Shown here one piece after another: positions 1-64,000 of a DNA stretch of 64,000 nt. The position numbers were made by a program, and so were the translations under genes. Numbering within the stretch: the stretch's first letter is position 1; every line of letters begins with the position of its first letter. Source of the stretch: Clostridiaceae bacterium (GTDB lineage Bacteria; Bacillota; Clostridia; Acetivibrionales; DULL01); NCBI GenBank assembly GCA_012840395.1, contig DULL01000017.1, positions 1 through 64,000 of the forward strand. The letters run 5' to 3'. The notes under the pieces were generated by a model that made no database searches, was not told the DNA's origin, and saw only the letters and a list, made by a program, of their open reading frames with translations.

Positions 1-40
1 AGTGTTTTCTCAATGACAGTATACCTTTTAAGCTGCTCTT

Positions 41-108
41 GTGACATTAGATAATACACCTTGCCCTTCATAGTGACATTTTATCAAAATAATTAACAAG
101 GTGACATT
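41..108. repeat. Three GTGACATT direct repeats, possible IS end
   Basis: The octamer GTGACATT occurs at 41, 73 and 101, in AT-rich DNA with no coding potential. Short repeated TGACATT-containing motifs are typical of the multi-repeat ends of IS21-family elements, so the window may begin just outside or within the end of such an element. No transposase is visible, so this is a suggestion only. Confidence 0.35.
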
Positions 109-142
109 ATCATAAAATAAACACACAAAATTTAAAAAAGAG

Positions 143-171
143 TTGACAACTTAATGCTTTGATTTTATAAT
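143..171 (+). promoter_or_regulatory. Consensus sigma-A promoter for tRNA-Lys
   Basis: TTGACA at 143-148 and TATAAT at 166-171 are separated by 17 bases, a perfect vegetative promoter. Transcription would begin near 178, about 15 bases before the tRNA. Confidence 0.85.
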
Positions 172-192
172 ATTTAAGTGTTCACGGTTTAT

Positions 193-268
193 GCGCCATT
201 AGCTCAGTTGGTAGAGCACCTGACTCTTAATCAGGGTGTCCCGGGTTCGAGTCCCTGATGGCGCACCA
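193..268 (+). tRNA. tRNA-Lys (anticodon CTT)
   Basis: A 76-base cloverleaf. The acceptor arms GCGCCAT (193-199) and ATGGCGC (258-264) pair, and CCA is encoded at the 3' end (266-268) after the discriminator A265. The D-arm (AGCTCAGTTGGTAGAGC) and T-arm (GGGTTCGAGTCCC) are canonical. The anticodon loop CTCTTAA gives anticodon CTT, reading AAG lysine codons. It stands alone between its own promoter and a terminator. Confidence 0.97.
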
Positions 269-274
269 GAGATA

Positions 275-306
275 GGACTTTGCCATATAGCAAAGCCTTT
301 TTTTTA
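275..306 (+). terminator. Rho-independent terminator of tRNA-Lys
   Basis: A hairpin with arms GGACTTTGC and GCAAAGCC (one bulged base) and a short CATATA loop, followed by a run of nine or more T. Confidence 0.8.
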
Positions 307-351
307 TTTTTGTTTTTCCTCTTATCTTATTAAAATTATTATCATTAATGG

Positions 352-380
352 TTAAAACTGTTATATCACAAAAATATAAT
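352..380 (+). promoter_or_regulatory. Possible sigma-A promoter for the response regulator
   Basis: TTAAAA at 352-357 and TATAAT at 375-380 with a 17-base spacer, about 110 bases before the response-regulator start. The -35 is weak. Confidence 0.4.
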
Positions 381-490
381 TTTTGCTGAATATTAAAAAT
401 GTAAAAATATAACAGAGGAATTGGATGATATTTGTAGAATTCTATCCAGAAATGAGTAATACTAGTTAATAAAATAAAAGGGAGATACAA

Positions 491-1150
491 ATGAAGAAAA
501 TAAGTATTTTGATTGCTGATGATCATAGTATTATTAGACAGGGTATCAAACAGATTATAGAGCATGAAGAAGATATCATAGTGGTTGCACAGGCATCCAA
601 CGGCGGTGAGGCAATAAAACTTGCCAGAGAATACAAACCAGATGTTGTCCTTATGGATATTAATATGCCGGGTATTGATGGTTTACAGGCAATCAAAGAA
701 CTAAAGTCAGGTGTAAATAGTATTAAAATAATAGTTCTCACTATTCACGAGGACAGAGAGTATTTATTCAAGACACTCAAAATGGGTGTGGACGGATATG
801 TTCTCAAGGATGCTGAACCTAATGTTTTGATTGAAGCTATTAGAAATGTATACAAAGGACAAACTTACATACAGTCAAATATGACAAAAGAACTGGTGAA
901 GGAATTCACAAGGGTTACTACCCGCGAAAAAAGAAAAGACAGTGTAAATAATCTCACGCAAAGGGAATTGCAGGTTTTGGAACTTATTACCGAAGGTATG
1001 ATAAATAAAGAAATTGCCCAGCGCCTATATATAAGTGAAAAAACTGTAAAGAACCATATTTCAAGTATTTTCAAAAAATTGAACGTGTCCGACAGGACTC
1101 AGGCAGCCGTATATGCCCTAAAGAATAATATAAGATGTTCTAAATACTAA
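491..1150 (+). CDS. NarL/DegU-type response regulator (orphan)
   Basis: A two-component response regulator of 219 residues. The receiver domain (about 3-118) has the acidic pair D10-D11, the phospho-acceptor D56 in the VLMDINMPG motif, and the conserved T and K in VLTIHED and VLKDAEP. A LuxR/GerE-type helix-turn-helix follows at about 150-215 (LTQRELQVL ... KTVKNHISSIFKKL). It should bind DNA as a dimer when phosphorylated. GGGAG at 480-484 sets the ATG start. No histidine kinase lies on either side, so the partner must be encoded elsewhere. The regulon is unknown. Confidence 0.9.
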   Translation: MKKISILIADDHSIIRQGIKQIIEHEEDIIVVAQASNGGEAIKLAREYKPDVVLMDINMPGIDGLQAIKELKSGVNSIKIIVLTIHEDREYLFKTLKMGVDGYVLKDAEPNVLIEAIRNVYKGQTYIQSNMTKELVKEFTRVTTREKRKDSVNNLTQRELQVLELITEGMINKEIAQRLYISEKTVKNHISSIFKKLNVSDRTQAAVYALKNNIRCSKY

Positions 1151-1218
1151 TCGATAATTACTAATCGATGTTTGTTTTCAATTTCGTAAACAATGATAAC
1201 ATCTTGGGAGGCTTTTAA

Positions 1219-1965
1219 ATGATCGGAACAGGAACAATAGTAAACGTTGCGGTAGTAATAGCAGGTGGTTTTATTGGATCATTCATTAAGAGAGGTCTGC
1301 CTGAAAGATATAAAAATATAGTTGTTCAGGCCATAGGACTTTCTGTATTTATAATAGGTATTTCAGGAACCTTACAAGGAATGTATAAAGTTATAGATGG
1401 TGGAAATCTTGACAGGCAATATCTCATGACAATGATTTTCAGCCTTATAATCGGAGGATTGGCAGGAGAACTTATTAATATAGAAGATAAACTTGATAAA
1501 ATAGGTATCTGGTTTCAGAATAAATTTTCCCGTGAAGGAGGAAATTTTGCTCAGGGTTTTGTAACAGCAAGCCTTATTTTTTGTGTGGGTGCCATGGCTG
1601 TAGTAGGTTCCCTTGAAGACGGTTTGACGGGCAATCCTTCTACTTTGTTTGCTAAATCCATTCTAGATGGTGTTATGGCCGTTATCCTGGCATCTACAAT
1701 GGGTATAGGTGTTGCATTTTCAGCCATACCAGTTTTGGTGTATCAAGGAAGTATAACATTGCTTGCCGGCCTTATAAAACCATTGCTTACTGATACAGTA
1801 GTGAGCCAGATGTCTATGGTTGGCAGCATTCTCATACTAGGCATAGGAATAAATATACTTGAAATAAAAAAGATTAAGGTAGGAAACTTGCTTCCGGCAT
1901 TATTTGTTCCGCTAGCTTATTACATGATAATTCTTTTGTGGAAAACAATATTAGGTCTGGTTTAA
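1219..1965 (+). CDS. DUF554 (YdfK-like) membrane protein
   Basis: A polytopic inner-membrane protein of 248 residues with about seven hydrophobic segments and glycine-rich helices. The N-terminus MIGTGTIVNVAVVIAGGFIG and the MAVVGSLEDGL segment are typical of DUF554, a family often annotated only as a membrane protein or possible transporter. Start: ATG after GGGAGGC. It lies 68 bases after the response regulator in the same direction, so co-transcription is possible. Substrate unknown. Confidence 0.85.
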   Translation: MIGTGTIVNVAVVIAGGFIGSFIKRGLPERYKNIVVQAIGLSVFIIGISGTLQGMYKVIDGGNLDRQYLMTMIFSLIIGGLAGELINIEDKLDKIGIWFQNKFSREGGNFAQGFVTASLIFCVGAMAVVGSLEDGLTGNPSTLFAKSILDGVMAVILASTMGIGVAFSAIPVLVYQGSITLLAGLIKPLLTDTVVSQMSMVGSILILGIGINILEIKKIKVGNLLPALFVPLAYYMIILLWKTILGLV

Positions 1966-1998
1966 ATAATATTAATTTACAGGTTAATTAATTATATA

Positions 1999-2027
1999 TT
2001 GACTTTGAGTATAGTACATAGTAATAT
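1999..2027 (+). promoter_or_regulatory. Sigma-A promoter for the T-box leader
   Basis: TTGACT at 1999-2004 and TAATAT at 2022-2027, spacer 17. The predicted transcript starts about 80 bases before stem I of the T-box leader. Confidence 0.55.
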
Positions 2028-2111
2028 ATATTTCAAATGTCAGTTGTTACTACCTTGGTATTTATCGTAACGTAATATTTGGAACATATATCATAAAATA
2101 TTGCCAATAAA

Positions 2112-2360
2112 CCATGAAGGGGAGTAGTAGTCAAGATAGTTCCTTAAGAGAGTTGCTGTTTGGTGGGAGGCAATGGATTACTTGATGAATCTCGCCCCGG
2201 AGTTTTCAAGCTGAAAGTATAGTAGGCTTGAACGGATTTCACCGTTAATGGAAAGTACTATATGTACATAAAGTGGGTACATTTTTGTACCAACTAGAGT
2301 GGTACCGCGGAAGGTATGCCTTTCGTCTCTGGAAAAAGGAGATGGAAGGCTTTTATTTTT
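2112..2360 (+). promoter_or_regulatory. T-box riboswitch, probable leucine specifier
   Basis: A complete tRNA-sensing leader. The stem I base pairs GGGG (2119-2122) with CCCC (2195-2198). The upper helix pairs 2130-2135 with 2181-2186. The loop-E strands are AGTA (2126-2129) and GAA (2187-2189). One base after GAA comes CTC (2191-2193), then a purine, the register I recall for the B. subtilis glyQS leader, so the specifier reads CUC, leucine. AGAGAG and GGTGGGAG in the stem I apex, CCGTTA, and the T-box AGAGTGGTACCGCG (2296-2309) are all present. TGGT (2300-2303) would pair with an A73 discriminator, as in tRNA-Leu. The terminator is at 2318-2357. Confidence 0.93.
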
Positions 2361-2403
2361 CTATATTAATAAGTGTAATTTGAAATCGGAATGAGGTGTT
2401 AAT

Positions 2404-4068
2404 ATGGGTGAATTATTAAATATAACGGTGGGCGATTTACTTGACCAGATTGCAGAAAAATATCCAGATCATGATGCAGTTATTTATACTGACCGGCCAT
2501 TTAGAAAAACTTATTCACAGTTCAGGGATTTATGCAACCAGGTGGCTAAGGGTATGATTGCCATGGGCATAAAGAAAGGAGACCATGTTGCCATTTGGGC
2601 TACAAATTATCCTGAATGGATTCTTGCACAATTTGCCACTGCAAAAATTGGAGCTGTACTTGTAACCGTAAATACAAATTATAAGGTTTTTGAAACTGAA
2701 TACCTTCTTAGACAGTCTGACGCCAAAACATTAATACTTATTGAAGGTTTTAAGGATTCAAATTATGTAGATATTATTTACCAGATTTGCCCTGAATTAA
2801 AGGATTGTGAACCCGGAAAACTTAATTCGTCAACTTTGCCTTATTTGAAAAATGTAATCTATATAGGCGATAAAAAATATCCCGGAATGTACAATTGGAA
2901 CAATCTTTATGAAATGGCTGATCAAGTAACTGATGAAGAATTATATGAAATTCAGAAAAACCTTGATGTAAATGATGTTATAAACATGCAGTACACATCG
3001 GGTACCACCGGTTTTCCTAAGGGAGTAATGCTTACCCATTATAATATAGTAAATAACGGTAAATCTATTGGTGACTGTATGAACCTAACCTATAAAGATA
3101 AATTATGTATTCCGGTGCCTTTTTTCCACTGCTTCGGGTGTGTTCTAGGAGTTATGGCATGTGTAACTCATGGGTCAACCATGGTTCCTATTGAGTATTA
3201 TCAGCCATTAAAAGTATTAGAGGCACTACAGAGTGAGGAATGTACAGCAGTACACGGCGTACCTACAATGTTTATTGCCATGCTGGAACATCCCGAATTT
3301 AAAAAGTTCAAATTTACCAAATTACGCACAGGAATTATGGCAGGATCACCTTGCCCTGTAAAAGTAATGAAGCAAGTTGTAGAAGAAATGGGAGCCTCAG
3401 AGATTACTATTGCCTATGGGCAGACTGAAGCTTCTCCAGTATGTACCCAGACCAGGTATAATGACTCTTTTGAACATAAAGTTTCAACAGTTGGAAAAGC
3501 ATTGCCTAATATGGAATGCAGGGTAGTTGACCCCAATACAAATAAAGAAGTACCTTATGGAACTCCAGGAGAGTTCGTAGTAAGGGGTTATAATGTCATG
3601 AAGGGATATTATAAAATGCCTGAAGCAACCGCACAGGTTATTGATTCAGAAGGATGGCTTCACACAGGGGATCTTGCTACTATGGATAAAGACGGATATT
3701 TCAAGATAACAGGCCGTATAAAAGACATGATAATAAGAGGCGGAGAGAATATTTATCCAAAAGAAATAGAGGAATTTCTGTATACTCATCCTAAAGTAAA
3801 GGATGTGCAGGTTGTTGGTGTACCTGACAAGCAGTATGGCGAAGAGATAATGGCTTGTATTATATTAAAGGATGGCGCCGAATGTACGGAAGATGAGATA
3901 AAGGAATTTGTCAGATCTCATATGGCAAGGCATAAAACACCTAAATATGTTAAGTTTCTTAGCACTTTCCCAATGACTGCCAGTGGCAAAATACAAAAAT
4001 TTAAATTAAGAGAAATGGGAATAGAGGAATATGGTTTGCAGGACGCTGCCTCTATAGAAACAGCTTAA
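2404..4068 (+). CDS. AMP-forming acyl-CoA synthetase under T-box control
   Basis: Adenylates a carboxylic acid with ATP and transfers the acyl group to CoA. The 554-residue protein has the ANL-family signatures: the phosphate loop YTSGTTGFPKG near 197-207, GWLHTGD near 417, the hinge GRIKDMIIRGGENIYP after it, and the adenylation lysine in SGKIQK near 529. It most resembles the fatty-acyl-CoA synthase subgroup. The substrate cannot be read from sequence. The only regulatory clue is the leucine-type T-box directly upstream, which suggests a branched-chain acid such as isovalerate. A hairpin terminates the transcript at 4092-4121. Confidence 0.9.
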   Translation: MGELLNITVGDLLDQIAEKYPDHDAVIYTDRPFRKTYSQFRDLCNQVAKGMIAMGIKKGDHVAIWATNYPEWILAQFATAKIGAVLVTVNTNYKVFETEYLLRQSDAKTLILIEGFKDSNYVDIIYQICPELKDCEPGKLNSSTLPYLKNVIYIGDKKYPGMYNWNNLYEMADQVTDEELYEIQKNLDVNDVINMQYTSGTTGFPKGVMLTHYNIVNNGKSIGDCMNLTYKDKLCIPVPFFHCFGCVLGVMACVTHGSTMVPIEYYQPLKVLEALQSEECTAVHGVPTMFIAMLEHPEFKKFKFTKLRTGIMAGSPCPVKVMKQVVEEMGASEITIAYGQTEASPVCTQTRYNDSFEHKVSTVGKALPNMECRVVDPNTNKEVPYGTPGEFVVRGYNVMKGYYKMPEATAQVIDSEGWLHTGDLATMDKDGYFKITGRIKDMIIRGGENIYPKEIEEFLYTHPKVKDVQVVGVPDKQYGEEIMACIILKDGAECTEDEIKEFVRSHMARHKTPKYVKFLSTFPMTASGKIQKFKLREMGIEEYGLQDAASIETA

Positions 4069-4091
4069 AATTGCAAAGGGATGCCTTTTAA

Positions 4092-4121
4092 AAGGGACAC
4101 TCCATGAAAGGAGTGTCCCTT
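4092..4121. terminator. Bidirectional hairpin, single GGGACACTCC repeat copy
   Basis: Perfect 12-base arms AAGGGACACTCC (4092-4103) and GGAGTGTCCCTT (4110-4121) with a six-base loop, between two convergent genes. The same arms recur at 22171-22369, so this is also a member of a dispersed repeat family. Confidence 0.7.
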
Positions 4122-4125
4122 AACC

Positions 4126-5157
4126 TTAAACCTCCTCGGTTTTCATAACCATTATTTTGCAATAATCATTCCACTTTTTACCGGGCTCTATTATGTATAG
4201 ACCTGTTACTTCGGGAGGCAGCTTAATATTAGGAGCATTTACAGCCCATGTTTGAGGCTCGGGGCATACAAAGCCCTGGTTTCCGTCAGCATTCCATATC
4301 ATCCAGTGTTTAAATCCTTCACCCACTTCATATACCAGATCTATATTCTTTGAAGTGTCTCTCAGTATTGCACCATGAAATTCACTTGCTCCAATATGTA
4401 AAGGTTCAGCTGTAAAATGGCCGTCCATAGGAAATTCTCCTGGATTAATTCCTTCTTTTCTAATAGGTATGTACCTTTCATAAGGAGTCAATAGTCTGCC
4501 GGTAGGAAGCATTCGGTCGTTTAACTCCCATAGTTTTCCTGCAGAGACTATCAAGCGGTAATCTTCCTTAGTGCTATCCTTGCGGAAAGGAAAATTAAAA
4601 ACAGTGTGGAATCCAAACCCCATTGGCATAGGTGAACTGCTGTTATTTTCGATTGTTATTTCCTGCCTGAGCCCTTCAGAGGATAACCTGTTAATGATGG
4701 TAATCTTAAATTCATGTGGGAAATATTGATAAAAATCGGTAGAATCATCTGCAACAAAGGTTACCTCCACTTCTGCAGCTCCATCCGGAAGTATTTCCAT
4801 TCTGGTGGTTTCCCACTTTTGATAGAATAAGAAACCATGGCAATGGTTATTCCTGGATTCTTCGTTTATCGGAAAAACATATTTTCTTCCGGCTGCTTCA
4901 AAAATTCCATCTTCAATTCTATTAGGTGGAAAGAGTATAGGAATACCATAAACTACAGGAAAGCCTCTAAATGCATTGACTTCTTCAGGACTTCTTAAAA
5001 TGTCGCAATCCAGATCAATATTTCTCAAACTTACTACATTTGCACCTACACCAGGCAGCATGACTGCCTCATATCCTCCAGAACAAAACTTTATTGATGG
5101 TTCTCCCTGCCAGGAGCCTTTTTCTACTTTTGTTCCACAACAGTATGTTTCTAACAT
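4126..5157 (-). CDS. Aldose 1-epimerase (galactose mutarotase)-like protein
   Basis: A 343-residue beta-sandwich protein of the mutarotase superfamily, which interconverts sugar anomers. Seen: NNHCHGF with H105 and H107 matching the family NHxHG motif, GFGFHTVFNF matching the HPYF-type histidine segment, and FVCPEPQTW near the C-terminus, where the glutamate is the usual catalytic base. Start: ATG at 5157 with GGAGGT eight bases upstream. It is convergent with the acyl-CoA synthetase and has no sugar operon beside it, so the substrate is open. Confidence 0.78.
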   Translation of the reverse strand: MLETYCCGTKVEKGSWQGEPSIKFCSGGYEAVMLPGVGANVVSLRNIDLDCDILRSPEEVNAFRGFPVVYGIPILFPPNRIEDGIFEAAGRKYVFPINEESRNNHCHGFLFYQKWETTRMEILPDGAAEVEVTFVADDSTDFYQYFPHEFKITIINRLSSEGLRQEITIENNSSSPMPMGFGFHTVFNFPFRKDSTKEDYRLIVSAGKLWELNDRMLPTGRLLTPYERYIPIRKEGINPGEFPMDGHFTAEPLHIGASEFHGAILRDTSKNIDLVYEVGEGFKHWMIWNADGNQGFVCPEPQTWAVNAPNIKLPPEVTGLYIIEPGKKWNDYCKIMVMKTEEV

Positions 5158-5304
5158 CTCAGCACCTCCAAAAATTTTAATTACTATTGTTAATTAATGT
5201 TAACTAATTTATATCAAAGTACCAGAAGGTTTTCAAGAATTCTGAAAAAATAGGTTGAAAGTTTTCAAACATATGAGATTTTATCAGGAATCTCATTAAA
5301 TTCA

Positions 5305-5313
5305 TGGTATAAT
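5305..5313 (+). promoter_or_regulatory. Extended -10 promoter
   Basis: TGG followed by TATAAT (TATAAT at 5308-5313) is an extended -10 element. No good -35 is present. It lies 58 bases before the homocysteine methyltransferase-like gene. Confidence 0.5.
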
Positions 5314-5370
5314 ATATGAAACAGTTTAGTCCAAAGCATACTGTAAAAAGGTATGGACCCTTAATATTCG

Positions 5371-6708
5371 ATGAGAAAGGGATTGATGCAAATCATGGAT
5401 TTCATTGAAGAAATAAATAAAAGAGTACTTGTATATGATGGTTCAAAAGGTTATTTACTGCAAAAAATGGGGCTTAAGGGTGGAGAATGTCCTGAACTTT
5501 GGAATGTAGACCGAAAAGATGAAGTAAAAAAAATATATACGTCATACAGGGACGCTGGTGCAGATGTAATACAAACCAACACTTTCCAGGGAAACAGATA
5601 TCAATTGGATAAATATGGCTTAGGTAATAGGACATACGAACTTAACTATGAGGGAACAAAGCTTGCTAAAGAAGTTATGGGGACGAGAGGTTTCGTCGCA
5701 GCTTCCATAGGACCTGTTGGAAGACTTTTTGAGCCTTCAGGGGATCTGACTTTTAATGAAGCATATAGTATTTATAAGGAGCAGGTTATGGCTGTAGCAG
5801 ATGGAGGAGCAGACATAATTAACTTTGAAACATTTACAGATCTGGCAGATATGAGAGTTGCTCTCATTGCTGCAAAGGAAACCTGTGACCTTCCTGTTAT
5901 ATGTTCAATGGCATATGAAGAAAATGGCAGAACTATGATGGGATCAGATCCATATCTTGTAACCGAGGTACTAAAATCACTTGGAGCTGATATGGTAGGT
6001 GTTAACTGCTCTTTTGGCCCTGAACATATGATTGGCATAGTTACGGAAATGTCCAGGGCGGGTGGCATTTTTTTTAGCGTAAAGCCTAACGCTGGTTTGC
6101 CTGAAATTGTCAATGGCGAGGTTACATATAGAGCTAACCCTGATAATTTTGCAAATCTTTCTCAAAAGTTTATTACCTTTGGAGCAAGACTAATAGGCGG
6201 GTGTTGCGGTACTACACCTGAATTTATCAAGGCAATAAAAGAAAAAATTGGCGATACTGAAGTATATAAGGCGGTTTCTCAGGACAGGATAATAATAACG
6301 TCACTGACGAAGGTTATTGAGGTGGAAAAAACTGAAAATCTCAGGATTGGCCATTTAAACGTTAATAAGGATGCTGAACTGCTCTATGCTTTGAAAAAAG
6401 GGTCGATGGATGAAATTATTGATGCTGTTATGGACTTAATAGGTTCAGATTATGATGCTGTTTATTTGAATGTAGATTCAGCCGGAGGAGGAAAGGATCT
6501 ATTGGGTAGAGTCCTGGATATTGCACAGGGCTATGTAAAAGATCCCTTTATACTTGAGACCACAAGTCCTGAAGCTTTAGAATACGCTCTGAGATTATAC
6601 AGGGGTAAAGCCGGAGTTGTTATAAATGATTCAAACAAGAATTACCAAGAAGAGCTTATGGAAGTTGCAGGTTTGTACGGCAGTACTATTCTAAATATTA
6701 CTGTATGA
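5371..6708 (+). CDS. Homocysteine S-methyltransferase-like with half a pterin-binding domain
   Basis: Residues about 15-295 form a homocysteine-binding barrel like the N-terminus of cobalamin-dependent methionine synthase, with the zinc cysteines C213 (GVNCSFG) and C278-C279 (GGCCGT). Residues about 305-445 resemble the first half of a pterin (methyl-THF)-binding barrel (YLNVDSAGG, PFILETTSPEALEYAL, GVVINDSN), then the protein stops. Cobalamin-binding and reactivation domains are absent. It may act with a separate corrinoid protein, or transfer methyl groups to homocysteine from another donor. The start is uncertain: ATG 5371 has no clear ribosome site, and ATG 5386 or 5395 follow AAAGGGA. 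Confidence 0.82.
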   Translation: MRKGLMQIMDFIEEINKRVLVYDGSKGYLLQKMGLKGGECPELWNVDRKDEVKKIYTSYRDAGADVIQTNTFQGNRYQLDKYGLGNRTYELNYEGTKLAKEVMGTRGFVAASIGPVGRLFEPSGDLTFNEAYSIYKEQVMAVADGGADIINFETFTDLADMRVALIAAKETCDLPVICSMAYEENGRTMMGSDPYLVTEVLKSLGADMVGVNCSFGPEHMIGIVTEMSRAGGIFFSVKPNAGLPEIVNGEVTYRANPDNFANLSQKFITFGARLIGGCCGTTPEFIKAIKEKIGDTEVYKAVSQDRIIITSLTKVIEVEKTENLRIGHLNVNKDAELLYALKKGSMDEIIDAVMDLIGSDYDAVYLNVDSAGGGKDLLGRVLDIAQGYVKDPFILETTSPEALEYALRLYRGKAGVVINDSNKNYQEELMEVAGLYGSTILNITV

Positions 6709-6795
6709 ACTTTAAAGTAGAAATAATTTAAGTTTCATAAAATTTTGTAAAATAAACGTATGATTTTATGCAAGGATTTTGAGATTTTAGAATTA

Positions 6796-6824
6796 TTGAC
6801 AAAGTATGTATTAGTTAGTATAAT
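6796..6824 (+). promoter_or_regulatory. Consensus sigma-A promoter for yceD-rpmF
   Basis: TTGACA at 6796-6801 and TATAAT at 6819-6824, spacer 17. Both hexamers are perfect, as expected for a ribosomal protein operon. Confidence 0.85.
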
Positions 6825-6911
6825 TACATTTGTTGGCTTTGTGGTAAAAATAGCAATAATACCCCAACTTCTTTAGGCGGGAAAGGTGGAGAGATACAAG
6901 GAGTGGGGCTA

Positions 6912-7406
6912 ATGAAACTGGACGTATCAACTATTACAAAATTAAGCGGCCGCTCAATGGATGTGGAGTTTAATGGAAAAATTGAAGCCTTAAACGATAT
7001 AGTAAAAGATGGCAAATTTGACACAGTTTTTTTAAAAGGAAAGCTTGTCAATATAGATGGCGTATTAGAGTTAAATGGCCAGATTTCAACCAAGTATAGA
7101 ACGGGATGCTACAGGTGCCTCAAGGAAGTAACAAAAGAACTGTCTATTAAAGTCAGTGAGAATTTTGTGAGGGAAGGATCCCAAACAGAAAGTGATGAAT
7201 ATACTTATAACGAGAACTATGTAGAATTGGAACAGATGTTAATTGATAATATAGTTCTGCACCTTCCAACGAGAGTGTTATGCTCCGAAAACTGCAAAGG
7301 TTTATGTCAAAAATGCGGCTGTGATTTAAACATTAAAAGTTGCCAGTGTAAAGAAGATAATATTGATCCCAGGATGGAAACATTAAAAAAATTTTTTGAA
7401 AGTTAA
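6912..7406 (+). CDS. yceD: YceD/DUF177 family protein
   Basis: DUF177 proteins are linked to 23S rRNA accumulation and are usually encoded just before rpmF, as here. The 164-residue product has the CYRCLKE pair and a C-terminal cysteine cluster (CSENCKGLCQKCGC) likely to bind zinc. I chose ATG 6912 because AAGGAG at 6898-6903 sits eight bases upstream. An upstream in-frame GTG at 6903 overlaps that ribosome site and is unlikely to be used. Confidence 0.88.
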   Translation: MKLDVSTITKLSGRSMDVEFNGKIEALNDIVKDGKFDTVFLKGKLVNIDGVLELNGQISTKYRTGCYRCLKEVTKELSIKVSENFVREGSQTESDEYTYNENYVELEQMLIDNIVLHLPTRVLCSENCKGLCQKCGCDLNIKSCQCKEDNIDPRMETLKKFFES

Positions 7407-7505
7407 TCCATATATAAATTGTTACTGCAATTAATTAAGTACAGGGGCAAGTATCTGTTAAATTGTGATAACTGACCTCTGATATATGATTAGGAGGTGT
7501 AATAG

Positions 7506-7691
7506 ATGGCAAATCCGAAACGTAGATGGTCAAAAGCAAGGACCGGCAAGAGAAGGTCACAGTGGAAATTGATGATGCCGACATTGGCTACTTGTCCACA
7601 ATGTCATGAACTTATGTTGCCTCATAGAGTATGTAAAGCCTGTGGCTACTATGGAGGAAAAGAAGTAGTAAAAAAGGTTGAAGCAAAATAA
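7506..7691 (+). CDS. rpmF: 50S ribosomal protein L32
   Basis: A large-subunit ribosomal protein of 61 residues, normal for the family. The basic N-terminus begins MANPKRRWSKARTGKRR. The zinc-ribbon cysteines are in CPQCHELMLPHRVCKACGYY, so it is the four-cysteine, zinc-dependent form. AGGAGG lies just before the ATG. It follows yceD by 99 bases and is ended by a strong hairpin at 7703-7734. Confidence 0.97.
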   Translation: MANPKRRWSKARTGKRRSQWKLMMPTLATCPQCHELMLPHRVCKACGYYGGKEVVKKVEAK

Positions 7692-7702
7692 GAAAATCAT
7701 TA

Positions 7703-7734
7703 AAAAAGCAGCAGATAAGACTGCTGCTTTTTGC
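7703..7734 (+). terminator. Terminator of the yceD-rpmF transcript
   Basis: Arms AAAAAGCAGCAG (7703-7714) and CTGCTGCTTTTT (7721-7732), six-base loop, T-run at the 3' side. It ends just before the ribosome site of the next gene. Confidence 0.85.
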
Positions 7735-7748
7735 TAGGAGGAACTTTT

Positions 7749-9095
7749 TTGAAAAAACAAAATGCGATTGTATCTCACGTTCTTCCAGGAAGTATTGCTG
7801 AAGAATCTGGAATTGAAGCCGGGGATATAGTAGTATCCGTTAATGGGGTAAAAATTGAGGATGTATTTGATTATAGATTTCTCATAACAAATGAAAACAT
7901 TGTATTGGAAGTTTTAAAGAAACACGGTGAGATTTGGGAGATAGAGATCGAAAAAGATGAGTATGAAGATCTTGGCATTGAATTTAATAATTCATTGATG
8001 GATGAGTTAAAGCACTGCAGGAATAAATGTATATTTTGTTTTATAGACCAGCTTCCGAAAGGTATGCGTGATACCTTATACTTTAAAGATGATGATTTTA
8101 GAATGTCTTTTCTGATGGGCAATTATGTGACTTTAACAAATATTGGGGAGCATGAAATAAATAAGATTATAAAGTACAAGTTGTCTCCTATAAATATCTC
8201 TGTTCATACTACCAATCCTGAACTAAGAATATATATGCTTAACAATAGATTTGCAGGTAATATATTAGAAAAGATAAGAAAACTAATAGAAGGCGGTATA
8301 ACTATAAACTGCCAGATAGTTTTATGCAGGGATATAAATGACGGGAAGGAACTTGACAGGACCATCCAGGATCTCACACAGTTATGCCCGGGCATTAATA
8401 GTATTTCTGTAGTCCCTGTAGGAATAACGAAATACAGGCAGAATTTATTTGAATTAAAACCCTTTGACCGGGATTCTTCAGAAAAGGTAATCGAGCAAAT
8501 AAGTAAGTGGCAAAAAAAATTACTCAATAAATACAGCTCCAGGGCTGTTTACCTGGCAGATGAATTTTATATAATGGCTGGTAAAGATATTCCAGGATAT
8601 GATGAATATGAGGATTTCCCTCAGATTGAAAATGGGGTAGGATTAATAGCCCTGATGGATTTCGAAGTAAAACAGTATTTTGAGAATATTTTGCAAAATA
8701 ATAATGATAAAATGATATCAAGGCATGTAAGTATTGCAACGGGAGTTTCAGCTTACGAATATATAAAAAAATGGGCTGATCTGATAGCTGGTGCAATCAA
8801 AGGTCTGAAAGTGGATGTTTATAAGATAATAAACAGATTTTTTGGGGAAAATGTTACTGTTGCAGGGCTGATTACCGGCCAGGATTTATTTGATCAATTA
8901 AAGGACAAAGTTTTAGGAGAAGAGCTTCTTATAACAAAATCTATGCTAAAATCAGGAGAAGAAGTTTTTCTTGATGATTACACTTTGGATATGCTCAGAA
9001 GCAAACTGAATACAAAAATTATTTCAGTGGATAATAAGGGAGAAGATTTTGTAAACAAAATACTGGGAACAGAGGTGAGTTATAACAGTGAGTAA
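7749..9095 (+). CDS. PDZ-radical SAM-DUF512 protein
   Basis: A 448-residue protein with an N-terminal PDZ-like segment (about 5-60: [21 protein letters not shown]), then a radical-SAM cluster motif CRNKCIFC (C90, C94, C97) and a C-terminal DUF512 domain ending near VDNKGEDFV. The family is widespread beside der in Firmicutes but has no settled function. I use TTG 7749, seven bases after AGGAGG at 7736-7741. An upstream in-frame TTG at 7731 overlaps the previous terminator. It overlaps der by eight bases. Confidence 0.88.
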
Positions 9096-10410
9096 GCCTA
9101 TTGTTGCAGTAGTTGGAAGGCCGAATGTTGGGAAATCAACATTTTTTAATTATATAATTGGAAAGAGAATATCAATAGTAGAGGATACTCCAGGTGTTAC
9201 AAGAGATAGAATATATGCAGAAGCTGAATGGAGAAACCGAAAATTTATGTTAATTGATACAGGTGGTATAGAGCCTTATTCTGAAGATATAATTATGCAG
9301 CAGGTAAAGAGACAAGCAGAAATAGCTATTGAAACTGCTGATGTTATATTGTTCATGGTTGATGGAAAAGAAGGAATTACTGCAACTGATAAGGAAATTG
9401 CCACTATTCTGAGAAAAACTGCGAAACCGGTGGTTCTTGCTGTTAATAAAATAGATAATGTGGGGAACCCTCCTCATGAGGTATATGAATTTTATAATCT
9501 TGGCATGGGAGATTTTCAAATAATCTCATCTATTCATGGGCTTGGAATGGGAGATTTACTTGATGAGATTTATGAACATTTTCCCCCCGAAAACCTGGAA
9601 AATGCAGATGATGAATATATAAAAGTTGCAGTAATAGGCAAACCTAATTCAGGCAAATCATCACTTATTAACAGGCTGCTTGGAGAGGAACGGGTTATTG
9701 TCAGCGACATTCCTGGGACAACAAGGGACGCGATAGATACATATCTTGAAAAAGGTGAAGATAAATTCATCTTCATAGATACCGCAGGCATCAGAAGAAA
9801 AAGCAAAATAACAGAAAATATTGAACGGTACAGTACTTTACGTTCATGGACAGCTATTGAAAGAGCTGATGTTTGTCTGTTAATGATAGACGCCGTAGAT
9901 GGTGTAACAGAACAAGATGCCAGAATCGCAGGATATGCCCATGAGCAGGGTAAAGCTACAATTATTATTATAAATAAATGGGACCTGATTGAAAAAGAAA
10001 CAGGTACCCTGGAGAAATATAAGAAAAAAGTAACAGAAAAGCTCAGTTTTATGACCTATGCTCCGATTTTATTTATATCAGCAAAAACCGGCCAAAGGAC
10101 AGGCAAAATATTTGACCTTATAAAATATGTTGTTGACCAGGCAACTTTAAGAATATCCACCGGAATGCTAAATGATGTGATAAGTGAAGCAATTGCGATG
10201 GTCCAGCCGCCTTCTGACAAAGGAAAAAATCTGAAGATATATTATGCCAATCAAGTAGGTGTCAAACCACCTTCATTTGTATTTTTTATCAATGATATTG
10301 AGTTAATGCATTTTTCATATGAAAGGTATCTGGAAAACCAGTTAAGGAAAAATTTTGGTTTTGAAGGTTCACCTATAAGGTTGATCATGCGTGAAAAAGA
10401 TAAAAAATAA
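9088..10410 (+). CDS. der: Ribosome-assembly GTPase Der (EngA)
   Basis: An essential tandem GTPase for 50S subunit maturation. The 440-residue protein has the first P-loop GRPNVGKST at 10-18 with DTPGVTRDR and NKID, and the second P-loop GKPNSGKSS near 185 with [11 protein letters not shown] and NKWD, then the C-terminal KH-like domain. The GTG start overlaps the end of the DUF512 gene, with GAGGTG ten bases upstream, implying coupled translation. It is followed at 14 bases by plsY. Confidence 0.97.
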
Positions 10411-10424
10411 GGAGCGATTAATAT

Positions 10425-11027
10425 ATGAAAATGTTACTGTCCATATTTTGCGGCATTTTGGGGTACCTGCTTGGTAGTGTTAACACTTCCCTTGTTGTTG
10501 GGAAATTTTATGGCACTGACATAAGAAATCATGGAAGTGGAAATGCAGGTCTGACAAACTCCTTAAGAGTCCTCGGCAAAAAGGCTGCCTTTCTTGTACT
10601 TCTGGGAGATGTTTTGAAGGGCATTGTTTCCTGCATAATTGGTTCTGTTGCAGTTGGAGATATAGGATTGATGGCTGCAGGTGCAGGAGCCATTCTTGGC
10701 CATAATTGGCCTGTTTATTTTAATTTCAAAGGCGGTAAAGGAGTACTTGTCTCTGCATCTGTATTTTTTATGATGGACTGGAGAATTGCTCTTATTACTC
10801 TAGCAATATTTATTCTTATAGTCGCTTTGACAAGGTATGTATCTTTAGGGTCAATTATTGGTGCCATTGTGTTTCCGATAATTGCTATAATCTATAAAAA
10901 AGATATAACTTTCATTTTATTTTCTGCTGTAATTGGATTACTAGCCATTGTTAGGCATAAATCAAATATAGTAAGAATATTGAATGGAACCGAATCCAAA
11001 TTAAGTTTCAAGAACAGCAAAAAGTAA
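10425..11027 (+). CDS. plsY: Glycerol-3-phosphate acyltransferase PlsY
   Basis: An integral membrane enzyme using acyl-phosphate to acylate glycerol-3-phosphate, the first step of phospholipid synthesis. It has 200 residues and about five membrane helices. The motifs GSVNTS near the N-terminus, HGSGNAGLTNSLR and FNFKGGKGV are the conserved cytoplasmic loops. AAGGAG precedes the ATG. It is followed by gpsA, which makes its substrate. Confidence 0.96.
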   Translation: MKMLLSIFCGILGYLLGSVNTSLVVGKFYGTDIRNHGSGNAGLTNSLRVLGKKAAFLVLLGDVLKGIVSCIIGSVAVGDIGLMAAGAGAILGHNWPVYFNFKGGKGVLVSASVFFMMDWRIALITLAIFILIVALTRYVSLGSIIGAIVFPIIAIIYKKDITFILFSAVIGLLAIVRHKSNIVRILNGTESKLSFKNSKK

Positions 11028-11080
11028 GCATTGAACAAATTATACCTTTGAATTATGCCATATTACAAGGAGGGAATGAA

Positions 11081-12103
11081 TTGGGAGTTAATATTTCAGT
11101 GATTGGTGCAGGCAGCATGGGTACTGCCATTTCTATTTTGTTATCTAAAAACGGCCACATGGTGAATATGTGGACACCATTTGCTGATGAGGCGGTAATG
11201 ATAAACACATTAAGAGAGCATATACATAAACTTCCGGGAGTACTTATTCCTGAGGGAGTACGCTGTACCACAGATTTACAGGAAAGTTTGAAGGGAGCAG
11301 GCGTAATTGTCCTGGCTTTACCTTCTCAAACAGTACGGCAAAATGTAAGAGATATTGCAAAATTAGTCAAAGAAAACATAATTATAGTAAATTGTTCAAA
11401 AGGTCTTGAAATTTCCACAGGTTTCATGCTTTCGCAGGTCATCAGACAAGAAATACCCAATGCTAATATTGTTGCTCTTTCAGGTCCAAGCCATGCAGAA
11501 GAAATTGCCCGGGATATACCAACCGCCGTTGTTGCAGCATCAGAGGACAAGCAGGTGGCTGAATATGTGCAGGATATATTCATGTCTCCAAAGTTCAGGG
11601 TATATACCAGCCCTGACATCATTGGAGTTGAAATTGGGGGAGCCATAAAAAATGTAATTGCACTATGTGCCGGAATTTCCGATGGTCTGGGATATGGTGA
11701 CAATACCAAAGCAGCTTTAATGACCAGAGGAATCGTAGAAATATCAAGACTTGGAAAGGCTATGGGGGCCAAATCTCAGACATTTACCGGTCTTACCGGG
11801 ATTGGTGACCTCATAGTTACCTGTACCAGCATGCACAGCAGAAACAGGCGTGCAGGTATATTGATAGGTCAGGGGCGAACTCCTAAAGAAGCCCAGGAGG
11901 AAATAAAGATGGTTGTGGAAGGTATTAATACATGCAAACCTGCATGTACACTGGCACTAAGGCATAATGTTTCAATGCCAATTACATTCCAGGCCTATGA
12001 AATATTATTTAACGGAAAGAATCCCAAACAGGCTGTTGCAGAATTAATGACGAGAGATAGAACCCATGAAATAGAAGAGGTTGTATTAGAAAGTGACTGG
12101 TAA
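11081..12103 (+). CDS. gpsA: NAD(P)-dependent glycerol-3-phosphate dehydrogenase
   Basis: Reduces dihydroxyacetone phosphate to sn-glycerol-3-phosphate for phospholipid synthesis, the substrate of the adjacent PlsY. The product has 340 residues, with the Rossmann motif GAGSMGTAISILL at the N-terminus, the catalytic lysine in GGAIKNVIALCAG and the GLTGIGDLIVTC segment. I chose TTG 11081 because AAGGAGGG (11067-11074) lies six bases upstream. The longer frame from TTG 11048 would include that ribosome site. Confidence 0.95.
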   Translation: MGVNISVIGAGSMGTAISILLSKNGHMVNMWTPFADEAVMINTLREHIHKLPGVLIPEGVRCTTDLQESLKGAGVIVLALPSQTVRQNVRDIAKLVKENIIIVNCSKGLEISTGFMLSQVIRQEIPNANIVALSGPSHAEEIARDIPTAVVAASEDKQVAEYVQDIFMSPKFRVYTSPDIIGVEIGGAIKNVIALCAGISDGLGYGDNTKAALMTRGIVEISRLGKAMGAKSQTFTGLTGIGDLIVTCTSMHSRNRRAGILIGQGRTPKEAQEEIKMVVEGINTCKPACTLALRHNVSMPITFQAYEILFNGKNPKQAVAELMTRDRTHEIEEVVLESDW

Positions 12104-12193
12104 GTATTAATCTTAATATATAAACTTATTGTGTCAGCTTATTAAAGGCATATGGATGTTTAACAGGTTTAAAATAAAAGGAGTGGCAGTGTT

Positions 12194-13246
12194 ATGGAAG
12201 AAATTCTCAATAAAATAAGAGGACTTAATACCCAGATCATGGAAGAAGTTCAGATAAGGCTTGACAAGCTAACCAAGCCATTAGGAAGCCTGGGAAGATT
12301 AGAGGATATAGTAAAACAAATAGCAGGTATAACAGAACAGGTTTCTCCTGATGTAGATAAAAAGGCTGTAATAATTATGTGTTCCGACAATGGCGTAGTA
12401 GATGAGGGAGTTACACAGGCACCTAAAAGCGTTACTTCCTCAGTTACAAGGAACTTTATGAAAGGTATAACCGGAATAAATGTTTTTACAAGACACACTG
12501 GTTCTGATATTTTTGTGGTTGATATAGGAGTAGATGACGATATTGAGTGTCCGGGAATTATAAACAGGAAAATAAGGAAAGGTACCTGGAATATAGCAGT
12601 AGGGCCTGCCATGACAAAAGAAGAAGCAATCAGGGCAATTAAAACAGGCATTGAGATAGTAGCAGAACTGAAGAATAAAGGATATAATTTACTTGGAACA
12701 GGAGAAATGGGAATTGGAAATACCACCACCAGCAGTGCAATAGCAGGAGTGCTTACAGGAGCTGAAGCTGAAGATGTTGTAGGCAGAGGAGCTGGCCTGT
12801 CAAGTGAAGGATTAAAAAGGAAAATTCAAGTAGTTAGACAGGCTATAAAAATTAATAACCCAGATAAAGAGGATGCCCTTGACGTACTTCATAAACTCGG
12901 AGGTTTTGATATTGCCGGGCTTGTTGGATGCTTTATAGGTGCGGCAGCCTATAGGATACCTATACTGATTGATGGATTTATCTCAGCTACAGCAGCATTA
13001 TTGGCTGTAAAAATAAAACTTGAAATTAAAGAATTCCTTCTACCTTCACACATGTCATCCGAACCTGGTACAAAAAAGGTGATTGATATGCTGGGACTGG
13101 AACCTTATTTGCACCTCAAAATGCGCTTAGGAGAAGGGACAGGAGCTGCATTGGCTTTCCACATAATTGATGCTGCTATAGCTGCATATAAAGAAATGGG
13201 CACATTTGATGATGCTAAGATCGAACAATATGTACCTCTAAAATAA
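12194..13246 (+). CDS. cobT: Nicotinate-nucleotide-dimethylbenzimidazole phosphoribosyltransferase
   Basis: Activates the lower-ligand base of cobalamin as its alpha-ribotide. The 350-residue protein contains KPLGSLGRLE near the N-terminus, MCSDNGVVDEGVTQAP, GEMGIGNTTTSSA and the catalytic glutamate region LGEGTGAALAF near the C-terminus. No other lower-ligand or corrin-ring genes are nearby. The 90 bases upstream do not contain a recognisable cobalamin riboswitch. It is 19 bases before the RACo-like corrinoid activator, so both probably serve corrinoid-dependent methyl transfer. Confidence 0.94.
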   Translation: MEEILNKIRGLNTQIMEEVQIRLDKLTKPLGSLGRLEDIVKQIAGITEQVSPDVDKKAVIIMCSDNGVVDEGVTQAPKSVTSSVTRNFMKGITGINVFTRHTGSDIFVVDIGVDDDIECPGIINRKIRKGTWNIAVGPAMTKEEAIRAIKTGIEIVAELKNKGYNLLGTGEMGIGNTTTSSAIAGVLTGAEAEDVVGRGAGLSSEGLKRKIQVVRQAIKINNPDKEDALDVLHKLGGFDIAGLVGCFIGAAAYRIPILIDGFISATAALLAVKIKLEIKEFLLPSHMSSEPGTKKVIDMLGLEPYLHLKMRLGEGTGAALAFHIIDAAIAAYKEMGTFDDAKIEQYVPLK

Positions 13247-13265
13247 TAACAAGGATGGTTATCAT

Positions 13266-15104
13266 ATGAAATACAATGTGAGGTTATTCGAAAACGGCAT
13301 AGTTACAGAAGATAAAGTTGATTCAGGAACAAATTTATTAGAATATTTACAAAGTAAGTCAATAAATATTGAATCACCCTGCGGCGGAAAAGGAACCTGC
13401 GGGAAATGCAGGGTAAAGTTGGGAGGATCAGAACCTGAACCTACCAAACATGAAATCACAATTCTGGGGAAAAAATTAGTTAATGAAGGCTACAGGCTTG
13501 CATGCCATCATATAATTGAAAAAGACTTGGATATTTATTTACACAAGGTTAATGAAGAAGCTAATATAGTTACTGAAGGAAAAGAAAAAAGGATTAAAAC
13601 TGACCCGATAATTACTAAAGTTTATGCCGAGTTAGAAAAACCAGATATTAATGATCAGAGATCTGATCTTGACAGAATTGCCTCATATTCTGATATGCTC
13701 AAGGAAGCCATCCCCCTGAAAGCAATAAAAACTTTGCCAAAAATATTAAGGAAAAGTGATTTCAAGGTTACATTACTTGTAGAGGATAATAAAATAATAG
13801 CTGTTGAACCAGGTAACACGACAGATATATTATACGGCATTGCCATTGACATTGGAACAACAACTATAGCAGCTTATTTGTATGATTTAAACAGTGGTGA
13901 AAGATTAGGTGTTTATTCACAGCTGAATCCTCAAAAAAAGTATGGGGCTGATGTTCTTACAAGAATTCAATATGCAAGCAGCTCTGAAGAAGCAAAGGAT
14001 GAGATTTGCAGGATAATTGTTGAATGCATTAACGATATTATAGTAAAACTTACTGACGTACATAACATGTCTAAAAACAGTATTTATTTGGTTTCCATAG
14101 TAGGAAATACAACAATGATGCACCTTTTCATGAATATACCGGCTGAAAATATTGCAATTGCACCATTTATTCCGGCAACTACATCACTTCATAAAGTTAA
14201 AGCTTGTGAGGTAGGACTTGATATAAATGAAAACGGTATTTGTCTGATATTGCCTTCCGTTTCAGGGTATATAGGCGGTGATATTGTGGCAGGAGTATTG
14301 TCCACTGATATGCATTTAAAGAAAGAAATATCTCTTCTTATAGATATCGGGACAAATGGAGAAATGGTATTAGGAAACTGTGATTTTCTGTATTCCTGTT
14401 CAACTGCTGCAGGTCCTGCTTTTGAAGGGGCAAACATAAGAAACGGTTTAGGAGGAGTAAAGGGTGCCATAGATAAGGTACGTCTGGTCGATCAGATTGA
14501 ATATACTACTATTGGAAACGAGAAACCAATAGGTATATGTGGCTCCGGAGTTATTGATGCAGTAGGAGAAATGTTGAAGAAGGGAATAATTGACGAGACA
14601 GGAAGAATAATTGATGATGATGAAGCAACAGGTTTATCAGATTATTTCCGCCAGAGAATAGTGGATTTAGACGGCATCAGAGGCTTTCTGATAGAAGGAA
14701 ACTTTAGCAATATTTCTCAAAATGATATTGTTATTACTCAGAAAGATATAAGGGAAATTCAAAATGCCAAGGCGGCAATTGCGGCAGGAATTATTTCACT
14801 TATTAAACACAGCAATATACAGATGAAGGATATTGATAAAGTTTATCTTGCAGGTGGATTTGGAAATTACATTAATACCAGCAGTGCTATTACAATAGGA
14901 TTGATTCCTGAAGAATTAAAAGGTAAAATAGAGTCTATAGGCAACTCGGCGGGAGCTGGTGCAATAGAGTGCTTATTATCAAAGGAGCGCCTACAAGAAG
15001 CTAATGATCTTAAAGAACGTATAGAATATATTGAATTATCTGCATCCCCGGAGTTTACAGACCAATATGTTGAAAATATGTTTTTTAAGAAAGATTTTGA
15101 ATAA
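13266..15104 (+). CDS. RACo-like corrinoid activation protein (ferredoxin-ASKHA, DUF4445)
   Basis: Uses ATP to re-reduce cobalt in oxidised corrinoid proteins. Residues 1-85 are a plant-type [2Fe-2S] ferredoxin with C39, C45, C48 and C80 (SPCGGKGTCGKC, RLACH). From about 195 an actin-like ATPase domain follows, with the phosphate motif AIDIGTTTIAAYL and the second motif LLIDIGTNGEMVLG, ending in the DUF4445 domain (VYLAGGFGNYI). It has 612 residues, normal for the family. It sits directly after cobT. The corrinoid protein it acts on is not in the window. Confidence 0.9.
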   Translation: MKYNVRLFENGIVTEDKVDSGTNLLEYLQSKSINIESPCGGKGTCGKCRVKLGGSEPEPTKHEITILGKKLVNEGYRLACHHIIEKDLDIYLHKVNEEANIVTEGKEKRIKTDPIITKVYAELEKPDINDQRSDLDRIASYSDMLKEAIPLKAIKTLPKILRKSDFKVTLLVEDNKIIAVEPGNTTDILYGIAIDIGTTTIAAYLYDLNSGERLGVYSQLNPQKKYGADVLTRIQYASSSEEAKDEICRIIVECINDIIVKLTDVHNMSKNSIYLVSIVGNTTMMHLFMNIPAENIAIAPFIPATTSLHKVKACEVGLDINENGICLILPSVSGYIGGDIVAGVLSTDMHLKKEISLLIDIGTNGEMVLGNCDFLYSCSTAAGPAFEGANIRNGLGGVKGAIDKVRLVDQIEYTTIGNEKPIGICGSGVIDAVGEMLKKGIIDETGRIIDDDEATGLSDYFRQRIVDLDGIRGFLIEGNFSNISQNDIVITQKDIREIQNAKAAIAAGIISLIKHSNIQMKDIDKVYLAGGFGNYINTSSAITIGLIPEELKGKIESIGNSAGAGAIECLLSKERLQEANDLKERIEYIELSASPEFTDQYVENMFFKKDFE

Positions 15105-15177
15105 TAACTTTTCTGATTAAAAGAATTGCTCATGTGTTGAAATTATTTTATTTATTACTTATGTTGAGGTGAGTTGC

Positions 15178-15909
15178 TTGGATATAATGGGCAATGAGTA
15201 TAAAATATGCTATTATTGCGGTGAAAAGATTCAGGTTTATGCCAGACGGTGTGATTACTGCGGCAGCCTTTTAAAACCGGAATTAAACAGGTTACATAAT
15301 CCAGCCTTTTCTAATGAATTAATAATTTCTGATGAATCATCAAGTCATTTTAAAGAATTTGATGAATCTAATGGAAGCAGCAGTTTAGATTCTGATAAAA
15401 TATATGAATCTAATGAAAACAGCAATTTAGATTCAGAAAAGATTTATGAATCTAATGAAAACAGCAGTTTAGATTCAGATATGATTTATGAATCTAATGA
15501 AAGCAGCAATTCAGATTCTGATATAATTTATGAATCAAGTGAAGAAAGTAAAGAAAAGAAAATTAATGAGTTTAATGTTGACAAAGTTAATCAGCATAAT
15601 TTAAATAATAACAAGGTTGAGAGGGCTGAAAATAATACAAATCTTGGTGTAAAATTTTATCCTGGTACATATGTTAAGAACAGGTTAAGCAACGGTCTGA
15701 AAGTATTTATCACAGTAATATCATCAGTAATCCCAGGATTAGGCCAATTAATAGGAGTGATAATTTCAATTACTTTTATTAATTCAGATGATCATGACAT
15801 GAGATCCTTTGGAACAGCTTTGCTGGTATCTTCAATGGTTCTCTTTGTAATTTCATGTATTCTGTTTTTTATTATTACGCTGGCGCTATTACAATATATG
15901 GCAATGTGA
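15178..15909 (+). CDS. Zinc-ribbon membrane protein with acidic 14-residue repeats
   Basis: Function not recognised. About 243 residues: an N-terminal zinc ribbon (CYYCGEKIQVYARRCDYCG), four tandem acidic/serine repeats of the type SNENSNLDSEKIYE, a further polar stretch, and two C-terminal hydrophobic segments (about 165-195 and 210-240), suggesting a membrane anchor. I chose TTG 15178 because GAGGTG at 15166-15171 is six bases upstream. GTG 15169 overlaps it and ATG 15187 is far from it. No partner is evident. Confidence 0.75.
   Translation: MDIMGNEYKICYYCGEKIQVYARRCDYCGSLLKPELNRLHNPAFSNELIISDESSSHFKEFDESNGSSSLDSDKIYESNENSNLDSEKIYESNENSSLDSDMIYESNESSNSDSDIIYESSEESKEKKINEFNVDKVNQHNLNNNKVERAENNTNLGVKFYPGTYVKNRLSNGLKVFITVISSVIPGLGQLIGVIISITFINSDDHDMRSFGTALLVSSMVLFVISCILFFIITLALLQYMAM
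15367..15534 (+). repeat. Four 42-bp in-frame tandem repeats
   Basis: Units at 15367, 15409, 15451 and 15493, each coding 14 residues ending in IYE. The copies differ at a few positions, mostly conservatively. A partial fifth unit (SSEESK) follows. Confidence 0.85.
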
Positions 15910-15930
15910 CTTAAAATATATGACTATTAT

Positions 15931-15970
15931 ATTAATATATACTTTAATATACATTAAAGTATATATTAAT
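15931..15970. repeat. 18-bp perfect inverted repeat
   Basis: Arms 15931-15948 and 15953-15970, four-base loop, entirely AT-rich except for one C/G pair. It lies in the 200-base gap between the zinc-ribbon gene and the cyclo-ligase. It could end the upstream transcript or be a protein site. It lacks a T-run. Confidence 0.6.
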
Positions 15971-16112
15971 TAACATGAAAATATATTAAAGTGATATGAA
16001 ATATAATTAAGTGGTATATGAATTTTAAGTATAATACAAATATATAGTTTAGTGCAAGAAAAATTATTAAATAATTTAAAATACAATGATTATGGAACAG
16101 GAGAAAAACAAC

Positions 16113-16727
16113 TTGATACTTGATAATGATTCCAGAAACATTAATTATAAAAGTAAAAGTTTTTTAAGAAAAGAGTTAATAAGCCTTCGGGAAAAATTAT
16201 CGCCACAAGAGGTTTCTGATAAGAGTGCCATAATAGCAGATAAATTATTTAAGCTGAGCTGTTATAACAATTCTAGAGTTATAATGGGATATATGAATTT
16301 CAGAAATGAAGTAATAACCGAGTCTATACTGGAAAAGAGCCTTAACAGGGGCAAAAGGGTAGTTATACCAAAAATAGAAATTTTAGATGACGGTACTAAA
16401 GGTATAATACCTTATGAAATAAAGGATATCCAAAAAGACATAGAATTAGGTACTTTTGGTATCAGGGAGCCCAATAAGGAAGTTGCAGTTGAAATTAACC
16501 ATGAAGACATAGATCTAATAATAATACCAGGAGTAGGATTTGATGTTAGAGGTTACAGAATAGGTTTTGGTGCAGGATATTATGATAAATTTCTAAAAAA
16601 AATTAATCCTCACTGTCTTAAAGTTGCATTGGCTTTTGAAATACAGGTTTTAGAAAAAGTTCCTGAAGAAAAGCATGATATACCCATGGACATGATAATT
16701 ACTGAAAAGCGGATAGTGATAGTATAA
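16113..16727 (+). CDS. 5-formyltetrahydrofolate cyclo-ligase
   Basis: Converts 5-formyl-THF and ATP to methenyl-THF, salvaging a dead-end folate. The product has about 204 residues, with KSFLRKELISLREKLS near the start, the basic/ATP segment MDMIITEKRIV at the end, and the family glycine-rich motif GVGFDVRGYRIGFGAGYYDKF. TTG 16113 follows CAGGAG (16098-16103) by nine bases. The alternative ATGs at 16086 and 16092 have no ribosome site. It adds to the one-carbon theme of fhs-fchA-folD further on. Confidence 0.88.
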   Translation: MILDNDSRNINYKSKSFLRKELISLREKLSPQEVSDKSAIIADKLFKLSCYNNSRVIMGYMNFRNEVITESILEKSLNRGKRVVIPKIEILDDGTKGIIPYEIKDIQKDIELGTFGIREPNKEVAVEINHEDIDLIIIPGVGFDVRGYRIGFGAGYYDKFLKKINPHCLKVALAFEIQVLEKVPEEKHDIPMDMIITEKRIVIV

Positions 16728-16747
16728 TAGGCAGAAAGGGTGTAACA

Positions 16748-17686
16748 ATGAGGAAAAGAATTACTGTAACAGGTGTAAATAAAGTTTTTTTCTTTTTTGC
16801 AGTTCTGTTTATGATTTTTCAGTTCATACTGGTTGCATTTACCATAACACAAGGAGAAAACTTCATTACTGAACAAACATACAAGATTATACTTGTTAAT
16901 GAATATATAATAATATTGATCCCGGTATTAGTATATACTTTTTATAATAAACTTCCTATAAAAGAAACCTTCAGATTTAACAAGCTTGAGCTAGTTCATG
17001 CTTTATTAATCATTCTGGCTTCATTTCCTGCATATATGGCAGCATTAATGTTTAATAATATTGCAGTTTACTTTATTCAGTTTTTTGGTGATGTACGCCA
17101 GCAGCCAATGCCTGTTCCGCAAAATATCATGGAGCTGATGGTCGGTTTATTTATTATTGCCCTTACTCCAGCCATTTGCGAAGAACTGCTTCATAGGGGC
17201 CTCTTATTGAAAGCTTATGAAAAAAGAGGATCTTATAGGGCAGTGGTTATTGTATCAATATTATTCGGTATTTTTCACTTTGATATCACAAATTTTTTCG
17301 GGCCTGTATTTCTTGGACTTATTATAGGATATTATGTTATAAGAACAAACTCTATTTTTGCAGGTATACTGGCTCACTTTATGAATAATGCAATTGCTGA
17401 GGTTATATTTTATTTTACAGCTGATTTCAGAACTTCTGAAAGTGTTCAGATTAGTGCTGCCGAACTGGGATCTATAATAATACTTGGTTTAGTCAGCTTA
17501 TTTATTCTTTGGTTAATAATGCTTTTATTTAACAAGGCTACGGAAGGAAAATTTGAAGTAAAACCTCCTATAAGCTCAGTGAAAAATGACATCAGATCCA
17601 TAACTTCTCACTGGCCAATTACAGTAATATCGCTTCTTTATTTGCTTCTGGCATTGCTTTATATTGTATCTATAGCTTCAATATAA
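16748..17686 (+). CDS. CPBP family intramembrane metalloprotease
   Basis: A multi-pass membrane protein of 312 residues with the three CPBP (CAAX/Abi) motifs in order: EELLHRG (EExxxR type), FGIFHFD, and HFMNNA (HxxxN/B type), which together form the metal and catalytic site. There are roughly eight hydrophobic segments. Substrates of bacterial members are mostly unknown. ATG follows AAAGGGTG. It lies 20 bases after the cyclo-ligase, and a strong hairpin ends the transcript. Confidence 0.88.
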   Translation: MRKRITVTGVNKVFFFFAVLFMIFQFILVAFTITQGENFITEQTYKIILVNEYIIILIPVLVYTFYNKLPIKETFRFNKLELVHALLIILASFPAYMAALMFNNIAVYFIQFFGDVRQQPMPVPQNIMELMVGLFIIALTPAICEELLHRGLLLKAYEKRGSYRAVVIVSILFGIFHFDITNFFGPVFLGLIIGYYVIRTNSIFAGILAHFMNNAIAEVIFYFTADFRTSESVQISAAELGSIIILGLVSLFILWLIMLLFNKATEGKFEVKPPISSVKNDIRSITSHWPITVISLLYLLLALLYIVSIASI

Positions 17687-17718
17687 TTAATATAATTTTA
17701 TTTAACAAAATAGTTTAG

Positions 17719-17752
17719 CAAGCATCAGGAAGATTTCCTGATGCTTGTTTTA
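17719..17752 (+). terminator. Terminator after the CPBP protease
   Basis: Arms CAAGCATCAGGAA (17719-17731) and TTCCTGATGCTTG (17735-17747), three-base loop, followed by TTTTAATTT. Confidence 0.9.
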
Positions 17753-17842
17753 ATTTAATTCAGTTTTTATATGGACAATATTTATTATTTCTATCTTCTA
17801 CATATAGATAATATGCAGGTGGAGTTCTTCAAAAAGGAAAAT

Positions 17843-17989
17843 GTGAAAGTGAAGAATAAAAAGAAATCCGTAAACTTATTTGTTATAAAAATATATAAAG
17901 GCAAAATCTCTGCTGCCGAGGTTTTGTTCAGAATATTAAAGCTTGCTGTTGAAAGGATGGAAGAAGAGAGTATAAAACAAGAAAAGTGA
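17843..17989 (+). CDS. Small basic protein upstream of the recombinase
   Basis: Function unknown. The reading frame gives 46-49 residues, ending in AAEVLFRILKLAVERMEEE, which is a likely amphipathic helix after a basic N-terminus. AAAGGAA at 17833-17839 favours GTG 17843 or GTG 17849. The frame is open further upstream from 17771, but without a ribosome site. The stop is 12 bases before the recombinase start and in the same direction, so the two are probably one transcript. It could be a recombinase accessory factor. That is inference from position only. Confidence 0.5.
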   Translation: MKVKNKKKSVNLFVIKIYKGKISAAEVLFRILKLAVERMEEESIKQEK

Positions 17990-18001
17990 GGTATACAGGG
18001 T

Positions 18002-19567
18002 TTGCATAAAGAAGGCCACATTCGATACAAGAATATTGGTATATATGTCAGGGAAAGCAGAGATGATAATGAGAAAAACTACGAGACTATAGAAACTCAG
18101 AGAGACCTCCTTATTGATTTTATGAAAAAAAACAATATGGGTAAACTATATAAAATATATATTGATAACAATGTTTCAGGATCTGCTTTTGAAAGAAGTG
18201 CACTAAACCAATTAAAAGAGGATGTAACTAACGGTAAAATAGATTTGCTGCTTTTGAAAGATCTTTCCAGACTTGGCAGGAATAATGCAAGAACCCTTTT
18301 GTTCCTGGATTTTCTTGAAGAACATGGAGTAAGAGTTATTACTTTTGACGGAAGGTATGACAGTATAAAGGATAATGAAACAGTTGGCATAGAGACATGG
18401 TTTAACGAAAGGTATTTGCTGGATATTTCCAAGAAGATCAGGGCAAATCTTAGGTTTAAAATACAACGGGGGGAATACATAGGCAAGCCTCCTTTTGGAT
18501 ATAAAAAATCAGCTCATGAAAAAAACAGGCTCTGCATTGATGAAAATACAGCAGCTATTGTAAGAGAGATATTCAGTTTATATCTTGAAGGGTATGGCTA
18601 TGCCTATATAGCAAATTATTTGAATAATAAAGGATATCTTTCTCCTGCAGGAAGGCAAGGGGGATGGAATGCTGTGGCAGTCCAAAGGATATTATCAAAC
18701 AGGGTGTATATAGGAGACACTGTCCAGGGAGTAAGTGAAAAAATAAGTTATAAAAGCAAGAAAACGAGGAGATTGCCGGCAAGTAAATGGGTTATTACGA
18801 AAAATACCCATGAAGCTTTAGTTGACAAGGATATATTTGAAGAAGTCCAAAAAATTAGAAAGAAAAAAGGGGAAGCTGTTGCTGGACCTCATAAAGGTAT
18901 AATTCATCTGTTCAGAGGACTTATTTTTTGCGGCAAGTGCGACAGCGTGATGTACGCCAGGGTAAGGAAAAACAGACCAATGGGATATATCTGCGGAAAT
19001 TATTGCAGAAATGGCAAGGCTTATTGCACCAGTCATCACGTTGGAGAAGATATTATAAAAGAAATATTGATAAATGAACTTAAGGAATTATTGAATAACG
19101 AGGAAATATTTGACCAGGCAAAACTTCTTTTACAGGAAAGCATGGAGAAAGAAAGCAATATAGAGGATGAGATAAAATATTTGGAGAAGCAGTTACAGCA
19201 GAAAAAAAGGCAGCAGGAAATATTATATATGGACAGGTTAGAAGGAAAGGTTACACTGGAGTTTTTTACAAGGATAAACGAGGGACTGGAAAAAAACATT
19301 CAAAATATCTCTTATAAGCTTGAAAGATTAAGGAATGCAATATCTATTAAAATAAATGTTGACTCAAAGGTTAAACAGTGTATTGATAATATTATCAAAG
19401 AAGGTATTTCCAATAAAATGGCGCGGGAACTGATTGAAAAGGTTACGGTATACGATATGGAAACAGACGGACATGAAATTGTATCTGGATTAACAGGCAA
19501 TGATTTAATTATACTACCCGAAGAGGGGAAAGTCATTGTAGTTGATTTCAAGTTTAATAAGGAATAA
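18002..19567 (+). CDS. Large serine recombinase
   Basis: A site-specific recombinase of 521 residues. The catalytic domain (about 10-155) has the nucleophile S19 in YVRESRDD and the LKDLSRLGRNN motif. A recombinase domain follows (about 175-280: GKPPFGYKK, AAIVREIFSLYLEGYG), then a zinc ribbon (CGKCDSVMY ... CRNGKAYC) and a coiled coil near 370-440. TTG 18002 follows GTGAGGT by nine bases. Such enzymes excise prophages, transposons or sporulation-interrupting elements, but no element genes or att sites are evident here. It appears intact and not obviously mobile. Confidence 0.92.
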   Translation: MHKEGHIRYKNIGIYVRESRDDNEKNYETIETQRDLLIDFMKKNNMGKLYKIYIDNNVSGSAFERSALNQLKEDVTNGKIDLLLLKDLSRLGRNNARTLLFLDFLEEHGVRVITFDGRYDSIKDNETVGIETWFNERYLLDISKKIRANLRFKIQRGEYIGKPPFGYKKSAHEKNRLCIDENTAAIVREIFSLYLEGYGYAYIANYLNNKGYLSPAGRQGGWNAVAVQRILSNRVYIGDTVQGVSEKISYKSKKTRRLPASKWVITKNTHEALVDKDIFEEVQKIRKKKGEAVAGPHKGIIHLFRGLIFCGKCDSVMYARVRKNRPMGYICGNYCRNGKAYCTSHHVGEDIIKEILINELKELLNNEEIFDQAKLLLQESMEKESNIEDEIKYLEKQLQQKKRQQEILYMDRLEGKVTLEFFTRINEGLEKNIQNISYKLERLRNAISIKINVDSKVKQCIDNIIKEGISNKMARELIEKVTVYDMETDGHEIVSGLTGNDLIILPEEGKVIVVDFKFNKE

Positions 19568-19645
19568 TATAAATATATAATCAACATATATTTTAGAATT
19601 ATTGACCTGTTAATGAATATTATTTTACTTAAGTTTGGAGGCGTC

Positions 19646-20563
19646 ATGTTGGAAAAAGCATTTTTTATATATAATCCTTTGTCGGGTAACAGAGCGGTAC
19701 CATTAAAACTTGACTACATTATTAACAGATTTTTTCAAAAGGATATCCTGCTGATACCTTACAGAATTAGCGACCATGACCATGGAAGGCTTATGGACAT
19801 ATTTGAAAAGGAGGATTTCTCAAGAGTAATAGTTTCCGGAGGGGATGGCACCATAAGTTCTGTGGTAAACTTATTGCTGAAAAATAATATTAATCTTCCT
19901 ATTGGTATTATACCATCAGGGACATGTAATGACCTGGCAAGAAGCCTTGAAATACCACATAACCTTAAAAACTGTCTTGATGTGATTTTGGAAGGTCATG
20001 TTGAAGAGATTGATGCAGGACTTATTAATGAAGATACCTATTTTTTAAATACTTGTGCGGGAGGAATATTCGTTGAGGCTTCCTATTGTACAAGCAATGA
20101 GCTAAAAAAGAATTTAGGTGCCCTGGCTTACTATCTGAAAGCCCTTGATGAGGTAACCAATATAAAGCCTTTTAAACTTACGGTTCAAACAGAATCTGAT
20201 ATTATAGATGGTGAATTTTTACTTTTTCTTATATTAAACGGGAAACATGTCGCAGGATTTAATAATATTGTTAAGAAAGCTGATTTGTCAGACGGACTTA
20301 TGGATATTTTATTGGTAAAGAATTGTCTGCCTCTAGATATTGCAGGATTGTTTTTTAAAGTATTAAGCAATGATTTCCTGAATGATAGGAATGTTATCTG
20401 GCTGAAAACCAAGAGCTGTACTATATCCGGAAGCAGCAATGTGGCCTTAAGCATAGATGGAGAAAAAGGATCAGGTCTTCCTATATCAATCAGGTTTATT
20501 AATAAAGCAGTTAAAGTTTTTACCGGCTCTACACCTCATACCCCCTCATCATTTAATAAGTAA
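19646..20563 (+). CDS. Diacylglycerol kinase-like lipid kinase (DagK/YegS family)
   Basis: Phosphorylates a lipid such as diacylglycerol. It has 305 residues, with IYNPLSGNRA near the N-terminus, the nucleotide-binding SGGDGTISSVVN and GIIPSGTCNDLARSL motifs, and the C-terminal beta-sandwich (GLMDILLVK, ALSIDGEKG). I use ATG 19646 after TTGGAGG. TTG 19649 is equally possible, and the frame is open back to 19613. It lies directly before spoIVA, which probably has its own promoter. Confidence 0.9.
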   Translation: MLEKAFFIYNPLSGNRAVPLKLDYIINRFFQKDILLIPYRISDHDHGRLMDIFEKEDFSRVIVSGGDGTISSVVNLLLKNNINLPIGIIPSGTCNDLARSLEIPHNLKNCLDVILEGHVEEIDAGLINEDTYFLNTCAGGIFVEASYCTSNELKKNLGALAYYLKALDEVTNIKPFKLTVQTESDIIDGEFLLFLILNGKHVAGFNNIVKKADLSDGLMDILLVKNCLPLDIAGLFFKVLSNDFLNDRNVIWLKTKSCTISGSSNVALSIDGEKGSGLPISIRFINKAVKVFTGSTPHTPSSFNK

Positions 20564-20596
20564 TCATAAAGATTACATTATCTAATTATTTTTGTA

Positions 20597-20622
20597 ATAT
20601 TAGTTAAATTTGTACATATATT
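20597..20622 (+). promoter_or_regulatory. Possible sigma-E promoter for spoIVA
   Basis: ATATT (20597-20601), 13 bases, then CATATATT (20615-20622), close to the sigma-E pattern ATATT / CATACAAT. SpoIVA is a classic sigma-E gene, which supports the reading. The spacing is slightly short. Confidence 0.42.
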
Positions 20623-20689
20623 TATAATAAAAAAGTACTAGTACAATTACTTTATTGTGTTGTGTTATAAAATTAAAGGGGGTAAGCCG

Positions 20690-22168
20690 GTGGAAATGTA
20701 CAACATATACGAACAGATAGCAGAAAGAACACAAGGCGATATTTATATTGGTGTAGTTGGCCCTGTCAGAACAGGTAAATCAACATTTATAAAAAGATTT
20801 ATGGACCTGCTTGTCATACCTAATATAGAAAATACATACATCAAAGAGAGAGCTAAAGATGAGCTTCCCCAAAGTGCCACAGGACGCACTATCATGACAA
20901 CTGAGCCGAAATTTGTGCCCAATGAAGCGGTTGAAATTATTCTGGATGAAAATATACAGTTAAAGGTTAGACTTGTGGACTGTGTCGGCTACCTGGTAAA
21001 AGGAGCTATCGGATACATGGAAAATAATGCTTCCAGAATGGTATCAACGCCCTGGTTTGACAGCCAGATACCTTTTGAAGAGGCTGCCGAAATTGGCACA
21101 AAAAAAGTTATAAATGACCATTCTACCATAGGCCTTGTTGTTACCACAGATGGAAGCATCACTGATATTGAACGCTGGGAATACATAGAAGCTGAAAAGC
21201 GCGTTATAGATGAACTAAAGGCTATTAATAAGCCATTTATAATTGTATTAAACTCTGTAAATCCTTACGATAGTGAAACACTGAAGCTGAGAGAGGAATT
21301 GGAAGTTCAGTATTCAGTTCCTGTAGTAAGCGTAAATTGCGCCCAAATGAGAATTGAAGATATTAATTCTATTATTGAAAAAGTATTATTAGAATTCCCT
21401 GTATCTGAGATTGGAATAAATATACCAAAGTGGGTGGAAACTCTTGAAGAAGATCACCAATTAAGGTTGGATTTTATCAATGCAGTTAAAGATACCTTTA
21501 AGGATGTAAATAATATCCGTGAAGCTAAAAAATCGGCAGGCATGTTTGATCAATATGATTTTATTAAGAAAGCAAGCATTGATAAAATAGACCTGGGAAC
21601 CGGAAAGATTTTAATTGAGCTGGGAGCTCCTGAAGGATTGTTCTACCAGGTATTAAGTGAAACTACAGGTCTTGACATTGATGGCGAGCATAAGCTTATA
21701 GGATTGATGAGAGAACTTGCCAGGGTAAAGAAAGAATATGAAAGAGTGGAATATGCTCTTCATGAGGTAAAAGTAAAGGGTTATGGTATAGTAGCTCCTA
21801 GAAAGGAAGAGTTAAAGCTTGACGAACCAGAAATCATAAAACAGGGTGGCAGATTTGGAGTTAAGCTTCGTGCTAGTGCTCCATCGATTCATATGATACG
21901 TGCGGATATTGAAACAGAAGTTGCCCCGCTGGTAGGAACTGAAAAACAATCTGAAGAATTGGTTTCTTATTTACTTAAGGAATTTGAAGGTGAGCCCGGT
22001 AAGATATGGGAATCAAATATTTTTGGAAAGTCCTTGCATGAACTGGTTACAGAAGGACTGTATAATAAACTTCATAGAATGCCTGAAGATGCTCAGCAGA
22101 AGTTGCAGGAGACTTTAACAAGAATAATAAACGAAGGCAGTGCAGGGTTGATTTGCATAATTTTATAA
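20690..22168 (+). CDS. spoIVA: Stage IV sporulation protein A (coat morphogenetic ATPase)
   Basis: Polymerises on the forespore surface with ATP hydrolysis and forms the basement layer of the spore coat. The N-terminal domain has the P-loop GPVRTGKST and the conserved YIKERAKDELPQSATGRTIM and VRLVDCVGY segments. I chose GTG 20690, seven bases after AAAGGGGG, giving 492 residues, the length of B. subtilis SpoIVA. The frame is open from 20657, but that start would include the ribosome site. A hairpin repeat cluster follows directly. Confidence 0.97.
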   Translation: MEMYNIYEQIAERTQGDIYIGVVGPVRTGKSTFIKRFMDLLVIPNIENTYIKERAKDELPQSATGRTIMTTEPKFVPNEAVEIILDENIQLKVRLVDCVGYLVKGAIGYMENNASRMVSTPWFDSQIPFEEAAEIGTKKVINDHSTIGLVVTTDGSITDIERWEYIEAEKRVIDELKAINKPFIIVLNSVNPYDSETLKLREELEVQYSVPVVSVNCAQMRIEDINSIIEKVLLEFPVSEIGINIPKWVETLEEDHQLRLDFINAVKDTFKDVNNIREAKKSAGMFDQYDFIKKASIDKIDLGTGKILIELGAPEGLFYQVLSETTGLDIDGEHKLIGLMRELARVKKEYERVEYALHEVKVKGYGIVAPRKEELKLDEPEIIKQGGRFGVKLRASAPSIHMIRADIETEVAPLVGTEKQSEELVSYLLKEFEGEPGKIWESNIFGKSLHELVTEGLYNKLHRMPEDAQQKLQETLTRIINEGSAGLICIIL

Positions 22169-22170
22169 GG

Positions 22171-22369
22171 AAAAGGGACACTCCTTTTCTTTGAAGGAAT
22201 ACTTTCCTGCTCGAGGAAGGAGTGTCCCTTTTCATTTATCTAGGGACATTCCTTTACTCAAGAGAAATACTTCTTTACTTGAGGAAGGAGTGTCCATTTT
22301 CATTAATTAAGGGACACTCCTTAACATAAAAGGAATGCTTCCCTGCTCGAGGAAGGAATGTCCTTTTCC
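22171..22369. repeat. Three tandem GGGACACTCC hairpin repeats
   Basis: Three copies of about 61 bases at 22171-22233, 22241-22301 and 22309-22369. Each begins AGGGACA(C/T)TCC and ends GGA(G/A)TGTCC, so each can fold into a long hairpin. The inner parts share ...GAGGAAGGA.... The outer arms match the hairpin at 4092-4121. The copies fill the gap after spoIVA and may act as its terminator. The rest of the gap to 22607 holds only a promoter. Confidence 0.85.
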
Positions 22370-22441
22370 TTATAATAAATGCTATTTTTTTTGTATTTTT
22401 TTATGATAATTTCATAACTTAGATAAAAGAAAAAAGGTTTG

Positions 22442-22450
22442 TGTTATAAT
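22442..22450 (+). promoter_or_regulatory. Extended -10 promoter for the formate channel operon
   Basis: TGT followed by TATAAT (22445-22450) is an extended -10. No convincing -35. It lies about 158 bases before the channel gene. I saw no THF riboswitch in this leader. Confidence 0.5.
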
Positions 22451-22607
22451 AAAAACGTCCATTTTTAGTTATAATTTGATTCTCAAAATAAACTAGATAT
22501 GTATTTTACTGGCATTTGTTATGACATAAATGATCACAATTTTCCAAATATAATAAATAATAACTATTACAGGTTTACCATATTCGCAGGCTGAAGGTGG
22601 TGTATAA

Positions 22608-23447
22608 ATGGAAAACAATTATCTTACTCCATTAGAAATAGCAGAAAAGTATGTTACAATAGGTGCTAAAAAAGCATATCAGCCCTTCATCAAACTATTT
22701 CCGCTGAGTATATTGGCAGGAGCATTTATTGCTTTAGCTTCACAAGGCTCTAATGTTGCAATTCATACAATTGGTTCAATAGGATTGGCAAAAGCATTGG
22801 CAGGTCTCCTTTTTTCAACAGGTCTTATAATGGTAATAATTACTGGAGCCGAACTATTTACAGGTAATACACTCATTATTGTGTCCTGCCTGGATAAAAA
22901 AGTAAGTTGGTCTCAAATGCTAAGGAAATGGCTAATTGTTTATATAGGTAACTTTATTGGTTCAATAATTGTTGTATATTTTATTTACAAATCAGGCCAA
23001 CTTAATACAAGTGATAGCTTATTAGGAGGTTTTACAATAAAAACTGCTGTAAATAAAGTAAGTTATGAATTCGGACATGCCTTTTTTATGGGGATATTAT
23101 GTAACTGGCTTGTTTGTATGGCAGTCTGGATGTCTGCGGCAGCAAAGGATATTACAGGTAAAATATGGGCAATATTCTTCCCTATATGGTTATTCATTAC
23201 CTCTGGATTTGAACATAGCGTTGCAAACATGTATTATATACCAATAGGAATCTTTGCAAAATCTAACTCTAACTGGGTGCAGGCTGCAATATCAATGGGT
23301 ATTGCTCAGGAAAAGCTTGATAGCCTGAACTGGGCTAATATGATTATAAAGAATTTGCTTCCGGTAACTCTAGGAAATATTATTGGAGGCGCTATTTTTG
23401 TAGGTGCTTTTTATTGGTTTAGTTTTTTATTTAAAAAAGATGAATAA
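22608..23447 (+). CDS. Formate/nitrite transporter family channel
   Basis: A six-helix inner-membrane channel for small anions, 279 residues. The family motifs are visible: AGAFIALAS in the first helix, [12 protein letters not shown] after the second, and [14 protein letters not shown] in the fifth. The gene is 28 bases before formate-THF ligase, which strongly suggests formate rather than nitrite as cargo, in either direction depending on metabolism. No nitrite reductase gene is in the window. Confidence 0.92.
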
Positions 23448-23475
23448 AATAATTAATTTTTTAGGAGGAATACAT

Positions 23476-25155
23476 ATGAGTTACAAAAGTGATATTGAAA
23501 TTGCCCAAGAAGCAAAACTGGAACCTATTGAAAACATTGCCCTGAAACTGGGAATAGGTAAGGAAAATCTTGAACTATACGGCAATTATAAGGCGAAGGT
23601 AAACTATAACATACTAAAAAACATGAAAGATAAAGAGGATGGGAAACTTATACTCGTCACGGCAATTAATCCTACACCTGCAGGAGAAGGAAAGACAACA
23701 ACATCGGTAGGACTTGGGGATGCATTAAACAAGCTTGGGAAAAAAGTAATGGTAGCCTTAAGAGAACCCTCACTGGGACCTGTTTTTGGAATAAAAGGCG
23801 GTGCTGCAGGAGGCGGCTATGCACAGGTTGTGCCGATGGAGGATATAAATTTACACTTTACCGGAGACTTACATGCAATAGGTGCTGCAAATAATCTTCT
23901 GGCTGCAATGCTTGATAATCATATATACCACGGAAATGCTCTGGGAATTGATCCAAGAAGGATTACCTGGAAAAGATGCATAGATATGAATGACAGGCAG
24001 TTAAGGTATATTGTAAACGGTCTTAACGGAAGGACTAACGGAACACCGAGAGAGGATGGATTTGACATTACAGTTGCTTCTGAAGTTATGGCAATACTTT
24101 GTTTATCAAGGGATTTGGATCATTTAAAGGAAAAATTAAGGAATATTGTTGTAGGTTACACCTATGATGATAAACCTGTAACTGCGGGAGATTTAAAGGC
24201 TGAGGGAGCTATGGCTGCGTTATTAAAAGACGCTCTGAAACCAAATCTTGTTCAGACATTAGAAAATACTCCTGCTTTTGTGCATGGAGGGCCCTTTGCC
24301 AATATTGCTCATGGATGCAATAGTATTATGGCAACCAAAATGGCACTAAAGCTTGCTGACTATGTTGTTACAGAAGCAGGTTTCGGTGCAGATCTGGGCG
24401 CTGAGAAATTTTTCAATATAAAATGCAGAATAGCAGGTCTTAAGCCATCTGCAGTAGTTATAGTAGCTACTGTTAAAGCTCTTAAACATCATGGAGGTGC
24501 CACTAAGGAAGAATGGGGTAAGGAGAACCTCGAGGCTCTTGAAAGAGGATTGCCCAATCTTCTTAAGCATATTGATAATGTTACAAATAAATTCGGACTT
24601 CCTGCAGTTGTTGCAATTAACAGATTCCCAACCGATACAGAGGCTGAACTGAAACTTATTGAAGAAAAATGCAAGAGTTACGGAGCAAATGTTGCATTAT
24701 CTGAAGTATGGGCCAAAGGCGGTGAAGGTGGAATTGAATTAGCAAAAGAAGTAATAAGGCTTATTGAAGAAGGAAAAGGAAACTTAGAGTTCACTTATAA
24801 TGATAATGAATCCATAAAAGAAAAAATTAATAAAATAGTTAAAGTGGTTTATGGAGGAACCGGAGTTGAATATTCAACTTCAGCCAATAAAGAAATAAGC
24901 AGGCTTGAGAGCCTCGGTTTTGGCAACCTGCCAATCTGTATGGCTAAAACGCAGTATTCTCTGACTGATGATCCTAAGAAAACAGGGAGACCTGAAGACT
25001 TTAAAATTACAGTAAGAAATGTTAAGGTCTCTGCAGGAGCCGGATTTATAGTTGTGCTTACTGGTGATATTATGACAATGCCTGGTTTGCCAAAGGAACC
25101 CGCTGCTGAAAAAATTGACGTAGATTCTGACGGAAGAATAAGCGGCCTGTTTTAA
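23476..25155 (+). CDS. fhs: Formate-tetrahydrofolate ligase
   Basis: Makes 10-formyl-THF from formate, THF and ATP. It has 559 residues, the usual length. The P-loop-like [11 protein letters not shown] is at 67-77, followed by [19 protein letters not shown] and the family segment [20 protein letters not shown] 23476 follows AGGAGGAA. The frame is open into the upstream channel gene from 23404, but that start has no ribosome site. It leads fchA and folD in one operon. Confidence 0.98.
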
Positions 25156-25175
25156 GTTTACTGGGAGGGAATAAA

Positions 25176-25808
25176 ATGGTAGAAAAAAGCTGTAAAGAAT
25201 TTGTTGAAATGCTGGCATCCAGTGCTCCTGTACCAGGTGGAGGGGGAGCTTCAGCAATGGTAGGTTCCCTTGGTGTCGCACTTGCAAGTATGGTTGGTAA
25301 CCTTACTTTAGGGAAAAAGAAATATGAACATTTTCAGGATGACATAAAAAGAATTCTTGAAAAAGCTAAAGAATTGCAAAAAGAACTGCTTCTTTTAGTA
25401 GAGAAGGATGCTGAAGTTTTCGAGCCTCTTTCAAAGGCTTACGGACTTCCCAAAAATACTGAAGAAGAGAGAAAAATAAAAGATGAAATACTGGAAAATG
25501 CTTTGAAATCAGCCTGCAGTGTTCCTATTGAAATAATGAAAAAATCACTGGAAGCAATTTATCTTCATGAAGAATTATTAACTAAAGGCTCAAGAATAGT
25601 ATTGAGCGATGTTGGCGTTGGAGTACTTTTCTGTAAAGCATCTTTAGTTGGAGCAAGCCTGAATGTTTTCATTAATACTAAAATGATGAAAGACAGGGAA
25701 TACGCTTCAAAGATTAATGAGGAAGCCATAAAGATGCTGGAGGAAGGAAAAGAAAAAGCTGATGCTGTTTACACTGCAGTTGAGGATTGTTTCCTGGAGG
25801 TGAAATAA
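25176..25808 (+). CDS. fchA: Methenyl-THF cyclohydrolase / formimino-THF cyclodeaminase (FchA)
   Basis: A protein of the FTCD-C (cyclodeaminase/cyclohydrolase) family, 210 residues, mainly helical, with the signature APVPGGGGASAMVGSLG near 18-34. In clostridia these proteins interconvert 10-formyl-THF and methenyl-THF, and may release ammonia from formimino-THF. It lies between fhs and folD, one base before folD. No glutamate formiminotransferase or purine-fermentation genes are nearby, so cyclohydrolase in the C1 pathway is the more likely job. The altered FolD active site supports this. Confidence 0.9.
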   Translation: MVEKSCKEFVEMLASSAPVPGGGGASAMVGSLGVALASMVGNLTLGKKKYEHFQDDIKRILEKAKELQKELLLLVEKDAEVFEPLSKAYGLPKNTEEERKIKDEILENALKSACSVPIEIMKKSLEAIYLHEELLTKGSRIVLSDVGVGVLFCKASLVGASLNVFINTKMMKDREYASKINEEAIKMLEEGKEKADAVYTAVEDCFLEVK

Positions 25809-25809
25809 C

Positions 25810-26655
25810 ATGGCTATATTAATGAAAGGTTCCGAAGTTGTTAATTCCATGAAGGAAAAAATGCTGGTTGAAGTAGAAGAATTAAAAGCAAAAGGTATAA
25901 TACCAGGACTGGCAATTGTAAGAATAGGTTCTAATCCTGATGATATATCCTATGAGCGTGGAGCAATAAAAAGATGTGAAAGCCTGGGAATTATGTGCAG
26001 AGTATATGAATATCCTTCGGATATAAGCCAGGAGAAGTTCGTTTATGAACTGAAAAAAATCAATGAAGATGAATCAATCCATGGAATATTGTTGTTCAGG
26101 CCTTTGCCAAAGCATATTGACGAAAACTTAGTAAAGTATATTATTGATCCTAAAAAAGATATAGACTGTTTTAACCCAATTAACCTTGCTAAGGTTTTTG
26201 AAGGTGATGAGACAGGTTTTGCACCCTGTACACCAGAAGCAGTCATTGAAATAATGGACCATTACGGCATAGAAGCGAGAGGGAAAAGAGTAGTAATAAT
26301 AGGCAGAAGTCTTGTTGTCGGTAAGCCTTTATCCATGCTCTTATTAAAAAGGAACGCCACTATAACTATTTGCCACACAAAAACCCGCAATATTGAGGAA
26401 ATATGCAAGAACGCAGAGATTCTTATTGCAGCTGCAGGAAAAGCCAAAATGGTAACTAAGGATTTTATTTCAAAAGGACAGATAATCATTGACGTTGGTA
26501 TCAATGTTGATGAGAACGGCAAGCTATGCGGAGATGTCAATTTTGAAGAAGCAGAAATGCTGGCAGATTATATAACTCCTGTGCCAGGAGGAGTTGGAAC
26601 AGTTACGACTTCCGTCCTTGCCAAGCACATTATTCAGGCGGCTAAAAACTCCTGA
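25810..26655 (+). CDS. folD: Methylene-THF dehydrogenase FolD lacking cyclohydrolase residues
   Basis: A Rossmann-fold enzyme, 281 residues, oxidising methylene-THF with NAD(P). GRSLVVGKP and TPVPGGVGTVT are normal. Bifunctional FolD uses Lys54 (YxxxKxK) and Gln98 (QLPLP) in E. coli numbering for cyclohydrolase. Here the motif reads SYERGAIKRC, with A52 at the Lys54 position, and the loop reads LFRPLP, with F96 at the Gln98 position. The aspartate in KDID is kept. It is therefore probably a dehydrogenase only, relying on FchA, whose gene ends one base upstream. Confidence 0.92.
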   Translation: MAILMKGSEVVNSMKEKMLVEVEELKAKGIIPGLAIVRIGSNPDDISYERGAIKRCESLGIMCRVYEYPSDISQEKFVYELKKINEDESIHGILLFRPLPKHIDENLVKYIIDPKKDIDCFNPINLAKVFEGDETGFAPCTPEAVIEIMDHYGIEARGKRVVIIGRSLVVGKPLSMLLLKRNATITICHTKTRNIEEICKNAEILIAAAGKAKMVTKDFISKGQIIIDVGINVDENGKLCGDVNFEEAEMLADYITPVPGGVGTVTTSVLAKHIIQAAKNS

Positions 26656-26686
26656 TTGTTATAAAGTATCTGTTTTTATTATAAAA

Positions 26687-26711
26687 GGAGAAGGCTGTTT
26701 CAGCCTTCTCC
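26687..26711 (-). terminator. Terminator of the lipoprotein gene
   Basis: Perfect 11-base arms GGAGAAGGCTG (26687-26697) and CAGCCTTCTCC (26701-26711) with a three-base loop. Read on the minus strand, it is followed by TTTTAT. It overlaps the stop codon of the minus-strand gene and could also stop folD transcription. Confidence 0.8.
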
Positions 26712-27824
26712 ACCACCACTTTTTCCACCGCTTTTTCCTTCGCCGCTACTTTCTCCTCCGCCTCCAGTCTGGTTCGTACTGCCCTTCGGTTGATTTTTAA
26801 CAGCTTCTTCAAGGGCGTCAACATTTGAAAGAGCAACCCTGGATTTTATATCAATCAACTGAACATTCCTTTCATTTACTACCTTCTCAAGCTCATAGAT
26901 GGAAAAATCCAGCTTACTGGCAGGTTCTTGAACTTCATTATTTATAGTATTCTTATACAGAGACCAGGATGATTTAAGGCTTTTAACATTTAAATCACAT
27001 TTTTCCCAATCTCCGGTAACCGCGCTTAGAGCTGAATTCCTAATGAAGTATCTAACTCTTTTTATTTCGGGGGAATTCTGCTCCTTATACAGCATATAAA
27101 AATCTGGCAGATAGCCATATAAATGATTTGCAGATAACAATGTATTTTGAGTATTTTTCTCTTTTGCGCTGGTTGTTAAATTATTCAGTGCTTTGCCAAA
27201 ACTATCTATCAGCGAGCTGTTTGCACCGGATTTGACTGCCTTTGGCGTATAACTACTCCAGTCATAATGCAGCTTATCTATAGTACTGGATATTTTTTGC
27301 CAAGGATCTTTTTGACCGGCTTTCTCATCTTCTTTTTTCTCAGCTCCACCTTTATCTTGGACTTCCTGGTTTTTATTTTCATCAGATTTGCTTTTTTCGT
27401 CCTGTTTCTTCTTATCTTCTTCTTTTTGTTCAGAAGATTCTTCACTCTTGCCTTTTTCTATATCATCTGAATCAGATTGATTTTTTTCAGACTCAGTTTC
27501 TTCTTGCTGATCTGTTTCCTTTTTGGATTCAGTTTCTTTTTTGCTCTGTCCGGATTTTTCTCCTCCTTCTTTTTCATCCTCTTTCTTAGACTTAGCCGGA
27601 CCTCCTAATTCGCTGATAATTTCTTCAATGCTTTCTTCGATATCCTCTAATTCATCAGGTACTTTTTGTAAATCTATATTTTCTTCTGCAGATTGTTTTT
27701 GAATTTCAGGACTATTTTGGCCTTGTCCACTTTTATTGCACCCAGTTATAAAAAAAGCAACAACAAGGCATAAGCAGAATGCTGAGTTTAATATTTTCAA
27801 TTTGGCAGATTTTCTCATAAGCAT
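26700..27824 (-). CDS. Lipoprotein with charged low-complexity linker
   Basis: Function unknown. The 374-residue product starts with a signal peptide ending in the lipobox FITGC (C29), so it should be lipid-anchored outside the cell. Residues about 45-175 are a low-complexity linker rich in E, K, S, D and Q. A compact region (about 180-350), mainly helical, follows, and the tail is glycine-rich. I use ATG 27824, placed six bases after GGAGG. A TTG at 27830 is too close to that site. It is convergent with folD. Confidence 0.82.
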   Translation of the reverse strand: MLMRKSAKLKILNSAFCLCLVVAFFITGCNKSGQGQNSPEIQKQSAEENIDLQKVPDELEDIEESIEEIISELGGPAKSKKEDEKEGGEKSGQSKKETESKKETDQQEETESEKNQSDSDDIEKGKSEESSEQKEEDKKKQDEKSKSDENKNQEVQDKGGAEKKEDEKAGQKDPWQKISSTIDKLHYDWSSYTPKAVKSGANSSLIDSFGKALNNLTTSAKEKNTQNTLLSANHLYGYLPDFYMLYKEQNSPEIKRVRYFIRNSALSAVTGDWEKCDLNVKSLKSSWSLYKNTINNEVQEPASKLDFSIYELEKVVNERNVQLIDIKSRVALSNVDALEEAVKNQPKGSTNQTGGGGESSGEGKSGGKSGGGEG

Positions 27825-28026
27825 ATTCAACCTCCATATTTATTATTATTCAATTAACGATAAAAATACCTCAACCTCTATTTACCAGGTTATAAAAACG
27901 GTAAATATTACATAAAGGAGAAATTGAATTTATGTCAAATATTGATATTTGGAATTTAAATTGATATTAAAAAACAATGTAAAAAGATACTTTTTATTTA
28001 TTTTACTAATTAGGGAGGTTATTAAA

Positions 28027-28305
28027 ATGTCAATAACAGTTAATTTATGTTCAGAAAAAAAAGGTGAATTAAAAAATTTCCTTGAGAAATACTTTAATCA
28101 TGAAGTTTCAATAGATGAAGATGTGAATACATGGATATATGTGTATAAAAAACCATTGGAAGCTATTGATATTATCAGCGCAGTAATTGATAATAATCAC
28201 AAATATAGTATCACTGTAGGTATTGATATGGGGAACAGTATTTATATGGTTTCTCCGGAAAACCATGACGGAGTTATAAAGGATTTTTATAATTTATTTT
28301 ATTAA
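28027..28305 (+). CDS. Small hypothetical protein
   Basis: A 92-residue soluble protein with no family I recognise. It has an alternating alpha/beta look (SITVNLCSEKKGELKNFLE, NTWIYVYKKPLEAIDIISAV, SITVGIDMGNSIYMVSPENH), consistent with a small ferredoxin-like fold, and no membrane segment or cysteine cluster. ATG 28027 follows AGGGAGG. The frame is open back to 27949 without a ribosome site. It stands alone between the lipoprotein and the nitroreductase. Confidence 0.7.
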   Translation: MSITVNLCSEKKGELKNFLEKYFNHEVSIDEDVNTWIYVYKKPLEAIDIISAVIDNNHKYSITVGIDMGNSIYMVSPENHDGVIKDFYNLFY

Positions 28306-28416
28306 TTTTTTTATACAATAAGACAAGTGGATTTAAAGGTACCTTGTTAATATGACACAATAAGGAAGCATAAAGCAAAATAGACAACATTAAATTATTT
28401 TTTTATGGTAAAATAT

Positions 28417-28425
28417 TGATATAAT
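28417..28425 (+). promoter_or_regulatory. Extended -10 promoter for nitroreductase
   Basis: TGA then TATAAT (28420-28425), inside the small inverted repeat ATTGAT-ATA-ATCAAT, which could be an operator. The start codon is 63 bases downstream. Confidence 0.42.
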
Positions 28426-28487
28426 CAATACTATAATACAATATTATTTGTCATATTAATGTAAATAATGTTATTTAGGAGGTACTT

Positions 28488-29051
28488 ATGAGCGTCTATG
28501 AAATGATACTTAAGAGAAGGTCTATAAGAAAATTTAAGCAAGATAAAATTTCCATTGAAGTATTAGAAAAACTTGTTAATGCAGCGCGTTTCGCACCATC
28601 CGGCGGAAACATGCAACCACTAAAGTACAGAATAGTAAATAAACCTGATGAAGTGGAAGGAGTTTTTAATAACGTTAAATGGGCATTTCACATAGCGCCC
28701 AAAGGTACTCCTGGTAAAGGGGAAGAACCTGTCGCTTATATTGTAATCTTAGTTGACAGTGAAATCAGACCACAGGGTTATGAGTTTGATGTTGGTGCTG
28801 CATCACAGAATATCTTATTAACTGCCCTTGAAGAAGGAATAGGAACTTGTTGGATTGCCTCGGTAAATAGGGAAAAAGTAAGAGCTTTACTTGAAATACC
28901 GGATAAATACATAATTGAATCCGTTATTGCTTTAGGATACCCGGCTGAATCCCCTATAGTCGAGGAAGAAAACGGAAGCACAAAATATTATAAAGATGAA
29001 TGTGATGTCCTGCATGTTCCAAAAAGAAAGCTTAAGGATATAATTATTTAA
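28488..29051 (+). CDS. Nitroreductase family FMN oxidoreductase
   Basis: A 187-residue flavoprotein with the family N-terminal FMN phosphate motif RRSIRKF, the ARFAPSGGNMQPL segment, GAASQNILLTALEEGIGTCWI and the C-terminal ALGYPAE motif. Members reduce nitro compounds, quinones or flavins with NAD(P)H, and the substrate cannot be predicted. ATG follows AGGAGG. It is monocistronic by position, with its own promoter and 150 bases before gatC. Confidence 0.9.
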   Translation: MSVYEMILKRRSIRKFKQDKISIEVLEKLVNAARFAPSGGNMQPLKYRIVNKPDEVEGVFNNVKWAFHIAPKGTPGKGEEPVAYIVILVDSEIRPQGYEFDVGAASQNILLTALEEGIGTCWIASVNREKVRALLEIPDKYIIESVIALGYPAESPIVEEENGSTKYYKDECDVLHVPKRKLKDIII

Positions 29052-29098
29052 TATATTCAGGTCATATAAATATTTGCAACTATTAACCAATAACATCA

Positions 29099-29127
29099 TT
29101 GACGTAAATTTCCTGATTTAATATAAT
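29099..29127 (+). promoter_or_regulatory. Sigma-A promoter for gatCAB
   Basis: TTGACG at 29099-29104, spacer 17, TATAAT at 29122-29127, 75 bases before gatC. Confidence 0.7.
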
Positions 29128-29201
29128 TACTACGTCGTGGTTTTTTATGCAAAATTTTATTTTAAGAGCAATATCTCTACGCAAGACGGGGAGGGAGCAG
29201 A

Positions 29202-29489
29202 ATGAAAATCGGGCGAGAAAATATTGAGGAGTTGGCGGATTTATCCAAATTAAATCTGACAGAAGAAGAAATAGAACTTATGGTCCATGATATGAATAAT
29301 GTACTTTTATTTATAAATAAGTTAGATGAGCTTGACACTTCAAATGTTGAACCTATGGATCAGGTTGTAGTTTTAAAAAATGTTTTCAGAGAAGACGAAG
29401 TAATTTCTACTTTTGACAGGGAAAGGCTTCTCAAAGGAGCACCCTCAATAGAAGATGGGTGTTTCAAAGTACCCAGGGTTGTGGAATAG
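29202..29489 (+). CDS. gatC: Asp-tRNA(Asn)/Glu-tRNA(Gln) amidotransferase subunit C
   Basis: The small belt subunit that holds GatA and GatB together. At 95 residues it matches the family, with ELADLSKLNLTEEEI at the start, the VEPMDQVVVLKNVFREDEV linker and the C-terminal DGCFKVPRVVE. First gene of gatC-gatA-gatB, followed by gatA after 11 bases. Confidence 0.95.
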   Translation: MKIGRENIEELADLSKLNLTEEEIELMVHDMNNVLLFINKLDELDTSNVEPMDQVVVLKNVFREDEVISTFDRERLLKGAPSIEDGCFKVPRVVE

Positions 29490-29500
29490 GAGGAATTAAT

Positions 29501-30961
29501 TTGGAAATACATGAATATACAGCACATGAATTAAGTAAGATGTTGAAAAACAAAGAAATTAAAGTAAAAGAGCTGACTGAATCTGTATTAAATAGAATTG
29601 ACAATATTGATAAGGAGTTAGGAAGTTTTATTACTATTTGCAGGGAGGAAGCCCTAAAAAAGTCAGTGGAAGTTCAGCACAAAATTGATAATAGGCAGGC
29701 TACATCACCTTTAGCAGGAATTCCTATGTTGCTGAGTGATAATATTTGTACCAGAGAAATACTTACTACATGTTCCTCTAAAATGTTACATAACTTTGTT
29801 CCTCCATATGGCGCCACTGTTGCTAATAAATTAGATAGCCAGGGTTCTGTCTTAATCGGTAAGGGAAATATAGATGAATTTGGTATAGGTGGGACCACTG
29901 AAACCTCATATTATAAGACTACTAAAAATCCATGGAACCTGGAAAAATTGGCAGGTGGTTCTTGCGGAGGCGCAGCTTCTGCAGTTGCTTCAGGAGAAGT
30001 TGTTTTTTCTCTGGGTTCTGATACAGGAGGTTCTATCAGGCAGCCATCATCTTTTTGTGGTGTGGTTGGAATGAAACCGACCTACGGAGCCGTATCCAGA
30101 TTTGGCGTAATACCATTCGCTTCATCATTTGATCAGGTAGGGCCGGTAACAAAAGATGTTGAAGATTGTGCCCTTGTATTAAATGCAATTACAGGCCATG
30201 ATCCTCTTGATTCTACCTCAGTTAATAAAGATTATCCTGACTTTACAAAGGCTTTGGAGCAGGATATTAAAGGTTTGAAAATTGGAATTCCAAAAGAGTG
30301 GGTTGAAACAAAAATAGATCCTGACGTCAAAAAATCTTTTTATGACTCCGTTAAAGTACTGGAAGAATTGGGCGCGGTATGTGAGTACTTTTCTTTTTCA
30401 TTAACTGACTATATTGCACCTACATACTATATTCTTACTTCAGCAGAAGTGAGTTCTAATCTTGCAAGGTTTGATGGTATAAAATACGGATACCGGGCAG
30501 AAAAATTTTCTGATCTGCAGGAGTTATATAAGAAAACAAGAGCAGAGGGTTTTGGTGAAGAAGCAAAGAGACGAATTCTTTTAGGCACATATGTACTCAG
30601 TTCAGGTTGTTATGAGAAATATTTCAAAAAGGCCCTTAAAGTCAGAACAATGATATGTGAAGAGTTTAATAAAGCTTTCGATAAATATAATCTCATTATT
30701 TCACCAACGACACCCAGAACTGCCTATTCATTGGGAGAAATGAATAAAGACTTCCTGTCTATGTGCCAGGATGATGTTTATACAGCTTCAGCTAATATTG
30801 CCGGACTGCCTGCAATATCAATTCCCTGCGGCTTTGGCAGCAATAATATACCTTTTGGACTGCAATTTATTGGTAAGCAATTTGATGATTTCACTTTAAT
30901 CAAAGCAGCCTATAATTTTGAACAAAATACCGAATACCATAAGAAAAGACCAAGTTTATAA
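29501..30961 (+). CDS. gatA: GatA-type amidase subunit with catalytic Lys replaced by Ser
   Basis: The glutaminase subunit of GatCAB. The 486-residue length and the amidase signature are normal, and S154 (cis-Ser, AGGSCGG) and S178 (nucleophile, TGGSIRQP) are kept. The third triad member, Lys79 in the canonical (A/G)IPxxxKDN motif, is Ser here (GIPMLLSDNI, codon AGT 29735-29737). The signature GGSSGGS is also changed to GGSCGGA. The reading frame is intact. Either this copy has lost glutaminase activity, or the chemistry is altered. TTG 29501 follows AGGAGG by seven bases. Confidence 0.9.
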   Translation: MEIHEYTAHELSKMLKNKEIKVKELTESVLNRIDNIDKELGSFITICREEALKKSVEVQHKIDNRQATSPLAGIPMLLSDNICTREILTTCSSKMLHNFVPPYGATVANKLDSQGSVLIGKGNIDEFGIGGTTETSYYKTTKNPWNLEKLAGGSCGGAASAVASGEVVFSLGSDTGGSIRQPSSFCGVVGMKPTYGAVSRFGVIPFASSFDQVGPVTKDVEDCALVLNAITGHDPLDSTSVNKDYPDFTKALEQDIKGLKIGIPKEWVETKIDPDVKKSFYDSVKVLEELGAVCEYFSFSLTDYIAPTYYILTSAEVSSNLARFDGIKYGYRAEKFSDLQELYKKTRAEGFGEEAKRRILLGTYVLSSGCYEKYFKKALKVRTMICEEFNKAFDKYNLIISPTTPRTAYSLGEMNKDFLSMCQDDVYTASANIAGLPAISIPCGFGSNNIPFGLQFIGKQFDDFTLIKAAYNFEQNTEYHKKRPSL

Positions 30962-30993
30962 ACATAACCGGCTAACAGAACGAGGTGAAAATA

Positions 30994-32424
30994 ATGGAAT
31001 ATGAAGTAGTTATTGGACTTGAAGTTCATGCGGAGCTTTCAACAAAATCAAAATTATATTGTTCTTGTACAACCGAGTTTGGAGGAGAACCAAATACCCA
31101 TTGTTGTCCTATATGTATGGGAATGCCCGGAACTCTTCCGGTGCTTAATAAAAAAGCTGTAGAATATGCTGTACGGGCAGGGCTTGCTACTAACTGCACG
31201 ATATCAGAATATAGCAGAAAGGACAGAAAGAACTATTTTTACCCTGATCTTCCAAAAGCATATCAAAATTCCCAGTACTATTACCCCATATGTAAAAATG
31301 GCTATATAGAGATAGAAACCGAAAATGGTTCAAAACGGATTGGAATAACAAGAATACATATAGAAGAAGACGCAGGCAAACTATTGCATGATGAATGGGG
31401 AACAGGTACATTGGTTGACTGCAACAGAGGAGGAGTTCCTCTGATTGAAATTGTAAGCGAGCCTGATATGAGGTCTGCTGAAGAGGCAAGAGCTTATCTC
31501 GAAAATCTTAAAGCAATTCTTCAATATATAGGAGTATCAGATTGCAAAATGCAGGAAGGCTCTCTCAGGGCTGATGTAAATCTTTCCGTCAGACGTAAAG
31601 GCGATACAAAATTTGGAGTCAGAACGGAAATGAAAAATCTTAATTCATTTAAGGCCATAACCAGAGCCATAGAAAGCGAAGCAAAAAGGCATATTTATGA
31701 AATCGAATCAGGTGGTACCCTGGTTCAGGAAACGAGAAGATGGGACGATGAAAAAGGATTAAGCTTTTCAATGCGAAATAAGGAAGAAGCAAAAGATTAC
31801 AGGTATTTTCCTGATCCTGATCTTCCACCGGTAGTTTTATCAAAAGAGTGGATAGAGGAAATAATGAGGTCTCTTCCAGAATTACCTGAAGCAAGGAGAA
31901 AAAGATATATTGCAGAATATTCTCTTCCTGAATATGATGCTTCCCTGATAACTAAATCTAAAGCACTTGCAGACTTTTTTGAAGAAGCTGTCGCGTTATG
32001 CAATAACCCCAAATCAGTGAGCAATTGGATTATGGGAGATATTTTAAGAAAGATGAAGGATGAAGAACAAGAGACAGAAGAAATACCAATTCCGGCACAA
32101 TATCTGGCTGACCTTATAATTCTGGTGGATAAAGGAGTTATTAGTAATACCATCGCTAAGAAGGTATTTAATAAAATGTATGAAACTAAAAAGGATCCAA
32201 AGGTTATTGTAAAAGAAGAAGGACTTGAAGTTGTAAATGATGAAAGTGCACTGATAGAAATTGTAAAAAAAGTAATAGAAAAGAATCCTCAATCTGTAGC
32301 AGATTTTAAGAGCGGGAAAGAAAAGGCATTTGGATTCCTTGTAGGCCAAGCCATGAAAGAAACTAAAGGAAAGGCAAATCCACAGCTTATTAACAAACTG
32401 CTCAGAGAAGAGCTTTCAAGGTAG
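30994..32424 (+). CDS. gatB: Asp-tRNA(Asn)/Glu-tRNA(Gln) amidotransferase subunit B
   Basis: The kinase/tRNA-binding subunit that phosphorylates the Glu or Asp on mischarged tRNA and amidates it. The 476 residues begin YEVVIGLEVHAELSTKSKLY. The cysteines of the zinc-containing GatB type are present (CSC ... CCPIC). DRKNYFYPDLPKAYQ, HIEEDAGK and PLIEIVSEPDM are intact. The C-terminal tail domain ends in NKLLREEL. ATG 30994 is six bases after GAGGTG; GTG 30985 overlaps the site. A terminator follows at 32479. Confidence 0.95.
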   Translation: MEYEVVIGLEVHAELSTKSKLYCSCTTEFGGEPNTHCCPICMGMPGTLPVLNKKAVEYAVRAGLATNCTISEYSRKDRKNYFYPDLPKAYQNSQYYYPICKNGYIEIETENGSKRIGITRIHIEEDAGKLLHDEWGTGTLVDCNRGGVPLIEIVSEPDMRSAEEARAYLENLKAILQYIGVSDCKMQEGSLRADVNLSVRRKGDTKFGVRTEMKNLNSFKAITRAIESEAKRHIYEIESGGTLVQETRRWDDEKGLSFSMRNKEEAKDYRYFPDPDLPPVVLSKEWIEEIMRSLPELPEARRKRYIAEYSLPEYDASLITKSKALADFFEEAVALCNNPKSVSNWIMGDILRKMKDEEQETEEIPIPAQYLADLIILVDKGVISNTIAKKVFNKMYETKKDPKVIVKEEGLEVVNDESALIEIVKKVIEKNPQSVADFKSGKEKAFGFLVGQAMKETKGKANPQLINKLLREELSR

Positions 32425-32478
32425 TGATGCACTCCTGTCCCGGGCAAAAAAGGATTCCTTTGATAAATTATAGAAATA

Positions 32479-32508
32479 AGGCAACTCTAATTTTGAGTTG
32501 CTTTTATT
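32479..32508 (+). terminator. Terminator after gatCAB
   Basis: Arms GCAACTC (32481-32487) and GAGTTGC (32495-32501), seven-base loop, then TTTTATTA. The 342-base gap around it also holds the pta promoter and otherwise only AT-rich DNA. Confidence 0.75.
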
Positions 32509-32621
32509 ATGTCATGTAACAGAATGACAGTAAATTATACAGATGATAGTTTGTTGCAAATGATAATTTATAACATATTTATGTTAGTTTTGATATTATT
32601 TAATTATTATGTAAATGATTC

Positions 32622-32650
32622 TTGTATACAATGAACATTTTGTATATAAT
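32622..32650 (+). promoter_or_regulatory. Sigma-A promoter for pta-ackA with palindromic -35
   Basis: TTGTAT at 32622-32627, spacer 17, TATAAT at 32645-32650. The -35 lies inside the perfect palindrome TTGTATACAA (32622-32631), echoed by TTGTATATAA at 32640-32649, a possible repressor site. Confidence 0.6.
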
Positions 32651-32739
32651 AGTTATTGGTTTTAAAGCCTCATTTTTATTGGCTTGTATTAATACCAGGT
32701 AATATATAAATTTATAAATTACATAAAGTTAAATTTTAA

Positions 32740-33759
<1,020 letters not shown>

Positions 33760-33815
33760 ATAACAGTTCAATTTTTGAATTGAATTGTTAACAATAAAAA
33801 TTGGGGGATTGTATC

Positions 33816-35009
33816 ATGAAAATATTAATAATTAATAGCGGAAGTTCATCTTTGAAGTACCAACTTATTGATATGAAAGATGAGACAGTTTTAGCTAAGG
33901 GTTTATGTGACAGGATAGGAATAGATAATTCATTTCTCAAACATACCAAAAATGGATCGGAAACAAAAATTCTTGAGAAAGAATTACCTAATCACAAAGT
34001 TGCTATTCAAGAGGTTATTAACGCCTTATCTGACCCGGAAATCGGTGTAATATCAAATATGAGTGAAATTTCAGCAGTTGGGCACAGAGTGGTTCACGGA
34101 GGAGAAAAATTCCACGACTCTGTTCTCATAGACGATAGTGTAATAGATGCAATAAGGGATTGTATCGGTCTTGCTCCACTTCATAACCCGCCAAATATTA
34201 CCGGTATCGAAGCATGTAAGGCATTAATGCCAAATGTTCCAATGGTTGCAGTATTTGATACTGCATTTCATCAAACAATGCCGAAACACGCATACTTATA
34301 TGCATTACCCTATGAAGTATATGAAAAATATGGCGTAAGAAAATACGGTTTTCATGGAACTTCACATAAATATGTTTCTGAGAGAGCAGCAAAATTACTT
34401 AATAAACCTTTGGACCAATTGAAAATAATAGTCTGCCATCTGGGCAACGGAGCAAGCATATGTGCGGTTAAAAATGGCAAGTCTATTGATACAAGTATGG
34501 GTTTCACTCCCCTTGATGGTTTAGTTATGGGAACCAGATGCGGCACAATAGACCCTGCTGTTGTTACATTCTTAATGGAAAAGGATAACATGTCTATAAG
34601 TGAAATTAATTCCATGCTTAACAAAAAATCAGGAGTCCTGGGCATCTCAGGCGTAAGCAGCGACTTCAGGGATCTCCATGATGCTGCAGATAATGGCAAT
34701 GACAGAGCTCAACTTGCAATTGATATATTCTGCTATAGAGTAAGGCAATATATAGGAGAGTATGCCGCTGTTATGGGTGGTGTTGATGCTATAGTATTTA
34801 CCGCAGGAATAGGCGAAAATAATGCCATTGTCAGAAAACAGATTGTTGAAGGTCTGGAATTCTTAGGTATATCTATTGATTTGGAAAAGAATAATATAAG
34901 AGGTAAAGAAATAGATATAAGCACTCAGGATGCTAAGATAAGGACTCTGGTTATTCCAACAAATGAAGAACTGGCTATAGCCAGAGAAACATTGAAGCTG
35001 ATAAAATAA
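33816..35009 (+). CDS. ackA: Acetate kinase
   Basis: Transfers phosphate from acetyl phosphate to ADP, making ATP and acetate. The product has 397 residues, with the ASKHA phosphate motif [10 protein letters not shown] at the N-terminus, [15 protein letters not shown], the second phosphate motif [13 protein letters not shown], and [12 protein letters not shown] 33816 follows GGGGGA. TTG 33801 lies within that ribosome site and is rejected. A strong terminator follows. Confidence 0.97.
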
Positions 35010-35046
35010 ATTGCTTAATCAATAAATAATTTATTACGGTATATGC

Positions 35047-35083
35047 AAGAGAAGGTTAATCTTTTTTACCTTCTCTTTTTTTG
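35047..35083 (+). terminator. Terminator of pta-ackA
   Basis: Arms AGAGAAGGT (35048-35056) and ACCTTCTCT (35068-35076) followed by a T-run. Confidence 0.85.
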
Positions 35084-35217
35084 TAAATTTCAAACTAAAA
35101 ACAAAGCAAGCTCAAAATCACATAAAATATTAATTTTGCATATAATAATTTTGTTAAAAATATTGCTTGAATAAACTTGGAATGTAATAAACTTAAAATG
35201 TTCCGGAGGTATCACAC

Positions 35218-36315
35218 ATGGCTAAAGGTGGAATTAGAAGAGCTTTTTTAGGGGGGAATACCGAGAAAGGTTTTTACAGCTATTATAATTATATTTTACA
35301 TAAAGAAGAGGCAATAAAAACATTTATAATAAAAGGTGGTCCCGGTACCGGTAAAAGCACCCTTATGAAAAAAATAGGAGAGGTTCTAAATGAAAAGGGG
35401 TATAATGTTGAATATATGCATTGTTCCAGTGATCCAAACAGCATTGATGGAATTGTAATTCCAGAAATAAAGGTTGCCCTATTGGACGGAACTGCTCCCC
35501 ATATTGTGGAACCAACCTATCCGGGAGCAGTTGATGAAATAATAGATTTAGGAAGATTTTGGAATACAGATAAAATTGAGACACATAAAAAAGAGATTAT
35601 TAATAAATCGAAGGAAAAATCCAGGCTATTTGCAATGGCTTACAGATATTTAAAGGCTGCCGGAGCAATTCATGATAATATATGTGACTTAGTCAGTATG
35701 TCGGTTAACGTAAAAAAATTGAATGCAATAGCAAAAGAAATGACTGATGAAATTTTTACACAACAAGAAAAGTCCTTTGAAGAGGGAAGGGAAAGAAAAC
35801 TATTTGCAAGTGCAATAACTCCTGAAGGGTTGGTAAATTATATAAATACACTACTTTCAAAAGGAAAAGTATACGGCTTATTAAGTGAAATTGGATCAGG
35901 TAGTGAATACATTTTATCTAAAATCAAACATGTAGCTATTGAAAAAGGCGTAAATATTGAATGTTTTTACTGCGGGTTAAAACCTGAGAAAATAGAGCAT
36001 TTGTTAATACCTGAGAAAAAAATCTTTTTTACAACAATAAATAAGTATCATAATTCTGATATTAAAACAGACAGGTTAATTGACCTGAATGAACTCAGAA
36101 ACAGCAAAATATATGAAAAAAACAAAGAAGATATAAAATATAATACCAGCTTATTTGAAGAACTGCTTAATAAAGCTGTAAATACAATTAAAAAAGCAAA
36201 GGCTGTACATAGTGCTCTGGAAGACTATTACAGCCCAAGTATGGATTTTGATAAACTTAAAGCATACAGGGATGCTTTATTTTATCGGATAATAAAATAT
36301 ACTGAAAACAGATAA
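35218..36315 (+). CDS. Tandem P-loop ATPase (PRK06851-like)
   Basis: A 365-residue protein with two nucleotide-binding-like halves. The N-terminal half has a good Walker A, GGPGTGKST (40-48), after the family-typical GGNTEKGFYSYYNYI. The second half (from about 200) repeats the layout, but its loop reads SEIGSGSEYIL, lacking the P-loop lysine. Conserved in spore-forming Firmicutes to my recollection, with unknown function. The stop codons of this gene and the convergent LTA-synthase gene are two bases apart, and no terminator separates them. Confidence 0.8.
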   Translation: MAKGGIRRAFLGGNTEKGFYSYYNYILHKEEAIKTFIIKGGPGTGKSTLMKKIGEVLNEKGYNVEYMHCSSDPNSIDGIVIPEIKVALLDGTAPHIVEPTYPGAVDEIIDLGRFWNTDKIETHKKEIINKSKEKSRLFAMAYRYLKAAGAIHDNICDLVSMSVNVKKLNAIAKEMTDEIFTQQEKSFEEGRERKLFASAITPEGLVNYINTLLSKGKVYGLLSEIGSGSEYILSKIKHVAIEKGVNIECFYCGLKPEKIEHLLIPEKKIFFTTINKYHNSDIKTDRLIDLNELRNSKIYEKNKEDIKYNTSLFEELLNKAVNTIKKAKAVHSALEDYYSPSMDFDKLKAYRDALFYRIIKYTENR

Positions 36316-36317
36316 TT

Positions 36318-38267
36318 TTAATTCTGTTTGTAATTTTTATTAATATATTTTAAAGCATCCTTCTGATTTATTATATCAGATATACGGAGTTCATAGTGAT
36401 ATGTTTCCAATTCACTTTTGTACTCCTCCTGTGACATTTCTCTTCCGGTAGATAATTCAAAAGCTTTATCCATACTACATATATAAATAAAATTATCTGT
36501 TATAACTGTGCCGTCCCTCAAAACTGCATAGCCCTCTTCCGGGGCAGTGTTCAATAAATCTTTTCCAAGAACAAAGGGGGCCTCTAAATTCATAAGATTT
36601 GCAATTGTTGGGTAAATATCAATTTCTCCGCCAATTGTACTTATCACTTTGTCATTTTCTATACCAGGTCCGTGAATTATTAATGGCACTTTTTGTTCTT
36701 TTATCCAATTAATTTCATTATATTCTTCTCCAATAAAATCAAATAATTCTTCAGAGTGACTCTTTATTATGGCCTGGTGATCACCATATATAACAAGAAG
36801 AGTATTGTCATATAGCCCTTGTTCTTTAAGCATTTCTATGAATCTGCCCAGAGCTGAATCCGCATAGTTTATAGCTTTTAAATAATCTCCAAGAAGGGTG
36901 CCTTCATATTTTCCTACATCAAATTCATAGGTTTGAAAATATTCAAAATTAAAAGGATGATGACTTGATAATGTTATTAAGAAGCTGTAAAATGGCTTTG
37001 TTTTATCAATAAAATCCAACGATTGCCTGAAAAACGAAGTGTCTCCCAGACCCCAACCTATATATTCATCAAGTACATAATCCCGGTTACTTATAAAGTA
37101 ATCAAAGCCCACAGCCTGATACATTGCGGATCTGTTCCAAAAACTGGAGTTGTTGGCATGAAAAGCATAGGTATTATAACCTTTTGCTTTTAAAGCTTTT
37201 GGAAGAGAGAAGAAGGTATTACCTGGATACCTGAAATATATACTCCCATCTCTGAGAGGATATAATGAATTATTTGAAAGAAATTCAGCATCAGAAGTAT
37301 TACCGCTGCCGATCTGAAAGTATATATTATCAAAGTAAGTGCTTTCTTTAAGTAATTTATTCAGATTTGGTGTAATCTCAGCGCCAGCCTCTGTTTTTCT
37401 GTTAATAACAAAGTGCTGCAAGGCTTCTACTTGCACTATTATCAGGTTTTTTCCTTCAGCTACACCTTTGAAGTTTTCACCAGTCTTTTTCTTATTTTCA
37501 AAAAATTGTTCCAATTCAGCCTTATCATCAGAGGTTAAATTCCTGTCGATAAGATAATTGTCTTTTACGAACTCTCGTGCGTCATAATAATGATAGTACA
37601 GTAATCCCATTTGTTTTATAACGTGATTTGTATCATAATTGTAAATATCATTATCTGTTTTGCCATAAACAGTTTTAATGGTAAATATACTAAAGGCCGC
37701 TAATGTTACAGAAATTATTATTCTAAAAGAAAATTTTGTAACTTTCTGAACTTTTCTTTGATATTTGCTTAAACATATAAGAATTATAAGCATAACCGGT
37801 AAATCAGCTAATAATAAAAGATCAGATTTATTAAGAAGATCCTTTATGCTATCACCAATAGAACCTACGAGACCTACCTGATATATAAGAGATACGGTCA
37901 TCGCGCTATAATAGTAGCGGAAGTAAATAGTGTCGGCCAGAACAAGTATTGTAATTAAAATATTTACAACAAATAATGCAGTTTTTCTCCCTTTAAAGAA
38001 AATTAAGGATATTATTGCTATAATGGCAAATATTACAGCAATTGAGGAAATTATCATATTCTTGTTTATCTCTGTAAATTCAAGGTTACCATTTAATCTT
38101 GAATCATACTGAAAATAAAAACATTTAAAAGCAACTGAAACAGTAAAAAGCAACAGGAAAAGTATTTCTCCAAAATCTATTGAATTAAAAATATTAATTT
38201 TTTTAACGCTGTGGTTAATTCTGTCACTCTTATTGTTTTTTTTGTTTAATGCAATTGTATTAAGCAA
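36318..38267 (-). CDS. LTA synthase family sulfatase-like membrane protein
   Basis: An extracellular phosphoglycerol transferase of the LtaS type. N-terminal membrane region with about five helices (about 30-210), then an alkaline-phosphatase-fold domain. It shows the metal/nucleophile residues: glutamate in VQVEALQHF, threonine in GNTSDAEF, and the YGDHQA aspartate-histidine pair. It has 649 residues from TTG 38267, seven bases after AAAGGAG. It may build a glycerol-phosphate polymer or modify glycans. It sits next to the broken end of the division cluster. Confidence 0.88.
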   Translation of the reverse strand: MLNTIALNKKNNKSDRINHSVKKINIFNSIDFGEILFLLLFTVSVAFKCFYFQYDSRLNGNLEFTEINKNMIISSIAVIFAIIAIISLIFFKGRKTALFVVNILITILVLADTIYFRYYYSAMTVSLIYQVGLVGSIGDSIKDLLNKSDLLLLADLPVMLIILICLSKYQRKVQKVTKFSFRIIISVTLAAFSIFTIKTVYGKTDNDIYNYDTNHVIKQMGLLYYHYYDAREFVKDNYLIDRNLTSDDKAELEQFFENKKKTGENFKGVAEGKNLIIVQVEALQHFVINRKTEAGAEITPNLNKLLKESTYFDNIYFQIGSGNTSDAEFLSNNSLYPLRDGSIYFRYPGNTFFSLPKALKAKGYNTYAFHANNSSFWNRSAMYQAVGFDYFISNRDYVLDEYIGWGLGDTSFFRQSLDFIDKTKPFYSFLITLSSHHPFNFEYFQTYEFDVGKYEGTLLGDYLKAINYADSALGRFIEMLKEQGLYDNTLLVIYGDHQAIIKSHSEELFDFIGEEYNEINWIKEQKVPLIIHGPGIENDKVISTIGGEIDIYPTIANLMNLEAPFVLGKDLLNTAPEEGYAVLRDGTVITDNFIYICSMDKAFELSTGREMSQEEYKSELETYHYELRISDIINQKDALKYINKNYKQN

Positions 38268-38709
38268 TTCGGGTCTCCTTTCTAAACAGCCTACCAAAGT
38301 TGTACCTATAATTGTCTGATTACAATAGTAAACTGCAAAGATTTAATGTATATTTTTATCCATCCCATTTTACGAGTAGAATTAATTTCAAATCAAATAA
38401 AATTCTTCACATTTTTTCACTGTGAAGAATTCTTATTTGAATTTCCCATTCTAAATCATACGGATTCAATTTTAACTCAAGAATTTGATTTTTACAACGA
38501 TAGTAAAATGCTCCCTAGGGGAGATAATCAGAGTATTTTTGATATAATTGAATTTCATGCAAAATATTCTATATCATCCTTCAATTCTTGAAGTAAAATA
38601 GGTTCTTCATATTTTTACACTATTTAAAATATCTGATAAATACATTGATAGGTTTTTCCCTTAGTGGTAAAATAATCAATGTATTCTTTATATAAGCTTA
38701 TGGCTCCAT
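38268..38709. other. Non-coding gap at the division-cluster edge
   Basis: About 440 bases between the divergent LTA-synthase-like gene and the murA remnant. A frame at 38346-38591 is AT-biased, without a ribosome site or family features, and I do not call it. Just before the readable murA homology, another frame reads MYSLYKLMAP then stops (38679-38711), which loosely matches the MRSSIFLMGP part of MurA, as if the N-terminus has decayed. Confidence 0.5.
38401..38431. repeat. 11-bp perfect inverted repeat
   Basis: AATTCTTCACA (38401-38411) and TGTGAAGAATT (38421-38431), nine-base loop. It is upstream of the LTA-synthase-like gene on the minus strand, and could be a regulator site or a decayed terminator. 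Confidence 0.55.
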
Positions 38710-39651
38710 AAAATAACACATCCGGGTGGATGTGAAATAGGCCCCAGACCTATTAATCTCCACTTAAAAGCCTTAAGAAATATGGGAGCAAAAGTATTTG
38801 ATGCGCAGCGTGGCTTTATATACTGCGAGGCATACCAACTTAAGGGTTGTGATATTCATCTGGAATACCCGAGTGTTGGTGCCACGGAAAATATAATGCT
38901 TGCATCAGTGTTTGCTGAAGGGGATACATACATTCATAATGCAGCAAAAGAACCTGAAATTGTTGATTTGCAGGAATATCTGAAGAGGCTGGGGGTAGAA
39001 GTTTCAGGAGCAGGAACAAGTGTCATAAGTATCAGAGGTAATAGCAGGAAGTCAAAAGATATAGAACACACTGTGATTCCTGACAGAATAGTTGCTTCAA
39101 CTTATGCCACTGCTGCAGCAATAACAGGAGGAGATATCCTGCTTAAGAACGTTATAACTGAGCATATAAATTCAGTTATATCTGTATTAAAAGAATGTGG
39201 ATGCAATGTAGAAGTAATTGATAAAAATGCTATACGTGTACGTGGCAGTGCGAGACCCATGGCAGTAGACATGATCAGAACTCTTCCATATCCAGGTTTT
39301 CCTACGGATATGCAGCCTCAGATAGTTTCATTGCTGTCGATTGCAAAAGGCACCAGTATTGTGGTTGAAACTGTATTTGAAAACAGGTACAGGCATGTAG
39401 AAGAACTATTAAGGATGGGTGCTAATATTAAACTTGAAGGACGAATTGCAATAATTAAAGGTGTTGACAAATTAATCGGAGCAGAAGTTTGTTCCAGAGA
39501 TTTAAGAGGAGGCGCAGCACTGGTACTTGCCGGGCTTGTGGCAGACGGAGAAACAACAATTACCGGACTTAAGCATATTGAAAGAGGATATGAAAATATT
39601 GAAAACAAGCTGGCACAGGTAGGTGCATCAATTATCAGAGTTGATGACTAA
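38710..39651 (+). pseudogene. murA: 5'-truncated murA (UDP-GlcNAc enolpyruvyltransferase)
   Basis: Homology to MurA begins abruptly at KITHPGGCEIGPRPINLHL, including the codon of the catalytic cysteine (TGT 38731-38733), and continues cleanly to the normal C-terminus (GLKHIERGYENIENKLAQVGA). About 110 N-terminal residues are missing. An in-frame stop lies at 38668-38670. The only internal ATG (38782) has no ribosome site and lies after the catalytic cysteine. A protein from it (289 residues) could not be a working MurA. murA normally precedes ftsQ in this cluster, so this is most likely a relic, with function supplied by another murA. Confidence 0.8.
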
Positions 39652-39706
39652 TAAAAAATGAACAGTTTGCCATGGTTTGCCATAGTATTGGCGCGGAGGA
39701 AGATAA

Positions 39707-40564
39707 ATGGTAATTCAGAAGATGAATGATGCAAATGAAATCTATCCCCATGAGCCAAAAAAAGTTAAAGCTAAGTTTCAAAAACCTTTATTTTGTTTTA
39801 AAATAATATTAATGCTATCCTTGATTATTGCACTACTTGTATTGTTTGGTATGTCGCCATTATTTAGCATTGCGGGTTTTAGAATCCAGGACAGCTTATA
39901 CTATGAGGAAGAAACATTTATAAATTTATCCGGTGTTTCCATTGGGGATAACGGATTTAAACATGTAGGAACAAATTTTATGCAAATACTGGAATTAAGA
40001 TATGGTAAAAGCGAGTATAATATTTTACAGAATTGTCCATATATTAAGGAAGTAAAAGTAAAATTTAATATGCCTAATATTGTTGACATTAGTTTTACAG
40101 AAAGAGAACCTACGGGATATGTACCTTATCTTGGTACATATCTTTTAGTGGACAACGAAAGCTATGTTCTTGAGATAATGGGCCAAGCCTCCCTTGATGA
40201 ACTACCTGTTATTAAAGGTTTGGAGTTCAGCTATTATGAACTCGGGAAAAAACTTGCTACAGAGAATACCAAAAATCTTGATGCGGCAATGTATGTTTTA
40301 AATGTAATAAGACTTTCGGATAAAAACGACAGGTTTAAGCTTTTAAAAATAGTAGACTCAATTGATGTAGCAAATTTGGACAAGATATGCTTATCTGTAG
40401 ACTCAAGAATTATTGTTAACTTTGGCAATATGGAAGAACTGGACTACAAGATATCGGCAGCAAAGCAAATATTACTCAAGAACATTAAAGAAACCGAAAA
40501 GGGACTTTTGGATTTCACATTAGGAGAAAACCCGACCTTTATACCTGACTCAGATGTGAATTGA
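39707..40564 (+). CDS. ftsQ: Cell-division protein FtsQ/DivIB
   Basis: A bitopic divisome protein, 285 residues. A short basic cytoplasmic tail (KKVKAKFQK) precedes one membrane helix (about 31-50). An extracytoplasmic POTRA domain follows (FSIAGFRIQDSLYYEEETFINLSGV), then the beta domain. ATG follows GGAGGAAG. It is in the expected place for the division cluster, 26 bases before sbp. Confidence 0.9.
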   Translation: MVIQKMNDANEIYPHEPKKVKAKFQKPLFCFKIILMLSLIIALLVLFGMSPLFSIAGFRIQDSLYYEEETFINLSGVSIGDNGFKHVGTNFMQILELRYGKSEYNILQNCPYIKEVKVKFNMPNIVDISFTEREPTGYVPYLGTYLLVDNESYVLEIMGQASLDELPVIKGLEFSYYELGKKLATENTKNLDAAMYVLNVIRLSDKNDRFKLLKIVDSIDVANLDKICLSVDSRIIVNFGNMEELDYKISAAKQILLKNIKETEKGLLDFTLGENPTFIPDSDVN

Positions 40565-40589
40565 CTAATAACTTACAGGAGGGGATAAA

Positions 40590-40946
40590 TTGTTACCATT
40601 ATTAGGATTAATTATAGGTATTTTAATTGGAGTATTTTTTATAGATGTAAATATTCCTCAACAATATTCAAATTATGTTGCCGTTGCCATTCTGGCTGCT
40701 ATTGATTCAGTCTTTGGCGGTCTTGCTTCAATAGCCAAAGAACAATTTAATATGAAAATATTTTTATCCGGTTTTTTTGGAAATGCACTTCTTGCAGCAG
40801 GTATGGCTTATTTAGGAGATCAACTGGGAATACAGATTTACCTTGCGGCAATTTTCGCCTTTGGAAACAGAATATTTTTGAATTTTGCTATAATTCGCAG
40901 ATACATATTGAACAAGTTGTCAAAAAAAGAAAATATAGAATTATAA
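40590..40946 (+). CDS. sbp: Small basic protein, DUF1290 family
   Basis: A 118-residue membrane protein with three hydrophobic segments and a basic C-terminal tail (RRYILNKLSKKE). The family is regularly found between ftsQ and ftsA/ftsZ in Firmicutes, and its role is unknown. Start: TTG after AGGAGGGG. The segment VAVAILAAIDSVFGG is characteristic of the family. Confidence 0.85.
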   Translation: MLPLLGLIIGILIGVFFIDVNIPQQYSNYVAVAILAAIDSVFGGLASIAKEQFNMKIFLSGFFGNALLAAGMAYLGDQLGIQIYLAAIFAFGNRIFLNFAIIRRYILNKLSKKENIEL

Positions 40947-41004
40947 GTTCTAATTTTAATTTTTCATATTATTAAGGTAATATATTTTCCAGGGGGACGC
41001 TTTT

Positions 41005-42243
41005 GTGGAGGATTATATAGTTAGTATAGATATTGGGACTTCGAAGATATGTGTTCTCGTAGGGCGTGTAGATAAAACAAACTATATAGAAATATTAGCA
41101 AAAGAAATTGCTGCGAATAACGGAGTAAAAAAAGGAATTATAGTTGATGTAGATCATACTGCCGAAATCATTAGATCATGTCTTGACAGAATTGAAAGTT
41201 CTAAAGGTATCCTGATTAATTCAGCCTTTGTCAATATTATAGGTATGCATGTTAGTGTGATTAATAATACATATTCAATCAGAATAGATAATCCCGGTCA
41301 TGAGATAACCAAAAGTGATGTTGAAAAACTGCTTTATGAAGTTGGTAATATTCAGATACCTGAGGGAAGAGAAATAATTGATGTTATCCCGAGATTTTAC
41401 AGTATAGACGGATACGATGATATAACCGATCCGGTTGGCATGGTAGGAACAAATCTCCAGGTCCATGCAGATATTATTATAGGAAGAATTACTTCTGTAA
41501 AAAACATAATCAAAAGTGTTGAGAAAGCAGGTATAAAAATTGACGGAATTGTCACAGAGGCTTATGCTGAAGGGCAATTGTTGCTCACTGACGATGAGAG
41601 GGAAGCAGGTTCTATATTGATCGATGTTGGAGCCGGTATAACTGACGTATCAATTTTTTGGAACAAAATGCTTATATTTTATGATTCCATGCCGGTTGGC
41701 GGAGATCATATTACCAATGATATATCTATAGGCCTTAAGATTTCATATCAGGAAGCTGAAGCCATAAAAAGGAAATATGAACTTGCTCTTACTTCACTAA
41801 TCAATAATGACCAGGAATTAGAAGTTGTTGACATTAACCAGGATCATAGTAAATCGATTATGGTTTCAGATGTAGTTGAAATAATAGAGGCAAGAGTCTA
41901 TGAGATTTTTTCTTTATGCAGAGATATTATAGAAAAAGCAGGACTTAATACTATGAATTTTTCCAATGTTGTTCTCACCGGCGGTGGAATTTCGTATGTG
42001 GACGGCAATAAACAGATTGCTGAAGAAGTATTTGGTATACCTGCAAGAGTTGCTGTATATAAAACATCCGTTAGTTTAAAGCCAGAATTATATGCGGCTG
42101 CTGGAATAATAAAGTATGTTTCTACTTACTACAAAGGAAATATTGCTCAACTTAACCAAGTGGTAATTAAGAAACAAAAATCATCAATGGCTAAAACATC
42201 ATTTTTTGATAAGCTTCTGAGCTGGATAAAAGGACTTTTTTAA
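41005..42243 (+). CDS. ftsA: Cell-division protein FtsA
   Basis: An actin-like protein tethering FtsZ to the membrane. It has 412 residues, with the N-terminal phosphate motif SIDIGTSKICVLVG, SILIDVGAGITDVSIF, and the adenosine motif VVLTGGGISYVDG. The C-terminal amphipathic membrane helix is clear (SFFDKLLSWIKGLF). The GTG start follows AGGGGGA. Next comes ftsZ, which has its own promoter in the 169-base gap. Confidence 0.95.
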   Translation: MEDYIVSIDIGTSKICVLVGRVDKTNYIEILAKEIAANNGVKKGIIVDVDHTAEIIRSCLDRIESSKGILINSAFVNIIGMHVSVINNTYSIRIDNPGHEITKSDVEKLLYEVGNIQIPEGREIIDVIPRFYSIDGYDDITDPVGMVGTNLQVHADIIIGRITSVKNIIKSVEKAGIKIDGIVTEAYAEGQLLLTDDEREAGSILIDVGAGITDVSIFWNKMLIFYDSMPVGGDHITNDISIGLKISYQEAEAIKRKYELALTSLINNDQELEVVDINQDHSKSIMVSDVVEIIEARVYEIFSLCRDIIEKAGLNTMNFSNVVLTGGGISYVDGNKQIAEEVFGIPARVAVYKTSVSLKPELYAAAGIIKYVSTYYKGNIAQLNQVVIKKQKSSMAKTSFFDKLLSWIKGLF

Positions 42244-42294
42244 TTTTTCCACAGATTATATATTGCTTAAACAATTAAAATAATATATATTTAC

Positions 42295-42322
42295 TTGTAT
42301 ACGGGGATTCTGTTATTATAAA
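42295..42322 (+). promoter_or_regulatory. Possible sigma-A promoter for ftsZ
   Basis: TTGTAT at 42295-42300 and TATAAA at 42317-42322, spacer 16, about 90 bases before ftsZ. Confidence 0.45.
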
Positions 42323-42412
42323 TAGTATAAATAATAGTTTTTATTAAAGTTATGGAATAATTATTTAAATATTTATTTTTATTTAAACAAAGGATAGTTA
42401 GGGGGGCTTAAT

Positions 42413-43513
42413 TTGCTGGAATTTGATATTGACTTGGAACAATTTGCCCAAATTAAGGTAGTTGGGGTCGGCGGTGGAGGAAATAACGCTGTTAACAGAA
42501 TGATAGATGCAGGCCTCCGAGGAGTAGAATTTATAGCTGTCAATACTGATAAACAGGCTTTGTTTTTATCAAAAGCCAATATAAAAATCCAAATAGGTGA
42601 TAAGATAACTAAAGGTCTTGGAGCAGGCGCCAATCCTGAAATTGGTGAAAAAGCTGCAACAGAAAGTAAGGATGAAATTGCTCAGGCAATTAAAGGGGCA
42701 GATTTAGTATTTGTTACAGCAGGTATGGGTGGAGGTACCGGTACAGGTGCGGCTCCGGTTGTATCGCAGATTGCCAGGGAAATGGGAATTTTAACTGTAG
42801 GTGTTGTCACAAAGCCTTTTATGTTTGAAGGAAGAAAAAGAATGCAACACGCAGAAAGAGGAATTGAAAACTTAAAAAATACTGTAGATACATTAGTTAC
42901 CATACCAAACGACAGGCTCTTACAGATAGCTGAGAAGAAGACCACAATAGTTGAAGCTTTTAGAATAGCAGATGATGTTTTAAGACAAGGTGTCCAGGGT
43001 ATATCTGATTTAATTGCCGTCCCCGGACTGGTAAATCTGGATTTTGCGGATGTAAAAACCATAATGATGAATACAGGGTTGGCTCACATGGGTATTGGAC
43101 GGGCATCAGGAGAAGGCAGGGCTGAGGAAGCAGCTAAACAGGCAATTCATAGTCCTCTTCTTGAAACTTCTATTGAAGGAGCAAGAGGTGTACTACTTAA
43201 CATAACCGGTGGTCCGGATCTTGGGTTACTTGAAGTAAATATAGCAGCGGAATTGATTCAAAAATCTGCTGATCCGGATGCCAATATTATTTTCGGTGCG
43301 GTTATCGATGAAAATCTAAAAGATGAAATATTAATTACTGTAATAGCCACCGGTTTTGAAAAAGGCCCGGTGATTAAGAAAACTGAAAAGGCTCCCGAAA
43401 AAACTACCAAGCCTTCACTTAATAAGCCCTCTTTTGATAAAGTCCCTTTTAATGACTTTTCAGGTGATGACCTTGATATACCTACATTTTTAAGAAGGAA
43501 CAGATTTAGATAA
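42413..43513 (+). CDS. ftsZ: Cell-division GTPase FtsZ
   Basis: The tubulin-like Z-ring protein, 366 residues. It has [17 protein letters not shown] at the N-terminus, the tubulin signature [12 protein letters not shown], the synergy-loop [11 protein letters not shown] segment, and a C-terminal tail ending in the FtsA/SepF-binding peptide [14 protein letters not shown] start after AGGGGGGC. A terminator separates it from spoIIGA. Confidence 0.98.
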
Positions 43514-43567
43514 TATTACAATTCCAATCTTTATGATATAAAATATAATGTAAAACATTTAGATTTT

Positions 43568-43598
43568 AAGCGCTATCATAGAAAGGTAGCGCTTTTTT
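43568..43598 (+). terminator. Terminator after ftsZ
   Basis: Arms AAGCGCTA (43568-43575) and TAGCGCTT (43587-43594) followed by TTTT. Confidence 0.85.
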
Positions 43599-43615
43599 CC
43601 ATTTTATTACATTTA

Positions 43616-43661
43616 TTTGACTTTTACTTTGACAAAATCAGCAGTATTAATGGTGTATGAT
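43616..43661 (+). promoter_or_regulatory. spoIIG-type promoter with Spo0A-box-like sites
   Basis: TTGACA (43629-43634) and TATGAT (43656-43661) are 21 bases apart, too far for an ordinary sigma-A promoter but close to the 22-base spacing of the B. subtilis spoIIG promoter, which needs Spo0A~P. TTTGACAA (43628-43635) matches the reverse Spo0A-box consensus TTYGACAA. TTTGACTT (43616-43623) is a 6/8 second site one helical turn upstream. Confidence 0.65.
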
Positions 43662-43770
43662 AGTTTTAGTATGAAGAATTAATTTTAAAAAATAGATAGT
43701 TTTCCACATAAACGTACAGGCATTTGAATATATGTAAAATAGGGGATTGTCTGATTGTGAGGTATAGCGT

Positions 43771-44673
43771 ATGGAGATTTTTGTTTATCTGGATATTCTC
43801 CTTATTGAGAATATAGTTATAAATTATTTTATACTCTTGGTTACATCTAAATTTTCCAAGAATAGATCTTCAAATCTCAGGCTTTTCCTTGGAGCATTAA
43901 CAGGTGCTGCATATGTTGCAATGATGGTTTGTTTTCCGGTTATTGCATCTAATTATAACATGTGGTCAAAAATTCTTCTGTCAGCACTAATAGTTGCAAT
44001 ATCATTTTCCCATGAAAGTATATCAGGTTTCTTTAAAACTCTGGCAATATTCTATGTATCTACCTTTATTTTTGCAGGTTCAGCCTATGCCTTTATGACA
44101 TTTAACCAAAGCGGCGGATTTATAAAAAACGGAATATATTATAACTTAAGCCAGTCAAAGTGGAGCAGTCTTGTTCTTTCCATTATTCTTGCAGGTATCA
44201 TAATTAGAATTTTCATGGAAATTATTCAGTTTAGATTTGCTAAAGATAAACTTTTGGTAAAACTTAAGATTAGCTTTGAAAATCAATCTATTGATCTTTC
44301 TGCTTTGATTGATACTGGCAATTCTCTATATGATCCACTGACAAATATGCCTGTGGTTGTAGTTGAATATGGAGCAATTAAAGATATTCTACCACAAGAG
44401 ATAAGAGAAATATTTGAAAAATATAAGGACAGTGACCTTGCATGCGTAACCGCCATGATTGCAAATTCAAAATGGTTGTCAAGATTCAGGCTGATTCCAT
44501 TCTCTTCCCTGGGTAAAGATAATGGAATGCTGATAGGGTTTAAACCAGACTATATAAAAATTGGCGAAGACAAGGAGAAAAAGGGTATAAACAATGTAAT
44601 TGTAGGTATCTATAATAACATACTTTCAAAAAACTCCAGATATAGGGCATTGTTAAGTCCTGAACTTATATAA
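43771..44673 (+). CDS. spoIIGA: Sigma-E processing peptidase SpoIIGA
   Basis: A membrane-embedded aspartic protease that removes the pro-sequence of sigma-E in the mother cell after a forespore signal. It has 300 residues: about five N-terminal membrane helices (1-150), then a cytoplasmic protease domain with the catalytic D181 in SALIDTGNSLYDPLT. ATG follows GAGGTAT. It is 27 bases before sigE, the usual order. Confidence 0.95.
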   Translation: MEIFVYLDILLIENIVINYFILLVTSKFSKNRSSNLRLFLGALTGAAYVAMMVCFPVIASNYNMWSKILLSALIVAISFSHESISGFFKTLAIFYVSTFIFAGSAYAFMTFNQSGGFIKNGIYYNLSQSKWSSLVLSIILAGIIIRIFMEIIQFRFAKDKLLVKLKISFENQSIDLSALIDTGNSLYDPLTNMPVVVVEYGAIKDILPQEIREIFEKYKDSDLACVTAMIANSKWLSRFRLIPFSSLGKDNGMLIGFKPDYIKIGEDKEKKGINNVIVGIYNNILSKNSRYRALLSPELI

Positions 44674-44700
44674 AGAAAAATTGCAGAGGAGATGAACGTC

Positions 44701-45432
44701 ATGAATTTTAACAAAAAGCTACAGTATAATTTACGTATTAAACTGATAACTTTCTTGTCAAAAATCGGTATTTATAAAAAACTCCCGATATTTTATATAG
44801 GTGGAAGCGAAGCATTACCTCCTCCATTAAGTAATGAGGAGGAAAACTATTTATTGGCAAAACTTGAAGAAAGCGATTTAGGAGTAAAGACAATATTAAT
44901 TGAAAGGAACCTGAGATTAGTGGTATATATTGCAAGAAAATTTGAAAACACAGGTGTTGGAGTGGAGGACCTTGTTTCTATTGGAACAATTGGTTTAATA
45001 AAAGCAATAAATACCTTTAATCCTTCGAGAAATATTAAGCTGGCTACATATGCTTCAAGATGCATTGAAAATGAAATTTTGATGTACCTGAGAAGAAGTA
45101 ACAGGATAAAAACTGAAATATCAATTGATGAACCCTTAAATATTGATTGGGATGGTAATGAGCTTCTTTTATCAGATATATTAGGAACCGAAAATGATAT
45201 TGTATACCGGAACATAGAAGACGAGGTTGATAAAGAGCTTCTGGATTCAGCTATGGATAAACTGTCCAACAGGGAAAAGAAAATAATGGAGCTTAGATTC
45301 GGCCTGGCTAATGGGGAAGAAAAGACTCAAAAGGAAGTTGCAGACATGTTGGGAATATCCCAATCCTATATATCCAGATTGGAAAAAAGAATCATAAACA
45401 GATTGAAAAAAGAGATAACAAGGATGATTTAA
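44701..45432 (+). CDS. sigE: Sporulation sigma factor sigma-E precursor
   Basis: The early mother-cell sigma factor, 243 residues. The N-terminal hydrophobic pro-region (about 1-30, [14 protein letters not shown]) is typical of pro-sigma-E. Region 2 has [37 protein letters not shown]-type core motifs, and region 4 reads [23 protein letters not shown] 44701 is nine bases after GAGGAG; ATG 44692 is too close to that site. Confidence 0.97.
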
Positions 45433-45555
45433 GTTTAAATTAAATTATCTATTTTTTAAAAAATTTTTTTAAATGCATAGTAGTATTTTCAAGGTTTGAA
45501 AAATTTACGATTTATTGTCAAGGTATTTTCAAGAAATATATTGGAGCATAAGACA

Positions 45556-45584
45556 GTATAAAAAATAACCCGGTGGCAATAATG
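45556..45584 (+). promoter_or_regulatory. Sigma-F/G-type promoter for sigG
   Basis: GTATA (45556-45560), 14 bases, then GGCAATAATG (45575-45584), matching the forespore pattern GYATA / GGNNANANTN. The expected transcript start is near 45590. Confidence 0.65.
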
Positions 45585-45610
45585 ATACTGACATAATTTT
45601 AGCTACCGGG
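45569..45610 (+). promoter_or_regulatory. Inverted repeat able to mask the sigG ribosome site
   Basis: CCCGGTGGC (45569-45577) pairs with GCTACCGGG (45602-45610), nine pairs with one G-T wobble. The right arm covers the first three G of the ribosome site GGGAGG (45608-45613). The left arm lies within the promoter spacer and -10, upstream of the expected start, so only RNA reading through from sigE could form the hairpin. Confidence 0.6.
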
Positions 45611-45618
45611 AGGTTTTT

Positions 45619-46392
45619 ATGCTTACCAATAAAGTTGAGATATGTGGAGTTAACACTTCAAAACTGCCGGTTTTAACGAATGAACAGAAAAAAGCCTTAT
45701 TCGAAAGAATGCATAAAGGCGATAACTCGGCAAGAGAAGAGTTTATCAATGGAAACCTCAGATTGGTTTTGAGTGTTATACAAAGATTTAACAACAGAGG
45801 TGAACATGTTGATGATCTTTTTCAAGTCGGGTGCATTGGTCTTATAAAAGCAATTGATAATTTCGATGTTTCACAGAATGTTAAATTTTCAACATATGCA
45901 GTACCCATGATCATCGGTGAAATAAGAAGATATCTGAGGGACAATAACTCGATAAGAGTTAGCCGTTCTTTAAGAGATGTTGCCTATAAAGCCTTACAGG
46001 TAAAAGAAAAGCTTACCAGTATGAATTCAAAGGAACCTTCAATAGAAGATATCGCAAATGAATTAAATGTGCCCAAGGAAGACGTGGTTCTTGCATTAAA
46101 TGCCATCCAGGATCCAATTTCTTTATTTGAATCCGTATACCATGACGGAGGAGACGCCATTTTTGTAATGGATCAGGTTAGTGATGAAAAGAATATGGAT
46201 GAAAACTGGCTTGAAGGTATATCAATTAAAGAAGCAATGAGGAAACTAAACGATAGGGAAAAACTCATATTAAATTTACGTTTCTTTGAAGGAAAAACAC
46301 AGATGGAAGTAGCTGAAGAAATAGGAATTTCGCAGGCTCAAGTTTCACGGTTGGAAAAAACAGCCCTTGCCCACATGAGAAAGCATATATAA
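45619..46392 (+). CDS. sigG: Sporulation sigma factor sigma-G
   Basis: The late forespore sigma factor, 257 residues. The N-terminus NKVEICGVNTSKLPVL is the typical sigma-G lead. Region 2 reads DLFQVGCIGLIKAIDNFD and region 4 EVAEEIGISQAQVSRLEK. GGGAGG lies just before ATG 45619. It follows sigE by 186 bases with no clear terminator between, so read-through from spoIIG is possible. Confidence 0.97.
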   Translation: MLTNKVEICGVNTSKLPVLTNEQKKALFERMHKGDNSAREEFINGNLRLVLSVIQRFNNRGEHVDDLFQVGCIGLIKAIDNFDVSQNVKFSTYAVPMIIGEIRRYLRDNNSIRVSRSLRDVAYKALQVKEKLTSMNSKEPSIEDIANELNVPKEDVVLALNAIQDPISLFESVYHDGGDAIFVMDQVSDEKNMDENWLEGISIKEAMRKLNDREKLILNLRFFEGKTQMEVAEEIGISQAQVSRLEKTALAHMRKHI

Positions 46393-46491
46393 CCTTGGAT
46401 TTTCATATATTACAAGTCCTAATCATATAATATAACTGGTATGTAATACAATAATGCTGATTTTTATGCCCTATTGAAAGGCTGTGGTATT

Positions 46492-46758
46492 ATGAACCGT
46501 ACTGCTGATCTGAAAAATAAAGAAATCATCAATATCTCAGATGGCAGGAGACTTGGGTTTGTCAGTGATGTAGAAATTAATTTTGAAAATGGTACCATTG
46601 AAGGGCTTGTAATCCTAGGGGGAGGAAGGTTGTTTGGATTTATCGGAAGAGAAAATGAATTAGTCATTCCCTGGGATAAAATTAAAAAAATTGGTGAAGA
46701 CATTATTTTGGTTGATATGGATGAAAGATTTATCAGAAAGTATTTCGACTGCTATTAA
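46492..46758 (+). CDS. YlmC/YmxH family PRC-barrel sporulation protein
   Basis: A small soluble protein of 88 residues with a PRC-barrel fold (DGRRLGFVSDVEINFENGTIEGLVI, ENELVIPWDKIKKIGEDIILV). The family is conserved in endospore formers next to sigG and is upregulated during sporulation in some species. Its exact role is unknown. ATG 46492 is ten bases after AAAGG. The frame extends upstream to a TTG at 46474, which is part of that site. Confidence 0.85.
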   Translation: MNRTADLKNKEIINISDGRRLGFVSDVEINFENGTIEGLVILGGGRLFGFIGRENELVIPWDKIKKIGEDIILVDMDERFIRKYFDCY

Positions 46759-46804
46759 ATTCCTAAAAAATAGTGACAGTCCTCTTTTTTTATGGTATTA
46801 ATAG

Positions 46805-46819
46805 AATTGGTTACCAATT
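46805..46819. repeat. Palindrome before nrdR
   Basis: AATTGGT-T-ACCAATT, seven-base arms with a one-base centre, 23 bases before nrdR. It could be an operator. It does not match the NrdR box as I know it. Confidence 0.4.
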
Positions 46820-46841
46820 GTTTCGACCGGGAGGATTGCTA

Positions 46842-47297
46842 ATGAAATGTCCGTTTTGCGGTCATGAAGAAGACCGTGTAATTGATTCAAGGCCAACTGA
46901 TGAAGGTACTTCTATAAGAAGGCGCAGGGAATGTACCAACTGTTTAAAAAGGTTTACAACTTATGAGAAAGTAGAAAACCTTCCTCTTATAGTCATTAAG
47001 AAAGATAAAACCAGGCAGATTTTTAGCAGGGAAAAGATATTAAACGGGCTTCTTAGGGCCTGTGAAAAAAGGCCTGTGTCAATTAGTGATTTGGAAAAGC
47101 TTGTAGACGAAATCGAAAGCAAAATATATAACTCATTGCAAAAAGAAATCACATCTCAGGCAATCGGAGAAATGGTAATGGCAGGATTAAAAAAGCTCGA
47201 TGAAGTGGCATATGTTAGGTTTGCATCAGTTTACAGGCAGTTTAAGGATATTAATACATTCATGGAGGAACTAAGAAAACTCCTTGACGAAAAATAA
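46842..47297 (+). CDS. nrdR: Transcriptional repressor NrdR
   Basis: Represses ribonucleotide reductase genes in response to ATP/dATP. 151 residues: N-terminal zinc ribbon (C3, C6, C31, C34: MKCPFCG ... CTNC) and an ATP-cone domain (about 49-139). ATG 46842 follows GGGAGG. An open frame extends upstream to 46773 without a ribosome site. No reductase gene is in the window. Confidence 0.96.
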
Positions 47298-47328
47298 CCT
47301 ATTGCGGAGATATCTAAAAAAATTGTTG

Positions 47329-47358
47329 AATTATACAATTTATTGTTGTATAATTTTT
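47329..47358 (+). terminator. Terminator after nrdR
   Basis: Arms AATTATACAA (47329-47338) and TTGTATAATT (47346-47355), then TTT. AT-rich but perfect. Confidence 0.6.
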
Positions 47359-47405
47359 CATAAAGAGTAAATTATTGTTAATTTTATCGAAGTAAGGTAT
47401 CTCCA

Positions 47406-48938
47406 ATGATTTCAAAATTGTTAAGTTGCGGGCTTATAGGTATTGAAGGACATATTATACAAGTAGAGATTGATATTAGTGGCGGAATCCCTTCTTTTGA
47501 AATAGTTGGGCTGGCAGATGCAGCTGTAAAGGAATCAAAAGAAAGAGTAAGGGCTGCAATAAAAAATTCAGGTTTTATTTTCCCTTCAAAAAAAATAATC
47601 GTTAATCTTGCTCCTGCAGATATAAGAAAAGAAGGTTCTTGCTTTGACCTGCCTATAGCGTTAGGAATTCTCATTTCAACAGGACAAGTAAATAGCCCTG
47701 AACCTGGAAATTATTTGTTTACAGGTGAATTATCCCTTGACGGACAGGTCCGTCAGGTTAAGGGTATACTTCCAATGGCTGTAACCGCATTGAAAAATGG
47801 AATCAAAAATCTGGTAGTTCCTACTGTTAATGCTGACGAAGCTGCAGTTGTAAATGGGTTGAACGTACTTCCTGTTAATTCTCTTTTGGAAATAGCAAGC
47901 CATTTAAATATGGAATATACTATACAACCACATATAGTGGATATAGAGTCCATTTTTAATAAATCAGTTTATTATGAACTTGATTTTGCAGATGTGAAAG
48001 GTCAGGCTAATGCAAAAAGAGCTCTTGAAGTGGCTGTTTCAGGTGGGCATAACATTCTTATGATTGGTTCTCCCGGCTGCGGGAAAACCATGCTGGCAAG
48101 GCGCCTGCCTACCATAATGCCTCCCCTGACTTTCGAGGAATCCCTGGAGGTTACGAAAATTTACAGCATTACCGGAATGCTTCCTCCAGGGACTTCGTTA
48201 GTAACTACCCGTCCCTTCCGCTCTCCTCATCACACTATTAGTAAAATCAGCCTGGCAGGTGGAGGAAAAATTCCAAAGCCAGGCGAGATAAGCCTTTCTC
48301 ACCATGGGGTGTTATTTCTTGATGAACTACCTGAGTTTAACAGTGAAACCCTTGAAGTCCTCAGGCAGCCGCTTGAGGATGGGTTTGTTACCATTTCAAG
48401 GATAAATACCAGTATTACATATCCTGCCATGACTACATTAGTGTGCGCTGCAAATCCATGCAAATGCGGAAATTATCTTGACAGCACAAAGGAATGTACT
48501 TGTACCTCCAGGGAAGTAAGACAATATATTTCCAGAATCAGCGGTCCTCTTCTCGACAGGATTGATATTCAAATAGAGATTCCTTCGGTAAAATATGATG
48601 AGCTAGACAGTACAAAAAAAGAAGAACCTTCCCATATAATAAGGGATAGGGTAAAAAAGGCCAGAGAAATTCAACAGGAAAGATATAAGGGTACAAACAT
48701 ATATTCAAATTCACAATTACTTCCTTCCATGTTGAATAAGTATTGCAGGCTGGACCCAAAAGGAAGAGAAATTCTGAGAAATGCTTTTGAAAAGCTTGGT
48801 ATGAGTGCAAGGGCACATCATAAAATACTAAAAATCGCAAGAACCATAGCGGATATGGAGGGAAGTATTTCTATTAAACCAAAACATCTGGCAGAGGCCA
48901 TTCAATACAGAAGTCTGGACAGAAAATATTGGAGTTGA
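47406..48938 (+). CDS. comM: YifB/ComM family Mg-chelatase-like AAA ATPase
   Basis: 510 residues: an N-terminal Lon-protease-like fold domain (1-170), a central AAA+ domain with Walker A GSPGCGKTML and Walker B GVLFLDELPEF, and a C-terminal domain (SARAHHKILKIARTIADMEG). In competent bacteria ComM helps branch migration during DNA integration. Here it lies beside dprA, another DNA-uptake/recombination gene, which supports a recombination role. ATG 47406 follows AAGGTATCTCC. Confidence 0.92.
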   Translation: MISKLLSCGLIGIEGHIIQVEIDISGGIPSFEIVGLADAAVKESKERVRAAIKNSGFIFPSKKIIVNLAPADIRKEGSCFDLPIALGILISTGQVNSPEPGNYLFTGELSLDGQVRQVKGILPMAVTALKNGIKNLVVPTVNADEAAVVNGLNVLPVNSLLEIASHLNMEYTIQPHIVDIESIFNKSVYYELDFADVKGQANAKRALEVAVSGGHNILMIGSPGCGKTMLARRLPTIMPPLTFEESLEVTKIYSITGMLPPGTSLVTTRPFRSPHHTISKISLAGGGKIPKPGEISLSHHGVLFLDELPEFNSETLEVLRQPLEDGFVTISRINTSITYPAMTTLVCAANPCKCGNYLDSTKECTCTSREVRQYISRISGPLLDRIDIQIEIPSVKYDELDSTKKEEPSHIIRDRVKKAREIQQERYKGTNIYSNSQLLPSMLNKYCRLDPKGREILRNAFEKLGMSARAHHKILKIARTIADMEGSISIKPKHLAEAIQYRSLDRKYWS

Positions 48939-48943
48939 TAGAA

Positions 48944-50056
48944 ATGAATCAGGACATTATATACTGGGTATGGTTATCATCCTTGCTCCAAATAAGTCCC
49001 AGGAAAAAAATAGAATTAATACAGTACTTCAAAGAACCTCAATATATTTGGCATTCAAGAAATGAGGATTTAAAAAACCTACCTTTTATCTCAGAAAGTA
49101 TGTTTAAACAGCTTACAGACCCTGAACCCAGGAAAAAGGTTGATAAACTGATTGAAATTATATACAGGGAAGATATACATATTTATAGGTACAATTACGA
49201 TAAATCTTATCCGGATATACTATATAACATGTATGATCCTCCTTTAATACTTTATTCAAAAGGTTGTATAAACCTGAACGAAATGGCGGTTGCAATTGTA
49301 GGTGCAAGAAAAGCTACCTCCTACGGACTTAAAACTGCTGAGAAATTTGCCTTTGAGCTTGCATCTTATGGTATAACAGTAATTAGTGGCATGGCAAGGG
49401 GAATTGACTCCCAGGCACATATAGGTGCCCTTAAAGCTGGTGGAAAGACAATTGCGGTTCTAGGATGCGGGCTTGATATAGTGTATCCTCCTGAAAACAG
49501 GCAGTTAATGGAGAATATTATCAATAACGGGGCGGTTGTTTCTGAATATCCTCCTGGTACTCAGCCATTGCCATATAATTTCCCGGCAAGGAACAGAATA
49601 ATAAGTGGCTTAAGCCATGGTGTGGTTGTAGTTGAGGCAGCCAGTAAAAGCGGTTCACTTATAACTGCAGATTTTGCTCTGGAACAGGGAAAAGAGGTTT
49701 TTGCAGTGCCGGGAAATATTAATAATATTAATAGCAGGGGCACTAATAAATTAATAAAGGAAGGAGCAAAACTGGTAAGTGATGTAGAAGACATCCTGGA
49801 AGAAATAATAGAATTCAGTGTACAAAAAATTCCTGAAAAAAAGAGGAAAAACCTAATTTACAGTAGTATTTATAAAGAGTTAAATACTGTAGAAAAAAGT
49901 ATTTTAAAAGAATTAAAATATGAACCTCTTCATATAGATAGAATTGCAGAAAAATGCAATATTAGTATTCAGGATGCCAATGTTTTGCTTACAACGCTGG
50001 AATTAAAAGGAATTATAGAGCAATTGCCTGGGAAGGTTTTCTGCATTAGTCAATAA
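48944..50056 (+). CDS. dprA: DNA-processing protein DprA
   Basis: Loads RecA on incoming single-stranded DNA. The product has 370 residues. A SAM-like N-terminal part precedes the Rossmann domain (VAIVGARKATSYG, SGMARGIDSQAHIGAL, GCGLDIVYPPEN, PLPYNFPARNRIISGLS), and a C-terminal winged helix ends the protein. ATG 48944 is nine bases after GGAG. TTG 48929, inside the end of comM, is less likely. Confidence 0.94.
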   Translation: MNQDIIYWVWLSSLLQISPRKKIELIQYFKEPQYIWHSRNEDLKNLPFISESMFKQLTDPEPRKKVDKLIEIIYREDIHIYRYNYDKSYPDILYNMYDPPLILYSKGCINLNEMAVAIVGARKATSYGLKTAEKFAFELASYGITVISGMARGIDSQAHIGALKAGGKTIAVLGCGLDIVYPPENRQLMENIINNGAVVSEYPPGTQPLPYNFPARNRIISGLSHGVVVVEAASKSGSLITADFALEQGKEVFAVPGNINNINSRGTNKLIKEGAKLVSDVEDILEEIIEFSVQKIPEKKRKNLIYSSIYKELNTVEKSILKELKYEPLHIDRIAEKCNISIQDANVLLTTLELKGIIEQLPGKVFCISQ

Positions 50057-50158
50057 AATACTGGATTTTATTTATGAATGTTGCTAATATATAAAATACA
50101 GGTTTTAATAAGCCTGCAATCTTACCATAAAATGGTAATTTAATATCCGGAGGTTATA

Positions 50159-52243
50159 ATGGCAAACAATTTGATAATAGTAGAGTCTCCTGCGAAAGCA
50201 AAAACTTTAAGCAAATTTTTAGGAAAAGAATATAAAATAGAGGCTTCAGTGGGACATGTTAGGGATTTGCCAAAAAGTCAGATGGGAATTGAAATTGAAA
50301 ATAATTTCAAACCCAAGTATATTACCATCAGAGGCAAGGGCGATATATTAAACAAATTAAAAAAAGAAGCCAAAAATGCTAAAAGAATATATCTTGCTAC
50401 CGACCCTGACAGGGAAGGTGAAGCTATATCATGGCATCTCACAAAATTATTGAGTATTGATGAATCTGAAAAATGCAGAATAACTTTTAATGAAATTACC
50501 AAAAATGCTGTAAAAAACGCCATTAAATCTCCAAGACAAATTGATATGGATCTAGTTGATGCACAGCAAGCGAGAAGAGTGCTTGACAGGCTGGTTGGAT
50601 ATAAGATCAGCCCACTTTTATGGAAGAATGTTCGTAAAGGGTTAAGTGCAGGCAGAGTTCAGTCTGTAGCCACAAGGATTATTTGTGACAGGGAAGAGGA
50701 AATTGAAAATTTCGTACCTGAGGAATACTGGACACTGGCTGTATTATTGGCCAAAGAAGGAAGTAAAAATACCTTTGAAGCCAGGTTTCATGGCAGAACT
50801 GATGAAAAAATTGAACTTAAAGATGAAGAACAAGTTAAAAAAATAATGGCTGACTTAGAAGGAGCCGATTATATCGTCAGTAAAGTAAAAAAAGGTGAAA
50901 AGAAGAAAACACCTCCACCTGTTTTTACAACAAGTACCCTCCAGCAAGAGGCTTCAAGAAAACTAGGTTTTTCAACCAAAAAAACCATGATGGTTGCCCA
51001 GCAGTTATATGAGGGAATAGAAATAAAGGATATGGGAGCCCTGGGTTTAGTTACTTATATCCGTACAGATTCTATCAGGATTTCCGATGAGGCAGTTAAG
51101 GAGGCCGCACAAATAATTAAAAGCAGGTTTGGAGACGATTACCTGCCCAAAGAAGCAAGAGTATATAAAAACAAGAGCAATGCCCAGGATGCTCATGAAG
51201 GAATACGCCCTACCAATGTTGCATTGCATCCTGATTCAATCAGGGATTCTCTCAGTAACGATCAATATAAATTGTATAAGCTTATATGGGAAAGGTTTCT
51301 ATCAAGCCAAATGGCACAAGCTGTTTATGATACACTGACAGTTGAGATTACTGCAGGAGATTATATTTTCAAAGCGGTTGGATCAACAGTAAAATTCCCT
51401 GGTTTTATGGCTGTATATACTGAAGACAGGGATGATGGACAGGAAGAAGAAAATACAAATATACCTTCTCTAGAAGAGAAAGAAAAACTTAATCTCAAAA
51501 AAATTGATCCTAAACAGCATTTTACTCAGCCACCTTTAAGATATACAGAAGCAACTTTAGTAAAAGCGCTGGAAGAAAAAGGTATAGGCCGGCCAAGCAC
51601 TTACGCTCCTACTATAACAACAATATTGTCGCGAGGATATGTCGTCAAAGAAAAGAAATACTTAAAGCCTACTGAATTGGGCAAAATTGTTAATGATATA
51701 ATGAAGAAATATTTTAAAGATATAGTGGACATTGAGTTTACTGCACAGATGGAAGAAAAACTTGATGCAATTGAAGAAGGAGAAAAGGATTGGGTTACTG
51801 TAATTAAAGAATTTTATGACAGTTTTGTACAAGATCTTAAAGAAGCAGAGGAAACGATTGGAAAAGTAGAAATAAAGGACGAGGAAACTGACATAATTTG
51901 TGAGAAATGCGGAAGAAAAATGGTAATAAAGCAAGGCAAATATGGTAAATTCCTTGCTTGTCCTGGATTTCCCGAATGCAGAAATGCCAGGCCAATTTTT
52001 GAAGAGGCAGGGGTTAATTGCCCGTTATGTTCTGGCAAGGTACTTATCAAGAAAACAAAGAAAGGCCGAAAGTACCTAGGTTGTGAGAGATATCCGGAAT
52101 GCAGTTTTATGACCTGGGATATGCCTGCAGGCAAAAATTGCCCTAAATGTGGTAATTTTCTTGTTAAGAAGTCCTCAGGTAAAAATGGGACATTGAAGTG
52201 CAGCAATGAAGCATGTGATTATGTAACAGATGAAAAAAATTAA
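50159..52243 (+). CDS. topA: DNA topoisomerase I
   Basis: Type IA topoisomerase relaxing negative supercoils, 694 residues. The Toprim domain has IVESPAKAKTL and DPDREGEAISWH. The active-site tyrosine is in LVTYIRTDS near 300. Three C-terminal zinc ribbons follow (CEKCG ... CPGFPEC, CPLC ... CERYPEC, CPKCG ... CSNEAC). ATG follows CCGGAGG. comM-dprA-topA-trmFO is a common Firmicutes order. Confidence 0.98.
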   Translation: MANNLIIVESPAKAKTLSKFLGKEYKIEASVGHVRDLPKSQMGIEIENNFKPKYITIRGKGDILNKLKKEAKNAKRIYLATDPDREGEAISWHLTKLLSIDESEKCRITFNEITKNAVKNAIKSPRQIDMDLVDAQQARRVLDRLVGYKISPLLWKNVRKGLSAGRVQSVATRIICDREEEIENFVPEEYWTLAVLLAKEGSKNTFEARFHGRTDEKIELKDEEQVKKIMADLEGADYIVSKVKKGEKKKTPPPVFTTSTLQQEASRKLGFSTKKTMMVAQQLYEGIEIKDMGALGLVTYIRTDSIRISDEAVKEAAQIIKSRFGDDYLPKEARVYKNKSNAQDAHEGIRPTNVALHPDSIRDSLSNDQYKLYKLIWERFLSSQMAQAVYDTLTVEITAGDYIFKAVGSTVKFPGFMAVYTEDRDDGQEEENTNIPSLEEKEKLNLKKIDPKQHFTQPPLRYTEATLVKALEEKGIGRPSTYAPTITTILSRGYVVKEKKYLKPTELGKIVNDIMKKYFKDIVDIEFTAQMEEKLDAIEEGEKDWVTVIKEFYDSFVQDLKEAEETIGKVEIKDEETDIICEKCGRKMVIKQGKYGKFLACPGFPECRNARPIFEEAGVNCPLCSGKVLIKKTKKGRKYLGCERYPECSFMTWDMPAGKNCPKCGNFLVKKSSGKNGTLKCSNEACDYVTDEKN

Positions 52244-52295
52244 CAAGTGCAACATAAAGTCTTAACATTATCAAAAGGTCTGAAGGGAATAAAAT

Positions 52296-53609
52296 ATGCC
52301 GGATTATATAAACGTAATTGGTGCCGGGCTGGCTGGTTGCGAAGCTGCCTGGCAGATAGCCAAAAGAGGAATTAAAGTAAAGCTGTATGAAATTAAACCA
52401 AAACAATTTACTCCAGCTCACCACAGTCCGGATTTTGCCGAGTTGGTTTGCAGCAACTCTTTAAGGGCTGATTCTTTAGAAAACGCAGTGGGGTTGTTAA
52501 AAGAAGAAATGAGGCTTTTGGATTCGATTATCATTAAATGTGCCGACATTACCAAAGTTCCGGCTGGTGGTGCTTTAGCAGTAGACAGATATAGATTTTC
52601 CAGGATTATTACTGAAAAGATTAAGAATCATAAAAATATTACCGTTATAAATGAAGAAGTTACAAATATACCGGATAATGCAATCACGGTAATAGCTACC
52701 GGACCTCTGACTTCTGCTGCCCTGTCCCGGCATATATCAGAATTTATAGGACATGATTATTTATATTTTTATGATGCTGCAGCACCTATTGTAACAAGTG
52801 AATCAATAAATATGAAAAAGGCTTTCCTGGCTGCACGCTATGGTAAGGGACAGGAAGATTATATTAACTGCCCTATGAACAAAGATGAATATGATTTGTT
52901 TTATAAAGAGCTTGTCAATGCAGAAAGAGTTCAGATGAAAAAATTTGAAAAAGAAATATTATTTGAAGGATGTATGCCTGTAGAAAGCCTTGCTGACAGA
53001 GGTTATGATACATTAAGGTTTGGACCAATGAAACCTGTTGGCTTAATAGACCCTGCAACAGGAAAAATTCCTTATGCTGTAGTTCAGCTAAGGCAGGACA
53101 ACTCCGAAGGAACACTATATAATATTGTAGGTTTTCAAACCCGTTTAAAATGGCCTGAACAAAAAAGAGTATTTAGACTTATCCCCGGGCTTGAAAATGC
53201 AGAGTTTGTAAGATATGGTGTAATGCATAGGAATACTTTTATTAATTCACCATTGTTACTGGACCAGACTTATAATATGGTTAAGAGGCCTAATATCTAT
53301 TTTGCAGGACAAATTACCGGGGTTGAGGGTTATGTAGAATCAGCATCTTCCGGCCTTGTGGCTGGAATAAATGCAATTTTTAAATATACTGGAAAGAGTC
53401 CCCTGGTATTTCCAGGCAATACTGCTATTGGTGCCTTGAGCAGATACATATCAAAATCTTCCATTAAGGATTTTCAACCAATGAACATTAATTTTGGGCT
53501 TATAGATGATGGCGACTTGAAAATAAAGGATAAAAAAAATAAAAAGCTTGAAATCTCCAAACGTGCTTTAGACGAAATTAAAAAAATTATTAGTACACAT
53601 AATCTGTAG
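52296..53609 (+). CDS. trmFO: Folate-dependent tRNA m5U54 methyltransferase TrmFO
   Basis: Uses methylene-THF and FAD to methylate U54 of tRNA. It has 437 residues, with the FAD dinucleotide motif [21 protein letters not shown] at the N-terminus, [16 protein letters not shown], and [26 protein letters not shown]. It begins 52 bases after topA with a weak ribosome site (GAAGGGA). This is the last gene before the flagellar promoter. Confidence 0.97.
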
Positions 53610-53756
53610 AAGTTTGTTGTTCTTATTTTAATATTCATGGTGTTACATCCTCTCTTTAATTCATTCAAGAGAGAATGTCATATGTCGATTACATTATCAA
53701 CATCGACAAATAACAATTTATTTCTGTATATTACTACAAAATGTTTTAATATATTA

Positions 53757-53811
53757 TTGTTTTCTAAAAAAATTTATGTTAAAATCATGATGGCATGGAA
53801 AATATTCCATG
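53757..53811 (+). promoter_or_regulatory. Flagellar operon promoter with adjacent inverted repeat
   Basis: TTGTTT (53757-53762), spacer 17, TAAAAT (53780-53785) with an extended TGT before it. Right after the expected start lies CATGGAA-AATA-TTCCATG (53794-53811), a perfect seven-base inverted repeat placed where a repressor could block flgB transcription or a 5' hairpin could stabilise the RNA. No sigma-D motif was seen. Confidence 0.5.
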
Positions 53812-53851
53812 TAAAATATTTTTGTTTACTACTCTGGAAAGTGGGTAAGTT

Positions 53852-54259
53852 ATGATACGTGGTTTATTTAATAATACCAGGATTATAGAAAAAGCATTAG
53901 ATGCTTCTTTCCTGAGAAATGAAATTATTTCACATAATATTGCAAATGTTGATACTCCAGGATATAAAAGGTATTCTGTTCAATTTGAAGAAATATTGAA
54001 TGGTAACATGGAAGCAAGGATATCAGGATTAAGAACAAATGATGTTCATATTCCTATAGGAAAAGACAGGAAAGAAGATATACAACCAAAAGTAATAAGA
54101 GACAACAGGGAATCAAGCATGAGAATAGATGGAAATAATGTGGATATTGAAAAAGAAATGGCTGAAATGGCTAAAAACAGCATTAAATATCAAATTATGA
54201 TACAAAATATCAATTCCAGCTTCAGAAGACTTAAAAATGTGATTAATGAAGGGAGATGA
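53852..54259 (+). CDS. flgB: Flagellar basal-body rod protein FlgB
   Basis: Proximal rod subunit, 135 residues. The N-terminal helix has the rod/hook family signature NEIISHNIANVDTPGYKR, and the C-terminal helix (MAKNSIKYQIMIQNINSSFRRLKNVI) completes the coiled coil. First gene of the operon, after a promoter and a 66-base leader, and five bases before flgC. Confidence 0.96.
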   Translation: MIRGLFNNTRIIEKALDASFLRNEIISHNIANVDTPGYKRYSVQFEEILNGNMEARISGLRTNDVHIPIGKDRKEDIQPKVIRDNRESSMRIDGNNVDIEKEMAEMAKNSIKYQIMIQNINSSFRRLKNVINEGR

Positions 54260-54264
54260 TTTAA

Positions 54265-54708
54265 TTGGGTTTTTTGGATTCATTGGATATAGGAGCTTCT
54301 GCATTAACAGCTCAGAGGCTCAGGATGGATATAATAGCTCAGAATATTGCTAATGTTAATACCACAAGAACAGAAAATGGTACACCTTATAAAAGAAAAA
54401 CAGTAGTTTTTGAAGAAAGGAATTCAAAGGAATCCTTTTCAAGCCTTTTATCTTCCGGTAACCAAGGAAATCTTACTGGTAAGGGAGTTAAAGTGTCAGG
54501 TATTGTGGAAGACAACTCACCCTTTAAAAGAGTATATGAACCGGGACATCCTGACGCAAATGAAGAAGGATATGTACTTATGCCAAATGTAGATATTGTT
54601 ACAGAAATGGTTAATATGATATCCGCATCAAGAGTATATGAAGCCAATGTAACTTCAATTAATACAGCCAAGAGCATGGCACTGAAAGCACTCGAAATAG
54701 GAAGATAA
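54265..54708 (+). CDS. flgC: Flagellar basal-body rod protein FlgC
   Basis: Rod subunit, 147 residues, with the signature RMDIIAQNIANVNTTRTENG, the GHPDANEEGYVLMPNV loop, and a C-terminal helix (NVTSINTAKSMALKALEIG). TTG start after GGGAG, five bases after flgB, so translation is probably coupled. Confidence 0.96.
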   Translation: MGFLDSLDIGASALTAQRLRMDIIAQNIANVNTTRTENGTPYKRKTVVFEERNSKESFSSLLSSGNQGNLTGKGVKVSGIVEDNSPFKRVYEPGHPDANEEGYVLMPNVDIVTEMVNMISASRVYEANVTSINTAKSMALKALEIGR

Positions 54709-54725
54709 TTCAACGGAGGGTAAAT

Positions 54726-55037
54726 ATGGCTATAAACCTTGTGACACAGCAGTTAGGTAATCAGGTATCATCTGTAAGTAATAGTAAAGTCAGTTCAAAA
54801 AACAGCGTAGGAAATGACAATAGCTTTCAAACAATATTCAATGATGTATTAAATAAAACAAATTCACTCATTCTCGAGTCAGAAAAACTAACAAAGGAAG
54901 CTTCACTGGGTAATATTGACAACATTCATCAGGTTCTTATTGCTAGTGAAAAGGCGGATATTGCCTTGCAGCTTACTTTACAAATACGAAATAAGGTTTT
55001 GGATGCTTACAATGACATAATGAGAATGCAAATTTAA
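54726..55037 (+). CDS. fliE: Flagellar hook-basal body protein FliE
   Basis: Joins the MS ring to the rod. 103 residues, with a polar N-terminus and the typical C-terminal NIHQVLIASEKADIALQLTLQIRNKVLDAYNDIMRM helix region. It is followed by an unusual 380-base gap before fliF. Confidence 0.95.
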   Translation: MAINLVTQQLGNQVSSVSNSKVSSKNSVGNDNSFQTIFNDVLNKTNSLILESEKLTKEASLGNIDNIHQVLIASEKADIALQLTLQIRNKVLDAYNDIMRMQI

Positions 55038-55417
55038 GTTATCTGAAACTAATAACAAATAGATTGAAAATAATAAATGAATATAGAATATAAAAATATA
55101 ACAGATAGAGATAAATAATATAAACAGATAGATATATAAATAAATAAATAATTCATCTCAATAAACAAATGTCCTGAAATGCTAATCAGATAGAAACTTT
55201 TCAAAGAGAAATGCTAATCAAAATGCTATTCAAAGAGAAATGTTAATCTAAGAGAAATGCTAATCAAAAATGCTATTCAAAGAGAAATGCTAATTAAATA
55301 GTGAAACTTATACAAAAAAGGTAATCAAATTTTTAAGGTATACATAAAACTTAATGTTAGTACACTATTCTATTATAGTTTACTAATTTTGTATTACCTT
55401 GTAGAGAGGTGTAATAG
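55038..55417 (+). other. Repeat-rich gap inside the flagellar operon
   Basis: No gene. The first half is AT-rich with AACAGATAG and AAATAAAT runs. The second half (about 55202-55295) is built from copies of CAAAGAGAAATGCTAAT and AAAATGCTATT in irregular tandem. fliE and fliF are normally adjacent, so the gap is odd. There is no clear promoter or hairpin terminator. Confidence 0.75.
55202..55295. repeat. Imperfect tandem repeats between fliE and fliF
   Basis: The motif (C/T)AAGAGAAATG(C/T)TAAT occurs near 55202, 55231, 55250 and 55278, with AATGCTATT between some copies. A related GAAATGCTAATCAG lies just upstream, near 55177. Confidence 0.75.
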
Positions 55418-57025
55418 TTGCCTGAAGAGATACTAAAATTCCGACAGAGAATTGCCGAATTCTGGAATGGACTGGAAAAAGGCCAAAAGATCAGGATTTA
55501 TATAACTTCTATTATTGTTACATTATGTGTAGTTTTAGGCTTAATTCTATTAAACAAGCCTAACCGGATAACTTTAATAAGAGATTATGATCCTAAAGAT
55601 ATTGGGGAAATGAGTGCTATTCTAAATGAAAATAACATTTGGAATAGTATTGAGAATAACGGGACCAGTATTGTAATTAATGCCAGGGATAACAACAAGG
55701 CTCAGGTAGTTCTTGCTCAAAAGGGATACCCCAAAAGCGGTATGACTTTTGAAGATGCTATTTCCATGATAGGAATGAGCACCACTGAAAGTGATAAAAA
55801 ATATATTTGGAAACAGCAAAAGACCGCAGATATTGAGAGCAAGCTGAAGATGCTGGACAATATTGAAAATGCTTCTGTAATTTTAGCTTTACCAGAACGG
55901 TCCATTTTCATGCTGCCTCAAGAGGAAGCAAGCATGCCTACTGCTTATGTAATGATTAAACCAAAAGAAAAGCTTACTCCCAAACAGGTAGAGGCTGTAG
56001 TCATGATAGTATCACGCAGTGTAGAAAATTTAAAACCTGAGAATATTACGGTTGTTGATAATAATCTAAACATTCTGAATAACTACTATAAGGATACGGC
56101 TTTTGAAATGGTTAATACTCAGGAAGAAATGAGGTATAAAAAAACACTTGAATTACAAAACAGGGTATATGAGTATTTCAGCGTAGGAGAGTTTGACAAC
56201 TTCGATACCATCAGAGTTGTTGCAAATCCTGTTTTGGATTTTGATACTTTGAAAGAGCAAAAAAAGACCATATCCAATCCCGAGGGTATGACCGAAGGAG
56301 CAGTTATAAGCAGCGAATCAACAAACGAACAGCTATTTAACAGTACGGGTGAAGATATACCTGCCCCAGGTATAGACGCAAATCCAGGTACTGATTTAGT
56401 AGATACTCCCACATACCAAATTGGAGAGCAGGAAAATTCATCTTATAGCAAACAACATGATATCAGGAATTATGCTTATAACGAAACCATTAGCGAAACT
56501 GAAAAAGCAGTTGGTGTTTTAATACCTGAAAAGTCTACCATGGCTATCTCATTATGGTATGGGAAAAGAGTCACTGATCAGAATAAGTTGTCAGATGAAT
56601 TCCTGGAGAGTGTAAAAATAGCTGCAAGTACTGCAACAGGAATTCCTGTGGAAAATATATCAGTACACAGAATGCGCTTGGCAGAAGAAAAAGTTGAAGA
56701 AGTAACCGAAACCAGAGAAGATATAATCAGGGAGCTGATTACCATATATGGCTTGCCAATACTTGGACTTCAATTTGCAATAATAATAGTAATGATTATT
56801 TTAATCAGAAATAGGAAAAGAAAGAAGCAAGAAGAAATGGTTCAAGCAGTTGATAATTCACAACAAGAATCTGCTGAAAGTCCCAAAATTGAGGAGAGCA
56901 TCCCTGAAATAGTTGTTGAGGAAAAATCAGAGATAAAGAAGCAATTAGATAAATTTGTACAGCAAAAACCTGAAGCTGTAGCCCAACTATTAAAGAACTG
57001 GCTTGCAGAAGACTGGGATTACTAA
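55418..57025 (+). CDS. fliF: Flagellar MS-ring protein FliF
   Basis: The MS-ring scaffold in the inner membrane, 535 residues. Two membrane helices flank the periplasmic part: about 26-44 (IYITSIIVTLCVVLGLILL) and about 447-465 (LPILGLQFAIIIVMIILI). The C-terminal cytoplasmic tail that binds FliG ends in EAVAQLLKNWLAED. TTG start after GAGAGGTG. It is followed by fliG after 25 bases. Confidence 0.97.
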   Translation: MPEEILKFRQRIAEFWNGLEKGQKIRIYITSIIVTLCVVLGLILLNKPNRITLIRDYDPKDIGEMSAILNENNIWNSIENNGTSIVINARDNNKAQVVLAQKGYPKSGMTFEDAISMIGMSTTESDKKYIWKQQKTADIESKLKMLDNIENASVILALPERSIFMLPQEEASMPTAYVMIKPKEKLTPKQVEAVVMIVSRSVENLKPENITVVDNNLNILNNYYKDTAFEMVNTQEEMRYKKTLELQNRVYEYFSVGEFDNFDTIRVVANPVLDFDTLKEQKKTISNPEGMTEGAVISSESTNEQLFNSTGEDIPAPGIDANPGTDLVDTPTYQIGEQENSSYSKQHDIRNYAYNETISETEKAVGVLIPEKSTMAISLWYGKRVTDQNKLSDEFLESVKIAASTATGIPVENISVHRMRLAEEKVEEVTETREDIIRELITIYGLPILGLQFAIIIVMIILIRNRKRKKQEEMVQAVDNSQQESAESPKIEESIPEIVVEEKSEIKKQLDKFVQQKPEAVAQLLKNWLAEDWDY

Positions 57026-57050
57026 TGACAGCTGAAAGGAGGAGATTGCA

Positions 57051-58073
57051 TTGATACGTACCAGCCAGTCCAGAAAGATAAAAAGCGGTAAAGAAAAGGC
57101 AGCCATGTTGTTAATTGCCTTAGGACCTGAAAAATCAGCCAGGATTTTCAGGTATTTAAAAGAAGAAGAAATAGAACAATTAACACTTGAGATAGCTAAT
57201 ATAAGGACTGTGGCTCCGGAAGAAAAAGAAGCAGTATTAGAGGAGTTTTATCAGTTATGTATAGCTCAGGAATATATAGCTGAGGGTGGCATAAGCTATG
57301 CAAAAGAAGTACTTGAAAAGGCTCTTGGTACCCAAAAAGCACTCGAAATTATAAATAAACTGACAGCCTCTCTCCAGGTAAGGCCTTTTGATTTTGTTAA
57401 AAAGGCTGATCCTTCCCAATTACTTAATTTTATTCAAAAAGAGCACCCTCAAACCATTGCTCTTATACTAGCTTACCTGCATCCACAACAAGCAGCAGCA
57501 ATCCTTTCTGCTCTTCCACAGGATAAACAGGTCGATGTTGCTAAAAGAATCGCAGTAATGGACCGCACTTCACCTGAAATCATAAAAGAAGTTGAAAGGA
57601 TCTTAGAAAAAAATCTGTCTACTCTTGTGGTGGAAGATTATACTGTAGCAGGTGGTATACAATCAATTGTAGATATATTAAACAGTGTTGACAGGGGAAC
57701 CGAGAAAAATATTATGGAAACCCTTGAAATAGAAGATCTTGAACTCGCTGAAGAAATTAAGAAAAGAATGTTCGTATTTGAAGATATCATCACATTGGAC
57801 AACAGATCTATCCAGAGGTTCCTTAGAGAAGTTGATAACAATCAACTCGCTATTGCACTTAAAGGAGCTACGGAGGAAGTTCAAAAAGTTGTTTATGCAA
57901 ATATGTCCAAGCGGTTAGTTGAAATGATAAAAGAAGACATAGAGTATATGGGTCCTGTAAGGTTAAAAGATGTAGAAGAAGCACAGCAGAAAATTGTGAA
58001 TATCATAAGAAGACTTGAGGATGAAGGAGAAATAATAATATCAAGAGGCGGAGGAGATGAGATAATTGTCTAA
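57051..58073 (+). CDS. fliG: Flagellar motor switch protein FliG
   Basis: Rotor protein for torque and switching, 340 residues. The N-terminal part KEKAAMLLIALGPEKSARIF, the middle EHPQTIALILAYLHPQQAAAIL with the conserved EHPQ motif, and the C-terminal torque helix (VYANMSKRLVEMIKEDIEYMGPVRL) are all intact. TTG start after GGAGGAGA. It overlaps fliH by eight bases. Confidence 0.98.
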   Translation: MIRTSQSRKIKSGKEKAAMLLIALGPEKSARIFRYLKEEEIEQLTLEIANIRTVAPEEKEAVLEEFYQLCIAQEYIAEGGISYAKEVLEKALGTQKALEIINKLTASLQVRPFDFVKKADPSQLLNFIQKEHPQTIALILAYLHPQQAAAILSALPQDKQVDVAKRIAVMDRTSPEIIKEVERILEKNLSTLVVEDYTVAGGIQSIVDILNSVDRGTEKNIMETLEIEDLELAEEIKKRMFVFEDIITLDNRSIQRFLREVDNNQLAIALKGATEEVQKVVYANMSKRLVEMIKEDIEYMGPVRLKDVEEAQQKIVNIIRRLEDEGEIIISRGGGDEIIV

Positions 58074-58845
58074 TAAGGTATTTAAACGCGATCAGGTATG
58101 TTTGGGCTCACCTTTCAGGGTTGGCATTCCTATATATTATAATGATGATAATCCGGAAGAAAAGTATAAAGTTTCTGAGTTGAAAGAGTCTTATTATTCA
58201 GCGAACCTAAACAGAACATATAATGATTTGCTGGAAAATGCCAGAAAACAGGCAGAATCAATTATTAACGATGCCCAATGTGAAGCTTCCGCCATAATTG
58301 ATGATGCGGTCGAAGAAAGCAAGATAAAAGCCTTTAAAATAGAAGAAGATGCCAGGCGTAAAGGTTATGAAAAAGGATTTCAGGAAGGTTTGGAAGAAGG
58401 AAGAAAGAAGTACAGAAACCTGATTTTGGAACTTCAGAAAGAAAGGCAATGTGCAAGAGATGACTATAAGAGAGTCGTTAAAAATATTGAAGCTGATGCT
58501 GTCTACCTGGTACTGGAGATTTCAAAAAAAATAATAGGCGAAGAAATCTCGGTGAGAAAGGAATTAATTCTGGAATTAATAAGACAGGGATTTGAAAAAT
58601 CCATGTATAAAGATAGTCTTGTTCTTAAGGTATCTCCTGAAGATTATCAATTTGTTACCGAAAATAAAAATGCACTTTGTGCCGCAGTTCCAGGAATGGG
58701 AGAACTGGAGATAAGAAGTGACCCGAACCTCCATTCTGCTTCATGTATTATTGAAACACCACAGGGCACTGTAGATGCAGGGTTAGAAACAAGGTTTTCA
58801 AGAATTGAGGAATTATTCAAAAAAATTCTGGCAGTAGAAAAATAA
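58066..58845 (+). CDS. fliH: Flagellar assembly protein FliH
   Basis: Stator regulator of the export ATPase, 259 residues. A coiled coil with GxxxG-type spacing (KGYEKGFQEGLEEGRKKY) precedes the conserved V/A-type ATPase subunit E-like C-terminal domain (SPEDYQFVTENKN ... GTVDAGLETRFSRIEELF). TTG start overlapping the end of fliG. Confidence 0.92.
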   Translation: MSNKVFKRDQVCLGSPFRVGIPIYYNDDNPEEKYKVSELKESYYSANLNRTYNDLLENARKQAESIINDAQCEASAIIDDAVEESKIKAFKIEEDARRKGYEKGFQEGLEEGRKKYRNLILELQKERQCARDDYKRVVKNIEADAVYLVLEISKKIIGEEISVRKELILELIRQGFEKSMYKDSLVLKVSPEDYQFVTENKNALCAAVPGMGELEIRSDPNLHSASCIIETPQGTVDAGLETRFSRIEELFKKILAVEK

Positions 58846-58872
58846 ACAAGATGTGAGGTATTAGAAATAATA

Positions 58873-60192
58873 GTGGAAAAAACAAGCAGTATTGATTTAT
58901 TAAAATTTGCAAATATACTGGATAAAATTGATTTAATCCGTTGCTCCGGCAAAGTTTCAAAGGTAATAGGGCTGACAATTGAATCTACTGGCCCGGATGC
59001 GAAAATTGGTGAACTTTGTGAAATACATACAGGGGTAAATAATATAGTGAGAGCTGAAGTTGTCGGATTTAGGGATAATAATGTTTTACTTATGCCTTTA
59101 GGAGATATGTCGGGAATTGGCCCTGGCGACACCGTAATTGCTTCTGATGAAGCTTTAAAGGTTGGTGTTGGAAAAGGCCTGGTTGGCAGAATTCTGGATG
59201 GTATTGGCAATCCGATAGATGGTAAAGGCAAGCTAGATATCGAAGATTTTTATCCTGTAGACAATCAGCCCCCGAATCCTTTAATGAGAAAAAGAATAAA
59301 GGAGCCCATGGCTCTTGGAGTTAAAGCAATTGACGGGCTTCTGACTGTTGGAAAAGGACAAAGAATAGGAATATTCGCCGGTAGCGGAGTCGGTAAGAGT
59401 ACTCTTCTTGGAATGATGGCCAGAAATTCAAAGGCGGATATTAATGTAATTGCATTAATCGGTGAACGAGGCAGGGAAGTAAAAGAGTTTATAGAAAAGG
59501 ACTTAAAAGTAGCAGGTCTTGAAAGATCTGTTGTAATTGCTGCCACTTCTGATCAACCTGCCTTGATCAGGCTTAAAGGTGCCTTGGTGGCCACTTCAAT
59601 AGCAGAGTATTTTCGCGACCAGGGGAAGGATGTAGTCCTGATGATGGATTCACTTACCAGATTTGCCATGGCCCAGAGAGAAATAGGCTTGTCCATAGGT
59701 GAACCGCCTGTTTCAAGAGGTTATCCTCCATCTGTTTTTGGTATTTTCCCACGGCTTCTTGAAAGAGCCGGTACATCCTCCAAAGGTACAATTACTGGCA
59801 TATATACTGTCCTGGTTGACGGTGACGACCTTACAGAGCCTGTAACCGATACTGCCAGGGGTATACTTGACGGACACATAGTACTGTCCAGGAGCATTGC
59901 CAACAAGAACTGTTATCCGGCAATTGATGTACTTGCCAGTGTCAGCAGAGTAATGACTGATATTGTTTCTTCCAGTCATATGGAAACAGCACGGAAGGTA
60001 AAGCAAGTAATGGCTGTATATAGAGAAGCTGAAGATTTAATTAACATAGGTGCTTATGTAAAAGGCAGCAATCCTAAAATTGATTATGCAATAGAAAATA
60101 TAGATAGCATTAATAATTTTGTCCAGCAAGGTATTCATGAGAGTTTTACCTTTGAAGAAACAATGAAATTATTAGAGAAAACATTGATATAA
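58873..60192 (+). CDS. fliI: Flagellar export ATPase FliI
   Basis: Hexameric ATPase of the flagellar type III export system, 439 residues. Walker A GSGVGKST, Walker B VVLMMDSLTRFAMAQRE, and SRGYPPSVF are conserved. The N-terminal beta-barrel is present. The GTG start has a distant ribosome site (GAGGT, about 14 bases). fliJ begins 12 bases later. Confidence 0.97.
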   Translation: MEKTSSIDLLKFANILDKIDLIRCSGKVSKVIGLTIESTGPDAKIGELCEIHTGVNNIVRAEVVGFRDNNVLLMPLGDMSGIGPGDTVIASDEALKVGVGKGLVGRILDGIGNPIDGKGKLDIEDFYPVDNQPPNPLMRKRIKEPMALGVKAIDGLLTVGKGQRIGIFAGSGVGKSTLLGMMARNSKADINVIALIGERGREVKEFIEKDLKVAGLERSVVIAATSDQPALIRLKGALVATSIAEYFRDQGKDVVLMMDSLTRFAMAQREIGLSIGEPPVSRGYPPSVFGIFPRLLERAGTSSKGTITGIYTVLVDGDDLTEPVTDTARGILDGHIVLSRSIANKNCYPAIDVLASVSRVMTDIVSSSHMETARKVKQVMAVYREAEDLINIGAYVKGSNPKIDYAIENIDSINNFVQQGIHESFTFEETMKLLEKTLI

Positions 60193-60204
60193 GAGGGTAG
60201 TTAA

Positions 60205-60657
60205 ATGTCAAAATTTCAATTTAATTTACAGTCGCTTTATAATATAAAAATCCTGATGGAAGATTTGGCAAAAAATAAATTAAGTAAAGCCCTCAAAGAA
60301 CTAAATAAGCAGGAAATGCTTCTTGATCAGTACTTATGCGACAGATCATCCTGCATAACTGAACTATCCGCTAAGTGTAAAGATGGAGTGCCGAGCTTTG
60401 TTTTGAAATCATATAACCTTTATTTAACACAATTAAACGAGAAAATAACAAAACAAAAAGAGGTTATAAAGTTAGCTAAGAAAAATGTCGATACAGTTAG
60501 GGAAGAGTTGATAAAGGCGACCCAGGAAAAAGAAATGTTTGAAAAACTTAAAGAAAGAAAATATGCTGCTTATTTGTATGAAATAAGCAAGAAAGAACAG
60601 AGAATTACGGACGAATTAGTATCCTACAGAAAAAGCCTGAAATCAGCAATGTTGTAA
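60205..60657 (+). CDS. fliJ: Flagellar export chaperone FliJ
   Basis: A 150-residue, almost wholly helical coiled-coil protein (KFQFNLQSLYNIK ... KEQRITDELVSYRKSLKSA) between fliI and fliK, as usual. It is expected to stir the export gate and bind FliI. Its sequence is poorly conserved across species, so the call leans on position and helical pattern. Confidence 0.88.
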   Translation: MSKFQFNLQSLYNIKILMEDLAKNKLSKALKELNKQEMLLDQYLCDRSSCITELSAKCKDGVPSFVLKSYNLYLTQLNEKITKQKEVIKLAKKNVDTVREELIKATQEKEMFEKLKERKYAAYLYEISKKEQRITDELVSYRKSLKSAML

Positions 60658-60706
60658 GCAGTCGGTGTGAAGAAAAAGAGTATGGCCAAAGGAGGTGGAG
60701 TGAAAA

Positions 60707-62041
60707 TTGACAAACATTATCGGCGCTATACTTAATCATAAACAAGTTAACTCATTAAAAGCGCCAAAAACAGAAAATACAAATAAAAATTCAAGAAAAA
60801 ACCATAATAAAGAAATGGACACTTCTGAATGCTCAAACTTTCTGTCACTATACCAGAACATTCAGTCATCTCCCTCAGACCAAAATCCTGAGTGTGAAGA
60901 AAGAACAAATAATATAGATTGTGAGACAAAAAGTTTGATGCCTGTCAGCCACTTACAGGAATATCCGGTACATCTATTGGAACGGCTCATATCCGCCAAT
61001 GAGGCTTTATTAAATCCTGATCAAGAAAATATATTATTAACTGGTGAGCCAATTCAAAGCAGCAGTATACCTGATTTTATAGATTTAATGAATATAAACG
61101 GGGATGAAAATAAAACCTCTGGTGAAGAAAGCTTATTTCAGTTGCAGATAAATTCTGAATTATTAACAGCTACAGAGGAAGAGTCAAATAAAACAAATAA
61201 CAGTGAAAGTGGCCATGAAGATTCAATTGAGGCAGATTTTGATATTAACCTGGCCGCAAACACAATTGCATATAAAAATACAGACTTAGGACAAGGCGAA
61301 ATCACTATTGTTAGTGATGCTTCAAATAATAAAACAGATATAAATGAAGATTTAGATACTGCATTAAATAATGAACAGGTCAATAAAACAGAAGATTTGC
61401 ACTCTGATGCTAAGGAAATTAAATCCGAATTAAAGAGAGAAAGCAACGAAGATACAGAACACCAGGATGGCAGTATAGATAATGATTTTTCAATTCTTCA
61501 ATCTCTTGAGAATAAACCGGAGCAACCTGAGTATTATCAGGAATTCTCTGTACACAATAATGATGAATTGGAAAACAGGGAAATTCGTTTATCAAAATCT
61601 GATGGACAGAATATACTGAAGCAGGTTATAGACAAGGCAAAAGTTTTTATTGACGGTGAAAAATCTGAAATGGTAATTGAATTAAAGCCTGAAAGCCTAG
61701 GTAAGCTTTCACTAAAGGTTGTTTCTGAAAAAGGTATGGTGGAAGCAAATTTTGTAGCTGAAAACACTCAAGTTAAAGAAATATTAGAAACCAATATGAA
61801 TTTGTTAAAGGATGTACTTGAAAAACAAGGCTTAGTAGTTCAAAATTTCAGTGTTTCAGTTGGTGATCATTCTGCGGGCAGCTTCGGTAGAGATGACAAA
61901 ACTTCCAGAGAAAAAGGCAAAGTAAATATTGCCTCAGTTTATACAGATATTGGAGAATTTACAGTTACTGATTATCAGCAAGTAGATAGGATAATTGACA
62001 TATATAAAATTAACGGAAGAAAAATTGATTTAACAGCATAG
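60707..62041 (+). CDS. fliK: Flagellar hook-length control protein FliK
   Basis: The secreted ruler of hook length, 444 residues. The first 300 residues are polar and low in complexity, rich in N, E, S and D. The conserved C-terminal domain (about 325-400) has [22 protein letters not shown] and [22 protein letters not shown], typical of the Flg-hook domain. TTG start after AAAGGAGGTGGAG. Confidence 0.92.
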
Positions 62042-62052
62042 GAGGTAAACAA

Positions 62053-62469
62053 ATGCCTATCAGTACAGTAACCAATTCAAATATTCAAACACAGGCCACA
62101 GAGAAATCTGCATCAAAAGCAGAATCAAAAAATCCGGGAGACTTAGGGAAAAATGATTTTCTGAATCTCCTGGTTACCCAGCTAAAATATCAGGATCCTC
62201 TTAACCCTATGGATGATAAGGCTTTTATAGCACAAATGGCTCAGTTCAGTGCACTTGAGCAAATGCAGAATTTAAACAGTAACTTTACTCATTTGAAAGC
62301 TTTCAGCTTAATAGGACTGAATGTTTTAGCCACTATTATTGACAAGCAAACAAGTGAAGTAAGAGAAATAACAGGTTTTGTCCAAGGAGTAAAAATTGCC
62401 CAGGGAAATGCATATGTGATTATAAATGACGAAGATGTACCAGTAGATAGTATAACGTATATATATTAA
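62053..62469 (+). CDS. flgD: Flagellar hook capping protein FlgD
   Basis: Cap that guides hook polymerisation. The N-terminal signature [43 protein letters not shown] is unmistakable. At 138 residues it is a short, Firmicutes-type form with little of the C-terminal domain. ATG follows AGGAGG. It sits between fliK and flgE. Confidence 0.95.
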
Positions 62470-62509
62470 GAACTTTTACGAATGTTAAATGACAAGAGGA
62501 GGAGTTTAT

Positions 62510-63844
62510 ATGTTGAGATCAATGTTTTCAAGTGTTTCCGGACTAAGAGCACAGCAAACAAAAATGGATGTTATAGGCAATAATATAGCCAATGTCAATA
62601 CAGTTGGCTTTTGGGGAAGCAGAGTGTCCTTTCAGGAAGTATTGAATCAAACAATAAAGAATGCTACAGGTCCAGACCCAATTAGCGGAAGAGGGGGTAC
62701 AAATCCGTTACAAATTGGTCTTGGAACTTCAGTAGGAGCAATAGACATGAATACTAATGCAGGAGGCATACAAAGAACTGATAATCCTTTTGACCTTTCA
62801 ATAGAAGGAAATGGATTTTTCATTGCAAGAGGCTCTGAAAATGAAGCTTTTAAATTTACAAGAGCTGGTAATCTAAGATTTGACTACCTGGGAAACCTAA
62901 TTACCTCTAACGGCTTAAATGTTTATGGATGGCTGGATTACGGTGGAAAAGTAAATAGTGAAGGTATGTATATTTTTGATACAGACAAACCAATAGAACC
63001 AATTAATATTTTTTCAGATATTTACAACGGCAATAAAAAAACAATAGCTCCAAAGGCAACCACAGAAGCTGTATTGGCCGGAAACCTTGACGCTGCAAAT
63101 CCTGTATGCCAGATTACTGATCCGCCTCAGATAATTGTACCTGTTACGGTTTATGATTCTCTTGGAAACGCATATAAACTAGAAATTGAATTCAGAAAAA
63201 CAGCCATTAATTCTACTGACCCAATCAATACAGAATGGACTTGGTCAATACCAAATGGAGATGGATTTACAACCGGAAGTACCGGAAGAATTAGGTTTGA
63301 CTCAAATGGTTACATAATGACTGATGACCAAACCAACTTTAATGTAACACCAACTATAAATATAATTCCTAATGCAGCAACAACAGGAGCAGGCCCGTTT
63401 ACAATTAATTTGGATTTCTCAAAAATCTCAATGTTTGCAACCGAAAATTCTGTCAAAGCGACAAATGTTGACGGATATCCTGCTGGTTCATTTGTAACCT
63501 GCAGTATTGGCTCAGATGGAGTAATAATGGGAGTATACTCCAATGGAAAACAACAGCCCTTAGGCCTTATTGCTCTGGCAGTTTTTGAAAATCCGGCAGG
63601 ACTTGAAAAAGTTGGCAATAACATGTTTATGGCTACTGCCAACTCCGGTAACTTTGTCAAAGCTTCAAAGGCAGGCATGGATGGTGCAGGAATTTTAAAC
63701 CCCGGCACATTGGAATTATCAAATGTTGATCTTGCTACTGAGTTTACAGAAATGATTGTCACTCAAAGAGCCTTCCAGGCCAATAGCAGGGTTATTACAG
63801 TATCAGATGAGATGCTAATGGAATTAGCCAATCTGAAGAGATAA
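62510..63844 (+). CDS. flgE: Flagellar hook protein FlgE
   Basis: The hook subunit, 444 residues. The N-terminal helix has GLRAQQTKMDVIGNNIANVNTVGF, then the NPFDLSIEGNGFFIA motif and D-domains. The C-terminal helix (DLATEFTEMIVTQRAFQANSRVITVSDEMLMELANLKR) packs the tube. I use ATG 62510, after AGGAGGAG at 62497-62504. The frame is open back to 62489, but that start has no ribosome site. Confidence 0.97.
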   Translation: MLRSMFSSVSGLRAQQTKMDVIGNNIANVNTVGFWGSRVSFQEVLNQTIKNATGPDPISGRGGTNPLQIGLGTSVGAIDMNTNAGGIQRTDNPFDLSIEGNGFFIARGSENEAFKFTRAGNLRFDYLGNLITSNGLNVYGWLDYGGKVNSEGMYIFDTDKPIEPINIFSDIYNGNKKTIAPKATTEAVLAGNLDAANPVCQITDPPQIIVPVTVYDSLGNAYKLEIEFRKTAINSTDPINTEWTWSIPNGDGFTTGSTGRIRFDSNGYIMTDDQTNFNVTPTINIIPNAATTGAGPFTINLDFSKISMFATENSVKATNVDGYPAGSFVTCSIGSDGVIMGVYSNGKQQPLGLIALAVFENPAGLEKVGNNMFMATANSGNFVKASKAGMDGAGILNPGTLELSNVDLATEFTEMIVTQRAFQANSRVITVSDEMLMELANLKR

Positions 63845-63872
63845 CGATTAAGTAGTATTGGAGGTAGAAACA

Positions 63873-64000
63873 ATGATTATGTTAACAAATATTAGAGGCA
63901 ATAGCTTCGTTCTTAACTGCGATTTGATAGAAACTATTGAATCTACCCCGGATACTGTTATATCGTTAATTAACGGAAAAAAGTACATTGTGTCGGAAAG
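63873..64000 (+). CDS. flbD: FlbD family protein (partial, cut by the window end)
   Basis: A small flagellar-operon protein whose first 42 residues are visible: MIMLTNIRGNSFVLNCDLIETIESTPDTVISLINGKKYIV. This matches the short FlbD family found between flgE and motA/motB in Firmicutes. Function unknown. ATG follows GGAGGT by seven bases. The stop lies beyond the window. Confidence 0.9.
   Translation, partial: MIMLTNIRGNSFVLNCDLIETIESTPDTVISLINGKKYIVSE

Follow-up and report, generated by a model that had tools for sequence, protein, structure and literature searches.

Loss of the catalytic lysine from GatA in a retained gatCAB operon of a Clostridia genome, and recurrence of degraded GatA amidase sites in the order

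In current descriptions, GatCAB draws its nitrogen from glutamine, GatA supplying ammonia through a tunnel. NH4Cl acts as amide donor for GatFAB in vitro (PMC4027206). In organisms without AsnRS, synthesis of Asn-tRNA(Asn) through transamidation is an established pathway, and where tested, the GatCABs of Bdellovibrio, Deinococcus and Thermus amidate Asp-tRNA(Asn), their role being in Asn synthesis (PMC4206432). Among other glutamine-dependent enzymes, CPS1 keeps an inactive glutaminase domain, with the catalytic Cys replaced by Ser in human, and takes external ammonia as donor (PMC4655335). Searches of the open-access literature, with most subscription papers lying outside their reach, turned up no description of a GatCAB whose glutaminase is naturally dead. 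Here, a gatCAB operon with a degraded GatA was analysed in a window of 64,000 nucleotides of a Clostridiaceae genome (GCA_012840395.1, contig DULL01000017.1), and compared with GatCABs of 58 genomes of the order.

The operon, hereafter copy 1, has the general organisation of a canonical gatCAB (Table 1). The gatA product gives a full-length match to the GatA family model above its curated cut-off, its partners gatC and gatB are both present, and an AGGAGG lies just 5' of the TTG start, overlapping the gatC stop. As read from the translation, GatB retains the motifs IGLEVHAEL, RIHIEEDAGK, EIVSEPD and RADVNLSV, and its Mg/ATP and tRNA-activation site is intact. The gatCAB operon is also found 5' of pta in two other genomes of the order, G005 and G006, and on the strength of this common gene order copy 1 is taken to be the native gatCAB, inherited vertically.

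Table 1. Features of the copy 1 gatCAB locus and of neighbouring frames (positions in the window).
Feature	Position	Strand	Remarks
376-aa lipoprotein-like ORF	26700..27830	-	Long Lys/Glu/Ser-rich stretch, Gly-rich C terminus; no Pfam match
118-aa ORF	27949..28305	+	No match in NCBIfam or Pfam
gatC (copy 1), 95 aa	29202..29489	+	TIGR00135, 89.6 bits (cut-off 47.1)
gatA (copy 1), 486 aa, TTG start, degraded amidase site	29501..30961	+	TIGR00132, 597.9 bits (cut-off 481.1)
gatA codon 79, AGT: Ser79 replacing catalytic Lys (GIPMLLSDNI)	29735..29737	+	
gatA TCT TGC: cis-Ser154 (kept) and Cys155	29960..29965	+	Ser155 in 129 of 130 canonical GatAs
gatA TCT: nucleophile Ser178, kept, within DTGGSIRQ	30032..30034	+	
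gatB (copy 1), transamidase-site motifs intact	30985..32424	+	1 of 110 near-invariant positions changed
pta, downstream neighbour of copy 1 gatCAB	32767..33759	+	

Residue 79 of the window GatA aligns without gaps to the triad Lys of the S. aureus GatA structure (2df4/2g5h). Lys79, Ser154 and Ser178 are each present in all 130 canonical GatAs of the comparison set, which comprised about 50 sequences from the order together with 80 named loci that belong mostly to other bacterial groups, were the best matches to the query and carry Lys in every case. The Ser-cisSer-Lys triad of the window copy is thus incomplete (K79S, with S154 and S178 present), and its amidase signature reads AGGSCGGAAS where PGGSSGGSAA is expected, with GGSCGGA in the place of the GGSSGGS core. 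Overall, 13 of 106 near-invariant positions are changed (K79S, A128G, M129I, S155C, A205P, A317V, V355A, D372E, Y375F, D397N, P418F, Y422C and E463D), versus a median of 0 and a maximum of 5 in canonical GatAs. The glutamine site, as defined in PMC4027206 (cis-Ser154, Ser178, Arg358 and Asp425), is fully kept. The window GatA is, by family score, a GatA homologue that lacks the complete catalytic triad of GatA glutaminases, and the loss of Lys79 is real and well beyond chance. Whereas the residue loss is seen in the sequence, it is from this loss that we infer that glutaminase chemistry has disappeared. The first-pass annotation of this DNA had already read codon 79 as a lost lysine, with both serines remaining, a drifted signature, and the frame and the gatC and gatB partners intact, and all these observations hold.

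That annotation had also raised the option of a second, active gatCAB elsewhere, and had proposed a search for another gatA with Lys79. Indeed, the genome contains exactly one further gatA. It belongs to a complete gatC-gatA-gatB operon on contig C30 (copy 2), and its product displays an intact KDN (GVPVAIKDN) and the signature PGGSSGGSAAA. Contamination as the origin of this operon was considered and rejected: C30 agrees with the rest of the genome in GC content (0.34-0.35), tetranucleotide composition (r 0.966) and codon GC3, and it carries core genes, which makes a foreign contig unlikely. GatA1 and GatA2 are 46% identical and copy 2 groups with G052 (support 0.98 for GatA and 0.62 for GatB). 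As copy 1 is the native one by its position next to pta, copy 2 would be a divergent, possibly acquired gatCAB.

The search for aminoacyl-tRNA synthetases proposed in the first reading revealed GlnRS but no AsnRS. The genome also encodes one AspRS and an AsnB with N-terminal Met-Cys-Gly, and both AsnRS and AsnA were absent. Thus, the organism must form Asn-tRNA(Asn) through transamidation. Judging from the genes present, glutamine-dependent amidation of Asp-tRNA(Asn) is most likely carried out by the C30 copy, and a copy 2 able to perform Asn transamidation would relieve copy 1 of the glutamine-dependent task. An attempt to deduce AspRS specificity from residue 31 was abandoned, since Leu at this position also occurs in G011, without AsnRS, and is therefore not diagnostic here.

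Degraded GatAs were not confined to the window genome. Four more were found in the order: in G005 (K79A, S155N, T175M, G176D, D425Y), G006 (K79A, S155N), G012 (K79E, S154P, S155C, T175M, G176D, D425N, with loss of the cis-Ser) and as a second copy in G045, designated G045_b, which keeps K79 but has lost the cis-Ser (G153V, S154L, S155C). At position 79, whose conservation among relatives the first-pass annotation had suggested checking, canonical GatAs have Lys throughout and the other degraded copies carry Ala, Glu or Lys. Across the degraded copies, 9 to 29 of the 106 near-invariant GatA positions are changed, whereas the GatBs beside all five show only 1 to 4 changes in 110 (0 to 8 in canonical genomes), and no frameshift or stop was detected in gatA or gatB of any degraded copy. 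Losses were counted on the GatB tree, built, like the GatA tree, with FastTree. In this tree, G005 and G006 group with G008 (0.999), G012 with G011 (0.997) and G045_b with G047_a (0.92), each of these degraded lineages lying beside a live sister, which indicates at least four independent losses, the window included. As the loss has recurred in three or more further lineages of the order, it is not special to the window genome. A class-wide survey of 393 genomes covered the higher-scoring gatA genes, and the frequency of degraded copies is therefore given for the order alone. A grouping of G012 with G045_b in the GatA tree (support 0.2) was taken as long-branch attraction.

AsnRS, GlnRS and AsnA are all present in G005, G006 and G012, and a single gatA and gatB are found in G005, a closed genome, and in G012. 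G006 has a second gatAB (L197, on G006:C93), located on a contig of GC 0.63 versus 0.34 for the contig of the native gatCAB, and this contig is probably a contaminant or foreign. In most genomes of the order, GatCAB coexists with AsnRS, GlnRS and an Asn synthetase, and this is so for copies with intact GatA too. Other arrangements were observed in the comparison. In G014 (L131/L184, G014:C1:1865500-1872500), a second, divergent AspRS with an RDHGG motif adjoins a divergent type-2 gatCAB, which suggests a dedicated Asn-tRNA transamidation operon, and AspRS/AsnRS-like genes adjoin gatCAB in G034, G039 and relatives. In the one-contig, 6.9 Mb genome G029, the sole gatB is read in two overlapping frames with two matches (G029:C1:371270-372690), suggesting a frameshift or a sequencing error.

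Selection after the loss was measured in the G005/G006 pair, the window lineage having no close relative for the same test. Both GatAs share K79A, S155N, G172A, G190A, D211E, A128S and R357K, and hence the loss is older than their split. Between the two genomes, gatA has stayed open over a dS of about 0.6, with a dN/dS of 0.16 (bootstrap 0.12-0.22), about twice the values of canonical pairs (0.067-0.075), whereas the GatB value of 0.078 (0.05-0.11) equals those of canonical pairs (0.070-0.078). As the GatA value was accumulated after K79A was fixed, the dead GatA is still selected in G005 and G006. On a fixed topology, the terminal branch of GatA is 1.8-2.3 times as long as that of GatB in all five degraded copies, against a median ratio of 1.1 among 23 canonical copies (one-sided Mann-Whitney p = 0.001, indicative only, as the sequences are related). 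The doubled rate and the raised dN/dS indicate some relaxation of constraint on GatA. By dN/dS in this pair, however, the dead subunit remains under selection, and GatB is under full selection. Copy 1 does not look like a pseudogene or a decaying operon, as its frames are open and GatB is fully constrained, GatA alone being partly relaxed. The earlier view that the locus is not simple decay is sustained by the conserved GatB and by the low dN/dS of the related dead pair, but has to be tempered, since the GatA/GatB rate is about doubled and some relaxation is real.

Taken together, the reading we favour, although we regard its chances as evenly balanced, is that copy 1 is a glutaminase-dead GatCAB, retained as a transamidase that relies on GatA as scaffold and on free ammonia for nitrogen. 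In this model, copy 1 would be the native GatCAB of the lineage, with a GatA devoid of glutaminase chemistry, and copy 2 would cover the glutamine-dependent amidation of Asp-tRNA(Asn). GatB1 would still phosphorylate and amidate misacylated tRNA, GatA1 would stay as an obligatory scaffold and tunnel wall, and free ammonia would be the nitrogen source. The distribution of damage, at 13 of 106 near-invariant positions in GatA but at 1 of 110 in GatB, counts in favour of this reading, as do the second canonical gatCAB, the parallel losses, the purifying selection on gatA after the loss in G005 and G006, the acceptance of NH4Cl by GatFAB and the precedent of CPS1. Against it, constraint on GatA is partly relaxed, and G005, G006 and G012 hold AsnRS, GlnRS and AsnA, so that their need for an ammonia-fed enzyme is not obvious. 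An ammonia-fed complex and one using another donor, both options of the first-pass annotation, cannot be separated by sequence. The extension of the favoured reading to a recurrent class of ammonia-only GatCABs in this order, with at least four losses of the GatA triad, GatB under full selection and a position in translation comparable to that of CPS1, is put forward more tentatively, its probability being somewhat below even.

The main rival is slow decay of a redundant operon, in which gatA1 drifts, gatB1 will follow and the complex currently serves no function. For bacteria that have both synthetases and an Asn synthetase, it has been suggested that GatCAB is vestigial (PMC4206432), and each degraded GatA sits where glutamine-dependent function is redundant, either through a second canonical copy (the window genome and G045) or through AsnRS, GlnRS and AsnA (G005, G006 and G012). 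The doubled GatA/GatB rate ratio also fits this explanation. Nevertheless, decay accounts for the tolerated loss but not for a constrained GatB and an open GatA: gatB constraint equals that of canonical genomes (1-4 changes in 110; dN/dS 0.078), degraded copies are free of frameshifts and stops in either gene, and neutral drift over the dS separating G005 and G006 would have given a gatA dN/dS of about 1 and many stops instead of 0.16 and an open frame. We therefore consider decay a serious but rather unlikely explanation. It is still less probable that GatB1 works in a mixed assembly, with GatA2 or in a transamidosome, or that the complex moonlights in a structural or regulatory role such as tRNA binding or AspRS stabilisation, with no amidation through GatA1. 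Two GatA/GatB pairs do coexist in the window genome and GatB1 is intact, but the low identity between GatA1 and GatA2 makes partner exchange doubtful, and mixed assembly cannot be general when G005 and G012 have single genes and the second copy of G006 lies on a contaminant-like contig.

Two further alternatives concern the lysine itself. GatA1 could still be a glutaminase if another residue or a water network replaced the role of Lys79, as might be imagined from the kept cis-Ser154, Ser178, Arg358 and Asp425. However, this is very improbable in view of the invariance of Lys79 in the comparison set and of the accompanying changes at A128, M129, S155, P418 and Y422; moreover, the parallel copies have lost the cis-Ser, Gly176 (beside the nucleophile loop) or Asp425, where the same compensation is impossible. 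Although the assembly is a draft in 119 contigs, the chance that Ser79 is an assembly or sequencing artefact is close to negligible: the change from AAA or AAG to AGT takes two base changes, so that a single read error cannot explain it, and it is accompanied by 12 further near-invariant changes in a frame open over 486 codons.

If the favoured reading is true, a selected GatCAB without glutaminase would have evolved repeatedly, glutamine coupling would be dispensable in some cells, and these complexes would offer a natural system for probing roles of GatA beyond ammonia production. As regards annotation, current family models name such gatA genes active glutaminases, and the window copy passes the cut-off.

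Compared with the canonical GatCABs of S. aureus (2g5h), A. aeolicus (3h0l) and P. aeruginosa (4wj3), copy 1 has the same three subunits, the gatC-gatA-gatB operon, the length and the family, and shares the cis-Ser, the nucleophile and an intact GatB site, but it differs in Lys79, now Ser, in Ser155, now Cys, and in 11 other near-invariant positions of GatA. Retention of GatCAB beside AsnRS and GlnRS in G005, G006 and G012 recalls Bdellovibrio, Deinococcus and Thermus (PMC4206432), although, unlike these bacteria, the three genomes have a degraded GatA together with AsnA. CPS1 is likewise a synthetase of glutamine-dependent type whose glutaminase part has lost a catalytic residue and yet is retained; however, its glutaminase (Cys-His-Glu triad) and chemistry are unrelated, and its use of ammonia is established, whereas for copy 1 it is proposed. 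If such use is true, GatCAB would join the known ammonia-specific amidotransferases.
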